DNA of 64,000 nt from positions 1,054,001-1,118,000 of the forward strand of contig MQVO02000009.1 of assembly GCA_001986395.2 (NCBI GenBank), written 5' to 3'. Within the stretch, counting starts at the first letter, position 1, and each line of letters opens with the position of its first letter. This document shows, one piece after another, positions 1 through 64,000 of this stretch. The notes under the pieces are model-generated. The model saw only the letters and a program-made list of their open reading frames with translations, searched no databases and was not told the DNA's origin. This stretch comes from Irpex lacteus. Its lineage: Eukaryota; Basidiomycota; Agaricomycetes; Polyporales; Irpicaceae. The translations under genes were made by a program, and so were the position numbers.

Positions 1-1402
1 TTCACTCAAAAATAGCTTGCGCAACACCTTCCTCTGCTTATCACTCAGGCTAGGCTCGTTCAGGATTTGCTCGAGGATTTCGCCCTCGTGCTGCCTTTCG
101 TCGTCTACCCAGTGATCTTTGAGAACATGCCACGTGTCAACCTGTTCGACACCGTTGACCACAGGCACGACCTCCCATACCCGGGTACCATTGCCAAGAA
201 AGGCTCTCGCCCCGTCGTCGCTGATCAACTGGGTCGTCCGGTACACAAGTTTCCGTACAACGGGGGCGTCCCTGGACTTGTCGACATGTCGAACTGTGAT
301 GTCGTACCGAGGGATCTCGTCTCCGCAGGCAGAGAAGATTGTCATGGTCGGGTCGAGACCGAGATCAGTCTCACTGCCGTACAGCATTGAGAGGAAGAAA
401 CAAACTAGTTTCTCGTGATCCTGTTCCGTCGTGATCAGCGAGATATAGCATGAGCCTCCTCTACATTAAATGTCATACCGTGATGAAGTTGAAAGGCTCC
501 GACACGACGACTTCTGTCCTGTTGCCCATCCAGATACGCATCATCGTATTCTCGATCGTGAATCCGAATACGAATCGACGGCGAGGATCCTCCAGCATGA
601 TCTGGTACATGCTCCAGCACAACTTCTTCACGTCCTATAGTACCATCGCGAGGGGTCAGCTTCCACACAAAATCGCGCACTGACGACGTACATCTTTAAG
701 GGTCTCTTGTGTATCGAGAAGCTTGAACTCCGCTGTGGCGGCTATATCCCGCCACAGCCTGCGTCCATCCCTCCTATCGCTCAGAAACCTCTGGCTAAAC
801 ACGAAGTACGCGTCTGGCCGCCCTTCCTTCTCGTCAAAGCAGCACACGGGCACACTGTCTGGTTTGCTCTCGTACTCCGTAGTTGTCAGCGTCAGCCCCT
901 CCTCGTCGACGCACTCCTGTATAGCATCAATGATAATAGCAAGCTGGGCGAACACTTCCTTCTCTTTCCGCTTCTCAGCATCAATGGAGCCACGTCGCTT
1001 CTTCGAGTTTGTGCATGAGTACTCGAAAGGGTCATGAGGGAAAGCTTTCCAGCGACCGTCGACGATGACTTCTCGTTCCACAAGTTCATCAAGTATCGTT
1101 TTCAAACAGATGCTGTTCGGGATGCGAGGAAGGATATGAACCCGGAAGAATTCATAGCTGAGTTGGTTCACGAGCCTACCGAGGTCGCGTAAGATCGCTG
1201 TCCGAGAGCCTTCGAGCTTACCGCGCCCATCATGTTGAGGTGCAATAGCGAAGCCAATAGGTGAGATTGTGTCGAATGGGAGGCCGTCAGCGTTATCAGC
1301 GGGAGGAGGTGTCGATGGAGGGACATAGGAATAGAATGGGAGACCGTCGTCGTCAGTGTTGTCAGCGGGAGGAGGTGTCGAGGAAGAGACGTAGGAATCC
1401 AT
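1..1402 (-). CDS. FunK1 fungal-type protein kinase, 3' truncated by window edge
   Basis: This is the N-terminal part (about 429 residues) of a fungal-specific FunK1 protein kinase; the rest lies left of base 1. Three exons are visible: 1402-692, 634-479 and 420-1. The introns (57 and 58 nt) have GTACGT and GTATGA donors and keep the frame. Family hallmarks seen are the W-R-D-I-A segment with EFK, then EDPRRRFVFGFTIENT, MRIW, VVSEPFNF, and after intron 2 DHEKLVCFLSMLYG followed by DPTM. This is the usual FunK1 pre-kinase and N-lobe block. The kinase catalytic loop would lie outside the window. The N-terminus holds two proline-rich copies of a TPPPADN motif. FunK1 kinases are expanded in agaricomycetes and their substrates are largely unknown. 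An additional upstream coding exon is possible. Confidence 0.88.
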
Positions 1403-2490
1403 ACCGGCTCCCAGATCTGTTCCAAGTCCATCGTCTTCCCAGCTCGTTATGAACGAGTCGCTGTATCAGTGCAAACACCCTCTGTGTGGGTCTGTGGGGG
1501 CCCATGCAAAGGCAATAATCGAGAAGAATACAAAAGAGTAAGAGTGTCGCTCAAATTCGAGCATTGTTCCCGAAAGGGCAGTTGCTATTCCGGCCGCTGG
1601 CGCCGCGTTGCACTAAGCGTCCTCGAGTCGATCGCGACGTCAACGAGGGCCACGACCTGTTGGTACATACGAGTTGTAAGTAAGGCGCGAAATCTGAACG
1701 TGAACATAAGTATACGTGCTTATATGTGAGCAGTCTCATCCCCTAGACCGTTTATGCTTACGGTAATGTGCTAACAACTGACGGCAACTTGCGTCTTGAG
1801 CAAGGTGAGCATTACTGTTTAATGATCGACTTGGCTGTTCGTTTGTTTTTGCTGTGACTAACGTCTTCTGCCATGTGCATTACAGATGATACTCAGGCTT
1901 CAAGCTTTACAATCAACCCTCTGTGGCACAACTATCCGTTGTCATCAGTCTAGCTCGTTCGAGCTGGACGTGCTGCTGGCAATGGGTTCTGTTCCCACAT
2001 GTGCCATCATTTCGTCCAGGTTTTGTGACAACTCCCCATGTTCGCGCCATTGACTAGTTCGACTCAGTAAGGTAAGCATCATCGTCTAACGTAGTGTCTC
2101 ACTGAATATCGATCATCTACTATGTATCCAGTCCTCAAACAGTCCACTTCACTATACCACAAGCCGGCACCGTGACAAATTTTCCCCGTAACCCGAAGCT
2201 AGCCTCCAGTCCAGCTCGTTCAGATTGCGCGCAACGATGACACGGTTCGCGGTTTCTTTCGTGTTGAGCGAATTGAGAAGGTCCTTCAGGTTTCGTTCAA
2301 ATTACTCGTTGACCTCCAGGGCCCGAGCGTGGCTCAAGCCTTCTACTTAGGAACCACGCGTCCAGTCTACCGACTTTCACACCCATACAACGTCGTTTGC
2401 ATGTCACGGAAGATCAAGATTACGGTTAGTAAACCATGCATCGTTGATCACACATACAATTACACTAACACTTCTCCCGCGTACCCACTA
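1403..2490. other. Intergenic, no gene seen
   Basis: Upstream of the FunK1 start and downstream of the hemerythrin-like gene. Open frames here, including one at about 2329-2997, have no family resemblance. The longest overlaps the 3' exons of the minus-strand hemerythrin-like gene and is its antisense shadow. Confidence 0.5.
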
Positions 2491-3574
2491 CTAGACCTCC
2501 GGATGCGTAAACTTGAGATCAACATACTCCCTCCCCTGCACAGTCTCCACGATCTACAAACCCACCACCACCATAACCACCATAAGCCACGCCCCTTGCC
2601 AAATCCAAATACCAAAATTCCGATGCGCACCTTATCCTGCACACGCCCATGCATCCCCATAGCCTTCTGCACCATCCCTCCCGTCTGTGGCGCAAGCGGG
2701 TGTGGACGAACGGGCACCGATCCGCGTGCTTTGATGAACGCTCGGGCTATTTGCTACTCACACACACACCATCCAATCCACACCACCATTCCACACCACC
2801 GTCAGTACACCAACATTCAGACGACTAGAGGCAGAGTGGAAGGGTACACACGTCGTTCTGCTCAGGACCAAGCCTCTCACGGAGCTTCGGCAGCTGCTTC
2901 CTCTCCTCCTCAGCAGCATGCGCCAGAAAGGCGGTCACAGCGTCGGCGAGGACGGAGTCGTACCCGTCCGAATCTACGGAAATGTGTTCGGCTTTGAAGA
3001 CTTTCTTTTTGACGTCTGCGTGTTCATCTAGTATGCAGGTTGACATGTGAAGAAGATGAGGGATGGGAGATGGTGGATGGTGGATGGTGAAGGGGATGGG
3101 GGAGGAGGTAGGGACGTACCTTTGTTGTGCTGGACGCTATCTTCGAGGCCTAAGTTGGCGTAGTCATTGTACACCGTCACCTCTCTACCAACACCGACGC
3201 AGTCAGTCCCAACTCACAATAACTCGCTTTCAATAGCACGTTGGACGACTTACTCGGCATCCCCATGCACACTCATCTCCCGAATCAGCGTATTCGCGAT
3301 CAGGGTCTTCTCCTTCAGCTCCGTCGCCTGTTTGTACCTATTCACATAAGTATGATTCGTCAAATCTGATCGTGCTTTTGAAAATATACTCTGAGATGTA
3401 CCTGGAAAAGAGATCCCTCACGTTATCGTGGTCGAGCTTAATCGCCTCCGTCACATCTAGGAAGCCGGAGTGCGCAGTGGCCAATGTACGCACTCCAATC
3501 GGGAACTTGAAAACCAGGCGACTGTGGCGGGTGGGAGCAATTGCCATTCGAAGTGAAAGACGCGCCGCAAGCAT
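2491..3574 (-). CDS. Mitochondrial hemerythrin-like (HHE domain) protein
   Basis: Small hemerythrin-type protein that probably binds a di-iron centre, about 226 residues. Six exons in the model: 3574-3402, 3337-3254, 3184-3120, 3027-2848, 2746-2631 and 2553-2491; all phases join cleanly. The HHE core is clear: EAIKLDHDNVRDLF, then MSVHGDAEEVTVY, LGLEDSVQHNKDEHADVK, with the expected spaced His and Glu ligands. The C-terminus ends ETVQGREYVDLKFTHPEV. The N-terminus is rich in Arg, Ser and Ala without acids (MLAARLSLRMAIAPTRHS), as in a mitochondrial targeting peptide. I chose the ATG at 3574 rather than the one at 3607 because a TATA box lies only about 10 bp above 3607. Family roles include oxygen, nitric oxide or iron handling; the exact role is unknown. 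Confidence 0.85.
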
Positions 3575-3615
3575 GTTGGTGGTGAAGAAGTGCGTACTAT
3601 CTGGCAACCTAGTAC

Positions 3616-3624
3616 TTATATATA
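3616..3624 (-). promoter_or_regulatory. TATA box of the hemerythrin-like gene
   Basis: TATATATAA on the minus strand, about 45 bp upstream of the preferred ATG at 3574. Its position argues that transcription begins near 3590 and that the upstream ATG at 3607 is not used. Confidence 0.5.
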
Positions 3625-4010
3625 CGCCTAGTGATTTTCAAAACTCTGAAGGCATCTAATCGTAGTCATTAATATGCTACGCTCTCCAGTGACGAGGGGC
3701 ATGACGGCGAGCGTTACGCGCGAAGGAGTTGAGTAGTGGCACTGCCTAATCGGGTAGTTAATTTGAGATGCCCGCCGTCGTGAGCTTGAAGGGCGAAGCA
3801 CGCGTGGGCCTCCACGGTCACTGTGCTTCTTGAGAAAGTGGAAAGAATCATTCAAAGGAGCCCACGAGTATTCCATACAAACACATTCATTAGTAACAAG
3901 TCATAAGATACCGTTACCACGCACTGTACTACCAAACCTTTACCACCTCACAGCTGTAACACCCTCCAATTAACCGATTACTGCAAGTACTCTTCCTTCC
4001 CAGCTCCATC
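3625..4010. other. Intergenic, no gene seen
   Basis: Spacer between the 5' side of the hemerythrin-like gene and the 3' end of the aquaporin gene. It should hold the promoter of the former and the 3' UTR of the latter. No coding signal. Confidence 0.5.
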
Positions 4011-5768
4011 CTACACCCTCTCAACCCCCTCGACACCCTCCTTATCCTTACCCGAACTCGAACTCGTAACGGACGAAGTTTCTCCGTTCGCACCGCTAGC
4101 GCGATGCTCAAGATGCGCTGCATGCCCCGCCAAGAAGTCCATATGCACCGGCGTGATCACTACACCCATATCAGCATCCCCTCCTTACCCACATCCACCA
4201 CACCAAAAATGAAGTGTACTCACCTCTACTGGAATCCGCTAGCATGAATTCGTAGAAAAGAGCAGCACAAACAGTAGCCGGAATATTAGTCAACGCAGCG
4301 ATGGCGGCGTAGGATCCCCCGGCAGCTGGACGGCCCCAGATAGTGAGTGCCATGAGGCGGGCGCCGAGGTCGCGGGCTGAGTTTGCTGATACTACACGAT
4401 GAAAGATCGATCAGGACCTGAAAACTATAACATGTGGGGAAGGAAGGGACGTACGTCCGATGGGTGAGAAGCCCCATATTGCCATCGCGCTATAGGAATC
4501 AAGTGAGAAGATGTGAGAAGTGTATAAAAGGAGCAGAAAGAGTGAGGGTACGCACTAGGTGAGACCGATGATCCACGGTGCTGCCGAGGGAGGAGAGAAG
4601 AAGTTGGTAGGGTCGAGGCATGCCCAGATTATTAGGCCTATGACGAAGTCCTATACGTCCTCATTAGCATCGACGACAGACGACCAACGGAGGGGGAGGG
4701 GATGGGGAGGGGGGGAGGGGGAGGGAGAGAAGGAAGAAGAAAGAGGAGAAGAGAGGGAGGGAAAGAAAGAGAAAGAGAAAAAAGAGGGATAAACACGCAC
4801 GCAAACAAACTCATTAACAAACACCTGCCCAAGACTCGCCCCAGGCGATACGTACAACGCAAAAATACCCGCTGGTCCGTTGGGCGTGAAGAGGGTTGCT
4901 TCGAGGGTGCCTTTGGATGCTAGGACGGCTGTTGCTTCCTGAATTTACGTTGATATTAGAGTTAAGAGCGTTCGGGGTGTGTGAGGTTTTAGGGGGAAGG
5001 GGGGCATAGTGGAGGGAAGGGAGGAGGGAGTGAGGGAGCAAGGACATACGAGGATGAGGTGGCGCCATTGGAAGTACACGAGGAGACAAGCTATGTACCC
5101 GCCGAGGATCTGTGCGATTATGTATCTAGGCAATGGTTCCGTGTAAGCATTGAGGAAATAGGAAAGGAAAGAGGAGGGGGAGGAGAGAAAGACGAACCGG
5201 ACGGCCTTCCGCTTAGACATCTTCCTCAACAACACAAAGCTGATAGTGACCGCGGGGTTGAAGTTCCCTCCAGACGTAGAGCTGCATATCTACATATACA
5301 AGCCCGAAATATGTCAGTATAGAGATCGAATGTTATAGAGTGCCAGTGTAGGGGATTTGCTCACGGTAAGTGCAAGGGAGATCCCGATGGCGTAGGCCCA
5401 GCCGATCGTGTATAACGCTATTCGTACATAAACACGTCAGCCTGCAACACGATAAGCAGCCAGATTGCACTTACTAGATAAACCAGGTTCACCGAGGATG
5501 TTCCCGACCACGTAGGGCACAGTCGCACCCACGCCCGCAAACACGTACAAAAACACTCCCAACTATCCAATCCTCAGAATCAGCACCAACTCATCATACA
5601 ATAAACTCAGTAAACACCAATACTCACAGCCTCCGCAACGCACTCCGCAAACCAATGCGCCTGCCGATGACGCACCCGCTCCCACCTATTCAACGCAGCA
5701 GGCCGGGGCGCGATATCCGCCAGGTGCGTGAACTCCCTACGAGGTAGATTGAGTCCTTCCATTGCCAT
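4011..5768 (-). CDS. Aquaporin / aquaglyceroporin (MIP family), copy 1
   Basis: Six-helix membrane channel of the major intrinsic protein family, 344 residues, water or small-solute facilitator. Ten exons, all in phase: 5768-5628, 5562-5475, 5417-5365, 5289-5198, 5125-5050, 4938-4801, 4650-4556, 4489-4455, 4391-4224, 4159-4011. The first pore motif is a canonical NPA (SGGNFNPAVTISF). The second is altered to NSA (LSANSARDLGAR). Conserved stretches GPAGIFALY, NEFVC, CLDPTN and AALTNIPAT are present. The C-terminal tail is hydrophilic and Ser-rich (SSVTSSSSG). The paralogue at 31236-32879 shares the intron positions checked and the NSA motif. One intron (4651-4800) is long and filled by a polypyrimidine tract on the coding strand. 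Confidence 0.92.
4688..4790. repeat. Polypurine tract inside aquaporin intron
   Basis: About 100 bases almost entirely A and G on the plus strand, with runs such as GGGGATGGGGAGGGGGGGAG followed by GAGAAGGAAGAAG-type sequence. It lies within aquaporin intron 4651-4800. G runs could form G-quadruplex or triplex DNA, but no function is implied. Confidence 0.8.
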
Positions 5769-7309
5769 CTTGATAACCTTATACCTAGCGAGTGAGTGAG
5801 GGGAGTGTAGGGGTGGGGGAAGGGACGAAGAAGGTTAGGTTCGTATCGTACCTTTTCTACTTCTAGCAAATTGCACTGGGAACGCTGGTGAGAAGTTGGG
5901 AAGGTTGGGAAGGTAGGAACAGGCACTGAGGCATTGAACATTGAGGGAGTGGAACGTTCGTTCCGGTAACCTGGCAGCGTGTGTTCACATTGCAGTCACG
6001 GTTCCTTTCACCACGGGATCACCGGAGAGGAGGAAATTGGGTCTTCTTTCTGAGGTGCCTGAGCACCGTCAAACCTTGTGCGACGTGCAATTGAGATTAC
6101 ATGACGCTTTATATGGCCAGTCGCGCGTTCGCTTTGACGTACGTAGGCTTCTTGGAACTGCCGTGCTACCGCTGGGGAGCTAAGCTATGGCGGTAGGTTC
6201 ACCGTCAAACGTACGCTCCGACGTGAGACGGGGCGGCTGGTCCTGGGCCTGAATGGTAGCGACGTCGCTGTCCGTTACCGACTTCTGGCACCTCAGGCTG
6301 TATGTTGTGTCGTACTGGTATGGGCAGGTCATGGGTACACTCTAACAAAGACAGACTCACCTCACTAGGTAGAATTTGCGACATGCAAACTCTCACTGCG
6401 CTGCGGAGAAATGTAGAGATGATGATGAACGATGGGGGATAGACGATTGCCCGTGGGGAAGGAGAGTTGATATGAGGGCTTCATTCATTCAGTCGTGTAG
6501 ATATCTCAATTCATCCGCGCATGTGGCCAGCAGTCGTTCGATATCAACACGCAACACGTACGGCAGCCAACTGTCAACGCTATAAGTGCCTACGCGCCAT
6601 GAATACATAAAAAACGAACGCGGGGCAACTCACCAGCTAAGCACTCCTCCAGCGCATCTTCAGTGCCAGAAAACAGTAAGAGCTTGCTTGATAGAGGGCA
6701 TGAATGGTAGACGATCTTCCACGGACGTCAGGTGGACGACGGAACTGCCTGGGAATACGTCCGCTGCACATATCATCAGAAGGAAGTCTGTTCTCTTCAC
6801 GTCTACTGTCTTCTCCGAGGTTTCGTGGTATACATACAGTAGAGAATGCCAACAGGTAGATTAACCATGCTCGCCATCTGTATCATCATGACAGGGAACT
6901 TTAGTATTGGCCTCCGCACCTTCTCATGGGACCTGGCCACGGCCATCTAAACCATGCGTGGTTGTGATCTGTAGTGAACCCCGCTGAACACGGGGTGCCT
7001 AGAGAAGCAGGCTCTAGCAAAAAAAGAGGACAGGGCAATGGCAAACGTTGTAGTAACGATCAATCATGTTCATTGCTACTGTCTAGAAAAAGTAATGAGC
7101 ATGCAATGAAGACATAAAGAACATAGATCAAACCTTTACATTACTATGTCTATACGGGGATTGGAGAGTTCCTGTGAGCTTGCAATACACCGAGGATGCG
7201 AAATGAGTTTAGTAGAGCCATAGTATCGCTTATACCTCACGCACTTGAGAGTACTTGTACGGGAAGCGTGGTTTCGAGAGTCGAGTGTTTGCAGACCGGA
7301 GGCTGCGAT
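5769..7309. other. Intergenic, no gene seen
   Basis: About 1.5 kb between the aquaporin start and the J-domain gene's 3' end. The aquaporin promoter should lie near 5770-5950. The short open frames show no family resemblance and no plausible splicing. Confidence 0.5.
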
Positions 7310-8091
7310 CTACGCCTGCTCCTCCGAGCTCAAAGATGGCTTGGTTTTACTCGTACCGGAACCATCTTTCGTCGTCCCGTATCGATACTTCGCCCGTTCT
7401 TGCTGTGCCTGCAATGCCTCCCTCCTCGTAAAATATGTCTGCGCAACAAACGCACCTACCGTCTACCCACCCCACATCCCCCATCAGCATCTCCACCCTC
7501 TACAACAAAAACAAAATCCACAAAACTCACCAAAACAACAGCCCCCAGCATAATCGCATCCTTCGTCCTATCATCCAACCCTCCCCCAATCCCTTCTCTC
7601 AGTTCTGCGCGTCTCTGCTGCTTAGCCCTCCACATCGCCGTCTCCAAATTCCTAAAACTCGCCTTCGCCCTATCCACCTCTCCCACATTGACGGTATCGC
7701 TGTTGAGGGCGGAGGGGTGCGAGGTCTTGCCGCGGAGGACGTCGTAGGCGTGGGTTATTGCTTGGAAGCGGGTTTGGGCTGTTGTGGAGGGGAGGACGCG
7801 GGAGGCGGGGGAGTCGGGGTGGTATATCCGGACGAGCTCGTAGTCTGTTTGTGGTGAATGTTATGCGGTGAGCGTAATGATTTAACAGTAAACTGAGAGC
7901 GTTGACATACATCGAGCCTTCACGTCAGCTTGGGTTGCACTCCGAGGGAGGTGGAATATTTGGTGAGGGGTCGGGTTGGCGGTGTTGGGGTAGGGATATG
8001 GGTTGGCACTTGTTGAGGCGTGTCGGCATACTTGGTGCAGTTCACAAACTGCTCTCGAGAAAACTCTCTGGCTATGGCGAATTGAAAACAT
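7310..8091 (-). CDS. Mitochondrial-type J-domain (DnaJ-like) protein
   Basis: Hsp70 co-chaperone of the J-domain class, 207 residues, three exons: 8091-7911, 7844-7531 and 7438-7310, phases consistent. The N-terminus (MFSIRHSQRVFSRAVCELHQ) is basic and amphipathic and suggests mitochondrial import. The J-domain follows at about residues 40-105: NPTPHQIFHLPRSATQADVK, then YYELVRIYHPD with the essential HPD tripeptide intact, then RFQAITHAYDVLRG. After it come a charged linker, a short hydrophobic stretch (AIMLGAVVLTYF) and a basic, Gln-rich tail ending SSEEQA. The layout, a J-domain near the N-terminus with a weak membrane segment behind it, resembles DNAJC4-like proteins. No Gly/Phe region or zinc-finger is present, so it is a type III J-protein. 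Confidence 0.85.
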
Positions 8092-8512
8092 CGTGGAATA
8101 TGGCGGTAGGAGGCAGAAACGGAAAGGTCGGTGGTAGAGTCGATTCGGGGTTCACGAAAATCAAGCACCTCCGTCTCCGGGGGCGCCTATGCGACCCTGT
8201 TTACCTCTATCACAGCCGACTCTGTGCACTGTGCAGCTGATTGTCTTTACTACCGTTACAGGCTACCATGGTCGTTGAGATGAGATGGAGAGCGATAGAC
8301 ATTACAATCTGATTGAGGTAACGACTACAAGTAACTGTTCATGCCGGGACGTTATGGACGTTACAAATACAACATATTACAAGCAAGAGTTGAAATAAAA
8401 TCGTTGGCGAAGAGAAGAAAGGGATATGTTGGAAAGATGTACAAAACTCGTGAATTGTGGGCCAGAAGAACGTGCATGTTTTGTATTCATGACCGATATT
8501 ATACTTCTCTGT
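8092..8512. other. Intergenic, no gene seen
   Basis: Promoter side of the J-domain gene and 3' side of the membrane protein gene. No coding exon recognised. Confidence 0.5.
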
Positions 8513-9512
8513 TTAGTTTCCACCAACGAGAGGCGCACGCTCCTCATCCAAAGAGATACCGCCCCGTCCGCGACGAATCTTCAGGCCAGTAGCGATCAAA
8601 GCCTTACCAACCCAAACGAGGGAGAGGATGGCGAATGCTAACGCAGACCAGTGAACGAACGCACTGCTCCTCTGCTCAGCGAAGACGGCCCACAGGTACC
8701 AAGTGATGGCAATGCCGGCTGGCAAGTCACCCTCGGGAGAGGAGAACGCGTAGGTGGCTGCGGTAGCCTCAAGGAAGAAGAGGGCGAGGAAGACGAAGAC
8801 CTTGGTCCATATACCGGCGTGGTGGGTGACGGCGTTGACACCAAAGGCGGTGAATGCGGAGAGGACGACGAGGACGGTCGTCCAGCCGTGGTAGAGCGAG
8901 AATGGGAGGTGCACGAAGAGCTCGTCGGCGGTGCTGGCGGGCTCGTGATACTTCTTGACGATGTAGTAGATGTGCGTGACGGACACGGACACGAGAAGCG
9001 AGAAGATGAACGCTGATCTTTATGTTAGGAAACAGCGTTCGCACATAATGACTGCTCTAGAACGTACCAACGATGTAATGGTGCGAGGCCCACAAGTTGA
9101 CGTAGACAGCGTTGAGCACAGCGAGCAATGGGAACCTCCAAGAGATGCCCTCAATGACGGTGTGGTGACCTTTCTCGGTGAACTGGTAAATGACAGTTCC
9201 AAGAAGAAGCAGATGTACGATAGACCTGTATCTTTTAATTAGCCTTCCATTCTACCACTCTCGCACGACCGCCGAAGAGAAGCATACCAGATGTAGAAAG
9301 CCCAAGCGGCAGGGGTGATGTAGGTTATCTTCCCGCTGTGCCAGTGTGCACCCTCGAAGCTCGCAATCGAGTAGATGTTCGACCCCAAGAAGAGGAAGTA
9401 CACAATAATGTTGACGATCTTCACAAAGAAACCACTATGAGGCCATGTAACATCGACTGTAGCCGAGCTGGCTCACCTTGAGCAAAATGCCATCCTTCCA
9501 ATTGTAGCCCAT
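8513..9512 (-). CDS. Multipass membrane protein, TspO/tryptophan-rich-like
   Basis: Polytopic membrane protein of 274 residues. Four exons: 9512-9477, 9418-9288, 9225-9068 and 9012-8513; joins are in phase. The first exon encodes only [12 protein letters not shown]. Hydrophobic helices follow: [15 protein letters not shown], then [54 protein letters not shown], and three to four more in the last exon. [13 protein letters not shown] resembles the TPxxxxFxIWxxIY segment of TspO / tryptophan-rich sensory protein relatives, so remote membership is possible. The C-terminal tail is cytosolic-looking (KIRRGRGG... ERAPLVGGN). Function unknown. A TATA-like TATAAAG on the minus strand lies near 9590, about 80 bp upstream. 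Confidence 0.8.
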
Positions 9513-10686
9513 TTTTGCGGGAGTTGTGAGAGAAGATGGGGGAACGAGAAAGGAGGGAACAAAGATTCCCGCCCACCGCTGAGCCACGCTTTATACAGAC
9601 AACGCGCAGTGCGTGACGTCACGTCTTTAGCTCCTTATGATGATTGACTGCAGGCGCCCATGAAGCTTCCGTGCCTTGGCTAGCGTCTAAAAGCTAAATT
9701 CTCTCCTGTAAACAAAATTCCTCTCTCACCTCGACCCTGCAAGCTATCGTCTTGTCACGACATTGAATTATGGCTGCAGGAAACATTTCAGACTCTATTT
9801 CTACTTGCTTTATTGTACTCACAGTCTCAGAATGGAATATGGCACACACTAGGCCTCCGTGGGGTCGCTGCGTCACGGCTGCATACAATCGCGTCATGTT
9901 ACCACACCACGCTGCGGACCATGGGTCCCAGCCACAACGGCATATTTCCACAAGATGCGATATGCGCCTAGAATGAAGTCAACTGTATACGCCATTGGGT
10001 AAGCTCTGATGTTGCCTATCTGATTCGGTGTCTTGACGTCGAGCATCTCGGAAGGTCGCAAGATACGACTCACTCCATGCGTTGCTCGCAGTCTGGTCAC
10101 TTGGACTTCCGCTCTGCGCAGTCAGCGCGACTGCGAAGAGCGGAAGAATGGTGTGACGTTTCTGTGGCGGGAGCGTCTGGGTCTGCTGTGGTCTGATATT
10201 TCGGCTGCATTCATGCAACTCTTGACGGAACCTTGCATAGAGCCCCTCGACATTCCACAAAGCTCTGACTAGATTTCATGTCCTTGATCGGTGCAAGCTT
10301 ATCTACATACTCTCCTCGTTGCAACATGCACACAGCTGCGGAACAGCTACTGCTGCGTCAAGCTGCAGTGACTGTTGTGCTGTCTACGATTGGCATGGTA
10401 CTCACCCGAACAAGGCACAGGTTCGAGACCGGTATCTCTTTCGCAATCTGTCAACAGTGGGCGCATCTTTGGGAAGTGACTGACACTTTCTGCTACTGCA
10501 CTTTATCGCGAACTTGAACGACGAGGTGACTGTATGATTCAATGCCGATGGTGCGTCCATTTCCAGTACTCTACAGACTATAGATTATGCTACACATTCA
10601 GATTACAAGTCACGCGGGTATATCGCTATAGATACACGAACAGAATAAGTATACAACCCCCCAAATCATCACCCCGAAAAGAAACA
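9513..10686. other. Intergenic, no gene seen
   Basis: About 1.2 kb. The part near 9513-9620 is the promoter of the membrane protein gene. A GGTTCGAGACC at 10429-10439 looks like a tRNA B box, but no cloverleaf could be built around it. Confidence 0.5.
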
Positions 10687-12486
10687 TCACTCCTGTCTAT
10701 GCGCAGGCCACGGCCACCCCCTCTCCGTCTGCCCCTGCACAGAAACAGGACGGTCAATCGCCAAAGCCTCGACCAACGCCCTCACCTGCCCCGGCGTCGT
10801 CAACTTATAATTCTCCCTCGACCACTCCCCACTCTCCCGATACGCAAACACCCTCTCCTCAAGGCTCTGCTCAATATCCGAAGTGAACGATGCTGCGGAA
10901 GGGATAATCGGGCTCAACGACGGAGGAGGCGAGCTGAGGCCATGAGCACTGGCGGATCTTGGGGCGAAGTAGTTCGACGACGGGAGTGGAGGGACTTGCA
11001 TGAAGGTATCGAGGAGCATCGGTGCCGAGCGAGATGAGGGAGGGCTGCAGCGAAGGTCCATCGCCACCAACGTCCCGCGCTTGATCTCCATACTCCTCGT
11101 TTGCGCCATCCGTACGATGACGGCGCTCTCGAGCTCGTCGCCGCTGCTCTCCGTGAGCGAGGAGCTCCCAGAAGTGCTAGGTGAAACTGGTGACGACGGG
11201 ACCTTCTCTTGCGACGGCGGTACTGGTGGACTCGACATCCGGATGACCTTACCGGCTTTGTCGATCTTGAAGAGGTCTGTCAGCGGGATGTTGGGGGTCA
11301 TGGAGCCAGCGGCGATGGAGTACGATTCGAGAGCGGTGAGTGCGGTGCTGGAGATGTCCACTTCCTGTTCTTCGTGCACCAGACCTAGCCCATGGTTGAT
11401 CGTTATAGATGCCCGCTTGACGTCATCGTCCCGTTCTGTGAGGTCGGGACAAGAGGTCGCTGCTTTGTGGACGGGCATGTCCTCGCGGACGATCCGCATG
11501 CGCACGATTTGCGCGAGTTCTGCGGCCTTCTGTCTCTGGATCCATAGGGATGTATCGCGGTCCATGGTGCAGGACGCGTTTGGGCTCGGCGGCGCAGACA
11601 TAGACGACGAAAGCCCCGAAGGGTTGAACGGCATGCTGGCCTGGAAGTCTTCCAAGGCACCAGGCGCGGAGAACCGACGCGACAATGTAGGCGGTAGGTC
11701 ACCAGGATGCAGAGTGTTTCCATCGGTTCGAACATCCCCGCCAAAGTCTTGCTCGTGGATGGACTGGTCCTCCTCCACGCCTTCTTTCTCCGGATCCTCA
11801 AGGTCTCCGTCCGAGTTGCTAATATACACAAACTGGCCGACGCTCTCGTCGGCCCACTCTTCCTTCGCCTTCGCCTTCTCCCCAACCTCCTCATCCAGTT
11901 TAGGTTCGTTCGCCTTCGGCAGCCACATAGAGAACCTCGGATGCGACTTGCTCAGTTTCTTCGCGTTCCGCCGCACGAGATACCGCCCGAACGCTGCGAG
12001 CAGCACGATAGTGATACCTGCGGCGATGACAGCGCCCGCTAGTAGTCCCACGTTGGTTCCGTGCGTGCTAGGTGTGGCGGGCGCAGGGAGAGCAGGAGGT
12101 GGCGTTGGAATGGGTGTCGGGAGAGAGGTAGCTGTCTCTGGGCTGGTGAGTGCGATGGTACTGGCGTGAAGGGCGATGGTAGGTGTGTAAGGTGGAGGTG
12201 GGCCGGGTGCCACACCGTCTTCTCGTCCTTGTCGCTTCGTTAACGAATGTGGCGAAGTGGCGCCACGTAGGTCTTCCCCGTGTAGACCTCTGCGGTCCAT
12301 GTCATGACTTCGTTGATTGAGTGTACGCAGGCCAAGGTTCTCTTCATGTCCAGGTCCATGAGGGTTCGCGGGTGCCATGCCGTCCAAATAAGCGGAAGAG
12401 AATGGAACGAGCAATCTGCGAATGATAAACGAGGCTGAGTGCTCCATGAGCTCGCAGCGCAGATCGTAACTCATAGTGGCTGGCAT
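10687..12486 (-). CDS. Intronless single-pass transmembrane protein, function unknown
   Basis: One uninterrupted frame of 599 residues, unusual in this intron-rich window. I recognise no enzymatic domain. Residues about 1-140 are hydrophilic and become Pro/Thr-rich (PPPPYTPTIAL, PTPIPTPPPALPAPATP). One membrane helix follows at about 145-168 (VGLLAGAVIAAGITIVLLAAF), then a basic stop-transfer RYLVRRNAKK. The remaining roughly 430 residues are low-complexity, rich in Ser, Pro and acidic residues, with short conserved-looking pieces (SLWIQRQKAAELAQIVRMR; NIPLTDLF). No signal peptide is evident at the first Met. This fits the common agaricomycete pattern of a Ser/Thr/Pro stalk, one helix and a long cytosolic disordered tail. 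A start at the internal Met (MSYDLRCEL) is possible. Strong coding composition supports it as real. Confidence 0.75.
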   Translation of the reverse strand: MPATMSYDLRCELMEHSASFIIRRLLVPFSSAYLDGMAPANPHGPGHEENLGLRTLNQRSHDMDRRGLHGEDLRGATSPHSLTKRQGREDGVAPGPPPPYTPTIALHASTIALTSPETATSLPTPIPTPPPALPAPATPSTHGTNVGLLAGAVIAAGITIVLLAAFGRYLVRRNAKKLSKSHPRFSMWLPKANEPKLDEEVGEKAKAKEEWADESVGQFVYISNSDGDLEDPEKEGVEEDQSIHEQDFGGDVRTDGNTLHPGDLPPTLSRRFSAPGALEDFQASMPFNPSGLSSSMSAPPSPNASCTMDRDTSLWIQRQKAAELAQIVRMRIVREDMPVHKAATSCPDLTERDDDVKRASITINHGLGLVHEEQEVDISSTALTALESYSIAAGSMTPNIPLTDLFKIDKAGKVIRMSSPPVPPSQEKVPSSPVSPSTSGSSSLTESSGDELESAVIVRMAQTRSMEIKRGTLVAMDLRCSPPSSRSAPMLLDTFMQVPPLPSSNYFAPRSASAHGLSSPPPSLSPIIPSAASFTSDIEQSLEERVFAYRESGEWSRENYKLTTPGQVRALVEALAIDRPVSVQGQTERGWPWPAHRQE

Positions 12487-12810
12487 GTCCGTGTCAGCCT
12501 CCGGGTGCGGATGTGGTCGAGATTGAAATGTGGCGAGCGATCACTGGCATAAGTACTGTAACTGGGATGGATGGAAAGTCGAGTGGCCTGTGTGTATATG
12601 ACATGCTGTGCTGACAACCAATAGTGTGTCCTGGCTGAAAGGCCAGTTTCCGCATGTAGACAATAGTTTATGTGTTAGAGTTCCGTATAGAACATATACA
12701 GCCTTGCGAGTGGCCATGACCTGCACAGGGATAACTAGTAGACATCAACGCTCATGCATCATGAGGCGTGGGAATATCGAGGCGCGCAGCCATTTTCGGA
12801 AAGGCGGAAT

Positions 12811-13304
12811 CCTTAGTGTTGCTCATGGCGCAGCCCAGCTCAGCACGGTTCAGCTTTGATGGCTTTTGATGAGAAGTGATGGACCGAGCCACGCCGAGCC
12901 GCCAAGTTACGGCTCGGTTCAAGCGGCTACGGCTCAGCCGGTTATGAGCCATCAATACGGGCGCCTCGTACTCACGTTCTGTGGGCCGCTACTAACCTTA
13001 CCTCTCTGGCTACCTACACTTCACAATTCTGCTAGATTAACCTCAAAAAATATGTCTGTGAGTACTACAGACTCACTTTGATTGCATTCTGACTGATTTT
13101 ATTTAAATATATAAAGGATTGGTATATTCGTCCATTGCCAGGATGGATCACCGGCTTGAGCCGTCATAGCCGGTTTATGAGCCGTGAGCCGTGGCAAGCT
13201 GAACCGGCAAGAGCCGATGACTTATGGCTCGGCATAGCTCGGCTCCAAAACGGTTCAGCTACACGGCTCGTGGCTAAGGAGCTGAACCGTGAGCAACACT
13301 AAGG
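12811..13304. mobile_element. Non-autonomous hAT-like MITE, 494 bp
   Basis: Bounded by perfect 15-bp terminal inverted repeats: CCTTAGTGTTGCTCA at 12811-12825 and TGAGCAACACTAAGG at 13290-13304. The core TAGTGTTG...CAACACTA matches the usual hAT end pattern. Both subterminal regions are packed with short GGCTC/GAGCC and GGTTCAGC/GCTGAACC repeats in opposite orientations, typical of hAT transposase-binding arrays. There is no transposase frame. The flanks share AAGGCGGA, though not as a clean 8-bp target duplication. It ends about 160 bp upstream of the first DUF7918 gene. Confidence 0.75.
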
Positions 13305-13343
13305 CGGATCATGTGGCTGGCACAGCGCCGTGATGCGCTCTTG

Positions 13344-13350
13344 TCACGTG
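13344..13350. promoter_or_regulatory. E-box-like TCACGTG upstream of DUF7918 gene 1
   Basis: TCACGTG, 115 bp upstream of the ATG at 13465 and about 40 bp inside the MITE-proximal flank. Followed by CGTGTCATTAA, a tail also seen before gene 5. Confidence 0.35.
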
Positions 13351-13464
13351 CCCGCGTGTCATTAAGCCTTCGTCGTGACGCGTGACACTTTGTCTTTCAT
13401 CCCTCGCGTTCTTCGTCTCGGCACTCAGCCAAACTTCAAGAACTGCCTCGTCTAGCCAGAAGTT

Positions 13465-14680
13465 ATGAAAATAGACCACATCGAATGTCAGGTCGTTTGC
13501 GACGGCGAAGTCCTAACGGAGTATCAAGAAAAGCTGGATGAAGAACGAGCGAAAAGTTGTCATATCGTTAGCGAAACTGGGAAGGTGCGAAGTATTATGT
13601 TCAGCATCGCAAATTGCATATCAACAGTTGTTATAGACCTTTTATGTACGATTACGCAGTCACCCGCACGAGTTCAACGTGTCGGGGCATCTATGGGTTG
13701 ACGGAAAATGTGCAGCCGCGATAGCTCTCCGGAGTTCACAAAGCTTTGACCTCGAGGGAGTTCGTATCGATGATACCAGAGTGAAACCATTCGTGTTTTC
13801 GTCTATCACACTGACAGGTAATTGTCAACTCATGAATACTTCCGTATCTTCATGCATTAATACCAAGTATTTAGATGATGATAGCGCTCTACCAGCAGCA
13901 GGCAGTCGCTCTAGCATGAAGGATCTTGGGACCATATGCATGAAGATGTATCGCATCAAGAACGTTCGATCTTCGAAGGACCCCATACCAATTTCCTGTG
14001 ATTTAGACGACAAGCCTGTGCATGAAAAGGCCAAGAAGACTGGAGGACATAGAGTAACGTGAGTATGACATCCAAATTACCTTCTTAGTAGGCTCACTCA
14101 ACTCTTATAGGCTAGGGGACACACTTAAGGGTAAAGAATCACTAGCAAGATTTGTGGACGTAGATTACATTGATCCACTGGACTCACCATACTACAAATT
14201 CACTTTGAGATTCCGAGACAAGGGTTGGTACGATATTTCTCATTACCATGACGCATACTGAGCGAAATTTGATAGCCATGCTGCAAGCGCAAGGAATCGT
14301 GCCACATGACTCTGCACCTTCACCTCCAAAGCGACCAGCATCGTCCACTCCCGCTGGTAGCTCGTCCAAGCGTCCTCGCATTGGACGGTCATCCTCGCAA
14401 GATAGCTCTAGCTCTCAAGTGAAGCTAGAAGATACGCCTGCCGCACGAGAATTGCAGGTGTGTTGAGCTCTCGAGACATCACTTTGACCATCCTAACTGT
14501 CGATCCCAGGCACGACGGGATGCTCTTCGAGCCCAGCGTGCCGCTATTGAGGCACAAGAAGCTGCTATCGAAGAAGAGCTCCGCCTGGCTGGAGGCGCGA
14601 ACGTTAAACGCGAAGCTTCCCCTATCGTCCTTGTAGGCGCATCTAGCGGGGATATCATTGACCTTACAGACGACGATTGA
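13465..14680 (+). CDS. DUF7918 family protein 1 of tandem array
   Basis: Agaricomycete-specific DUF7918 protein, 316 residues, probably nuclear. Six exons: 13465-13584, 13637-13817, 13875-14058, 14111-14223, 14276-14457, 14510-14680. The N-terminal about 200 residues are the beta-rich DUF7918 domain: IECQVVCDGEVLTEY, then HEFNVSGHLWVDGK, VKPFVFSSITLTG, DDDSALPAAG, LGTICMKMYR, PVHEKAKKTGGHRVT and SPYYKFTLRFR. It ends at MLQAQGIVP. A disordered part carries the basic cluster SSKRPR and QVKLED (psi-K-x-E). The last exon is a charged helix (RAQRAAIEAQEAAIEEELR), then VKREASP (again psi-K-x-E) and a terminal DIIDLTDDD, a SUMO-interacting-type motif. Molecular function is unknown; the SUMO link is inference from motifs. 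Confidence 0.88.
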
Positions 14681-15090
14681 GTGTAGTGCACGAGACATTA
14701 TCCTTCCTGCTCAATCATATATTACGTAGTATTTATTGAAGTCGCTATCCGCTGTTTCGTCTGTCTACTCTAACTACTTACTTACCATCTGGCTGGTGCT
14801 TACGATACTCTCAAGTAGTACTATTTGGTTCCATTCGCTAGTTACGCCCAGTATATAACACACTGCAATGAACCCATAAACAAACTAAGTAAAAGAAACG
14901 AGGATAAACCGAAGTCCGAGAGCCAGCGGCTAATTAAACACGCGACGCGGACGTCACATGGTCGTGAATGTCTTTCAGAGGTTTCAGGCTTCAAGGCCAC
15001 CACCACCTTTGTTCTTCGCTCTCCCTCTTTCTGCTTCTCTACCTCGGAGCCACTGAACACTAGCACCAAATTTCACTCAGTGATAATAAT
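14681..15090. other. Spacer between DUF7918 genes 1 and 2
   Basis: 410 bp with 3' UTR and promoter; carries TCACATGGTCGTGAATGT at 14954, a motif repeated before gene 3. No coding exon. Confidence 0.6.
14954..14960. promoter_or_regulatory. Shared TCACATG-GTCGTGAAT motif upstream of DUF7918 gene 2
   Basis: TCACATGGTCGTGAATGT lies 131 bp before the ATG at 15091. The nearly identical TCACGTGGTCGTGAATAT occurs 128 bp before gene 3. Confidence 0.4.
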
Positions 15091-16314
15091 ATGAAGATAG
15101 AACACATTGAATGCCAGGTCATTTGCGACGGCCAAGTCCTCACGGAATATCAAGAGAAGGATGACGGCCAAAGAGCGAAAACTTGTCATATCATTAGTGA
15201 AGCGGGCAAGGTGACGTTAAACATCAGCCTCTCTTTCATCTTTTACTCACTAGTTCTGGTTTCGTATTTGTACTATAGCGCTTCGTCGTACGAACGCAGA
15301 GTAACCCGCATGAGTTTGATGTTGCCTGCTACCTGTGGATTGACGGAAACTGTATACATAAAGCAACACTCCGACATTCCAGAGAGTTTGAGATAAGAGG
15401 AATCCCTGTCGACACCTCTAAAATAAAACCTTTTCTATTTTCATCCATTGTGCTCACTGGTAAGGCCACCGCCACTCATAATCTTCAATCCTTCAAGTTG
15501 ACTCTTCTCAGATGACGACGATGCTCTACAAGAAGGAAGCATCAATGCCAAAGACCTGGGCACTATATGTTACAAATTTTATCGCGTCAAAGCTGTTCGA
15601 GAGACAGGCTCCTACTATTCATCCTCATTTGATATCGATACTAGGCCTATTCATGAAAGGGCCAAAAAGGCCGGGGGTCATCGAGTGATGTATGTGTATT
15701 CTACTGCCTCTTACTACATAGTTAACACACGCTGATACTACTCAGTCTAGGCGAGGCCGAACCATCTATTCCTAAGCCAGGATTACACGTCACATTTATG
15801 GATCCCGTTGAATCGCCATACTACACGTTTACTTGGCGATATCGTTCCAAAGGTCTGAGTTCACGAAACCTTCTCTTACCAACTGATACTGACCGGAATG
15901 CAACAGATCTGTTACAAGCACAGGGGATTGTGCCTCTGGATCCTCCGCCTCCGTCTGCAAAGCGACCGGGATCGTCCACTCCCGCTGATAACTCTTCCAA
16001 GCGTCCGCGTACCGAGAGGTCACCTCCGCAACAGGGGTCCAGCTCTCGAGTGAAGCTTGAAGATACACCCACAGCACGAGAGCTACAGGTAGGTTGTTGG
16101 ATTCTCGTAATGCTGTTGCGTTGTCATTGACTATTGTATTCAGGCCCGCCGAGATGCTATTAGGGCTCAGCGTGCCGCTCTCGCAGAGCAAGAAGCTGCT
16201 ATCGAAGAAGAGCTACGTCAGGCTGGAGGCGAGAATGTCAAACGCGAAACTTCTCCTATCATCCTCGTAGGCGCGTCCAGCGGGGATGTTATTGACCTTA
16301 CGGAGGACGACTGA
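15091..16314 (+). CDS. DUF7918 family protein 2 of tandem array
   Basis: 312 residues, six exons: 15091-15210, 15279-15459, 15512-15689, 15746-15852, 15907-16088, 16144-16314. Exons 1, 2, 5 and 6 have exactly the lengths of gene 1, so this is a close tandem duplicate. Domain landmarks: IECQVICDGQVLTEY, HEFDVACYLWIDGN, KPFLFSSIVLTG, DDDDALQEGS, LGTICYKFYR, PIHERAKKAGGHRVI, SPYYTFTWRYRSKG, LLQAQGIVPLD. Then SSKRPR, RVKLEDTP, the helix AQRAALAEQEAAIEEELRQ, VKRETSP and a terminal SGDVIDLTEDD. Both psi-K-x-E sites and the SUMO-interacting-type tail are kept. Expected to behave like gene 1; no frame damage seen. Confidence 0.88.
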
Positions 16315-16680
16315 GTCCAGTGCGCGAGATATTATCCTTCTTTGTACTCTAGCTACTTTACTTTCATGTATTCGGCGCCAGTGCTCACGATAAGTACCCT
16401 AGGCCTCTTGAAGTAATAGTAAGGTTCGGTTCGGTCGTTACGCCCGTGATACAACACGGCGTAATGGATTCATGAGTGATCAAGGTACTTACTTAACGTG
16501 TTTACATGCTTTTGTTACTGTAATCAAAGCCTTCGTGAAACGCACATCACGTGGTCGTGAATATTGAGCGCGCAAAACACTACCGTCGCCGTCCGCATTT
16601 GTTGCTCGCTCTCCGAGCTCTCGTCTCACTGACCTCAGAATTCCAGAAAGTGAAAGGAACACGAAGCCGACTTAAAACTT
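16315..16680. other. Spacer between DUF7918 genes 2 and 3
   Basis: 366 bp, no coding exon; contains the shared TCACGTGGTCGTGAAT motif. Confidence 0.6.
16547..16553. promoter_or_regulatory. Shared TCACGTG-GTCGTGAAT motif upstream of DUF7918 gene 3
   Basis: TCACGTGGTCGTGAATAT, 128 bp upstream of the ATG at 16681, matching the site before gene 2 in both sequence and spacing. Confidence 0.4.
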
Positions 16681-18014
16681 ATGAAGATCGACCATATAGA
16701 ATGTCAAGTCGTGTGCGATGACAAAGTCCTTACAGAGTACCACGAGAAGGGGGACGAGCAAAGATACAAAGGTTGCTGGATGATCAGCGAAACGGGCAAG
16801 GTGCTGTTCAACATTGAACCTTTCTTGACTCTTGATTAAATGAGTTGGTACTTGCGTCATAGAACTTCATTGTGCGGATGCAGAGCAATCCACATGAGTT
16901 CGATGTCTGCTGTAACCTCTGGATCGACGGAAACCATCTACGTAAAGTGGTCGTTCAAGGTTCCACGGTAGGTGAAATGAACGGAGCACGTGTCAACTCG
17001 TCAACAATAAGACCTTTTCAATTCGCATCTATCGTACTCACTGGTAAGGTCACATTGATCAGACGGCTTTCAATGCTCACTTCTGCTCAGACGACGACCG
17101 CGCCTTACAAGAAAGTGGCTCTAATTTAAGGGACCTAGGCACTATATGCTTGAAGTTTTATCGCATTGAAGACGTTCAGGACATAGATCTCTACCGTCTA
17201 CCTACATGTGATATAGAAAGGGCCAAGAAAGCCGGGGGCCATCGAGTCATGTATGTATGTTCTCTCCTACACTAATATCATTAGCATATAAGAATATTTT
17301 GTAGTTTGGGTGATGCTATAGCAGCTACGCCTTTTCGAGCGAAGGCCTTTACATTCATCGACCCCGAAACATCCCCGTACTACACTTTTACTTGGCGATA
17401 CCGTTCCAAAAGTCTGCAACACTTCTTTTCGCATACTTAGAGAAACATACTGACTGAACCCGCTAGATATGCTACAAGCCCAAGGGATTGTACCACTGGA
17501 TCCCGTACCTTCGCCTCAAAAGCGGCCAGGGCCATTCGCTTCATCTGATCCAAGTTCAAAGCGCCCGCGAACGGAGCAGTCGACCTCGCATAGGAAATGC
17601 GACGCTTCAGTGAAGCTAGAACCACACTTGGCATATGTTCCTACCGCTCGAGAGCTGCAGGTGCAGTGCTATTTCGTTATTGGTCTAGCCCTTCAAGTTC
17701 CTCACGGATGCTGTTTCCAGGCTCGCAAAGAAGCTATTAAAGCCCAGCGTGCTGCTCTTCAAGCACAAGAAGCTCCTTTTAAAGCCCAGCGTGCCGCTTT
17801 GCGAGCACTAGAAGCTACTCTTCAAGCGCAGAGAACTACTCTTGAAGTACAAGAAACCACTTTTCAAGCGCAAAAGGCCGCTCTGGAAGTGCAAGAGGCT
17901 GCACTCGAGGAGGATTTCCGTCGAGCAGCTGCTAGGGGTTTCAAACGAGAGGCTTCCCCTATCACCTTGCTGCCTGGAAACAGGGACGTTGTTGATCTAA
18001 CAGATGATGAGTGA
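16681..18014 (+). CDS. DUF7918 family protein 3, with expanded C-terminal helix
   Basis: 351 residues, six exons: 16681-16800, 16863-17043, 17091-17250, 17305-17411, 17467-17660, 17721-18014. Landmarks: IECQVVCDDKVLTEY, HEFDVCCNLWIDGN, RPFQFASIVLTG, DDDRALQESG, LGTICLKFYR, AKKAGGHRVI, SPYYTFTWRYRSK, MLQAQGIVPLD. It has SSKRPR and SVKLEP, and near the end FKREASP and RDVVDLTDDE. The last exon is 294 nt against 159-171 nt in the sister genes. The extra length comes from repeated seven-residue-like units of the form (A/E)xQxxxL/F (AQRAALQAQEAPFKAQRAAL...EVQEAAL), giving a much longer predicted coiled coil. The loop between LGTICLKFYR and AKKAGG is shorter than in the sisters. Otherwise intact. 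Confidence 0.87.
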
Positions 18015-18815
18015 GGACAGCACAGGTCACGTCCTTACTCTAAGTTGAATGCTGCGGATCTACTTATCAGCGGACTTGCTCTTCCTTGCTTCTCCTCGTT
18101 GGTCTTATTTATCGTGTGATCTTTCTTATACTAATTTACTGCTCTTTAACACTGCAATTGCTTACCTTATACACGCCATGTCTTGTGTCATTGTCGCGTC
18201 GATACTCAGGCTACCTTAGACAATCGCGGCGAAGTAGGAAGTTTCTGAGGTGTAAGTGCTGCTATGAAGAGCTTCGAGAACGAACATATGGGTTTTTTTC
18301 GTCTACATCTAAACACACTATGGAGTGTTCCAGCCTTCATCGTCATATAGCTACGACAAGAGTCACAGTAAAACGGAATGTAACAAGATGATGATGGCTA
18401 CAAACACGTCAAAATATTGAGCGAGCTGAGCGCTCGCTCGAACCGACTCCTCCCATGATTGAACACGTAGGTATATGTAATTCTACATGCTCAACACCCC
18501 TGCACTTCCATCTGCACACCGCCACAGCGAGTCACTTGCGAATCAACAGGCACTATACCGAGGTACGAACTTGAAGCATACAGATGCTGACTCCCGAACT
18601 AGCTGCTGGCGCGTAGACCGTGTGACCGCGTTAGATTCAGGTCGGTAACCTCCTTTCCTTTTGAAAGCCATCCACTCAAAATTTTCCACGTTAAGCTCTA
18701 TCAGCTCGGATACCGCCCGTGCGTCAAATGGGGCAACCTGTATTCGCTCTACAACCTATCACTTCACTCGGCACTCCAACTGTTCGCTTTCTGAAGACGA
18801 GTTGGTCCCAAGACC
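18015..18815. other. Spacer between DUF7918 genes 3 and 4
   Basis: 801 bp, about twice the other spacers. A plus-strand open frame at 18086-18391 has no family resemblance and lacks the array's exon signature, so I read this as non-coding. GTGTGACCGCG at about 18620 weakly resembles the promoter motif of the other copies. Confidence 0.5.
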
Positions 18816-20076
18816 ATGAAATTCGATGATAATGTCGAGTGTCAAGTCATCTGCGACGGGGAACACCTTACAGAGTATCAAGAAAGGTCCGAAGACAATG
18901 CGAAGGGTAAAAGCTGCTATATTATCAGCGAAGCGGGCAAGGTGCGCACTGCGAACTCGTATAGTCCGTAGCGATCAGATCACATAGGTCGTATTTTCCC
19001 TGCAGCGTTTCTTTGTACGAGTCAAGAGCCTGCCTCTGAGTAGTGCTCAACAAACGGACCTATCCGCCGAGCTCTGGATAGACGGACAGCATATGCGAAA
19101 CAGGCCCATATGTGAGGATGGATGTGACATGGATGGCGTTCGTACCGCTAGGTCCACAGTAAGGCCTTTCATCTTCACATCTATCACACTTACAGGTAAA
19201 GTCCGAGTCGTCCATAAGTGACTGTGCGGTTGTGTCATTGACTGCTGTCTAGATGATGACAGTGCTTTACAAGAAGGTACTGCAATTGTGAACGAGCTCG
19301 GAACCATTTGTATCAAGGTCTATCGTGTCAGGGAGTATAGGGACGCTGGCTCCTCGTACACCGCCCGCTCATTAAAGATGCAAAATACGCCTGTGCACGA
19401 GAGATCAAAGAAGGCCGGAGGCCATAGAGTCACGTTCGTGCAATCTCTCAGTCAAAGGTCCAACATATGCTTACCTGTATTGCGTAGTCTAGGCGAAGCT
19501 CGAGCGAATGAGAGGAAATCAGCCATGGAAATTATATATTTTGATAGGAAAGACTCGCCATATTATACGTTTACTTGGCGATATCGATCTAAAGGTCCAA
19601 AATTCCACTATTTCTCTTAAATCATGCAACGTACTGACTACTTAACCTGCGGCAGGTATACTACAAGCACAGGGAATTGTCCCATTAGATTCCAACACCT
19701 CGTCTTCGAAACGCCCTAGATCGTCTTCTCCGTCACGGTTCGGTGGCTCTCAAGCTTTCAAACGTACTCGTGCGGAGCATTTACCCCTACCACATGGCTC
19801 CGGCTCCCAGATGAAGCTGGAAGATGTGCCTACCGCACCAAAGTTGCAGGTACGCTGTGTTTTACTATGGCTTGTATCTACATTATCTAAAAATATCGTA
19901 ACCAGGCTCGTGTTGAAGCTGTCAGAGCTCAGCGTGCCGCTCTTGAAGCCCAAGAGGTTGCTTTGAACGAGGAGCTTCGTCAAGCAAACAATGGAGGGGT
20001 CAAACGCGAGAGATCTCCCATCGTCTTCCATGGGCTTCGCAGTGGGGACGTCATTGACCTTACAGAGGATGACTGA
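18816..20076 (+). CDS. DUF7918 family protein 4 of tandem array
   Basis: About 322 residues, six exons: 18816-18941, about 19005-19195, 19253-19433, 19488-19594, 19656-19849, 19906-20076. The start of exon 2 is uncertain by one base in my reading. Landmarks: VECQVICDGEHLTEY, LSAELWIDGQ, RPFIFTSITLTG, DDDSALQEGT, LGTICIKVYR, PVHERSKKAGGHRVT, LGEARANER, SPYYTFTWRYRSKG, ILQAQGIVPLD. Downstream are SSKRPRSSSPS, a second basic KRTR, QMKLEDVP, the helix AQRAALEAQEVALNEELRQ, VKRERSP and a terminal SGDVIDLTEDD. It and gene 5 form a subgroup: both have the E-(K/R)-S-E insertion in exon 1, SSA before the LWIDG strand, and LGEA-x-x-x-ERKS. No clear lesion apart from the exon 2 uncertainty. Confidence 0.82.
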
Positions 20077-20472
20077 ATACAGAACGTGACCTCTTATGCA
20101 TGGCCCCTCTTTTTTCGTTGCATAACATTACCCAGTCTCAAGGTTACACCTTCAACTCAGTAGCTCGCCGGCGGCGCCCTCGAGTCCGTTATTGCTTTCG
20201 TCCTGGTGCTTCCTGTTACAGTAGTAATATTTGATCTTGAGCATTTATCTATGCCGAAATGGGTCTGCTACTGGCGATGTTAGTGTTACAAGTACTCAAT
20301 ACTCAGGCCCCAGGGGCAGCTCATAAGTTCTAGTTATAACACGTTGGAGCCTTTGAGAATGGGTCGGTCATGTGACCGTGTCATTAAATGCTTCAATTTC
20401 CCTGGGCTCTTTGTCCTGGACGCTCATCTTCTAACTTCGACCACGTCTAGCATCCCGCTTTCTTGAAGCAAG
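20077..20472. other. Spacer between DUF7918 genes 4 and 5
   Basis: 396 bp, non-coding. Contains GTCATGTGACCGTGTCATTAA (20367-20387), similar to the sequence upstream of gene 1. Confidence 0.6.
20368..20375. promoter_or_regulatory. TCATGTGA element upstream of DUF7918 gene 5
   Basis: TCATGTGACCGTGTCATTAA, 98 bp upstream of the ATG at 20473. The 3' part (CGTGTCATTAA) matches the promoter of gene 1. Confidence 0.35.
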
Positions 20473-21685
20473 ATGAAGATAGAAAACGTCGAATGCCATG
20501 TCATCTGTGATGACCAAAACCTCACGGAATATCAAGAGAAGTCCGAAGCCAGTGCACGGGGGAAAAGCTGCTATATCATCAGCGAAACGGGCAAGGTGTG
20601 AACTCATCCAGCCCCTACTAAGTACCCAGAGCATTCACGGCTTATATACGTTGTATCCCCATGAAGCGCTTTATCATACAGGTGAAGAAACTGTCTCAGA
20701 GTAGTGCTCATGGGATGGACCTCTCCGTCGAACTTTGGATAGACGGACGATTTATTCGAAGCAAATCACTGCACAAGGATATATGTGACATCGATAGCGC
20801 TCGTATCGATAGGTTTACAATAAGGCCATTCCTCTTCACATCCATCGCGCTGACAGGTGAAGTCGTCCGATGAATTCTCTGTGCCCTTGTTATTAAGTGC
20901 TGGCTAGACGACGATCGTGCTTTACAAGAGGGCAGTTCAAATTTGGACGACCTTGGAACTATTTGTATCCAGGTTTATCGTGTCAGCGACTACCGTAAAG
21001 TTGCTGCTGCTCCCACGAACAAGGCTCTCTCATCTGAAATGCAAAACAAGCCTGTGCACGAAAAGTCAAAGAAGGCTGGAGGCCATAGAGCTACGTTCGT
21101 GTGACCTGTCGTCCAAATGTCAAGCATGTCAAAATTAATTGATAAGTATTCCTCTCTAGTCTAGGTGAAGCTCAAGTGCGTGAGAGGAAATCGACCAGGG
21201 AAATAATCTATTTCGACGAAAGGGGCTCCCCATATTATACATTTACTTGGCGATATCGCTCCAAAGGTTCACAATCTCTGACCTACTGGGAGAGGGACAT
21301 AAGTACTGACGTGAGCGTGATAGACATCTTACAAGCACAGGGGATCGTACCATTAGATTCTGCGCCTTTGCCCCCAAAGCGTTATAGATTGTCCACCCCC
21401 TCGGGTACCGCTTCCAAACGTCCGCGAGTGAAGCTCGAAGATGTGTCTAGCGCACAAGAACGACAGGTACATGGTTTGGTTTCACCGCAGCCTTGTATCA
21501 CCATCATTGATGCCTATCGTATCCAGGCCCGAGTAGAAGCTCTCAGAGCTCAGCTTGAGGAAGAAGAAGCTGCTCTGAAAGAGGAGCTTCGTCGAGCAAA
21601 CGCTGCTGGTGTCAAACGAGAGGTCTCTCCAATTGTCCTTAAGGGCGTCAGCGGCGACGTCATTGACTTGACAGAGGATGACTGA
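20473..21685 (+). CDS. DUF7918 family protein 5 of tandem array
   Basis: 302 residues, six exons: 20473-20595, 20667-20856, 20908-21094, 21160-21266, 21324-21466, 21527-21685. Landmarks: VECHVICDDQNLTEY, SVELWIDGR, RPFLFTSIALTG, DDDRALQEGS, LGTICIQVYR, PVHEKSKKAGGHRAT, LGEAQVRER, SPYYTFTWRYRSKG, ILQAQGIVPLD. The disordered linker is short. SKRPR runs straight into VKLEDVS, so the nuclear-signal-like cluster and the first psi-K-x-E site are fused. The helix is a shorter LEEEEAALKEELRRA, followed by VKREVSP and SGDVIDLTEDD. The acceptor of intron 1 is AAG, not the usual CAG/TAG. The shortest array member, but all motifs are kept. Confidence 0.87.
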
Positions 21686-22118
21686 CTACGTTAACACCAT
21701 GTCCACTGAGAAATATGCTAGGTGCCTGCTGCTACAGCTTCTCCTAACTTTGACCTTCTAGCTCTTCTATCATCTTCGTTATAATACCTGTACTTCTAGT
21801 TCCCTGTAATGCTTTCCGCCCTTTCTCATGTTATCCGGGTATCGATAACACGCTGTGTCCATCCTCTGGAAGACAGCGCGATATTTTGTACGCTAATAGC
21901 TACTAGCGCTCATAGGTATATACCATACACGCGCGATAATGTTACGCAGTAAACCGCAAACGTCCATGTACAAGAAAGCAGAGTCCACCCAATAAAAGAT
22001 ATGAACATGCAGTCCGTCCCGGCAAGAGAGAAAGAGAATCCGTACAGCACAAACCGAAAAGAGATCATCGTATGAAGACAGGAAAGAAAAGGCGCGTGTG
22101 GTCGGTAGGCGTAGCCGC
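21686..22118. other. Convergent spacer between DUF7918 array and GT61 genes
   Basis: 433 bp holding the 3' ends of two convergent genes. The part from about 21860 is duplicated downstream of the second GT61 gene (24570-24842), so this 3' flank belongs to the GT61 duplication unit. Confidence 0.6.
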
Positions 22119-24372
22119 TCATCGGAGCTTACCAGCGATACGGTCCTGGATGATTCCTATGACTGTAGGGGCGTACACTGGAATTTGTGTACCTTGGAAG
22201 CCTTCAGGGTATGCGACCCACGGAAGGGTCGGATGGGTATGGTAGCTGGGAACGCGATAAGTGAGCTTCCCTGCAGGTCAATGTAGGAGACGTACGTATC
22301 GTTCCAGACAGCGAAATGCTTATGCCCGAGGGCCCGAGCCGTCCATTCGTAGTCGTGTGCGAACCCTCCGGGGAAGAAGAGCTCAATTACGGTCGAGATT
22401 GGCGTGGGTGACATCATGATGAGATGCTGTACGGAAGATCAAGTCAATATTGATGACTGCGTCGAGTAATGGAAGGCATAAGGAGCATACCGTAAGCCCA
22501 TTACCATGCACACCAAGCATGATCTTTCAACCAAGATTAGATTGAGATGATAGAATGGAAATTGAAAGCATACCGTGGTTCGAGAGACGATGGCGAGCTG
22601 CTCTTCCTTGGACAATAATTCTCCACGCATGATGTTGAGCTCGTAGCCGTTTGCATCGCAGAGAGCCCTCATTTCGCGCACCAGGTACTCGTGGTCCTCG
22701 TCGATCAGATGTCTTCGAACGCCCTGCCGGTCGACGTACGTGATCACGATCTTCTCGCTTGCGAACTTAGATTCTTCATCTACGGCGACTGCGTACGGGT
22801 TAACCTTCTCCTTATCAGCTTGCTCGACCCGGGTTCCAATCTCCTGCACCTTCTGGTCCACCCCCGCAAACGTCAGAATCCCCCGCCTCACAGGCTCCCA
22901 CCACCACTTGCTCAGCCTATTGATCTGCTTCATCGCGTAGAAAGCCTCGGCAGCCGTACGATGGACCTGTGCACCACATATCGATCCTTTGAAAGCGGCG
23001 CTTCTATCCGCGAGCAAGACCTTGTCGAAATGCCAGACCCGAGCATGGTCCCCTTCGGCGCTGGTCGTCTGCACTCGGTCGTGCCAGTCCACGTCCACCT
23101 CGACTGTCACACTTGGGAAGACCGCACGCAGGAAGTATGCGTTAAAACCAGGTCGGTCGCGCCAGCCTTGGAGATCGGTGTGGGGGAAGATGATCCGGTC
23201 AATGACAGGAGCCGTGATCTCGCCTGCCGAGGAAGCAGGAACTTGGACGTTATGGACGCCTTGCCACATCGCCCAGGCGCCTAGCCATAGCTCCGCGCAG
23301 AAGTGGTAATAGTGGTTGAGGAATTGGTCTGGGTCATTGAAGATAATGGTGTTGCCCTTGACGTTGAAAGCTCGGTTCCTAGCGTTGGGTGACTGGGATT
23401 GGGCTCGCGTAGGGCCCCAGCGGCGCCTGGCTTGCTCAGGGGTGATGAAAGAAATGTCTTTGTTGGTAGGTAGACGGGCAGCAATGTTTTCGGGGGTGTT
23501 CTCTGCGGCCAGACCGGTAGAGGTGATGTACTGGATGTCTGGAAAAGCAGAGGCGGGGTGTGAAGAGACAACGTACAGGGTGCCATTCGCCATATACAAG
23601 TTCCTGAACACCGTCCACCCTGGCGCATGTGCATCGAGGTAGGTCTCCGGGAATGCATGTGTTACGTCCACCGCCGTGCTGACCGTTGAGACGTGTTGCT
23701 TTGGAGGAGGTACGTATTCGTCGTTGTGTGGCTGAGTCGGTAAGTTCACTTCCGTGTGGGTGGCTACGTCCTCTGACAACGCGCTTGGACGGAAGGTACC
23801 GAAGAAACTGGTCGCAATGTGCATACTGAGAGCCCCCACGAGCACCAGAAGTGCATCGCGCATCGTGCGCGACCGAGGCATCATCATGCTACTCATAGTA
23901 CAATGAGACGCAGTTGGAGGATGAGAGGGAAGTGTACTGTAGTGCGTACCTGTTTGTGTGCTGTCAGAAGCTTCTGGCGTGACGCTGTAACTTTGGCGGG
24001 AATAGAAGGCCCTATCCACAAGCCAGGAAATGGTCCGTTGACCGCAACGTCGTGGATGTGGGTAAGAGGATGGACGGCATGTTTGTGGGGACTGAAAGTG
24101 TCAGTACAGTGTCCGAACAATATCAACGCTGATCACTAACAATCGGTGTTAGCGGAGTTTGATCTCTCCAAACACGGTAAGTTTTTTGTCTAACCTCCTT
24201 CGTTCATGTTTAACTTCCGAGGTGGCCACAACTTGCTACACGCTTGCCCGACGCCTATCCGCAGCACCTTGAAGTTACGTTACTTTTTTTATCTACGCGG
24301 TGAAAAACTGTCGGTCTCATAAACGGCTGCAGTATGTTCGAACGGCACGACGGGTTCTTTTCCCCGCGCACT
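21860..24372. repeat. Segmental duplication, unit A (GT61 gene plus flanks)
   Basis: About 2.5 kb whose gene, 3' flank and promoter match 24570-27211. Shared flank marks include GCTCATAGGTA near 21908 and 24621, CCCTATCCACAAGCC in both 5' regions, and CACGACGGGTTC at 24346 and 27185. The units lie head-to-tail. Confidence 0.75.
22119..23896 (-). CDS. GT61-type glycosyltransferase (DUF563), copy A
   Basis: Golgi-type membrane glycosyltransferase of about 545 residues. Exon 1 is 23896-22574, exon 2 is 22523-22491, exon 3 begins at 22426. A short intron near 22285-22315, whose borders I cannot fix, precedes a last exon ending YPEGFQGTQIPVYAPT...AGKLR. The ATG at 23896 is chosen because MSSMMMPRSRTMRDALL aligns with the start of copy B. 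It is a type II membrane protein: cytosolic MRD, then a helix (ALLVLVGALSMHIATSFFGTF). The lumenal domain has FNDPDQFLNHYYHFCAELWLG, VWHFDKVLLADRSAAFKG and, across two introns, the GT61 block MLGVHGNGLT-HLIMMSP followed by VIELFFPGGFAHDYEWTARALGH. Family members add xylose or GlcNAc to glycans; donor and acceptor here are unknown. Confidence 0.85.
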
Positions 24373-24842
24373 ATATATATCATTCAAGTACGTCGCACTT
24401 CTCGAGCGTGCTATAAGTACGTAGTATAGCTTCCGCTAGCCTTCGAAGCTTCTTCACGTTCCATCGCTTCTGTCGTGTTTGTTACAGCACCAGTGTTTCC
24501 AATGCTATAACGGTTCCAACTTCCCTTATCGTATTCGCACATTTATAACATGATGTATCGATCCTCCTGTAGGACAGTGTGATATTTCCAAGGCTACATA
24601 GTAGCCAACTAATAGCCAGCGCTCATAGGTACACCAGACGAACAGGCGATAATAATACTAATGAACATGACATCCATGTAAAGAAGCAGAGTCTACCCCG
24701 TACAATAAGTATATGAAGATATAGTCCGCCTCGGAGAGAGAGAAAGAGAGTCCGTACAACATAACCCGAAAGAAGGAAAATCAAATATGAAAGCAGGACG
24801 ACGAAGGTGCGTGTGGTGTGCAAACGTTACAAATGTGATCGC
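23897..24842. other. Spacer between the two GT61 genes
   Basis: 946 bp with the promoter of copy A (about 23897-24372, duplicated at 26683-27211) and the 3' flank of copy B. No additional gene. Confidence 0.6.
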
Positions 24843-27211
24843 TCATGGGAGCTTGCTAGCAATGCGGTCCCGGATGATTTCTATAATGGTGGGGGCGTAC
24901 ACTGGGATTTGTGTACCTTGGAAGCCTTCAGGGTAGTCGACATGCGGCTGATTCGGGTAGGTATGGTAGCTGAAAGCCAGAGTGTCAATTTGACTGAACA
25001 CCAACTTAACGCGCATAGTAAGAGACGTACGTATCGTTCCAGATAGCGAAGTGCTTGTGCCCGAGGGCGCGTGCTGTCCACTCGTAGTCGTATGCAAATC
25101 CGCGGGGGAAGAAGATCTCGATTACGGTAGAGATGGGGGTGGGTGACATCATGATGAGATGCTGTACGGAAAATTAGATTAATGACTGCGTTCGTTCAGT
25201 GGCAGGAGCAAGAAACATACCGTAAGCCCATTACCATGCACACCGAGTAAGATCTTTAAAGCAACATTAGATTGACAGGCAATGGTCAGAGAGCTAAGAA
25301 CATACCGTCGTACGAGAAACAATGGCGAGTTGTTCTTCCTTCGATATAGCCTCGCCGCGCATGACGTTGAGCTCATAGCCGTTAGCGTCGCAAAAGGCCC
25401 TGAGTTCCCGCACCAGGTACTCATGGTCCTCGTCGATCAAATGTCTTTTGACACCCTGTCGGTCAACATACGTGATCACGATCTTCTCGCGCTGGAACTT
25501 CGACTCTTCACCTCCACCGACTGCGTACGGATTGACATTCTCCTTATCTGCTTGCTCAACCCGCGTTCCAATCTCCTGTATCTTCTGGTCTACTCCCGCG
25601 AACGTCAAAATCCTCCGCCTCACAGGCTCCCACCACCATTTGCTCAACTTATTAAGCTTCTGCATAGCGTGGAAGGCCTCAGCAGCCGTACGATAAACCT
25701 GACTGCCACATAGCGGTCCTTTAAACGCGGCACTCCTATCGGCGAGCAGGACCTTGTCGAAATGCCAAACTCTTGCGTGTTCTCCTTCTACACTCGTCGC
25801 TTCCACCCGATCACGCCAATCCGTGTCAACCTCAACCGTCACACTCGGGAAGACGGCGCGCATGAAGTACGCGTTGAAGCCAGGTCCGTCGCGCCAGCTA
25901 TGTCCAGAGTGGGGGAAGATTATCCGGTCGATTGCAGGGGCCGTCATCTCACCTGCCGACGAAGGAGAAACTTCCACATTATGGACGCCTTGCCACATCG
26001 CCCAGGCGCCTAACCATAGTTCAGCGCAGAAGTGGTAGTAGTGGGCTAGGAATTGATCCGGGTCATTAAAGATAATGGTGTTGCCCTTGACGTTGAAAAC
26101 TCGGTTTTTGGCGTTGGAGGCTCGGGATTGGTCTCGCGTGGGACCCCAGCGGCGTCTTGCTTGCTCAGGGGTGATGAAGGAGATCTCTTTGCTGGTGGGC
26201 AAACGGGCGGCGATGTTTTCTTCGGAAGTAGTCGCAGCAAGGCCGGTAGACGTGATGTATAGGATGTCTGGGAACGCAGAAGCGGGGAGGGAAGAGACAA
26301 CGTACAGGGTACCACCCGCCATATACAGATTCCTGAATACTGTCCATCCTGGCGCGTGCGCGTCCAGATATGTCTCCGGAAACGTATGCGTTGAGTCCAC
26401 CGCCGTATTGACCGTAGACACGTGTTGTTTGGGATGCGGGTTTGGATGTTGTTTGGGAGGTACATATTCTTCGTCGTGTATGTGAGCCGGTAGATTTTCT
26501 GCCAGTGTGTGGACGACTTCGTGATCTGCCAGTGTATAGATGACTTCGTGGTCTGAGAGCGTACTTGGCCGAAAGGTGCCGAAGAAACTTGTCGCAATGT
26601 GCATACTGAGAGCCCCAGCAAGGATAAGAAGTGCATCGCGCATCGAGCGCGACCGTGGTGCTGGCACCAGCATGCTACACATACGCTCAATTAGACGGGG
26701 TTAGATCAGCGAGGAGTGCACTATAGTACGCACCTGTGAGTTTACCGTTGGAGGCTTCTGGGGTGACGCTGTAACTTTGTAGGGAAATATATATGGCCCT
26801 ATCCACAAGCCGGAGGATTGTTCGTTGTCAGCAACGTTGAAGACGTGGGTATTTAAGAGGACAGACGGCATGTTGTGTACGGACTCGTATCCCCAGTGGT
26901 CGTTGTCGCAGAAAAGTGTCTGTAAAGTGTCCGAGCAATATAATATCATCAACTCAACTTTGATCATTAGCAATCGGTGTTAGAGATGTTTGATCTCCCT
27001 AGAACATAGTGAGTGTTTGTGTAATCTCCTTCGCCCACCTGGTTAACACTTGATCTACTCTCGAGGTGGACGTGACTTGTTCATGCTACCACAGTTAGCA
27101 GACGCCTATCCTCAGCTCACCGCTACTTTCCATCGACGCAATGAGAAGTTATAGGTTTCGTAAAGGCTGCATGTTATTCAAACCACACGACGGGTTCCCT
27201 TCCCCGACTCG
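24570..27211. repeat. Segmental duplication, unit B (GT61 gene plus flanks)
   Basis: Tandem counterpart of 21860-24372. Coding parts and 3' exons are highly similar. Intergenic parts are more diverged but still alignable by eye. Confidence 0.75.
24843..26682 (-). CDS. GT61-type glycosyltransferase (DUF563), copy B
   Basis: Paralogue of the gene at 22119-23896, about 560 residues. Exon 1 is 26682-25306, then a short exon ILLGVHGNGLT, then HLIMMSPTPISTVIEIFF. A last exon after a very short, unresolved intron near 25000-25040 ends YPEGFQGTQIPVYAPTIIEIIRDR. The N-terminus MCSMLVPAPRSRSMRDALL precedes the single anchor helix LILAGALSMHIATSFF. The stem differs from copy A by a small internal duplication (SDHEVIYTLADHEVVHTL) and PNPHPKQ. 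The catalytic region is nearly identical: DPDQFLAHYYHFCAELWLG, HARVWHFDKVLLADRSAAFK, KWWWEPVRR. Intron positions are the same as in copy A. Both appear functional. Confidence 0.85.
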
Positions 27212-30200
27212 GAACACTATCATCCGTAGCACTTTGAGCCGCCGTACGCACGATGCTCACTGTTGATGACAAGTGATGGGCCTGAATACCTGGTGGTAGT
27301 TATGTAGCACATCCTGTCATCATCCAATGCAATCATCACATTACCTCGGTAACGATAGGCCGTCAAGACTACGGCGCGACAGACTCGTATAAAGGATTAG
27401 TTGGGATCGTCGAGGCTGAGTGTGTATGCCATTGTACTTTTGGTGCAAAAGAGGCTGAATTAAGACACTGTAGAGTAAAAAAAACATGAGAACATATTGA
27501 CTTAGAGCGATAATGAACGTTTTGAAACCCGGCGCGACCGTTAGTGAGTAAGGCGTATGGGCGCCTCGTCCTCCTGTCCCTTTGCCGTCGGCATTTTCAA
27601 CTCCGACACTCCCACGGAACTTCTCACAAACGCCCAAGCTCCCGTCCTACTGCCCACTGGCAGCGGCCTCGAGTCTAATCTGGGATACGAGAGCCTCGCA
27701 ACTCAGCTGCAAGCCGATAGCAGTCGTCGACAGATAAAAAAAGTGACAATAAGTGAGTGTTGTTCCCTTCTAGCCACAGAGTTCAAATTACTTCGCACCT
27801 GGTGACGAGTTACAGTAATCCGTACTGGTATCTTCGATGTCTTCAAATTTCAGGGATTGAATTTTCGTGCGCACCACGTTTGCAGGACCTTCGAACGAAA
27901 GCGGGCATAGCAATACTGTTGCATAGCATATCTACCACCTTGGATTACCATCGCCTGGCACTCAGTGAGAAACAGGATATGAATTCTCTTCAGCATATCG
28001 GCGACGCACATGAGGGTAGGGGTAGAGTGTAGTGCTTCTGGGAGAGTCATCTCCACTCTCGCCTGGAAGTTTCCTGTTGTGCTTGATGGTGAGTGGTCAC
28101 TATCAGTAGCCTCATAGAGAGAGCTTCTTTCGGACGCTGACCTACAACGAATTCGGCAGATAAGCACGGTGCGCATTCATCGTCGAAGCTCAGCGAGGCT
28201 AGAGTCAATTTCTAGTCATGTCAGAACCTGAGGTCCGAGTTATAGGCTCTTACCTTCCATTTATCGGCGAGTAACCATCAGCATTGAACATTGACTTACC
28301 ACCTTGCTGGGAGACTTCACTCGAACGGTAAGTCAGATTGAGTTTGCGGTCATTAATAGCAGGCTACATACACTACTTCGATAGGCCTTTGACCGGGGAG
28401 AACTTTGCGCAGCAAATGATCTCCATGGGGAATACATTATGTAAGTCTGAGGCCTTTCGTACTTTACGCAGCGTCGCACCTTCTGATCGGTGTTCGCTGG
28501 ATCCTTCGTGACAGGTTGCGCACGCTTGAAGCATGAAGTGAAAGCTACCGTTCTGCACTTCAAGCTTCAAGCTTCAGGCGTCGCCAAAGCTGCACGTATA
28601 CTGGAAGCATAGTAACACCAAGAGTAACTTTTGCTCTTTCTGGTCCGGTGGTGAGTGACATCACTTCTCATCGTCTTGATATAATTCAGACTGCTAATGA
28701 TACACCATGAAGGTCTCGAGGACAAAGAAGACGTACCAAAGGGAAGAGTCCGGGTGGGGGATGGCTAATTCAGCACAATGAGATGTCTAGGCTGTCAGAG
28801 CCAACGTGGATGGCCACAACTCAAACTGTGTTTGGTTCTCCCAAACAACGTTTAGATGAAAAAAAAAACGACAGCCTAGTACTCCTCGAGTTCCTCGCGT
28901 CTCATCGGGGTATCGTGCACCACGTTGAGCTGATGATTATTCCTTGGAAAAATTGGCGTCTCAGACTGACCGTGAATGTTTTAGACTCGATCATGGGCGC
29001 AAAGCGGGGAAACGGGCGGCGGTATTGGGGGCCACAGCACGCCCACAGATGTGTCCAGACTGCGGAGAAATTTGTGGCGCAGGGTCAGTGAACCCCATGA
29101 CCAACACACGAAAGCACAGCGACGAAGTCGTCTCAAATACCCCACAATCCAATCAAATTCACCATTCAGTAAGTGAATACCTGTCGCGCCGATTTTGTAT
29201 TCATGACTCACGTTCTTAATGGATTGGGCATCATGTGGACCGATATTAAACGTGCTGAGCGCAGGGAAGGCTGTGGGGCGTCGATGCATCGTCGAAGCAA
29301 TTCAGTAGGTTTATATCAACAGCGTTCGGTACCGGCTCCGCTTCACTGTATGCCCGCTTACTCTACTGCAAATCACGCTCTCATAGCTGACTTTAACCCA
29401 ACGCGTGTTTTAGGACTGCCGTTCCTGCTGCGTTCCGTCCTCTAGCCTCCCCGTGCCAAGTGGTCCTCTTGGTACACAATGACGGCATTGTGGCCACTCA
29501 GCACCAGACGTTGCAGACTCTCGACAATCTGAAGCAGTGCAGAGCACTCTAGAGCGCCATGGCAGCTCTATGGCTTTGGTCCCGGATAACGTTCTGCGCG
29601 AAGAACGCGGACGTATCGTCCCATTATAGCCCATTCCCGGCAGATAAACAAACCTTTGACGACAAACAAAGCTTATTCACTAGGTTGCGTCTCAAGGTTC
29701 TTCCCTTTGCAATTCCCAGAGAATCATGTGTTCTCCTATCTGGCCTTGAAGCTCGGACTCGCAGGGTCGATTACGTTGTTGGGTGTGTGCGTGGCCGCAA
29801 ATGCTCGTTCTGGGATGTATAGCATTAAGATGTGTGTCCTTTTCTGAGATTAGGTTGGCATCGCTGGTGGTCCCATTGGAACGGATGCGTTCCAAGTGTG
29901 GTCGTAGCTCTGGGTCCCATCCCTATCTGTGCGAAATTGGAACCGTTCTTTTCTTTTCGGACCGAATAATTAACGATGAAGTGTGCAATTTGACAAAACG
30001 CTGACATTTCTGGCCCCTCCGGTTCACACCTCATAGCATAATTTAGCACAGATCAAGGGTAATCTGACCTGCTCGCAGACATCTTCGAGGTGACTGTCTC
30101 GTTGAATGATTACCGGTAAACACGCATAATGCTGAATGTCATCCAGTTCCGACAGATATCGTGTGGAGAAGGCGTGTTGGTGACATCTGAAACTGCAAAT

Positions 30201-31235
30201 CAAGGGCATCTGACCCGTTGCTCCCAGATGATTCGATGTATAAGATTGTATTTCTAGCAGTGGCCACAGTTATTTTGTGTGGCGAACTGGGAAACAGGTG
30301 TGTCTACTAGACGCGACTCTCTCAATGCTAACTCCGTGAACAGCTGTCAGGCACAGAATTAAATTCACGGTCTCGAACATGATCTACAAGCTTACAACTT
30401 TCTCCTTAGCTGGCTGGTAAGGCGTTGAGTACAGCCTCAGTTGCCAAATCTTCGATTGGTCATTATAATGCACTTAATCTCATAAGTCACTAGACAGGGT
30501 CGGTTGGAATATGTCGCCGACAGGGATTCGTGGATCTGTGGCCTGCTGTGTGCCGAGTGAGATCGATCGCGATGTTGAGCACATCAGCTGAACTGGCGAG
30601 GACAATATCAACGGCGTCTCGACACCAGGGCACCAACCCGAATGGGGCTGATGGCGGTCACATGTGGGGTAAGTCATTTCCCCACACCCTCGTACCCCGC
30701 ACTAATGCGGGGCGTGGATCTAAGTATTTTCAACTCACGACCGGTTGAACAGCTTATGCGTGCATATCTGGCCCACAAGGCCACAGTCAGGTCATCATTA
30801 GAGTTGCCTTGCATGCGCACGGACCGATGCCGCATCATCGTCTAACTCTGCAATTGCACGACAGATGCGAGAGGATAACAGGTCAAGAAGAGCAAATCCT
30901 CCTCCAAAGTCCTCGAAGTTTGTAAGACATTTCCCGATTCTGGTGGAGAATCGTCGATTGGCCGCTTGGCTCTCGACAGCTTGGCTCGTCAGGACTATTC
31001 CGTGGCAACGCTATTTCCCCCCTATTTTGATTCACGTTTAAGCGCCGTCCGGGACCAGAATTCCTAGCTTCTGCCCTGATCATATGAGCACATACTAGCG
31101 AACTGAATTGACAGAAACAGCCAGTTATAATTCGACGTGTTCGCGAGTGGAGTTTGTCCATCAGCCCGACGGACTGACCCAACCTCCTCCTACCTTTATC
31201 TCTCCTCCCATTGCACCGTCTCTCTGTAGCCCAAG
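26683..31235. other. Gene-poor region, 4.5 kb
   Basis: Up to about 27211 this is the duplicated GT61 promoter. Beyond it I find only short open frames without family resemblance or consistent splicing. A protein-like stretch at 27557-27739 is listed separately. Short imperfect direct repeats occur near 30049 and 30196 (ATCAAGGG..ATCTGACC). It may hold decayed genes or old transposon remains. Confidence 0.45.
27557..27739 (+). CDS. Possible orphan exon, very uncertain
   Basis: Open stretch starting MGASSSCPFAVGIFNSDTP and running to a potential donor after RRQIKK. Composition is protein-like, with GC-rich third positions, but I recognise no family and cannot find a convincing second exon. It could be a remnant or chance. 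Confidence 0.2.
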
Positions 31236-32879
31236 ATGTCCGGCCTACACAAGTTGCCCCGCTCAGATATCGTTCATCTTGCCGACATCCAACCTCGCCT
31301 TCCCGTCTTCACCGTATGGGAGAGGCATCGTCATCGCCAGGCTCACTGGTTTGTCGAATCTGCCGCAGAAGCCGTACGTCGTCTTCCGCTGTCATTCTAC
31401 GGCATAACCTAATGATTCTATTAGATGGGCGTGTTTTTCTACGTCTACTTTGGTGTAGGCGCAATCGCCGGCTTCAACATCGGGGGTCTATTGGGGGAAT
31501 CAATTAACAGTTAGTACAGATCTGTTTTATTGCATCGAAGTTGTACTAACTATCGCCGTTCTGCAGCTCTTCAAACCGTTGGCTTTGGGTTCGCATTTGG
31601 TATCATGTTGGCCCTCGTGGTATGTACTGTCAACGCGAGCCTCACGAAGCGTTGGCTTATCCTCCCCGCAGACCTGCTCCGCCACGTCGGGAGGGCACTT
31701 CAATCCTGCTGTCACTATCTGCATGGTCGTTTTCAAGGGCTTCCCCCCACTGAAAGCGGTCAGGTAAGTGTCCAATGTTGCGTAGCAATGCTTATTCTCA
31801 TGACCGGCACCACGACAGATACATCATCTCACAAATCATCGGAGCCTACATCGCAGCACTCATCGTGTACGCTCAATATCACCAAACTATCCAGGTACGA
31901 TTTCAATACGCCGTCAGCAAACGCTCGGGGACTTACGATTCATTCTAGACAATTCAAGCAGAGTTAATCGAGAAGGGCACCTTTGCCGCTGTTAACTACA
32001 CTCCCCAGGGCCTTGCCGGCATACTCGCATGCTATGCTCCGGCCGGCGCCCACCTGGGTCTCGTATTCCTGAACGAGTTTGTTTGCGTACGTACCACTTC
32101 GCTTGTACTGGGTGCTGTACTAACCTTACTCCCCGCCGTGCGACAGGATTTCTTGATTGGTCTGGTCATCTGGTCTTGCCTCGATCCCACCAACTTCCTC
32201 GCGCCACCGGCCGCGGCGCCCTGGATTATCAGTCTCACATAGTGAGTAGCTCGATTCTGTCTGATATTCTGATTTGCTTATCTCTGCTATTAAGCGCTGT
32301 GTGCGTCTGGGGCTTCGCTCTCAACGGACGTAAGTGTCCTTCTGGATGTCGGTCCGCAATAAACCCTAACGCTTCCGTCTAGTTTCCACCAACTCCGCTC
32401 GTGACCTGGGTACGCGATTCGCTGCCATGACTATCTGGGGGACCGATGCCTCTGGAGGCGCATACGCCGCAATTGCTGCCCTCACGAATATCCCAGCAAC
32501 GATCTGTGGCGCTCTGTTCTACGAGTTCATCTGCTTGGACTCTTCCCGAGGTACGCTCCCGACCGGTTGCAGTGTCTGCGTTATTCTTCCATAGACTTAC
32601 GCTCCTTTCAGTGATCACTCCCATTCATGTGAGCCACATCACCGCTCACCTGAAGCACCAAGAGCACACCCAGCACGGTGTAAAGCCCACACGTCATGAC
32701 GAGGAGGTCGGAAAGACCCACCAATCTTCATACGATGACGATGGTAAAGCTCATATCGAGACTTTCGAGAGAACGTAAGTTCCATGGCAATCCAGATGCA
32801 ATACTCGTCAACTCACATGAGATCCCTCAGCAGTGGTGATCGGACTGGCACACCTATTCAGACAATCGAGAGATCATGA
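31236..32879 (+). CDS. Aquaporin / aquaglyceroporin (MIP family), copy 2
   Basis: About 364 residues, eleven exons, first 31236-31373. It is a paralogue of the gene at 4011-5768, sharing the start of the core (RHRQAHWF..E..AEA) and the splice positions checked. The first pore motif is SATSGGHFNPAVTIC (NPA). The second is LSTNSARDLGTRF (NSA instead of NPA). Other signature blocks: YIISQIIGAYIAALIVYAQY, GLAGILACYAPAGAHLG, NEFVC, CLDPTNFLAPPAAAPW, GGAYAAIAALTNIPAT, FYEF. The tail is longer than in copy 1 and His-rich (HITAHLKHQEHTQHG), with a final exon ending TPIQTIERS. Membrane channel for water or small neutral solutes; selectivity cannot be read with confidence. Confidence 0.9.
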
Positions 32880-33853
32880 GTCGTTCGTTACCAGAAGTCG
32901 CTGTATGGGGCGTACCTTAGTCTATTCCAGTGTAGCAGCTGCCTTCTCCGGGAGCTGCAAGAACAGTATGTGTACGTGAGGGTCTGTATATTAGTATTGC
33001 GCAGTCGTGTATCCAGAAATACCGCATTCGAGGATGATAAAGTGTGTGGGATAGAGATATGGACGCGGAGGTCGCTCGGACGGGGCGTGTGCGCGGTGCG
33101 AAGGTACTTCACCTTTATACCACTTCATGATGAGATGATGAACCCGGTAAGCACGTTCGGCTATCGTGGACGTGCATAGCGGTAGACCGAACGTCGTCCG
33201 AAGTGTGGATGAGTAAAGCCGAAGGGTTTGTGGGCTGGAATATGACCTCCCATCATGCATGTGATAGGGGTATATTGGTACCTCGGCGTCGGTCGAGCTT
33301 GCGAAGCTTCATAACCCCGAGGCATGTGAATAGTACTGCCTGCCTTGAACTCTTACAGACGGATCCCTCGTCCGAAATAGCATGATTATTCGGTCTACTG
33401 AACTGCGTACTCCGACAGGATGCTTGCTATAATCATACGCACCATGGGTTCCCCGGACCGTCTGACCAAGGAGACAATGATATGGGTTACACAAGTACGG
33501 TCACCGTGCTAGCGCGAGTCGCTATAGCCAACTTGTTAGCGTGTCTAGCCTGTCGTCCTTAGAGCCTTTGTTCAATCTCCCTGAACAGTTCGTTTGTAAG
33601 ACATCCATGATTCGCCAGATCTTGAGGTAGTAGCTCGACCCGTACATGTTTTGCAAACGGCCACGATGTGCATTGAGACCTGCCGAATATTTGACGACTA
33701 TAAACGAGCTTCTATCTGATAACACAACACGTAGACACTACGGTGACGAATTTAGTAACAATTTACGATACTGCTCCGAGGCAATTTATACCAGATTGAA
33801 GCCAGATTTCCAACGATTCATTTACTGCCCTATGAGTAACGAGAATGTATAAC
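32880..33853. other. Convergent intergenic, no gene seen
   Basis: Between the 3' ends of the second aquaporin and the diverged DUF7918 gene. Short frames only; no recognisable product. Confidence 0.5.
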
Positions 33854-35303
33854 TCAATCGTCAAGAGTCAGATCAATAACATCCCCATGCAACACCTTCG
33901 CGAGGCGAATAGGGGAGCGCTCTCTCTTTACGCCCTCTTGGTGTTGCGACAATTGGCGTTGAGATTCGAGAGCTGCGCGCTTCGCAGCAAGGGCTGCCTC
34001 CATTTGCGCCACTTCAGCCTGCCAGTGGTCGGATATGTCAGCTTTAAGAAAGGATTGCATGAACAAGGCACATGCCTCCATGGCAGTTATCCCGCCTTCC
34101 GAGACTTCTTGCTTAGTTATCCCTGCGTCACCAGTACCATTTACCGCGCCCATTCCCCTATTATCAACAACAGCTCTGTTGGACGGTCCGGCGATGGGTG
34201 GTGGCAGGGAATGTGCGCGCTGCGATACTGCCCTCGGCATCATGTCTCGGGCCTGCAATACATCTGCATAATGGTAAGCCTATGTAATAGTTGTGTGGTT
34301 CAAAGGTTCGTTACCTTGAGGTAGGTAATGCCACAAAAATGTTATATAGGGAGCATCGGAAGGGTCTAGCAGCTTCGTCATCTCATTCGACACCTTTGGC
34401 GCCTTCGCTGATTTGCGTGGGTACGCTACAGCTTGTCCCAATCTGAAATGATGATTATCACAAAGACAAGTGCCGAGCATGTCAGGCGAAGCTCACTCTG
34501 TAACATGTCCGCCTAGCTTCTTGGTTGTCTCGTGGACAGGAGAGTTATTCAATATAGGTGCAGCTGCAGGTTTGGCTTTCTTATCGCGCCCTCTCACTGT
34601 TTCGTTTACTCAGCAAGCGTGAATGCCACAGAACTCTTCGAAGAAATGCTGGTTACCCTGTCTCCCAGTCACGCGAGGCCGCTGCACTTTCATGGCCCGA
34701 AAACACTCAACACGGATGGTCCCTAGTTCCTGTTGATTCTTCTGACAGCTGGCAGCTAGCGCTGTTTCATCATCTGTAGTGTATTATCAGCATATACCCT
34801 AGGACGTCAGAAAGCAATGACAAAATGCGCATACCAGTCGTTCTCAAAGAGCCAAACTTGAAGGGCTTATATGACAGCACATCTTCAGAATCTACACCTT
34901 TGATTTTTTTGCTTTGCCGGGGTACCAAGTATTTCTTCCCTACTTTGACACCGTCCATGGACAAGTGGCAACGCATGTCGCCGTCAAAGTGGTTGGTCAT
35001 TTTCACCGAGAATTCCTACCACCACATGGGTTCAGTTCAGTCATTTTGTGAATTAGATCACTGTTATTTACCTTTCCTGCCTCGCTAGCGATATAACATG
35101 ATACAATGTCCCCTTCTTCCACGGCGTATTCCGTCGCCCGTTTGCCATCCACGGTTATCAAAACCTAACATGATTTCTTCATTATTCAATCCACGGATTG
35201 CCTTGACACAGGTCCAGCAGGATCAATAGGAAAGCTAGAAAATTAGACTTAACACCCGTGGTGGTTGTGGCCACAAACGAAGCGCCTGCGCCTGTACGTG
35301 CAT
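33854..35303 (-). CDS. Diverged DUF7918 family protein (sixth copy)
   Basis: Minus-strand relative of the array 12 kb away. Core exons are recognisable: VLITVDGKRATEY...CYIASEAGK (from 35164), then FSVKMTNHFDGDMRCHLSMDG with PFKFGSLRTTG, then DDETALAASC...LGTIRVECFR, PVHETTKKLGGHVTE, APYITFLWHYLPQG and VLQARDMMP. The third block contains an extra intron (GTAACC...GCTGAG, about 53 nt) absent from the array genes; without it the frame would stop. The C-terminal exon has a longer insert (QRAHSLPPPIAGPSNRAVV), helix-forming AQMEAALAAKRAALESQRQ, VKRERSP and a terminal HGDVIDLTLDD. The second psi-K-x-E site and the SUMO-interacting-type tail are kept; the KRPR cluster is not obvious. The first exon (MHVQAQALRLW, from 35303) is a guess. 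Confidence 0.72.
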
Positions 35304-37500
35304 GACTTCAACTGTGACAAAGCGTGACATAACGCGTCGGCTCATGATAGCGCCCAGCGCCACAAAGTCTCCTTCCTGATAGGGAAGTCAGACGATTCGG
35401 ATCTTCTCGCTTAGATAAGCCTGAGATATCCTCTCACTGTCTCGGACTTCCATGGCTGGGCTCCCATGAGCCTGTGATCTCCGACGACTGTCAATGATAC
35501 CGCTGCTTGTCTTCTCGATGCGATCTGACCAAGCTCAACCACTTCTCTTGACTTGATCAAGCGACTTGTACCAGAGTTATAAGAGGGAAGTCGTGAACGT
35601 ACTTATGGCTTCATTCGACAAGAATACTGCATTTTAATGACGAGAACGCTAAAGCAATGCATGCAGTGAGGTCACCGCAGCCAGGACAGAGCGGACCCAA
35701 TTGTTAGTAGTAACGAATCCTGTCCCGAATCATGATCCGATGATGATATGCTCCTACGTTGTCATCTTCGATTGACTGCGCGGGAGCCATAGATACTATG
35801 GATGATGCATATGATTGCAATGCAGTCACTACGCTACTCGGACTAACGTATCAGTGTTCGGTATGCAACAGCTACGCATCGTTGTTGGGACTGCTACGTA
35901 GTTTCAGCTACATCGTAGTAGAGTAAAAACCTAGAAATATTGATAGCTCAGTGCTCAGGGAATGGGGAAAACTGATCAACGATTCATCTGTGAATAAAAG
36001 GAAGCGAGTTGTGTTATCAACATAGAAAATCTTGTCTGATATCACTAACTGATTAGATGAGAAGCTGGAGTCGTGAATGAACAGGACAATTGCATTGAAC
36101 AAGGCACAGCTCCGCATTGCTCAGGAACACTGCACAGCATGCTGCCGAGTTCCTGGTGACGCGATCCCCTGATCATATCCAGATCAGTACTCAGTATGTG
36201 CAATTCCACTCATGGAATGTGATGACCCGTCAAACAAGATACTTCGCAGATGGTCATCGCGAATAATAGATATTGTAGCAGTGATGAACTCGCATGGTCA
36301 GCCACGTCAGGATAGAACTCTACTTCGATTTTGACTTACAAGATGCTCGAAGCCTCGCGGTGTCCAGCTTCATCAACAAGGCCGGTACGAAAGCAGCACC
36401 GACGATGCCGATGAGACTCGGAGGCCGTGCTCTCCGGAGGAAGCTTGAACTTCGTAGGGTGAGCATTGTAGATTCCTTCCCGTGCATCCGCATGACTGGA
36501 AGAGTTCTTGTCCAATGGTCGTGCAAACCATAGCCTCTTACCGCTGAAAGGACGACACGAGGCGAGCATCGTGGGGGATAGAGACGCGAGCGAGGCGCCT
36601 CTGGTACATAGCCTCGAGGGCCCAAAGAGTGATGAGGGTGTTATTCAACGCTGCAACCCTTCTTTGGGCCCTCGAGGAGTGATATTGGGGATATGTAGGT
36701 CTTGTGCTAGGGCGAGCCGCACTACGAGAGACTTTGGGCGCTTGGCTGCGGGGCTAGGGAGGGACAAGGGGTTGTGTGGCTGGGTGCTGCTGGATAACGA
36801 TGATCATGAACCTACTTTCATCTGACAACCATGTTGATGTTGGTCGTCTTGGCCAGACCCTGAGTAAGGTTCGCGCGCTATTGGGAGAGAGTACTAGAGA
36901 GAGACAGGAGGTGAGCAACATTGGGCTTAGCCTGTTATCGAAATGAGGGCGCAACAGGATTGTGACTATGTCAGAAAAAGTAAAGAAAATGAGAAAAAAT
37001 AGAGTGACTCGATGCTCCGGTTCGAGGCGTGAAGCTGTGGATCTGAGTGCCTCAAGTTTCAAGGTAGATTGTGCAATTTCTGGCTTCGAGGGAGATATTT
37101 GAGCTTGAAGATGAACATGGAGATAATGACAGTGGGAATTTGCAGAGAGTACGCTAGCCCGATTCAGATCCGGAAGATGCCGCCACCCCCCATCTAATCG
37201 TTCCGCCCAAGTCGCCGCCTGGCTCTGCTCCCTTCCACATCCTTCTCCTCGACGGCGACGACGACGACGACGACAGGCGCACCTCCACCCAGGACATTAG
37301 CGATAGCCAACAACCGCTGCTGGCAACGTAGGAGGCAGAGATAAGCGCGGGCTGAAGACAATTGCAAGACGCGCCCGCTGAGTGCGATTCCTCCGTCCCT
37401 CCGACCTTTTAGCACCCCTCTTCTCATCTTCGGGCGGTGCACATCGTATATGTTGGCCAATTCCACAGCGGCTTTATCCTTTTGATCTCTCTCGTCCACC
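35304..37500. other. Intergenic, about 2.2 kb
   Basis: No coding exon recognised. Contains the perfect inverted repeat at 36612-36677. The last few hundred bases should hold the promoter of the ankyrin gene. Confidence 0.5.
36612..36677. repeat. Perfect 16-bp inverted repeat with 34-base loop
   Basis: CCTCGAGGGCCCAAAG at 36612-36627 and CTTTGGGCCCTCGAGG at 36662-36677; one further A-T pair extends the stem inward. GC-rich, able to form a stable hairpin in DNA or RNA. No gene around it. Confidence 0.9.
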
Positions 37501-40500
37501 ATGCCTGGTCCGTCACGAACACAGCGGGCGGAAGCCAAGTACAACGTCGTACTTGAATGTGAGTCTCTCTTTGTAACTATCAACCTTTTGTTCCTCAGCT
37601 GAGCGGTCCTGCGAACAGTCCCCAACTTGGGATTGCACTCCGCTGCAGCGTCAGGCAACTTGGGTCTCGCAAAGTATGCACTTGAACATGGACAGCCCGT
37701 TAACTCGGTTCTCGAGGGTCTACTACCCCTGCATGCAGCCTGCTATGGTGGTAGCGACTTGGTTGTGCGGTTGTTGATAGAGAACGGCGCTGATGTGAAT
37801 ACCCCACGGTATGTCGACTCTTATTTGTATTCTCTACTCTAAATGAACGTTTCCGCTCCCAAAGACTTCCACGCCGCTACGCCACTGATAAACATCGCGC
37901 CGCGGCCCCTTCGCTGTCCATCCCTGGTTCGTCTGGCTCTACGCCCCTCCACTTTGCTGCCGCAAATGGTCATCTGCCGGTGATTATGACCTTGTTGCTT
38001 CACGGGGCCAGTCCAGACCGACCAGATAAGCACAACATTACTCCTGAAATGATAGCACGTCAGAACGGGCATACTGACTGTGCGGACGTATTACGGGAAT
38101 GGTGCCACAACAAAGATAGAGACCTTCGGGAACGGGAGGCAGCAGGGACTCATCCATCCGATGTCTCATTGACTAAAGAGGAAAAGTCTCACCCCTACTG
38201 CGGCCTCCTCGACTGCCGGGAATGTGCGACACGCAAGAGGATACGTATGAAAAAGTCTATCGATAACGCCATTCATTTGTTGCGTCATCCGTCCTCACAA
38301 TGTTCAGACACCGTCTCGCCTCCCCATTCATCCGCAAGTATCTATAGCAATCACCAACAACCTCCGTCCCCCTTAGAAGGAAAGCCATTAGGCGAATACA
38401 CGTTCTACTCCACCAACGACGCTGTTATGGAGGATTTGCCACCGCGTCGACCGTCACTCCCGCATGTCCTCGATGTACCTCGCGCCTCATCGTCTTCCAC
38501 TCGATCAAGGCGTCCTTCCAATATTTCAACATCCTCCAGGCCACGGTCAGCTGGGACAGACGCCGAACCATCGTCTCGCGTTCGTGGCAAAATCTCGTTG
38601 TTGAATATCTTCAAGAAATCAAACGATGCCTCATTCACACCTGAAAGTAGCTCTCCCTCCAGTTCAGCTGTCACATCTGTGTCAGCCTCTCCTGCCCCTG
38701 CCTCCACGCTGGGCATGACGCCATTACCAGGTCATTCCAGCGAGGTACTAGCGCCAAATACTTCCGATGGAACTCTCAGGACTCACCACCATCGTCTGCT
38801 GAGTGAGGGTTCCACGGCCGTACCTGCTGTGCATCCGCATGAACTACGACACTCTGCGTCCCGCGAGAGCCTGCGTGGTCGCGGGCAACCAGCGAAGACA
38901 GCAGGCGAGCCGCTCGGCAAAGGCAGTCCTCCCGCTCGACCGGGTATCCTGCGAGCACATGGTCGTTCGACATCTTCGGGCCAGTCGACTCCACAATCAG
39001 ATAACACCCGCTCGACTCCCAACACACAGTCCTCCCTCCGTGCGCTCCGATTTGACTCAACATCGTCTGCTCATGCTGTCGCCGCTCCGCGTCGGACGGA
39101 CTCTCTCAAGAGAAGTACTCGCCAGGAGAGTCGAAGTCCCACTCGGCGTGTTCATGGGAAAGGAAGTACTAGTTCGTTTAGGTCTCCCAGTCCTGGTTCA
39201 GCCTCGTTCGGTCTCAGACTGGAGAGCGAACCGGAGACGCTAACTCCTCCTTCCGTACTTCCTGAACGTGCCCAGGCCGGTTACATTGAAGAAGAGGATG
39301 AAGATGAAGAGGAGTATGGTCATCCGATCTCTCCTAGAGTGGGTATCAGAGAACTGGAAACTCGCTTGTCGAACCTGGATGCGGACCAATGCAGAAACAG
39401 GCGAACTTCTGTACAGTCGACAATCTCGGAGGTTGACTCTCAGGATACGATGCATCACCACCAAGGATTCGAGTGTCCTTTCAGCATTAACAAGCCGCCT
39501 CCAGAAGAAGAGACTCCACCCGCTGATTCTCAGCTGCTGGGACGAGCGTCGACAGAGAGTCGGATGAGAGGAAACTCGATGAGCAGTATGATCACGGACA
39601 GCAGTGCAGGACCGCCAAGCAGCTTTATACCGACGCCCTCGATACAACAATCGAATCTTCCTGGGCCCATCCTCTTCGCTCCCTCCTCCGTGCCCAATGA
39701 ATCCTCGCCGTTCGAGACAGTTGATGAGAAAGAGGAGATTGTGCTACAGGTCGATGCTACTACTCCGGTGAAGCGTGCCAAAACTCCGGGCGACATCAAC
39801 ATCCGCTCGATCTCCACTCATGCTCAGGCGGAGGCACTGGTCGCACGTGCTCAGAGGCGTATATTGGAGTCGGACGAGTTGGACGAACAGGAGATCAAAA
39901 CGCTGGGCTTGAATGTTGGAGAGGGACACACGCCGCTGAGTGCTAAGCTCGCTGCTTACGGTGAGAGTCTGGCAATCGAGAGGAAGTTCAAGCAGGTAGA
40001 GGAGAAGCGGAGAAGAAGCCTTCTCATGAACTCCGTATCTGCGAGTACCTTAACAGCCGATTGTGTTGACGAGCCTTCCGGCGAGGCTACCGTTCTTGCT
40101 GCTAGGCTTGAGCGTCAGCTCAGCTTGAACGAGAGGCGCCGTCAGGATAGCAACAATGCTCCTAGTGAGTTGACCGGGCTCCTCGCTATCATATGATGTG
40201 AACTCACAATTTGTTTCAGATGTTTCTGCAGAGCATGTCCCTGGTTTCCTGTCCCCGCCAGCTGTCAGAAACGAACCTACGTCGACGTCCAACCCCGAGA
40301 ACTCCAGTCGACTTCTTCGTACTCACAGCTCATCCGCTCAAATCAGATCAGACTCTCTGCCTGTAGACCGCTCAGCCATTCCGCGTTCGCGGACACCTGA
40401 TCCCCAGCTATACGAGGCACCGCCAACACTCGGCGTGCCTCTCACTCGCTTCCAGACTTGCCCCACGGAGGACTCGTACGACTTCATCAACTCTGCTCGT

Positions 40501-40665
40501 ACTGTGAAGGAACGCCAGGCCGCTCGTGCGCAGAAGTTGACCAAGATGGGCTTCTCCGGCTCAGGCGCCGATCACTTACGAGATACGTCGAACTATTCGA
40601 GGCCGCACCGACAGCGGTTTGGTGGTATCAAGACTCTCGTTCAGTCGCTCACCGGCAAGGCCTAG
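37501..40665 (+). CDS. Large ankyrin-repeat protein
   Basis: 1002 residues, four exons: 37501-37558, 37604-37808, 37865-40164, 40220-40665; all phases agree. The N-terminal about 160 residues are ankyrin repeats: LGLHSAAASGNLGLAKYALE, LPLHAACYGGSDLVVRLLIE (NGADVN), GSTPLHFAAANGHLPVIMTL (LLHGASPD), and ITPEMIARQNGHTDCADVLR. A short Cys/His-rich segment follows (HPYCGLLDCRECATRKRIRM), then about 750 residues of Ser/Pro-rich, probably disordered sequence with acidic EEEDEDEEEYGH and scattered conserved islands (HAQAEALVARAQRRILE; LSAKLAAYGESLAIERKFKQ, likely helical). The C-terminus (FGGIKTLVQSLTGKA) is basic. Such proteins are usually scaffolds; no partner can be inferred. Confidence 0.88.
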
Positions 40666-41830
40666 TCTTCTCACGACCTCAATACCCTTCAATTCTTTGT
40701 TGCTCTTGCTCAACTCCCCATCGCATTCAAGGCTCAAGCTCTTCCACTCACCGATCACTACTTTGCCCCGCGGCATCCCTCCCGTTTCTTGCGTTCCTCC
40801 CGCTCTTTGGTGTGCGGTCGAGACATTTTACCACCGCTTTCTTGTTTATGATTTCTATATTTTATTGTATTCGGATTTGCAAGTGCATCCTTGTTCTGCG
40901 AGCAGTGTCTCGGTTCCTCACGTGTCTTGATGTTATTTCCACCGCTTTCCAACCACTTTCCTTTCCCATTCCTTTGCCATCTTCAGCATTACCACCATCA
41001 GTCATTCAATCCATCCAGCAAGTATCCTGTACTGTTATGTTGTACTATGATTTGCAATTTTATACGTGTATTATCTGTCACCTTACGTCGACCAATGTCG
41101 CGATCGGGGTCACATGCGCTTTTCGTAACGTCCTTCCCTTGTTCTTTTCGCGGGTTATCGGCCCCTGCTAATGAGATCTCTTGATTAATATAGGTGGCAG
41201 TTCGTAGCAGGGGCAAGGCCATATGGCGAGCACCTCAACACGTAAACGCAATATATGATTGTGGCTCTCGCAATTCCCGCAGACTTGTACAAACGACCTC
41301 TCGTTACGAGACTGTTAATGGCATCACAGGCGATTTGTTCTCAACGCCACGAGGTACCGAATAGTCAAATATCGGACCGTTGTGGTACTCTTCGACGCCA
41401 AACTTGGCTGTGCCATTTATCGGAATCCACAGGCGTTTCCCCGCGGTGTTGGCCAGGTGATCCGAGAATTGTTAGAAGAACTTCACGAACACCTAACATC
41501 TACTTTTACTTCGTGACAGACCTCGAGCTGATTCGAACACTTCTTGACTCCACCGCGGACCGTTGTCCCGCTGAATAGGGCCCGTTCGGCCCTTATGTGC
41601 GCGAAGCCATCATCACCAGACTATTTCGTCCGCTTTATCGTATGGTGAGTCGTATGCTACGACCTTCAACCGTTGTACCGCCGTCAATGTCACTGAATGT
41701 CGAGCTCAAAAGTATGATCACATGTAGATGAAGAAGTGTTCTTTGTGGCGGAAGAACTACTGGCTTTCTCATATATACCGCTGCTGGCCTTTCACATCAG
41801 CTCGTCAAGTCCCCGACAGAAGTGAACGAC
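40666..41830. other. Intergenic, no gene seen
   Basis: 3' flank of the ankyrin gene and promoter of the GH79 gene. ATATATA at about 41771, roughly 60 bp before the GH79 ATG, may be its TATA box. Confidence 0.5.
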
Positions 41831-43685
41831 ATGTTGGTCCAAGACATTTGGGTGGCCCTCGCGGTACTTGCCTGTCTCTCGACGACTGGTAGGGCTGTCA
41901 GCGTGCCCTCCAGTCCTCCATCGTCGGCGAAGGCAGTGGACCCCGCTCTTCTCAGCGTGTCTCTCGAGTTCTTTGCATTTCCTGGATACACACAGCTTGC
42001 AGCTACCACCAACTGCCTGAACAATCTTGCTACCCTTCGAGGGACACAGCCTGCCATCCGTATTGGAGGAACGACACAGTACGTGGATTACGTTGATCAT
42101 GAGCACACCCTTGACGTTTTGTCACATTGCTATCAGGGATAGAGCCACATACGATGCCAACCTCGGAACAGCGGTAAATTACACAGTGGATTCCCCGGCT
42201 GATGCCCCCGCATCCCTCACTTTTGGCCCTCAATTTATCAGCCTTGCTTCACAGTTAGAGGGCCAAGTAACCTTGGGTCTCAACCGTCAACTGAACAACC
42301 AACCTGCTAGTTTGGCTGCTGCAAAGCTGGCTAAGCAGAATATGAAGAATTTGTTCGCCATCGAGCTGGGAAATGAGCCTGAGTGTATGTATCTACCCTT
42401 GATTGGGAATGTACGATATCTGACCGTTCCGGCTAGTTTATGCCAGCAACTCGCCGATTATCGTCGCCGGAGGTAAGGGCTGGAACCAAGATGTCGATGC
42501 CGCAAGCCAGAAGTCCTGGTTCCAGACTTTTTCATCATCGGTGCGTTCATTGCGCTGCATTCTACTCTTGCTGCTTCTTCTACTCAGACTCATCACATTG
42601 AGCCGCTTTAGGTTGGGAACGTCTTTCAAGGCGCGGTCACATTGTCGTGGTCTGCCGGTGGAACACTGTCCCGATTGGGCTCGGACGGAGCAGCATTGCT
42701 CAAGTCTCTCTCGCGCCATTCGTATCCCCAATCGGCTTGCGGTGGAGCAAGCACGAACCTTCCGAACCTCATGAGCCACTCGTACGTTCTGTCTATTGTT
42801 CTTACATTGCACTGAGATTAATTGAACGCCACGAATAGCGGGATCGTGTCGTACACACGACAATATCAGTCGGAGGCTTCTTCTGCACATGCTGCCGGAA
42901 TCAAATATTTCCTTGGGGAGACAAACTCAGGTGAGCAGGTTTCTCCATGTGGTAAATGGGTGTCATATGCATGTCTGTGGTCCTAGCAACTTGTGGTGGC
43001 GGCGGAATTAGTCCTGTGCGTGTTGCTCGAAACAATATCGCATCCCGGACGGTATCTGACGTTTGCCATAGACCTTCGGCGCAGCATTGTGGATCATCGA
43101 CTACGTTCTTCAAGGGGCTCTAAACGGCGTCGATAGGCTGTATTTCCACCAAGGCACTATTTCTAACTGCGTGAGCACTTGATAACCGGATGACGATCAT
43201 GACCGGTGTTCTAACGATAGCGACTCCAGGCATATTGCTTCTGGGGCCAGTCTTCCATTTTTACGCCATACTATGGGGCAGCATTTGTCTCCGAGTTCTT
43301 GGGCCCCGATGGAGCTAAAGTTGCCATGCTAGACGACGGAACTAGTGCGATTGGCGTCTACGCCGTGTATTCCTCTGCAAATGTGCCACTGCGGCTCCTG
43401 GTCATCAACACGAACTATTTCGACGGGACTGGGACGCGTTCCAGTACGACAGTCTCGCTGACTGGGTTAACGACAGCTTCTGGGACGAAGCAGGCAAAGA
43501 GGCTGACCGCGCCAAATGCGACATCCCGCGTCGATCAGGGGGCCGCCGTTACGATAGGGGGCAGCGCGTCTTTCACCAACAGCTGCACGAGGAATGGAGC
43601 ACAAGCGACTGAGAGTGTACCAGTCAGTGGAAACGCCTTGTCTGTTGTGGTGAAGGCCTCGGAGGCATTGATAGTCTTCTTGTGA
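41831..43685 (+). CDS. Secreted GH79 beta-glucuronidase-like glycoside hydrolase
   Basis: About 490 residues in eight exons. A signal peptide is visible (MLVQDIWVALAVLACLSTTGRAVS). The TIM-barrel catalytic domain starts with LLSVSLEFFAFPGY. The acid/base motif is in AIELGNEPE (Asn-Glu-Pro-Glu) just before an intron. The nucleophile candidate is in KYFLGETNS. Further blocks typical of fungal GH79 are PAIRIGGTTQ, IIVAGGKGWN, LWIIDYVLQGALNGVDRLYFHQGT and AYCFWG. The C-terminal beta domain (LRLLVINTNYFDGTGTRSST) ends SEALIVFL. Enzymes of this family release glucuronic or 4-O-methyl-glucuronic acid from arabinogalactan and related glycans, so an extracellular wood- or litter-degrading or wall-remodelling role is likely. 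Introns are 45-80 nt, all GT-AG. Confidence 0.88.
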
Positions 43686-44684
43686 GTTTGATGACCGGAG
43701 GTAGGACCTCCGAGCGGACGTAATCATCGAGGGCGTGCAGTATGTGGAATATACCATCATTACTCGATCGGGGTAACATGCACTGTTTACGGTGTGCACA
43801 TGTATTTTTATTATCTTGTGAGTTTAGGGTGGCTAACATGGAGAGTAAAGTTTGGTGGTGATTACGACAACGACTTCTGTGGCGCAGGGCGGTGACCACG
43901 GCATGAGCACGGGTCTGATGAGATATTGAGTATGCTCGTTACAATCATCCAGATGCCGGTTCGAGTTTTGCAAATCGCTGTACTACGCTGGCCATAATAC
44001 ATTGACTGATCTGCGATTGACATTAGTGGCTTCAAAGCACACACCAAGGACTGTCATTGCCGTGACCGTTGCTCAGGCCGAATGGACGGGATGCTGCATT
44101 GTCGCCTCGCTCACTGTCTATTATTCTCTGAACAAAGCGTTTGCTTGACCTATAGACTTCCGTGAAGAGATAGGTTTCGAAACTCTTTCAACTTCGATGA
44201 CCATGCCGGCGGCTGGCACATGAACAGAGCCGCGGGCCGCGGCTACTCTCACTCGGTGGTATTTATTGGAGCTCGCGATGGCGTGGAAATCGGGACGAGA
44301 TATTGTTTGTGTTGAGAAGATATACACGACCTTGCCACGTTGTTGCGAGCACGAGGAGGGCTGGGGATGGCCAATCTTGGGGGGAGCAAGCAGGGTCGGT
44401 CTCGATCGAAGTCGAATAACCCGATCATTATGGGCGCTAGCTCGTGAAGGAGGATTGTGCGGCGGAAATAGAACAGGGGCTGGCTCACACACTGCCAGCC
44501 ACGACGTCTCTCCCAGCCTATGTCTGCGGCTGGCTTCCGCAAGTATAAAAGCTAAAGACGTGAAGGCCAATACGCCTTCATCCTCGCGACTTTTCCACTT
44601 CGGTTGTTTGACCTCTTCCACACACGCAACTCGCTGTCATCAGGTTCTGTTAGCACAGCTTTCTCCTATAGCCCATACTTTGCT
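43686..44684. other. Intergenic with promoter of the zinc-finger gene
   Basis: No gene recognised. TATAAAAG at 44544-44551 lies 141 bp before the ATG at 44685 and is a reasonable TATA box for the transcription factor. Confidence 0.5.
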
Positions 44685-47398
44685 ATGCCTCCGAGCGGAA
44701 AAGAGAAACAGCATGCGGCACCGCAGCGCCAGAAGTCTATGCCAAGCTTTGAGCAGGGCGTAGATGGCGAGTACGTCGAAAGGACGAAGGCTGGCACCAT
44801 CTCTAGAATGCGCAGCCACAACGGCAACAAGCCTATGATTCCTCAGGACCAGTATTGTCCACAGTGTCCAGCGAGATTCACCCGCGTAACACATCTACAA
44901 AGACATATGCGAACCCGTGAGTAGACCTTCTTGCGTTGTCAACACTCGGACTAATTAATCGACACGCCAGACCTTGCCAAGCGGGAATACAAGTGTGAAG
45001 TACGCAGTTATTCGTCAGCCTCATTACATTTCATTGAATTTATCCTAGCGCTGCAGCAGCGAATTTACCAGGAGCGATCTACTCACTCGCCACAGACGCA
45101 CATGCGGCGACCTGTAAGTCATCAGGCCTTTCTACCCCTCCCCCTCTGATACGATTTATTCCAGAAGCAGTGCCCAGAGATCACGTAGAAGGTCATGTAG
45201 AGCCTGTGTAGATGGAAAGGCTAAATGCGACCTGAACCAACCGTGCTCCCGGTGCTCCCAGAAGCAATGGGCTTGCATCTACGAGCCTCGGGACCCAGCC
45301 TCGCCTGGTCTGATGAGTCTTCCACCGTCAGCGTCGGAAGACATCAAACCTCGACTGCCACTATCACCTGCCATGGCTGGTCCATCACACTCAACTGCGT
45401 ATGTCCTTCTTGAGGGTTCGCAACCTTTTTCTCAGCTGTCGGACGATCCTGACCTTCACCTCCTCCAATCTGTCGAAGACATTCCCAATTTTCGCCTCGC
45501 TCCTGATGTCAACGACTATCGCGCCTATCCTGACCCATCCTCGTCCTATGGCGGGTCATCCTACGCAGAGTCTTCCTTCGCGGAGTCGTCAGTTCTCTCT
45601 GGCGATACCCCTGGGTTAAACACGTACCCGCATCACCCCCAAGGAAACTTCGTGCAGGGCGCGAATACGATGCACCAAACTATTAACACGCTGTTTTCGG
45701 AACACCTTCTGCAACAATTCTATTATGACGTTATCGACAGGCAGCCAGCTGTCTACCCCTCGGTTTCCATGCCCAATCTTCCGCGGCGAGACGGTACCGT
45801 TCCGTGGGACATGCAGCCTTTTATGGCCGACGTACCTGGTCAATATGATGAAACTTTCTATGCCGACGCTCTGATGGGAATTTCGACACTCATGGATGAC
45901 CCTCCGTCGCAGCCACCAATCCCAGCACCTGCCCCCCACGTGCCGTTTCCCTATCCTTCGGAATATCAACAATACAGTAAGTGTGCTTCCCGAATACTTC
46001 TAAGAAGTCCACTCACGCCACCATATCAGTACACCTTTTCTACAATTTGTTCCTCACGCAAATGCCTGTTCTTCACATTGCTACGTTCTCAGTGGAGGGT
46101 AAACCTCATGTCCTCATCTCTGCTATGCAAGCTTGTGGCGCACTGTACGCACGGACACCGGCCGCAGTCAAATTCATTGACGATACCTTGGCGTCTGCGC
46201 GTGACGAACTGGTCATGGAGTTTGTGAGCCTCAACTCTTCGATAGACGACCGCGTTCATCATCTCATTAATTTCATTCTATAGGGCAAGAACCCCGAGGA
46301 CTTCGAGACGCAAGTTCACCTCATTCTGGCCGTTGTATTGCTGCAAACCATCGGTTTGTTTCATCAAACCGCAGAGCAACGGGCACAGTCGAATCAATAC
46401 CACAGGATGCTCGTCATGGTACGCTCTCACGTTTTGACGTCTCAGCACGTCGCCGTTTCTCACAGAAGTATCGCAGATGATAAGACAGAGCAGCCTCGTG
46501 CAACACGTTACGTCTTGGCGTCCACCTACCCGTGAGCAAATCGACTCTGGGGAGCGCGTCTGGTATGAATGGGCCTTCCATGAGAGCACAAAGAGGTGCG
46601 CTTGTCTCTTACCTCATTGTATTCCCCAATTGATTACTGAGCCACGCGCGTCTCAGGGCACTCCTGCTTTCGTATCTGCATGATACGTGCCATTGCATTT
46701 ACTTCACTTTGCCACCATTCTATGGCGCCGATGAGGTGACGGTGCCCTTACCGTGCGACAATGCGGTTTGGAAGGCGAACAGTTACCAAGAATGGCGAAG
46801 GGCTCTTTCTAAGGACTCGCCGTATGGTTCTCTGCGTGATCGTCTCCAGCCCCCCGGGCTGCAGGCGGTATTGACCAAGCTCGCGGACCAGAACGTCCCG
46901 GAGGACGACCCGCCTGTCATTGTGACTCCATTTGCACACTTCATCCTCACACATGCCATCCTACGAACGTTCTTCGTCGAATGCGTGGGCCGCAAACCCG
47001 AGGAGGAGAGGGAAGACGAGGATATCGCGTACAACGTCCAGTTCATGTTGCACAAGTGGCTGAACAGTTGGTATAATTCCCCAGACACGCCCAGCGACGG
47101 AGACGCCTCCGACCCCATCTTTTTGCATGACGCCCTTCCGTTCTACTGGATTGCACAGGTGCTTCTGCTCGCCCAGCGGGATAATCTGTTGCCGTTCGGC
47201 CAAGAGGCTAACGACAAGGATAAGAGTGGTGAAGCAAAGTACACGCTCATGAAGGAGTGGCTCAGGTTGGTTAGGGAACAGATTAGGAAAGGTAAGAGCG
47301 AGAGTACGCTCTTTTGGGACCAACTCATGAAGATACGCATGAGGAGCAAGCAGGAAGAAGATGGAGGCCTACTAGGGTTCTTTGCAGAGGGAGCGTAA
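44685..47398 (+). CDS. Transcription factor with C2H2 fingers plus Zn2Cys6 cluster
   Basis: About 795 residues, eight exons. DNA-binding parts in order: a C2H2 finger (YCPQCPARFTRVTHLQRHMRTH, split by intron 1), a second finger of C2HC type (CERCSSEFTRSDLLTRHRRTC), then a complete Zn(II)2Cys6 cluster, CRAC-x6-C-x5-CSRC-x6-C, at about residues 125-150. A long Ser/Pro-rich linker follows, then a helical fungal transcription-factor regulatory domain (IHLFYNLFLTQMPVLHIATF; CHCIYFTLPPFYGADEVTVP LPCDNAVWKAN). The C-terminus is helical and acidic/basic (LLGFFAEGA). The basic start SRRRS between finger and cluster may be a nuclear signal. Three zinc modules in tandem occur in a subset of fungal regulators; target genes are unknown. 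The GH79 gene lies 1 kb upstream on the same strand, without evidence of a link. Confidence 0.88.
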
Positions 47399-49443
47399 GG
47401 CGTGTCGAACCGCTCGATTCCCTGGCTATGATCTATTACGATGTGATCTTACGAATGTGTTACGAAGTACTACCAATTGGTTTTGCGTAGAGTGTATCTA
47501 TACGTCTTCATTTTGCAAATGATACCCTTCTGACTGTGCACCTCCTACTGTGTCATAATGATTACGGTATGCGTGACATCTCCGTGACCATGCCCGCGAC
47601 CGAGTCACGCGAGTTCGAAGCTTGGACTCGGACTTCGATGACAACTGCCACCACCGCCAGCTTCTAAACAGTCTACAAGTCATTGTATGTATGATCATCT
47701 TCCGTCTGTACGCATGTTTCTCTCAATCTGAAGTCTATCTCCAGGTGAGTGTCAGCAAGTTGAAGCTTCGTGTTCCTTTATTGATACTTGTTGAGTCCTG
47801 GCATCGGGTGGCAGCTATGTGCAGTCTCGCAGCTCTTATGGCTACATCCTGGAGCCTTGTCGAAGTACGCGGCATAGCTCTTTTGACTGCTATGAGACGA
47901 GTAGTGTGAACTCGAAGATTGCCGCAACTCGGCAGGGAGTGGTCGCGTAAGAGCACGCCTCATTTCTTACGTCGCGTCCCATCACTTGTACTCCCGGTAC
48001 TGATCTTTTCTCTTGTAGGGTGCTAAATACTAGGTACCTGCTGTGTACTGTCACGGACCACCCATCAATATTAATAGCAAGTATGTGACGGCCCAGTCCA
48101 TAGAGACGATCACCCAATTCGAAAGGAGCATCACGGAAGACTCGGAAGTGCTTAGTGCTCAGCTGCTCCCTCGAATTGTGTATCCTTCAGTCCGTCTGCA
48201 GTGATGGTTCCCTCGCTCAACGCATGCGTGTATGGGAATGAAACGCCACGCTAGGAATGCAGCCCAATGCAGTCTGAGGTCTCGGTACGTTAGCCTGAGC
48301 GGGATAACTGGGTAGCCGAAGTAACCGAGTGTCTGTCCTGATTTGGATAGCTTCTTCTTGGTGGCGTTTGATAAACGCCGGGCGAATAGTCCTGTGGCCA
48401 TTGCTAGTGCGCTTCCTTGGGACTGCGTGGCGATGACCCCATGGGAAACGAAGGGCAACATACTGCTCACATGTTGCTCTTCTGCAAATACTCGTTCTCT
48501 TATCGCTCATACCAGCCCTTGATCAGTCCATATGGCATGAGTAAATGCTCATACCACTTGCAGACTCGGAGGACAATCTAGTACTCTTGGTGAATCTATG
48601 CGCAACCAAAAGATACCGTGATATCAAGTACCTCTCTACTAGACTGCATTCGAAAGGATGTGCTAGACTCTGCAGATGTGTACGCGTTAATAGCGACTGG
48701 AAGCACGACCAATGACGTAGGCATTACTCTTGATACCTTGTGAGGGGTTCTCGTGAGTATCATTTCTCATCTTAGACCGCCAATGTATAAGGAGGCTGAT
48801 TTTTTAATCATACAGGTATTTTGTGATTACGCTTGCATTTGCTCAGGAGGATTTGCGGCTGTCGACGTTCGCTATGCTAGCCAGTAAACGTTTATGCCTT
48901 GCTGCAGGCAAGTATGTAGAACTCGGCTAACCTTGCTCGGGGAGACAGGGCTAGTCCATCATTGCACGATGCTCTGCATTCGACGTTACTTGGTACCCAA
49001 GCTATCCCAGGAAGGTTCGCCTTGTCTCGCACGAACCTTCGCACATCCTAGGGCTATGCTGTGAGCGGCCATGGCTGTGACTTCGAACACCATAAGTGGG
49101 GATAAACTGCTGGAATTTCTGGACTAACAAGGTAATTACGTTGTTTTCGCTTTACAGTAGCGTTCTTGGACAAGAGGTAACAGCCCCAACCTTCCTTTGG
49201 GTGACTTCGACCGATAGGTGATAGGTCGTTAGCCGAAGGCTATTCGCCAGGGTATTCTGTCCACCGACGCTCTCGTATGCTTTTCCAGGTAAACTAAAAC
49301 GACCCCCGCTACTCGAATCGCACCCGAATAGTTGTATAGTGGTGTTCTCCCGCTGATGGATGTATTGACGCAGAAATAGATAAAGCACCCTTATTGTGAG
49401 TGGCAACCAGTTGTCCATCTCCTCCCGTAACTCCCTGCCCACC
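47399..49443. other. Intergenic, about 2 kb
   Basis: No exon with family resemblance on either strand. Open frames near 48217-48510 (minus) are not protein-like. Confidence 0.5.
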
Positions 49444-50607
49444 ATGAATTCACCACACAATACGCCCGGGTACTCCCATACAGAGAGTTCCAGCAACGTT
49501 GTCCCCTCTTTCTCATTCCATCATACCATTCATAATTCATCAATCACCGGTAACATAGCTCCGTCCCAGCTAATGGCACCAAGTGCACCAGTATCATCGT
49601 TGCCATCACCGTTTGACTCGCAGAGGCATTCAAACGGTGGCGTCAATAGTGTTACCTCGCATCATCATCCCCTTTCTAGCACATCATACCACGGGGATTC
49701 AAACAGCTCCGGTAGCAACCTTCTAGCCAATGCTGCGAGCATATTAGCCGGAAGGAGTGCTCCAACTTCGCACTTTTACCAGCTCCTCGCCGTATTTCTT
49801 CTAGCAGCAGCCGCGGACCCTCTCCTCGACCCTCCAGCTTTCCCTTCGCCTGTATCAACTTCCAACGCCGGCAACGAGAGGTGGGCCTCGTTATTGGATG
49901 GTTTCGAGACGGATCTGCAATCATCCTCAAGCGTCGAGCTTCAAGGTGGTACTCCGGGAGAATCTTTGCCCTCTTTGACTAGCGACAGTGCTGAATGGCC
50001 GCAAGAGTGGTTTGAAATGTCTCTGGATCCATGTCTCACGGAAGAAGCTGCTGGCTACTCTCGTGGCGAAGCCCTCCTGCTCTCCGATGAAGGTTGGGAG
50101 GCCACCACTCTTGAAGACTTAATAAGCTCTTGGGTCGACTTAGATGCAGCTAGTAGCCAGGATGGCTCTGCCACGCCGCAGAATGAGCCTACCATCAATG
50201 ATAACAGCTCCGCCTGCGGTGATAATGATCTCACGGAACACCCATTGCGGCGTACAGACAGCATGGCGAGCCTTCTTTCGACTCAGTCCAGCGGTTCTGT
50301 GTCCTCTGCCAGCGGTGGTTATCAACGACTTTATTCCGATGCGGAGGTCGATGAAGACATGGCCACACCCCTTCTTTCGGACGCTGGGCCCCCCGCCCCT
50401 CAGGTCACATCTGAGGCAGGAAGACCTCCAAGTTGCGAGGATGAGAAACCACCATTGTTTGATCCTGTCAATGGATGGCTCCGTTGTCTACAAGCCGAGT
50501 ACGATCCAGACAACGTTATTGGTAGCTGTGAGATGGCCTTGCAACGGCTCATGGAAGAAGCAAGGTGCACTATGCCCCCCCTGAATGGTTCAATTCAGCT
50601 CCGGTAG
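49444..50607 (+). CDS. Intronless disordered protein, function unknown
   Basis: 387 residues in one exon. The ATG at 49444 sits in a good context (CCCACCATGA); a longer in-frame opening to 49396 lacks an ATG. No known domain. The first half is Ser/His/Asn-rich (SFSFHHTIHNSS; TSHHHPLSSTSYHG), with one hydrophobic stretch (SHFYQLLAVFLLAAAADPLL) that is short for a membrane helix. The middle is acidic with aromatic residues (WASLLDGFETDL, EWPQEWFEMSLDP, TTLEDLISSWVDLD), resembling acidic activation-type regions. The C-terminus has a more regular segment (GWLRCLQAEYDPDNVIGSCE) that may fold. Good coding composition; a regulatory role is only a guess. Confidence 0.6.
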   Translation: MNSPHNTPGYSHTESSSNVVPSFSFHHTIHNSSITGNIAPSQLMAPSAPVSSLPSPFDSQRHSNGGVNSVTSHHHPLSSTSYHGDSNSSGSNLLANAASILAGRSAPTSHFYQLLAVFLLAAAADPLLDPPAFPSPVSTSNAGNERWASLLDGFETDLQSSSSVELQGGTPGESLPSLTSDSAEWPQEWFEMSLDPCLTEEAAGYSRGEALLLSDEGWEATTLEDLISSWVDLDAASSQDGSATPQNEPTINDNSSACGDNDLTEHPLRRTDSMASLLSTQSSGSVSSASGGYQRLYSDAEVDEDMATPLLSDAGPPAPQVTSEAGRPPSCEDEKPPLFDPVNGWLRCLQAEYDPDNVIGSCEMALQRLMEEARCTMPPLNGSIQLR

Positions 50608-51525
50608 TGTTTTTTTGTTAAGTTATTCCCCCAACGTTGGAAGTTTTCAGTACGGGTCATTTCGCATCTTCTTCTTTCGCATTTTCGGTACACACTTCGG
50701 ACCTTGCATATTTTTCTTCGTCGCTATAGCCGAACCAGTACATGGATAGAGCTTCATCGATAATACTAGCACGAGTAGATTGACCAATGATAGGCCGACA
50801 ACTGTCGATTACTGCACCTGCCAACTATGGAAACACTGAAACGATCGACCAAGGCTTTGAGCTCCAAGTTTAGCATGACTTGGCTCGACAGGGTCAGCCA
50901 CTAAACGAATATGGGGTAATGGAAGTGGAGCAGGATATTGTTTTGCTACATAAACTGCGGGCATGTATGGTAGGGGCACTGCAATTCATGTGGCCATATA
51001 TGTCCGACTGGATTTCGGGGCCACACGTCCGATTCGAGAGAAAACGGACGTATGCTGCCTGCAATACTTGCCCCTTATCGCCACCATAGACCAACACTGC
51101 TGCTAAATGAACGCACCTGACTGGACTAACATGCTCCGGTATACTCCTAGCCTTCGAGTCCCTGCCCCATGGGGGGTCGCCCGACTAAAGACGCCAGAGG
51201 CAGTGCACTGCTGGCGTTCTGGGCTCCCTTTATAAAGGACCTTCAATACAACACTTCATAACGTTTTACGTCGAATGTAGTGTTACTGAAAGTCCAAGGC
51301 AAACACGATGGACCTTAGCTCAGTCCAGAAAGGGCGGAGAGCCGTAGCCACCCGTCCGAAAGTGTACCGTGATCGACGCGTATGCGAACCCGTAGTACTC
51401 ACACGAGCCTTCCGAAAGTTAACGTAGGGTATAAAAGGCGGGTCCAATGCCGAACTCACCCTCCCCAATATCCACATATAAGTCGAAACAACTCCTATAC
51501 TTACCAAACTCACCTCATCTACACG
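50608..51525. other. Intergenic with promoter of the next gene
   Basis: TATAAAAG at 51430-51437 lies about 90 bp before the ATG at 51526. An imperfect hairpin-forming sequence (ACGCCAG..CTGGCGT) is at 51191-51217. No gene. Confidence 0.5.
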
Positions 51526-52162
51526 ATGATCCCCCTCTACCGTAACACATCTCCCACAGCCAACTCGCGTTGGCTTGCGATGTCGCTCTCGGCCCTACTC
51601 TCCGCACCTCATCCATCTATCAAAACCGCGAGCGACTCTTCTTTGAACTCTGTACCGATGGGCCAAGGACCAGCCGACCTCTTCAGCATCCGTTTCGACG
51701 AGATGTTCGAGCCCACCGCACATGGGGTCATTTGCGGACGTGAAGTCACCCGCGCGGAGTTGAAGGAAAGCTTCCTCAGCTTGAAGTCGCGATGGGACGT
51801 ACAGAATGCTACTGCTATTGCGGCTGTAGCTCACCCAGGTTACTTCGCATCTTTCCACGTGAGTATCAATTCCATCCACCTACCGGTACAAAGAACGAAG
51901 ACTGACCGTACCCATACGGGTTGTTCTAGCCGACGATGGCAGCGAAGTTAGAATTCACGCCACTCTCCCGTGACGCCTCAACACATCAAACAACCATCAT
52001 GGCGGAGGCTAGGTACGTACCTGCTGTGAACTTCATGTGATGATACGATGTTCATTTCTGTGTTTTCGAATATCTAGTGGCGAAGACTTGCATGGGTCAG
52101 AACGTATCGCCTTTTTGAAGCTCGAAGGAGAGGAGTCTCTATTCCGACCCGAAGCCCTTTAA
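51526..52162 (+). CDS. Small protein, possible SnoaL/NTF2-like fold
   Basis: 166 residues, three exons: 51526-51858, 51930-52012, 52078-52162. The conserved-looking core is FSIRFDEMFEPTAHGVICGR, then EVTRAELKESFLSLKSRWD, which has the helix-plus-strand character of SnoaL/NTF2-like proteins. The C-terminus is SERIAFLKLEGEESLF. No signal peptide; the N-terminus is Ser/Ala-rich. I do not recognise the family with certainty, and catalytic residues cannot be assigned. Supported by a TATA box, consistent splice phases and good coding composition. Confidence 0.6.
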
Positions 52163-52353
52163 TCACGTCTCTTCACGGACATTTCTTTTGGTTTCTCTTC
52201 TAACATGGACAAGGGTTGTAATGGTCGTTTGCGTAGTAGTATCATACATTAATGGCTGTAAGAATCTGTCAACAACAACACAATCAGCTGCATCCTGACA
52301 ATGAGCAGCATACCAGTACACATTGAATCGTATGATGACGTGATCCACCGCTA

Positions 52354-53489
52354 TCAGTCCTCAAACTCCATCGCCTGGAATCGTCGCGCCTTCTTGTTAG
52401 GGTTTGCGAGAGATGCGCCCTTCACCGGTCTGACAGCTGGTGCAACCGTTTCTGATGACGACGATGACAATGTTAGCCGCATAACGAGACAGACTCTCAC
52501 AAGCAGGTGGTGCGTACTAGCTCTGGAAGCCAAGAGACTGTCTGGATTGGATGTCTCGGCCTTGCGTTTGACTTCTTTGATCTCCTGTTGTGCTCTCGCG
52601 AGTTCAGCCTTCAGCTCTGTAATCTCCTGGCCTGCTTGTATCTCTGCGACAGTCGGCTCATGACGGAGTGGTTTGGCAGATTTCTTTGTCAGACCCCCTG
52701 ATGTGCTGCTTGTGCTACTAGAGGATGCTGAACAGAAACAAAGTCAGCCATTGTTGCGAGTCATCTTATCACACCTACTCTGTGCTTGACGGGGCTGTTG
52801 GTCGCTGGGTATATGATAAGAAGGATCGACGAGAGGCGCGGATGGATGCAATCGACATCCCCGAGTCTTCTGCGCTTGGCTGGCGATCTTCAGAAGTGAG
52901 AAGAGCTATGAGCACCAAGATAAGGTTAAGAGTAAGATTTTGAACCTCAGCAAACATCTTCGCAGCATACGCAGCCGCATCCTTCGGCTCCAGCTCCTCG
53001 AGAGGAATGTGCACAGGTGACTTTGCACTCGGATTCAGCGTCAACTAGCAAACCGTCCAATCATTGTTAGCACAGCGTTAATTATCAAAGTCAATGCATG
53101 CTGCTGTACAGTGATATCTGAACCTTGCTCAGTGTTCCAGTTTCCGATGAAGAGTTCGCCTTTGATGACATTGTCGGCAAGGCGTTCAGCGAACATTTCA
53201 ATGAGTTTGGTCGAGGCGCGGTGGTTGCCCTATTAACCATGTTACTTTTTCGTTCACAACCCCTGTCAGTGTGGGACTAGCGTACTAGGAACTTGAATAT
53301 ATCCTTCTCCGTCCACTTGCCTTTCCACCATCGCTCTGCACCAGTCAGTCCGAGGTGAAGCGTCCACCGAACGCTATCCACTGCCGAGATAAGAACAAAC
53401 TTGTTTGCACCTTGATAGATCAGCTGAATCAGCTCATCCACAGCACCGAAGTGGGACACCATGTCGAATTCAGACTCTGCGTCCGCCAT
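52354..53489 (-). CDS. PAXX-like (XRCC4-superfamily) end-joining factor
   Basis: 281 residues, six exons: 53489-53286, 53229-53110, 53044-52946, 52887-52773, 52727-52518, 52451-52354. The N-terminus reads as a beta-rich head (FVLISAVDSVRWTLHLG; ERWWKGKWTEKDI), then a helix (RASTKLIEMFAERLADNVIK) and paired strands (GELFIGNW; SDITLTLNP; VHIPLEEL). It closes with a helix starting KDAAAYAAKMFAE, the order found in XRCC4-superfamily heads. A Ser-rich linker and coiled coil (AEIQAGQEITELKAELARAQ) follow. The extreme C-terminus, ASLANPNKKARRFQAMEFED, resembles the Ku-binding tail of animal PAXX: SL-x-NP, basic run, hydrophobic-acidic-F-acidic. If correct, it would act in non-homologous end joining by binding Ku. 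Exons 4-5 were joined mainly by phase. Confidence 0.62.
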
Positions 53490-54978
53490 CTCGGCGAAAA
53501 TACGTCTCGGTCAAAAGATTTCTTTTTGTGGAACTTGATCAGACGACGGCGAGGCAGTGGCTGGCCGATGGCTTCTGCGTTTCACACTCTGCCGTACGCG
53601 CTGTTATGATCGTAATGCGGCGGTAGCTTTTGCGTCTTGTTGTGCCCGTGTGCTAGTGCGTGGATCGGCTCGAGCCTCGAAGCTTTAAGGATCGGAACTT
53701 TATGACTGCAAATTATTTGCTGCTATTCATGAGAGAGTGGAAAGATGGGTATATAATGCTCGGATTAGCCTATAATTCGACGGATAGTTGTACTCTGACA
53801 GAGTACTTACGGACTGGTGAGAGCTTGAGGCCGATATGTCTTTCAGTAAGAGTCTGTCGTAGCGCTAATGCAAGGCGTGGCTGCGGCGCGCCCGCCGTCA
53901 GCACAACCGTCACAGCCACTGATGGGAGTCAATGACTCGGAGTTTTCTACATTTTACATACTAATTGCACACCGCCATCGTCCATGTCTAATTTTGACGT
54001 TGTTGGCCGCTCTGCGGTCTGGAACATGGACGGAATATGTTCAGTCTACCGCCACTGTCGATGTCAAGAGCCATGTGGAATCACTAGACGAAACTTGCAG
54101 CGTAACCAGCTTGGCTCAAATAAACTCTGTCGGAGGTACACCGCAAAGCCAAGAAGATGGTGAGGCAGCTTGTGAGGCTCCGTGTAATGTATGTGGCCGA
54201 TGTAGCTCACTGATGCACAGGTGTTTTGATGGACCAGGCACGGTCCTCCTGCAAAATCGCATCAGAGAGTAACATACCAAGGTGATGGTAACAATGTGCC
54301 TCCTACTGTACGACGAGGCTTCGCGCAATGGGGTACCAGGTGGCTTATTATGCCATGCATAATCTAGTTCGTCCGGGTTCAAGCCAATACAGGGTACTCT
54401 ATGTGGCCAGCTGGGGTCATGCCAACCGAAGACGACTCTTTCATACAATGTATTCCAAGAACATTGCCTGTGTCGGCGGGAAACTAGACTTACTCGATCA
54501 GGCAGAAGTGGAGCTGATCCTCATTCGGCCCCACGTGCATACGGCTGTGAAGACTCCGAGAGGGTAACAGAGCAAGTTCACGATCTTGTTTCCGATCCTG
54601 GCCTCTATGATGCTGTGTTTTACCGATCCCTCGCAACATCTAGCTTGATCTGTCATTGCAACGCTTACATGGACGAATTATGGCGCACGCAAGACCCTTG
54701 ATTCGATCAAATTGGAGTGCTATAAAGTCGAGTGGTAGCTCGTTATCGTTTCCTCAGCTCGGAGAGTTCCCCTTTCGTTCCAGTCAACACACACAAGTTA
54801 GCACCGGTTGGTGAGTTGGACGCGGATTCTTCGACGTCTTTAGCAAATGCTGACTATTATGCTAGCTTTCTTGTTTTTTCTTCTTCGCACCTTCATTTTT
54901 GCAACGACTTTCGTCAGCCTACACCCAAACTAATCCTAACGTCGTTTCCCTCTTACCCTCCTTCATATCATCATCATC
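53490..54978. other. Intergenic, divergent promoter region
   Basis: Lies between the PAXX-like gene (minus) and the secreted repeat protein (plus). CTATAAAG near 54719-54726 could serve the latter with a long 5' leader. No gene recognised. Confidence 0.5.
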
Positions 54979-57330
54979 ATGCGTTCTTCTGCCGTCCTCG
55001 CTCTCGCTATCCTCGCCACTGCTGGCCCCGCATTCTCTGCCCCCGTTATCACCGCTTCCAACTCTCAAGGTGCCCCTACCACCGATGACAGCAGCGAGGC
55101 TCTCTCTCTCGGTACCATCGGCACTATCGCCGGTCTCGGTGGCTCTGTCATCAGCGGCCTCATTGACCACTTTAAGGGCAACCAGCGTCGCGAGCTGATT
55201 GAGCTTCTCTCTCGCCAGGATGTCGATGACAGCGAGGCGCTCTCCCTCGGTACTATTGGTACTATCGCTAGCCTCGGTGGTTCCGTCATCAGCGGCCTCA
55301 TCGACCACTTCAAGAACAACGGTAACTCCCGCCGTGAGCTCATTGAGCTGCTCGCCCGCCAGGAGGTCGACGAGTCCGGAGCTCTTGACTTCGGCTCTAT
55401 CATTAAGTCTCTCGCCGGCATCTTCCTCCGCTCTGAGGACCCTCAGGCTCGTGAGCTTGGGGAGCTTCTCGCTCGCCAGGATGTCGACGAGTCTGGTGCT
55501 CTCAAGCTTCCCTCACTCAGCTCGATTGCCGGTGTTGCCAGCATCGGTAGTGCCCTTGCGGGTATTGCCGGTAGCCTCTTCGGTAACAACAACCAGCAGC
55601 GAGAGTTCATCGAGCTCCTTGCTCGTCAGGAGGTCGATGAGAGCGGTGCCGTCAAGCTGCCTTCCCTCGGGAACGTCGCTAACATCGCTAGCATCGGCAG
55701 CAGCCTCACCAGCATCGTCAACGGCATCATCTCTGACGTGAAGGGCAACAACAAGGCTCGTTCTCTTCTGGCTCGCCAGGAGGTTGACGAGTCCGGTGCT
55801 GTCAAGCTTCCCTCCCTCGAGAACGTTGCCAACATCGCCAGCATTGGTAGCAGCCTTACCGGTATCGTCAACGGTATTCTCACTCACTTCACCAACAACA
55901 AGAGGGCTCAGGAGGAATTCCTCGACCTCCTTGCTCGCCAGGATGTCGATGAGTCCGGCGCTCTGGACTTCAAGAGTATCTTCAGCAAGATCGCCGGCAT
56001 TGTCGGTGGCATTCTTCGCCGCTCCGATGACCCTCAGGCGCGCGAGCTTGTTGAGCTCATCGCTCGCCAGGACGTTGACGAGTCCGGCGCTCTCGACTTC
56101 GGCTCTATCATCAAGTCTATTGCTGGTATCTTCCTCCGCTCTGACGAGCCCCAGGCTCGTGCGTTCGGAGAACTCCTCGCTCGCCAGGATGTCGATGAGT
56201 CCGGTGCCCTCAAGCTCCCCTCGCTCAGCTCGATCGCCGGTGTTGCCAGCATTGGCAGTGCTCTCGCCGGCATTGCCGGTAGCCTCTTCGGTAATGACAA
56301 GCAGCAGCGCGAGTTCGTTGAGCTGCTCGCTCGTCAGGATGCCGACTCCAGCGAAGCTATCTCTCTGAAGTCGCTTGGCAGCATTGGCAGCATTGCACTC
56401 AGCGGCCTTGGTATCCTCGGCTCTCTTCTCCCTTCGTGAGTATCACATTTTATTATATTATTCTACAACGTGCTAACTCTGCCATCGTAGAAACAAAGAT
56501 CAGCAGCAGCGTGAGCTCTCTGAGCTTTTCGCTCGCCAGGACGTCGACGAGTCCGGTGCTCTTGACATCGGTTCCATTGTCAAGACTCTTGCTGGTATCT
56601 TCCTTCGCTCCGATGACCCCCAGGCTCGCGAGTTCGGAGAGATCCTCGCTCGTCAAGACGTCGACGAGTCCGGTGCTCTTAAGCTCCCTTCCCTCAGCTC
56701 TATCGCCGGTGTCGCTAGCATTGGTAGTGCCCTCGCGGGTATCGCTGGCAGTCTCTTCGGCAGCGACAAGCAGCAGCGCGAGTTTATCGAGCTGCTCGCT
56801 CGCCAGGAGGTCGACGAGAGTGGTGCCGCCAAGCTTGCTCTCGGTGACGTTGCCAGCATCGCCAGTATTGGCAGCAGCCTCACCAGCATCGTCAACGGCA
56901 TCATCTCCGACGTCAAGGGATCCCGTGAACTGCTTGAGCGCCAGGATGCTGACTCCAGCGAGGCCATCTCTCTGAAGTCTCTCGGCAGCATCGGCAGCAT
57001 CGCCCTCAGCGGTCTCGGTATCCTCGGTAGCTTGCTTCCTTCGTAAGTTTTGTTATTCTCGCATTAGTATAATAAGTTCTAATCTCTATTCTCTACAGGA
57101 ACAAGGACCAGCAACAACGCCGTGAGCTGATCGAGCTCCTCGCTCGTCAGGATCTTGACTCCAGCGAGGCTATCTCCTTGAAGTCTCTCGGCTCCATTGG
57201 CAGCATCGCCCTTAGCGGTCTCGGCATCCTCGGTAGCCTTCTCCCCAGCGACAAGCAGCAGCAGCGTGACGAGCTCGTCGAGCTCCTTGCCCGCTCTGTC
57301 TACGGCCGTAGCATCAACGATCTCGACTAA
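54979..57330 (+). CDS. Secreted protein built of 15 tandem repeats
   Basis: 746 residues, three exons: 54979-56435, 56491-57042, 57099-57330; both introns fall after the same repeat position (LLPS|NKD). Signal peptide: MRSSAVLALAILATAGPAFSAPV. The rest is a series of units of about 40-55 residues. Each unit has a polar start (RELIELLARQDVDESGAL) and a Gly/Ala/Ser/Ile-rich hydrophobic half (SSIAGVASIGSALAGIAGSL). I count 14 ARQ/SRQ/ERQ-type borders plus the final SVYGRSINDLD. Unit types alternate (GALKLPSLSS, GALDFGSIIKS, GAVKLPSLGN, EAISLKSLGS), showing block duplication. Some borders are dibasic (QRRELIEL, SRRELIEL), others have a single Arg. Likely extracellular or wall-associated; the hydrophobic repeats suggest a surface-active or structural peptide precursor, but this is unproven. 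Confidence 0.85.
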
Positions 57331-57911
57331 GGAGGGTAACGATTAGGAATGATTAACGATTAACGACTTTAGTTTATACCTTTTTATATTAGTTTGTTTG
57401 TAGTTTTGGAGGTGCGAATTGTATTGACTGTTACTTGGGATTGCTCGACGTGTGTGCCAACTGCCGAAGACTGGACTTTGGGAGATCTGAAGTGATTATC
57501 AGTGTTAGTCGGCTACCTCGTTAAGACGGTTTACTAGAACGACGCTCATGGAGGTACTTAGACAAGGCCGTGTTACGGACAGAGGAACTTCATACTATCT
57601 TTGACGTGCTCTCAGATGATCGGCACTACATTCGCACTGCACGTTTAAAGTCAACGTCCTACAACTCGTTAATATATTACTGACTATGAAAAGATCCAGC
57701 ACACTCGACATCTGGCTTGAAAAGACCAAAGTATTCGAAAGTCGGGGACATTGGGGAGAATGAACTGGGACGAGCGGTCGTAAGAGTCGGTGCTTAACAC
57801 GGCTTATTGAATAGTATATCTACCAATATACGCGGTCGCGAAGGGGTATCAACACGTATGAAGACAGATCGATCGATGACGATGTGGTGCTACCTCAGGA
57901 AAAAAGACCAA
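57331..57911. other. Convergent intergenic, no gene seen
   Basis: 3' flanks of the repeat-protein gene and the dehydrogenase gene. AT-rich start (TTTTTATATTAG) may contain the polyadenylation region. No coding signal. Confidence 0.5.
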
Positions 57912-59511
57912 TTACTGAGCGGGTAACTTGAAGGATGATGCCGGTCGAACTCCTAGTCCAGACTAAGAGAACCTCATTAATCAGCGTCATAATGCGTCGC
58001 TGACATGTAACTGACCTTATTGTACACCTTTTCTATCCCTTCAAGGTTGGCGACTGCGTCCTCTTCGTCGAGCCATGCATGAGGCTCTCGGCCCTTGACC
58101 TTGTCGACAAAAGCTTCCAACTGATATCGATACCTACAAGTCGACAGTATCAGAGTCCTCTTTCTCTCATATCGAGCATGGAATACGTACGTGGTCCACC
58201 AATCTTCTCCTTTCTGACCAGAGCTTGTGGGCCGATACACTTTCTCCACACGAGTCTTTCGCCCCTTGCCCTCTTTACCGGTTCTGACACTGACGGTAAG
58301 TGAGTGAAAGATAGTTGGCATTATGTGGTTATAGAAGTCCAATTCGCCGTTTTCGCACACTACCTGGAGGCGTATATCCGGCCAAGATGGTATTAGTCCG
58401 AATTTGGGAGGCGTACGAAGGTTGCAAGCCAGGCTCCCGATAACGTCGTTGGGGAACGATAGAGTCGCTTCCATGCCCGTGTCTATGAGATTGGTATTCT
58501 CGGAGTCATTCCGCCCTGCAAAAATGGTAGGCTTTGCATCTAATGCGGAGAGGGGGTTCGATGACGTGAAGTAACGCAGAGTGTTCATTGTATAACCTGA
58601 GGGAATGGGCAAACTTTTCAATACTAATACTTTGCGCGAAAGATAACGGTGGGGGTCGTACATCCCATGTCCATCATCGCTCCTCCCCCGAGAGAGTGAT
58701 TGAAGCGTATATCGCTGTCGGGCATAATGCCTCGTGGAATCTTCATTTTGACATCGACACTCTTCACAGCGCCTAGCTCTCCGCTGGCAACAATCTCTTT
58801 GGCTCGCAGAAGAGCTGGATGAAAACTGAAAACTTCTGTGAGATCTTTCAGTTCTCATGTTGTGTGATAACTATAGTTTACCGATAGTGGAAGGCTTCAA
58901 GAAGCACAACATTCTGCTTCTTGGCAAATTCGAACATTTCACGGACCTCAGCCGCCGTATTGGCGGCTGGTTTCTCTAACAACACATGCTTGCCAGCAGC
59001 AAGGGCCTTCATGGTCCATTCGAAGTGTAGTCCATTCGGGAGCTAAGTAATAATGAAAATTGTGAACGTTGAAGCGTAGATAAGCTAAAGTTGACGAACC
59101 GGATTGTACACTGCTTCGACCTGAGGGTCATCTAGAAGCTCTGAACCTAGTATGAGTGCTACAACGTGTGCGAAAGCTATGGAACATGCCTTGGTATGCG
59201 TTAGAGCCACCGTATGCCTTCTCGATATTGTGCTTTTTAGCAAACGCTTCGGCTCTGCTCAAGTCGCGAGCGGCTACTGCGTAAATAACAGCCTCAGAGT
59301 GACTGACAGCTGGGTTGATGATCGCAATGGGAGCGATAGCGGCGGCCCCGAGAATTCCAAAGCGAATGGGAGCAGGAGCTTTGGCACTCTTCGGAGGGTT
59401 CTGAATCTAAGAACCGCGAGGTCTGAAGTTATTATCTGACGTGGCAGTAGTCGCACTTGAAGTACAGATAACAAAATACAACCTCTTGATAAGCCCAGTG
59501 ACGGACGCCAT
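57912..59511 (-). CDS. Gfo/Idh/MocA-family NAD(P) dehydrogenase
   Basis: About 400 residues, eight exons: starts 59511-59473, 59400-59190, 59140-59100, and ends with 57962-57912. The Rossmann fold carries the nucleotide loop FGILGAAAIAP, followed by AVAARDLSRAEAFAKKH. Then come ELLDDPQVEAVYNPLPNGLH, the catalytic-lysine motif GKHVLLEKPAAN, LLEAFHYRSFHPAL, GAMMDMGCYTMNTLRYFTSS and WWTTYRYQLEAF. The C-terminus ends SGLGVRPASSFKLPAQ. Closest known type is trans-1,2-dihydrobenzene-1,2-diol / D-xylose 1-dehydrogenase. The short N-terminal exon (MASVTGLIKRLYF) leads into NPPKSAKAPAPIRFG, a pattern I recall from basidiomycete members. The second intron uses a GC donor (CAAG|GCATGT). Sugar or polyol oxidation is likely; substrate unknown. 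Confidence 0.9.
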
Positions 59512-59892
59512 TGTGAGAGGCTATCAATGATACGTGATGGTAGGTGATGGTTCAGGTGAAAGAGAGAATTGAAGTCCTGTTCACTGGGCCTATAGTGTCC
59601 ATGACGACATCAATAGCGTGCATACGTACCTATTTCGGCTGCTCTCTCGCACACACCGGGCCACGTGGTGATGCGACTCGTATGTGGCAAGCAATCAAGC
59701 AAGCAGGTGAGAGACCAAGTACTGACCGTTACTCAATTGATTGCCTCCCACTCACATCGAATGTAAGGTACTACTGTCTTAGATGCTCCTCGCCACGGTC
59801 GCGCGCTGTCATGTCTGGATCGCATATTCATGCAAGTACCGCACCAGAAATTTGTAACATACAGCGCTGAAGGATAGACAAGAGCAGCATAA
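59512..59892. other. Intergenic, no gene seen
   Basis: 381 bp between the start of the dehydrogenase gene and the 3' end of AFG2, both minus strand. Should hold the promoter of the former. Confidence 0.5.
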
Positions 59893-62873
<2,981 letters not shown>

Positions 62874-63326
62874 ACTGCAACAATCCCCTGAGCCCTAAAG
62901 AGTTCAGCAACTAGTTCAATCTCCTCGACGCAATGACTGAATGCCAGCGACTTCGACCAATTTTTCTCCGGCACTGATTGATACAGACCGGTCGTATCTA
63001 TATATTCTGCTGATATTAATTCATCTTCTCATTTTCCTGAGAAGAGGAGACAATTACTTACAGTAAAGTAATGGTGTGAGGCTTCCTCCTCACAGAACGG
63101 TATCAAACTCACATTTTATCTCGGAGAAGAGAGGCTCGATGAACATGCCGAAGATGATCGGCAAGCGGAGCTTTATTCAGAGGGGAAAGGAGGGGAAGCC
63201 ATATGTCGGCGCGTAAAATTGACAGGGTCAGCGGCTTCCTGGTGACGCTGGCATCAGTGCGCGTTGTAGTCCTCAACGAAACACTTCGTTCACATACTTA
63301 TCTCTGATTCCTTTCCCTATGCAGTC
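62874..63326. other. Bidirectional promoter, AFG2 / GPI16
   Basis: 453 bp between two divergent ATGs, so both housekeeping-type genes must be driven from here. No strong TATA box on either side. Confidence 0.6.
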
Positions 63327-64000
63327 ATGTTCTCAGCGTTGATTTATTCTTTTCTGGTACTCGGTGCCCATGTATTCGCTGTCAACGCTCAAGAACTATT
63401 CCAAGAGCAATTAACGTTGCGACCTCATCGCGATGGCACTGTGCTTGGACATTTCGCTTTCAAGACTATACTGAAGGGTGCAACTCCTCGAAATCCGGAG
63501 GCTACGCACGTTGAAGATGACTGTGCGTGTTGCTTTGCTGTATACTGCAATGACTGCTAAAGTTTCTTAGCGCAGCACTACACGCTCTTCCCTTTGGCTT
63601 TGGGGCAGGTTCTTAGAGAATACGCGGTTACGGAGCTCCATTTGACTCTGAATGCTGGGAAGTGGAATTATGATAGCTGGGGCTATCCCGAGGAGGATGG
63701 TGTGGCCACTGGCGCGGAACTGTGGGCGTGGATGGCAGAGGGAGCCGATGCTAGGTAAGAGCCGGCACTGAACATCGCTTTACTTATGTGTACTGATGAA
63801 TGCATAGCGTGGACGAACGATGGCGTGGTTTGCGAAGTAACTTGGCAGGCTTATTCTGTGCATCACTAGGTTCTATGGACGAACAGCGCACTACCTCCCC
63901 ATCGCTCACCTTTGTGCCCGAAGGCGACCTTCCAGGACCATCAACGTCGTATAAATTGAGGCATGGGACTCTACCGTCAGAAAACGTGTGTACCGAGAAC
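63327..64000 (+). CDS. GPI16: GPI transamidase subunit GPI16 (PIG-T), 3' truncated
   Basis: First about 190 residues of the PIG-T/Gpi16 subunit of the GPI-anchor transamidase complex in the ER membrane. Exons: 63327-63522, 63571-63754, and 63808 to the window end. Signal peptide: MFSALIYSFLVLGAHVFAVNA. Conserved blocks are EQLTLRPHRDGTVLGHFAF, HYTLFPLALGQVLREYAV, TELHLTLNAGKWNYDSWGYP, GAELWAWM, SVDERWRGL, NLAGLFCASLGSMDEQRTTS and LRHGTLPSENVCTEN, with the sequence still open at base 64000. The Cys in ENVCTEN region is the one linked to the catalytic subunit in known complexes, by family knowledge. Rest of the lumenal domain and the C-terminal membrane helix lie beyond the window. Confidence 0.93.

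Follow-up and report, generated by a model that had tools for sequence, protein, structure and literature searches.

The DUF7918 (PF25534) proteins encoded by a tandem gene array in Irpex lacteus end in a putative SUMO acceptor followed by a candidate SUMO-interacting motif (SIM), and this acceptor-plus-SIM pair is a family-wide feature, found in most of the relatives we gathered in a fixed order and with narrow spacing. We consider it probable, though well short of certain, that DUF7918 genes encode nuclear SUMO-switch proteins, in which a beta-sandwich is joined to a tail that would be both SUMO-modified and SUMO-binding.

An array of DUF7918 genes

The window analysed here is a 64,000-nucleotide stretch of I. 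lacteus DNA. Between positions 13465 and 21685, five genes lie head to tail on the plus strand, each modelled with six exons and GT-AG introns of 47-86 nt (Table 1). All five proteins match PF25534 (E 2.4e-20 to 1.8e-33; 74-117 bits against a curated cut-off of 27), and DUF7918 is the sole Pfam family above its own cut-off in them. The gene models and Pfam matches thus confirm the original prediction of five head-to-tail, six-exon DUF7918 genes carrying the motifs described below. As a count, five is right for the array but too low for the window, which holds a sixth, minus-strand DUF7918 gene, g6. Because an in-frame TAG (35167-35165) follows soon after the ATG of g6 at 35182-35180, either its start is unsure or the gene has decayed, and its exon edges are provisional. 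Further copies lie just outside the window (two) and elsewhere in the genome (two), one truncated; the truncated copy sits on C187. A small inverted-repeat element adjoins g1.

Table 1. DUF7918 genes of the window, with their exons and C-terminal tails
Feature	Positions	Strand	Description	Basis
g1	13465..14680	+	DUF7918 protein, 316 aa	gene model and Pfam match
g1 exons	13465-13584, 13637-13817, 13875-14058, 14111-14223, 14276-14457, 14510-14680	+		
g1 tail	14603..14680	+	last exon, VKREASPI ... IIDLTDDD and stop	
g2	15091..16314	+	DUF7918 protein, 312 aa	gene model and Pfam match
g2 exons	15091-15210, 15279-15459, 15512-15689, 15746-15852, 15907-16088, 16144-16314	+		
g2 tail	16237..16314	+	VKRETSPI ... 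VIDLTEDD and stop	
g3	16681..18014	+	DUF7918 protein, 351 aa, expanded charged helix	gene model and Pfam match
g3 exons	16681-16800, 16863-17043, 17091-17250, 17305-17411, 17467-17660, 17721-18014	+		
g3 tail	17940..18014	+	FKREASPI ... VVDLTDDE and stop	
g4	18816..20076	+	DUF7918 protein, 322 aa	gene model and Pfam match
g4 exons	18816-18941, 19006-19195, 19253-19433, 19488-19594, 19656-19849, 19906-20076	+		
g4 tail	19999..20076	+	VKRERSPI ... VIDLTEDD and stop	
g5	20473..21685	+	DUF7918 protein, 297 aa	gene model and Pfam match
g5 exons	20473-20595, 20682-20856, 20908-21094, 21160-21266, 21324-21466, 21527-21685	+		
g5 tail	21611..21685	+	VKREVSPI ... VIDLTEDD and stop	
g6	33854 to about 35182	-	sixth DUF7918 gene, tail VKRERSPI ... 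VIDLTLDD and stop	

The array had been described as locally expanding. Gain and loss is the better description, since g1-g3 have clear I. lacteus orthologues and g4 and g5 have none among the relatives found. Identity is 94.6% between g1 and P0001, 97.7% between g3 and P0002, and 82.6% over 288 aligned columns between g2 and P0005; the best matches of g4 and g5 among P0001-P0011 reach 59.6% and 61.1%, respectively. It is scarcely credible that the array arose as an artefact of assembly or consists of repeat debris without function. The truncated C187 copy, the possible early stop in g6 and the inverted-repeat element would fit such an origin, but the six exons of each of the five genes form an open frame and their splice sites are intact, the orthologues of g1-g3 stand at 83-98% identity, and g1, g2, g3 and g5 share 50-65% identity with g4, which is too divergent for a recent artefact.

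Paired SUMO-type motifs in the tail

All five proteins carry a basic KRPR cluster, (V/M)KLE, (V/F)KRE and a terminal (V/I)(V/I)DLT(D/E)D(D/E). Within the tail, psi-K-R-E-x-S-P-I always comes first and the DLT motif lies at the end. The PF25534 match covers residues about 5-210, placing the tail outside the Pfam domain; the Pfam model likewise stops before the helix and tail, and so does not cover the paired motifs. All five tails show the SIM pattern that we took from a passage of PMC12751080, a four-residue hydrophobic core with acidic neighbours. The phosphorylation-dependent SUMO motif (PDSM) is defined in part of PMC10821541 as psi-K-x-(D/E)-x-x-S-P. The exact PDSM is absent from the g1-g5 proteins, all of which instead have K-x-E-x-S-P, with one residue fewer before S-P than in the published K-x-E-x-x-S-P. 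In the structural model of I. lacteus P0001, which is near-identical to g1, the first 20 blocks of ten residues include 15 with a pLDDT of at least 90, while the last three, after the helix, have a pLDDT of 50-55 and no helix or strand. The SIM is thus predicted, on this model, to lie in a disordered and reachable stretch.

Across the genome, the window included, all nine DUF7918 copies that reach the tail keep (V/I/F)KRExSPI and (V/I)(V/I)DLT. When the 44 Mb genome was scanned with two terminal-SIM-plus-stop patterns, the real stops matched belonged to DUF7918 genes only, although these narrow patterns missed one DUF7918 copy (VIDLTGGDD) and would let other kinds of terminal SIM escape. A SUMO gene, containing the stretch EVYFKIKRNTKLSKLQ, is also present in the genome.

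Conservation of the tail across the family

DUF7918 domains occur across many mushroom-forming fungi, and we scored conservation, in bits per column, in a 65-row alignment of these proteins. VKREASPI averages 2.26 bits and DIIDLTDDD 2.55, against 0.97 for the linker, in keeping with the original prediction that the motifs survive while linkers diverge. That prediction also named the C-terminal module as the functional core; the tail peptides support this, but the 207-residue domain is conserved too, at 1.68 bits, and holds the eight highest single columns. DUF7918 proteins thus have two conserved parts. The D and L of DLT are kept in 61 of 62 rows and, like the tail lysine and unlike the linker, are constrained as strongly as the domain core.

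One could suppose that these proteins are SUMO readers only, recruited by the terminal SIM to SUMO-rich nuclear sites, with KRE-SP serving as a phospho-regulated charged patch or belonging to an extended SIM. Of the tail motifs, the SIM core shows the clearest match, VIDLT being the SIM core of PIAS1 (PMC3901395, PMC4907222), parts of PMC12751080 describe longer conserved stretches around SIMs, and in the relative P0019 the SIM is retained while VKRQ replaces VKRE. However, the lysine is the most conserved residue of the tail (64 of 65 rows); the glutamate of the motif is kept in 61 of 65, and the lysine is preceded by valine in 46 of 65. This is the psi-K-x-E consensus expected of a SUMO substrate, rather than a general charge pattern, and we think a role as reader alone unlikely.

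The motif pair extends well beyond the array. A SIM-like core is found in the tail of 68 out of 75 non-fragment relatives, and in 65 of them the last such core is preceded by psi-K-x-(D/E); the original prediction would have failed had the motifs been missing or randomly placed in most homologues, and they are not. In 62 of these 65 the lysine lies 13-22 residues from the SIM (13-18 in 55, 22 in seven), and in all 65 an acidic residue falls within five residues after or four before the SIM core. Ten relatives have an incomplete pair, seven without the SIM and three without an upstream acceptor; some of these may be faulty gene models. Compared with shuffles, which ignore shared ancestry, the 68 family tails hold 73 strict SIM cores (0.5 shuffled) and 110 psi-K-x-E motifs (8.1), with the ordered pair in 57 (0.026) and a SIM within six residues of the end in 52 (0.03), and K-x-E-x-S-P and the exact PDSM K-x-E-x-x-S-P occur in 26 (0.11) and 12 (0.12) of the 75 relatives. 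The basic cluster fares less well: KRPR is present throughout the array, but across the family K(R/K)x0-3(K/R) is only weakly above chance (56 of 75 tails versus 31 shuffled). Because the tail was part of both query profiles with which the candidates were first chosen, proteins with a tail may be over-represented among the relatives; when these relatives were scored again with domain-only profiles, 75 of 79 and 79 of 79 were recovered at E 0.001.

The tail might instead be a conserved short linear motif recognised by some other partner, such as a chromatin or transport factor, and resemble SUMO motifs by coincidence. Short motifs are easily mimicked, and SUMO binding of the tail is a prediction from sequence. 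Yet the two kinds of SUMO consensus keep appearing as a pair, in a fixed order, narrowly spaced and with acidic flanks, and some relatives have duplicated them jointly, which makes coincidence quite improbable. P0026 carries two tandem copies of the KRE-SP and IIDLT unit; in P0040 acceptor and IDLT also occur twice, KRE-SP being absent from the first copy. Such duplication is what a module would be expected to show.

A proposed SUMO switch and its parallels

In the SUMO switch that we favour, the conserved N-terminal domain, a predicted beta-sandwich (DUF7918, about 207 residues), would bind some ligand. A flexible linker with the basic cluster, probably for nuclear import, and the first psi-K-L-E would lead to a long charged helix and then the composite SUMO tail. 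The candidate acceptor there is the psi-K-R-E lysine, and phosphorylation of the following S-P would probably favour its modification. The terminal (V/I)(V/I)DLT with its acidic residues is the putative SIM; lying 13-22 residues away, it could keep Ubc9 charged with SUMO at hand and thereby promote modification of this lysine in cis. After attachment, SUMO might be bound back by the SIM (a closed state), or the SIM might bind SUMO on other nuclear proteins (a bridging state), the DUF7918 proteins themselves being presumed nuclear.

The enzyme domain of thymine DNA glycosylase (TDG) is unrelated to DUF7918. The C-terminal region of TDG, as described in part of PMC11602971, resembles the DUF7918 tail in having one consensus acceptor lysine and a SIM about 20 residues apart, and SUMO attached to K330 binds in cis to the SIM, which spans residues 308-311. 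The order differs, with the TDG SIM (VQEV) before the acceptor and the DUF7918 SIM after it, at the very end. In TDG, DAXX, USP25, BLM and Srs2, SIMs increase SUMO modification in cis (a passage of PMC12751080); the last four, as SIM-dependent substrates, would resemble DUF7918 proteins in combining a SIM with their own modification, as proposed here. Unlike them, g1-g5 have only DUF7918 above the Pfam cut-off, and most of the relatives found keep the pair at a narrow spacing. PIAS1 and the SUMO-targeted ligase RNF4 share with DUF7918 tails the SIM core type with acidic residues (PMC3901395, in part). We also considered g1-g5 as SUMO-targeted ubiquitin ligases or PIAS/Siz ligases, and rejected this because, unlike in PIAS1 and RNF4, a Pfam search up to E 1 found no RING or SP-RING domain in the five proteins.

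Neither 'DUF7918' nor 'PF25534' was found by name in the literature searched. In a broader and very doubtful extension, DUF7918 would be a nuclear SUMO-switch family of mushroom-forming fungi that also occurs in Rhodosporidiobolus and Colletotrichum. Its sensor domain would have the same fold as uncharacterised proteins encoded by large DNA viruses. With fast array turnover, each array would present a variety of sensors that all feed into a single SUMO output, perhaps to defend the genome or to recognise nuclear material of foreign origin. More immediately, a domain of unknown function gains a testable biochemical link, through a terminal module of acceptor and SIM that is under much stronger constraint than the linker. 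If the SUMO switch is correct, DUF7918 proteins would be a new family of SUMO-reading and SUMO-modified proteins, distinct from the known ligases and repair factors, would offer compact natural modules for studies of SUMO modification in cis, and would open a route to what DUF7918 senses.

Tandem and dispersed DUF7918 genes share one C-terminal tail

Five DUF7918 (PF25534) genes, g1-g5, lie head-to-tail, each split into six exons by GT-AG introns of 47-86 nt, and all five proteins match DUF7918. The original prediction, that these five genes encode tails with paired SUMO-type motifs, was borne out: in every one, the last two exons encode a putative SUMO acceptor (psi-K-x-E) followed by a putative SUMO-interacting motif (SIM). 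g1 is 94.6% identical to the I. lacteus protein P0001, and g3 97.7% to P0002, which puts the genome very near to I. lacteus. In g3, in-frame repeats extend the charged helix (window 17721-18014); two of these are spaced by 42 bases (14 residues), and both SUMO-type motifs are retained. All five proteins also have a SIM-like I(T/V/A)LTDDD within the folded domain (residues ~96-108), where it is probably structural.

The genome (44.3 Mb, 317 contigs; the window is C54:1054001-1118000) was searched with g2 and the matched places were then read; copy counts are lower bounds, and exon-by-exon models are those of g1-g5. Additional copies were found within and outside the window (Table). Because an in-frame TAG follows five codons after its nearest ATG, the sixth gene in the window, g6, may be decayed, or its start is doubtful. 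The partial copy on C187 (L040, C187:1039700-1042200) matches the C308 copy over its first part and closely resembles it in the upstream DNA, after which the sequence differs; it looks like a truncated segmental duplication. All nine in-genome copies that reach the tail keep (V/I/F)KRExSPI and (V/I)(V/I)DLT. Separately, the ~490-base element that ends 160 bases before g1 has 15 near-full genome copies at 90-100%, its own included, and looks like a small non-autonomous transposon.

DUF7918 loci and a neighbouring repeat in this genome
Feature	Location	Strand	Basis or remarks
g1-g5, DUF7918 array	window 13465-21685	+	exon-by-exon models
g6, DUF7918	window 33854 to ~35182	-	g2 search; tail VKRERSPI ... 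VIDLTLDD
Copy left of window	C54:1047180-1048931	-	g2 search; tail stop to first ATG
Copy left of window	C54:1043383-1044608	-	g2 search; tail stop to first ATG
Complete-looking copy (L039)	C308:1805247-1806467		g2 search
Partial copy, first part only	C187:1040417-1040788		g2 search
Element, ~490 bases	window 12811-13304		24-base inverted ends (88%)

Genome-wide, the pattern (V/I/M)(V/I/L)D(L/F)Tx(D/E)(D/E)stop matched seven times, on the C308 copy and on the six genes of the window, and its reversed version once. A pattern shorter by one residue gave four matches, three ending TGG and one being the C54:1043383 copy, and its reverse again one; the C54:1047180 copy ends VIDLTGGDD and was missed by both. 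Within reach of the two patterns, this SIM-type ending is a hallmark of DUF7918 in this genome.

The acceptor-SIM pair recurs across relatives

Two protein searches with alignments yielded 79 relatives, the named ones including proteins from Irpex, Cytidiella, Lentinus, Trametes, Ganoderma and other polypores, from Lactarius, Russula, Artomyces, Thelephora, Suillus, Marasmius, Asterophora and Tulasnella, and from Rhodosporidiobolus and two Colletotrichum. A strict count took the 68 whose tail spans 25 residues or more (10 had no recognised domain end and one was cut). A SIM core was present in 60 of these tails, psi-K-x-E in 62, the ordered acceptor-then-SIM pair in 57, and a SIM at most six residues from the end in 52; shuffled tails gave means, summed over the 68, of 0.5 for SIM cores, 8.1 for psi-K-x-E and 0.03 each for pairs and terminal SIMs.

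With a relaxed SIM and the domain-end rule dropped (n=75, excluding fragments P0011, P0044, P0050 and P0077), 68 relatives carried a SIM-like core. The pair, found in 65/75, extends far beyond the locus, in keeping at the sequence level with the predicted reading; the core lies within six residues of the end in 58 of these 65, and the lysine-to-SIM distance is 13-22 in 62, the others being 7, 36 and 102. Ten relatives count against the reading: by this rule no SIM core was found in P0005, P0016, P0022, P0065, P0067, P0074 or P0075, and no acceptor ahead of the core in P0019, P0037 or P0049. P0065 ends near NEIVDMTHL, and in P0016 the VKRE is repeated but a SIM is missing. P0015 (Lentinus tigrinus, 614 aa), which carries a PF08588 domain in addition to DUF7918, is possibly a fused gene model.

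The tail looks modular. In P0026 it reads VKREGSPIRLPHGDDDIIDLT then VKREASPIMVPDGADDDIIDLT; P0040 carries two sets of acceptor and IDLT, and P0033 a pair of IDLT cores. Multiple SIM-like cores occur in 14/75 relatives, and the linker of several of these contains VIELSDD. In the polypore relatives P0012, P0013, P0015, P0029, P0035, P0036, P0038 and P0068, an extra linker core (VIELS, VIDVS, IIELT or VIDLS, then acids) makes two SIM-like motifs. Most Russula and Lactarius proteins have the SP shifted one residue on, as in VKRELRSPSP, which is exactly the phosphorylation-dependent SUMO motif given as psi-K-x-E-x-x-S-P in PMC10821541. This exact form occurs in 12/75 relatives, and the shorter form of the window in 26/75.

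Constraint is concentrated in the domain and the tail motifs

An alignment of 65 of the 79 relatives (A4) lacks P0005, P0011, P0015, P0022, P0041, P0043, P0044, P0050, P0060, P0066, P0071, P0072, P0075 and P0077, among which P0005, P0022 and P0075 are without a SIM. Relative entropy, in bits per column, is 1.68 in the domain, 0.97 in the linker, 1.14 in the helix, 2.26 in the VKREASPI block, 1.08 in the stretch between and 2.55 in DIIDLTDDD. The tail lysine ranks ninth among all columns, the eight higher ones all being in the domain. In a 41-row alignment led by the Colletotrichum proteins (A5), whose tails read KVKREPGTGVKREADE ... GTIDLSDD, every row has this lysine, and at least 90% have E, D and L.

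Selection may have biased the set of relatives, since both search queries contained the tail and candidates were first picked by words shared with tail-bearing queries. At E 0.001, domain-only profiles recovered 75/79 relatives (five-paralogue profile) and 79/79 (nine-row profile, itself built from some of the 79), a re-scoring that covers only the 79 found.

The predicted folds of P0001 (model m0cc37c62f1c3) and P0078 (m43aad395eedc) resemble proteins from large DNA viruses that are themselves uncharacterised, at best E of 8.6e-12 and 9.9e-6 respectively and with the same first three matches; the P0001 model matched no solved structure at E 0.001.

DUF7918 proteins as candidate SUMO-switch proteins

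A yeast Smt3 query matched two stretches on C18 (E 2.6e-4 and 2.4e-3), placing a SUMO gene there. Translation of this locus (L049, C18:106300-107800) contains EVYFKIKRNTKLSKLQGAYANK and RFLYDGNRIQDDDTPSSLEMED, which we take to be sequence of the type that makes up a SIM groove. About 12 kb away, L050 (C18:118000-119400) is a second, partial copy of the gene's middle part.

The VIDLT core of the DUF7918 tails is also the SIM core reported for PIAS1 (PMC4907222, PMC3901395). SIMs in substrates are described as increasing their own modification in TDG, DAXX, USP25, BLM and Srs2 (PMC12751080), and in TDG the attached SUMO is reported to bind a SIM ~20 residues from the acceptor (PMC11602971); the spacing of mostly 13-22 residues here fits the same geometry, although the order of the motifs is reversed. 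Because of the SUMO gene, the VIDLT core, the SIM-dependent substrates and the TDG-like geometry, we propose by analogy that the DUF7918 tail would be modified by SUMO, aided by its own SIM, and that the modified tail could then close on itself or bridge to other nuclear proteins that bear SUMO.

A 16-protein tree pairs g1, g2 and g3 with one I. lacteus protein each and puts g4 and g5 into one group with two I. lacteus proteins, without resolved pairs; the best identities of g4 and g5 among P0001-P0011 are 59.6% and 61.1%. For P0001-P0005 the reported contig is 1519986 bases long, and for P0006-P0008 and P0010 it is 1510722 bases; since relatives share reported contigs, DUF7918 genes are probably clustered in both species. 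This history fits copies gained and lost while the tail stayed constant. Literature searches found no published account of this family as acceptor-plus-SIM proteins. This kind of module is already known; what appears to be new is DUF7918 as a family of putative acceptor-plus-SIM proteins.
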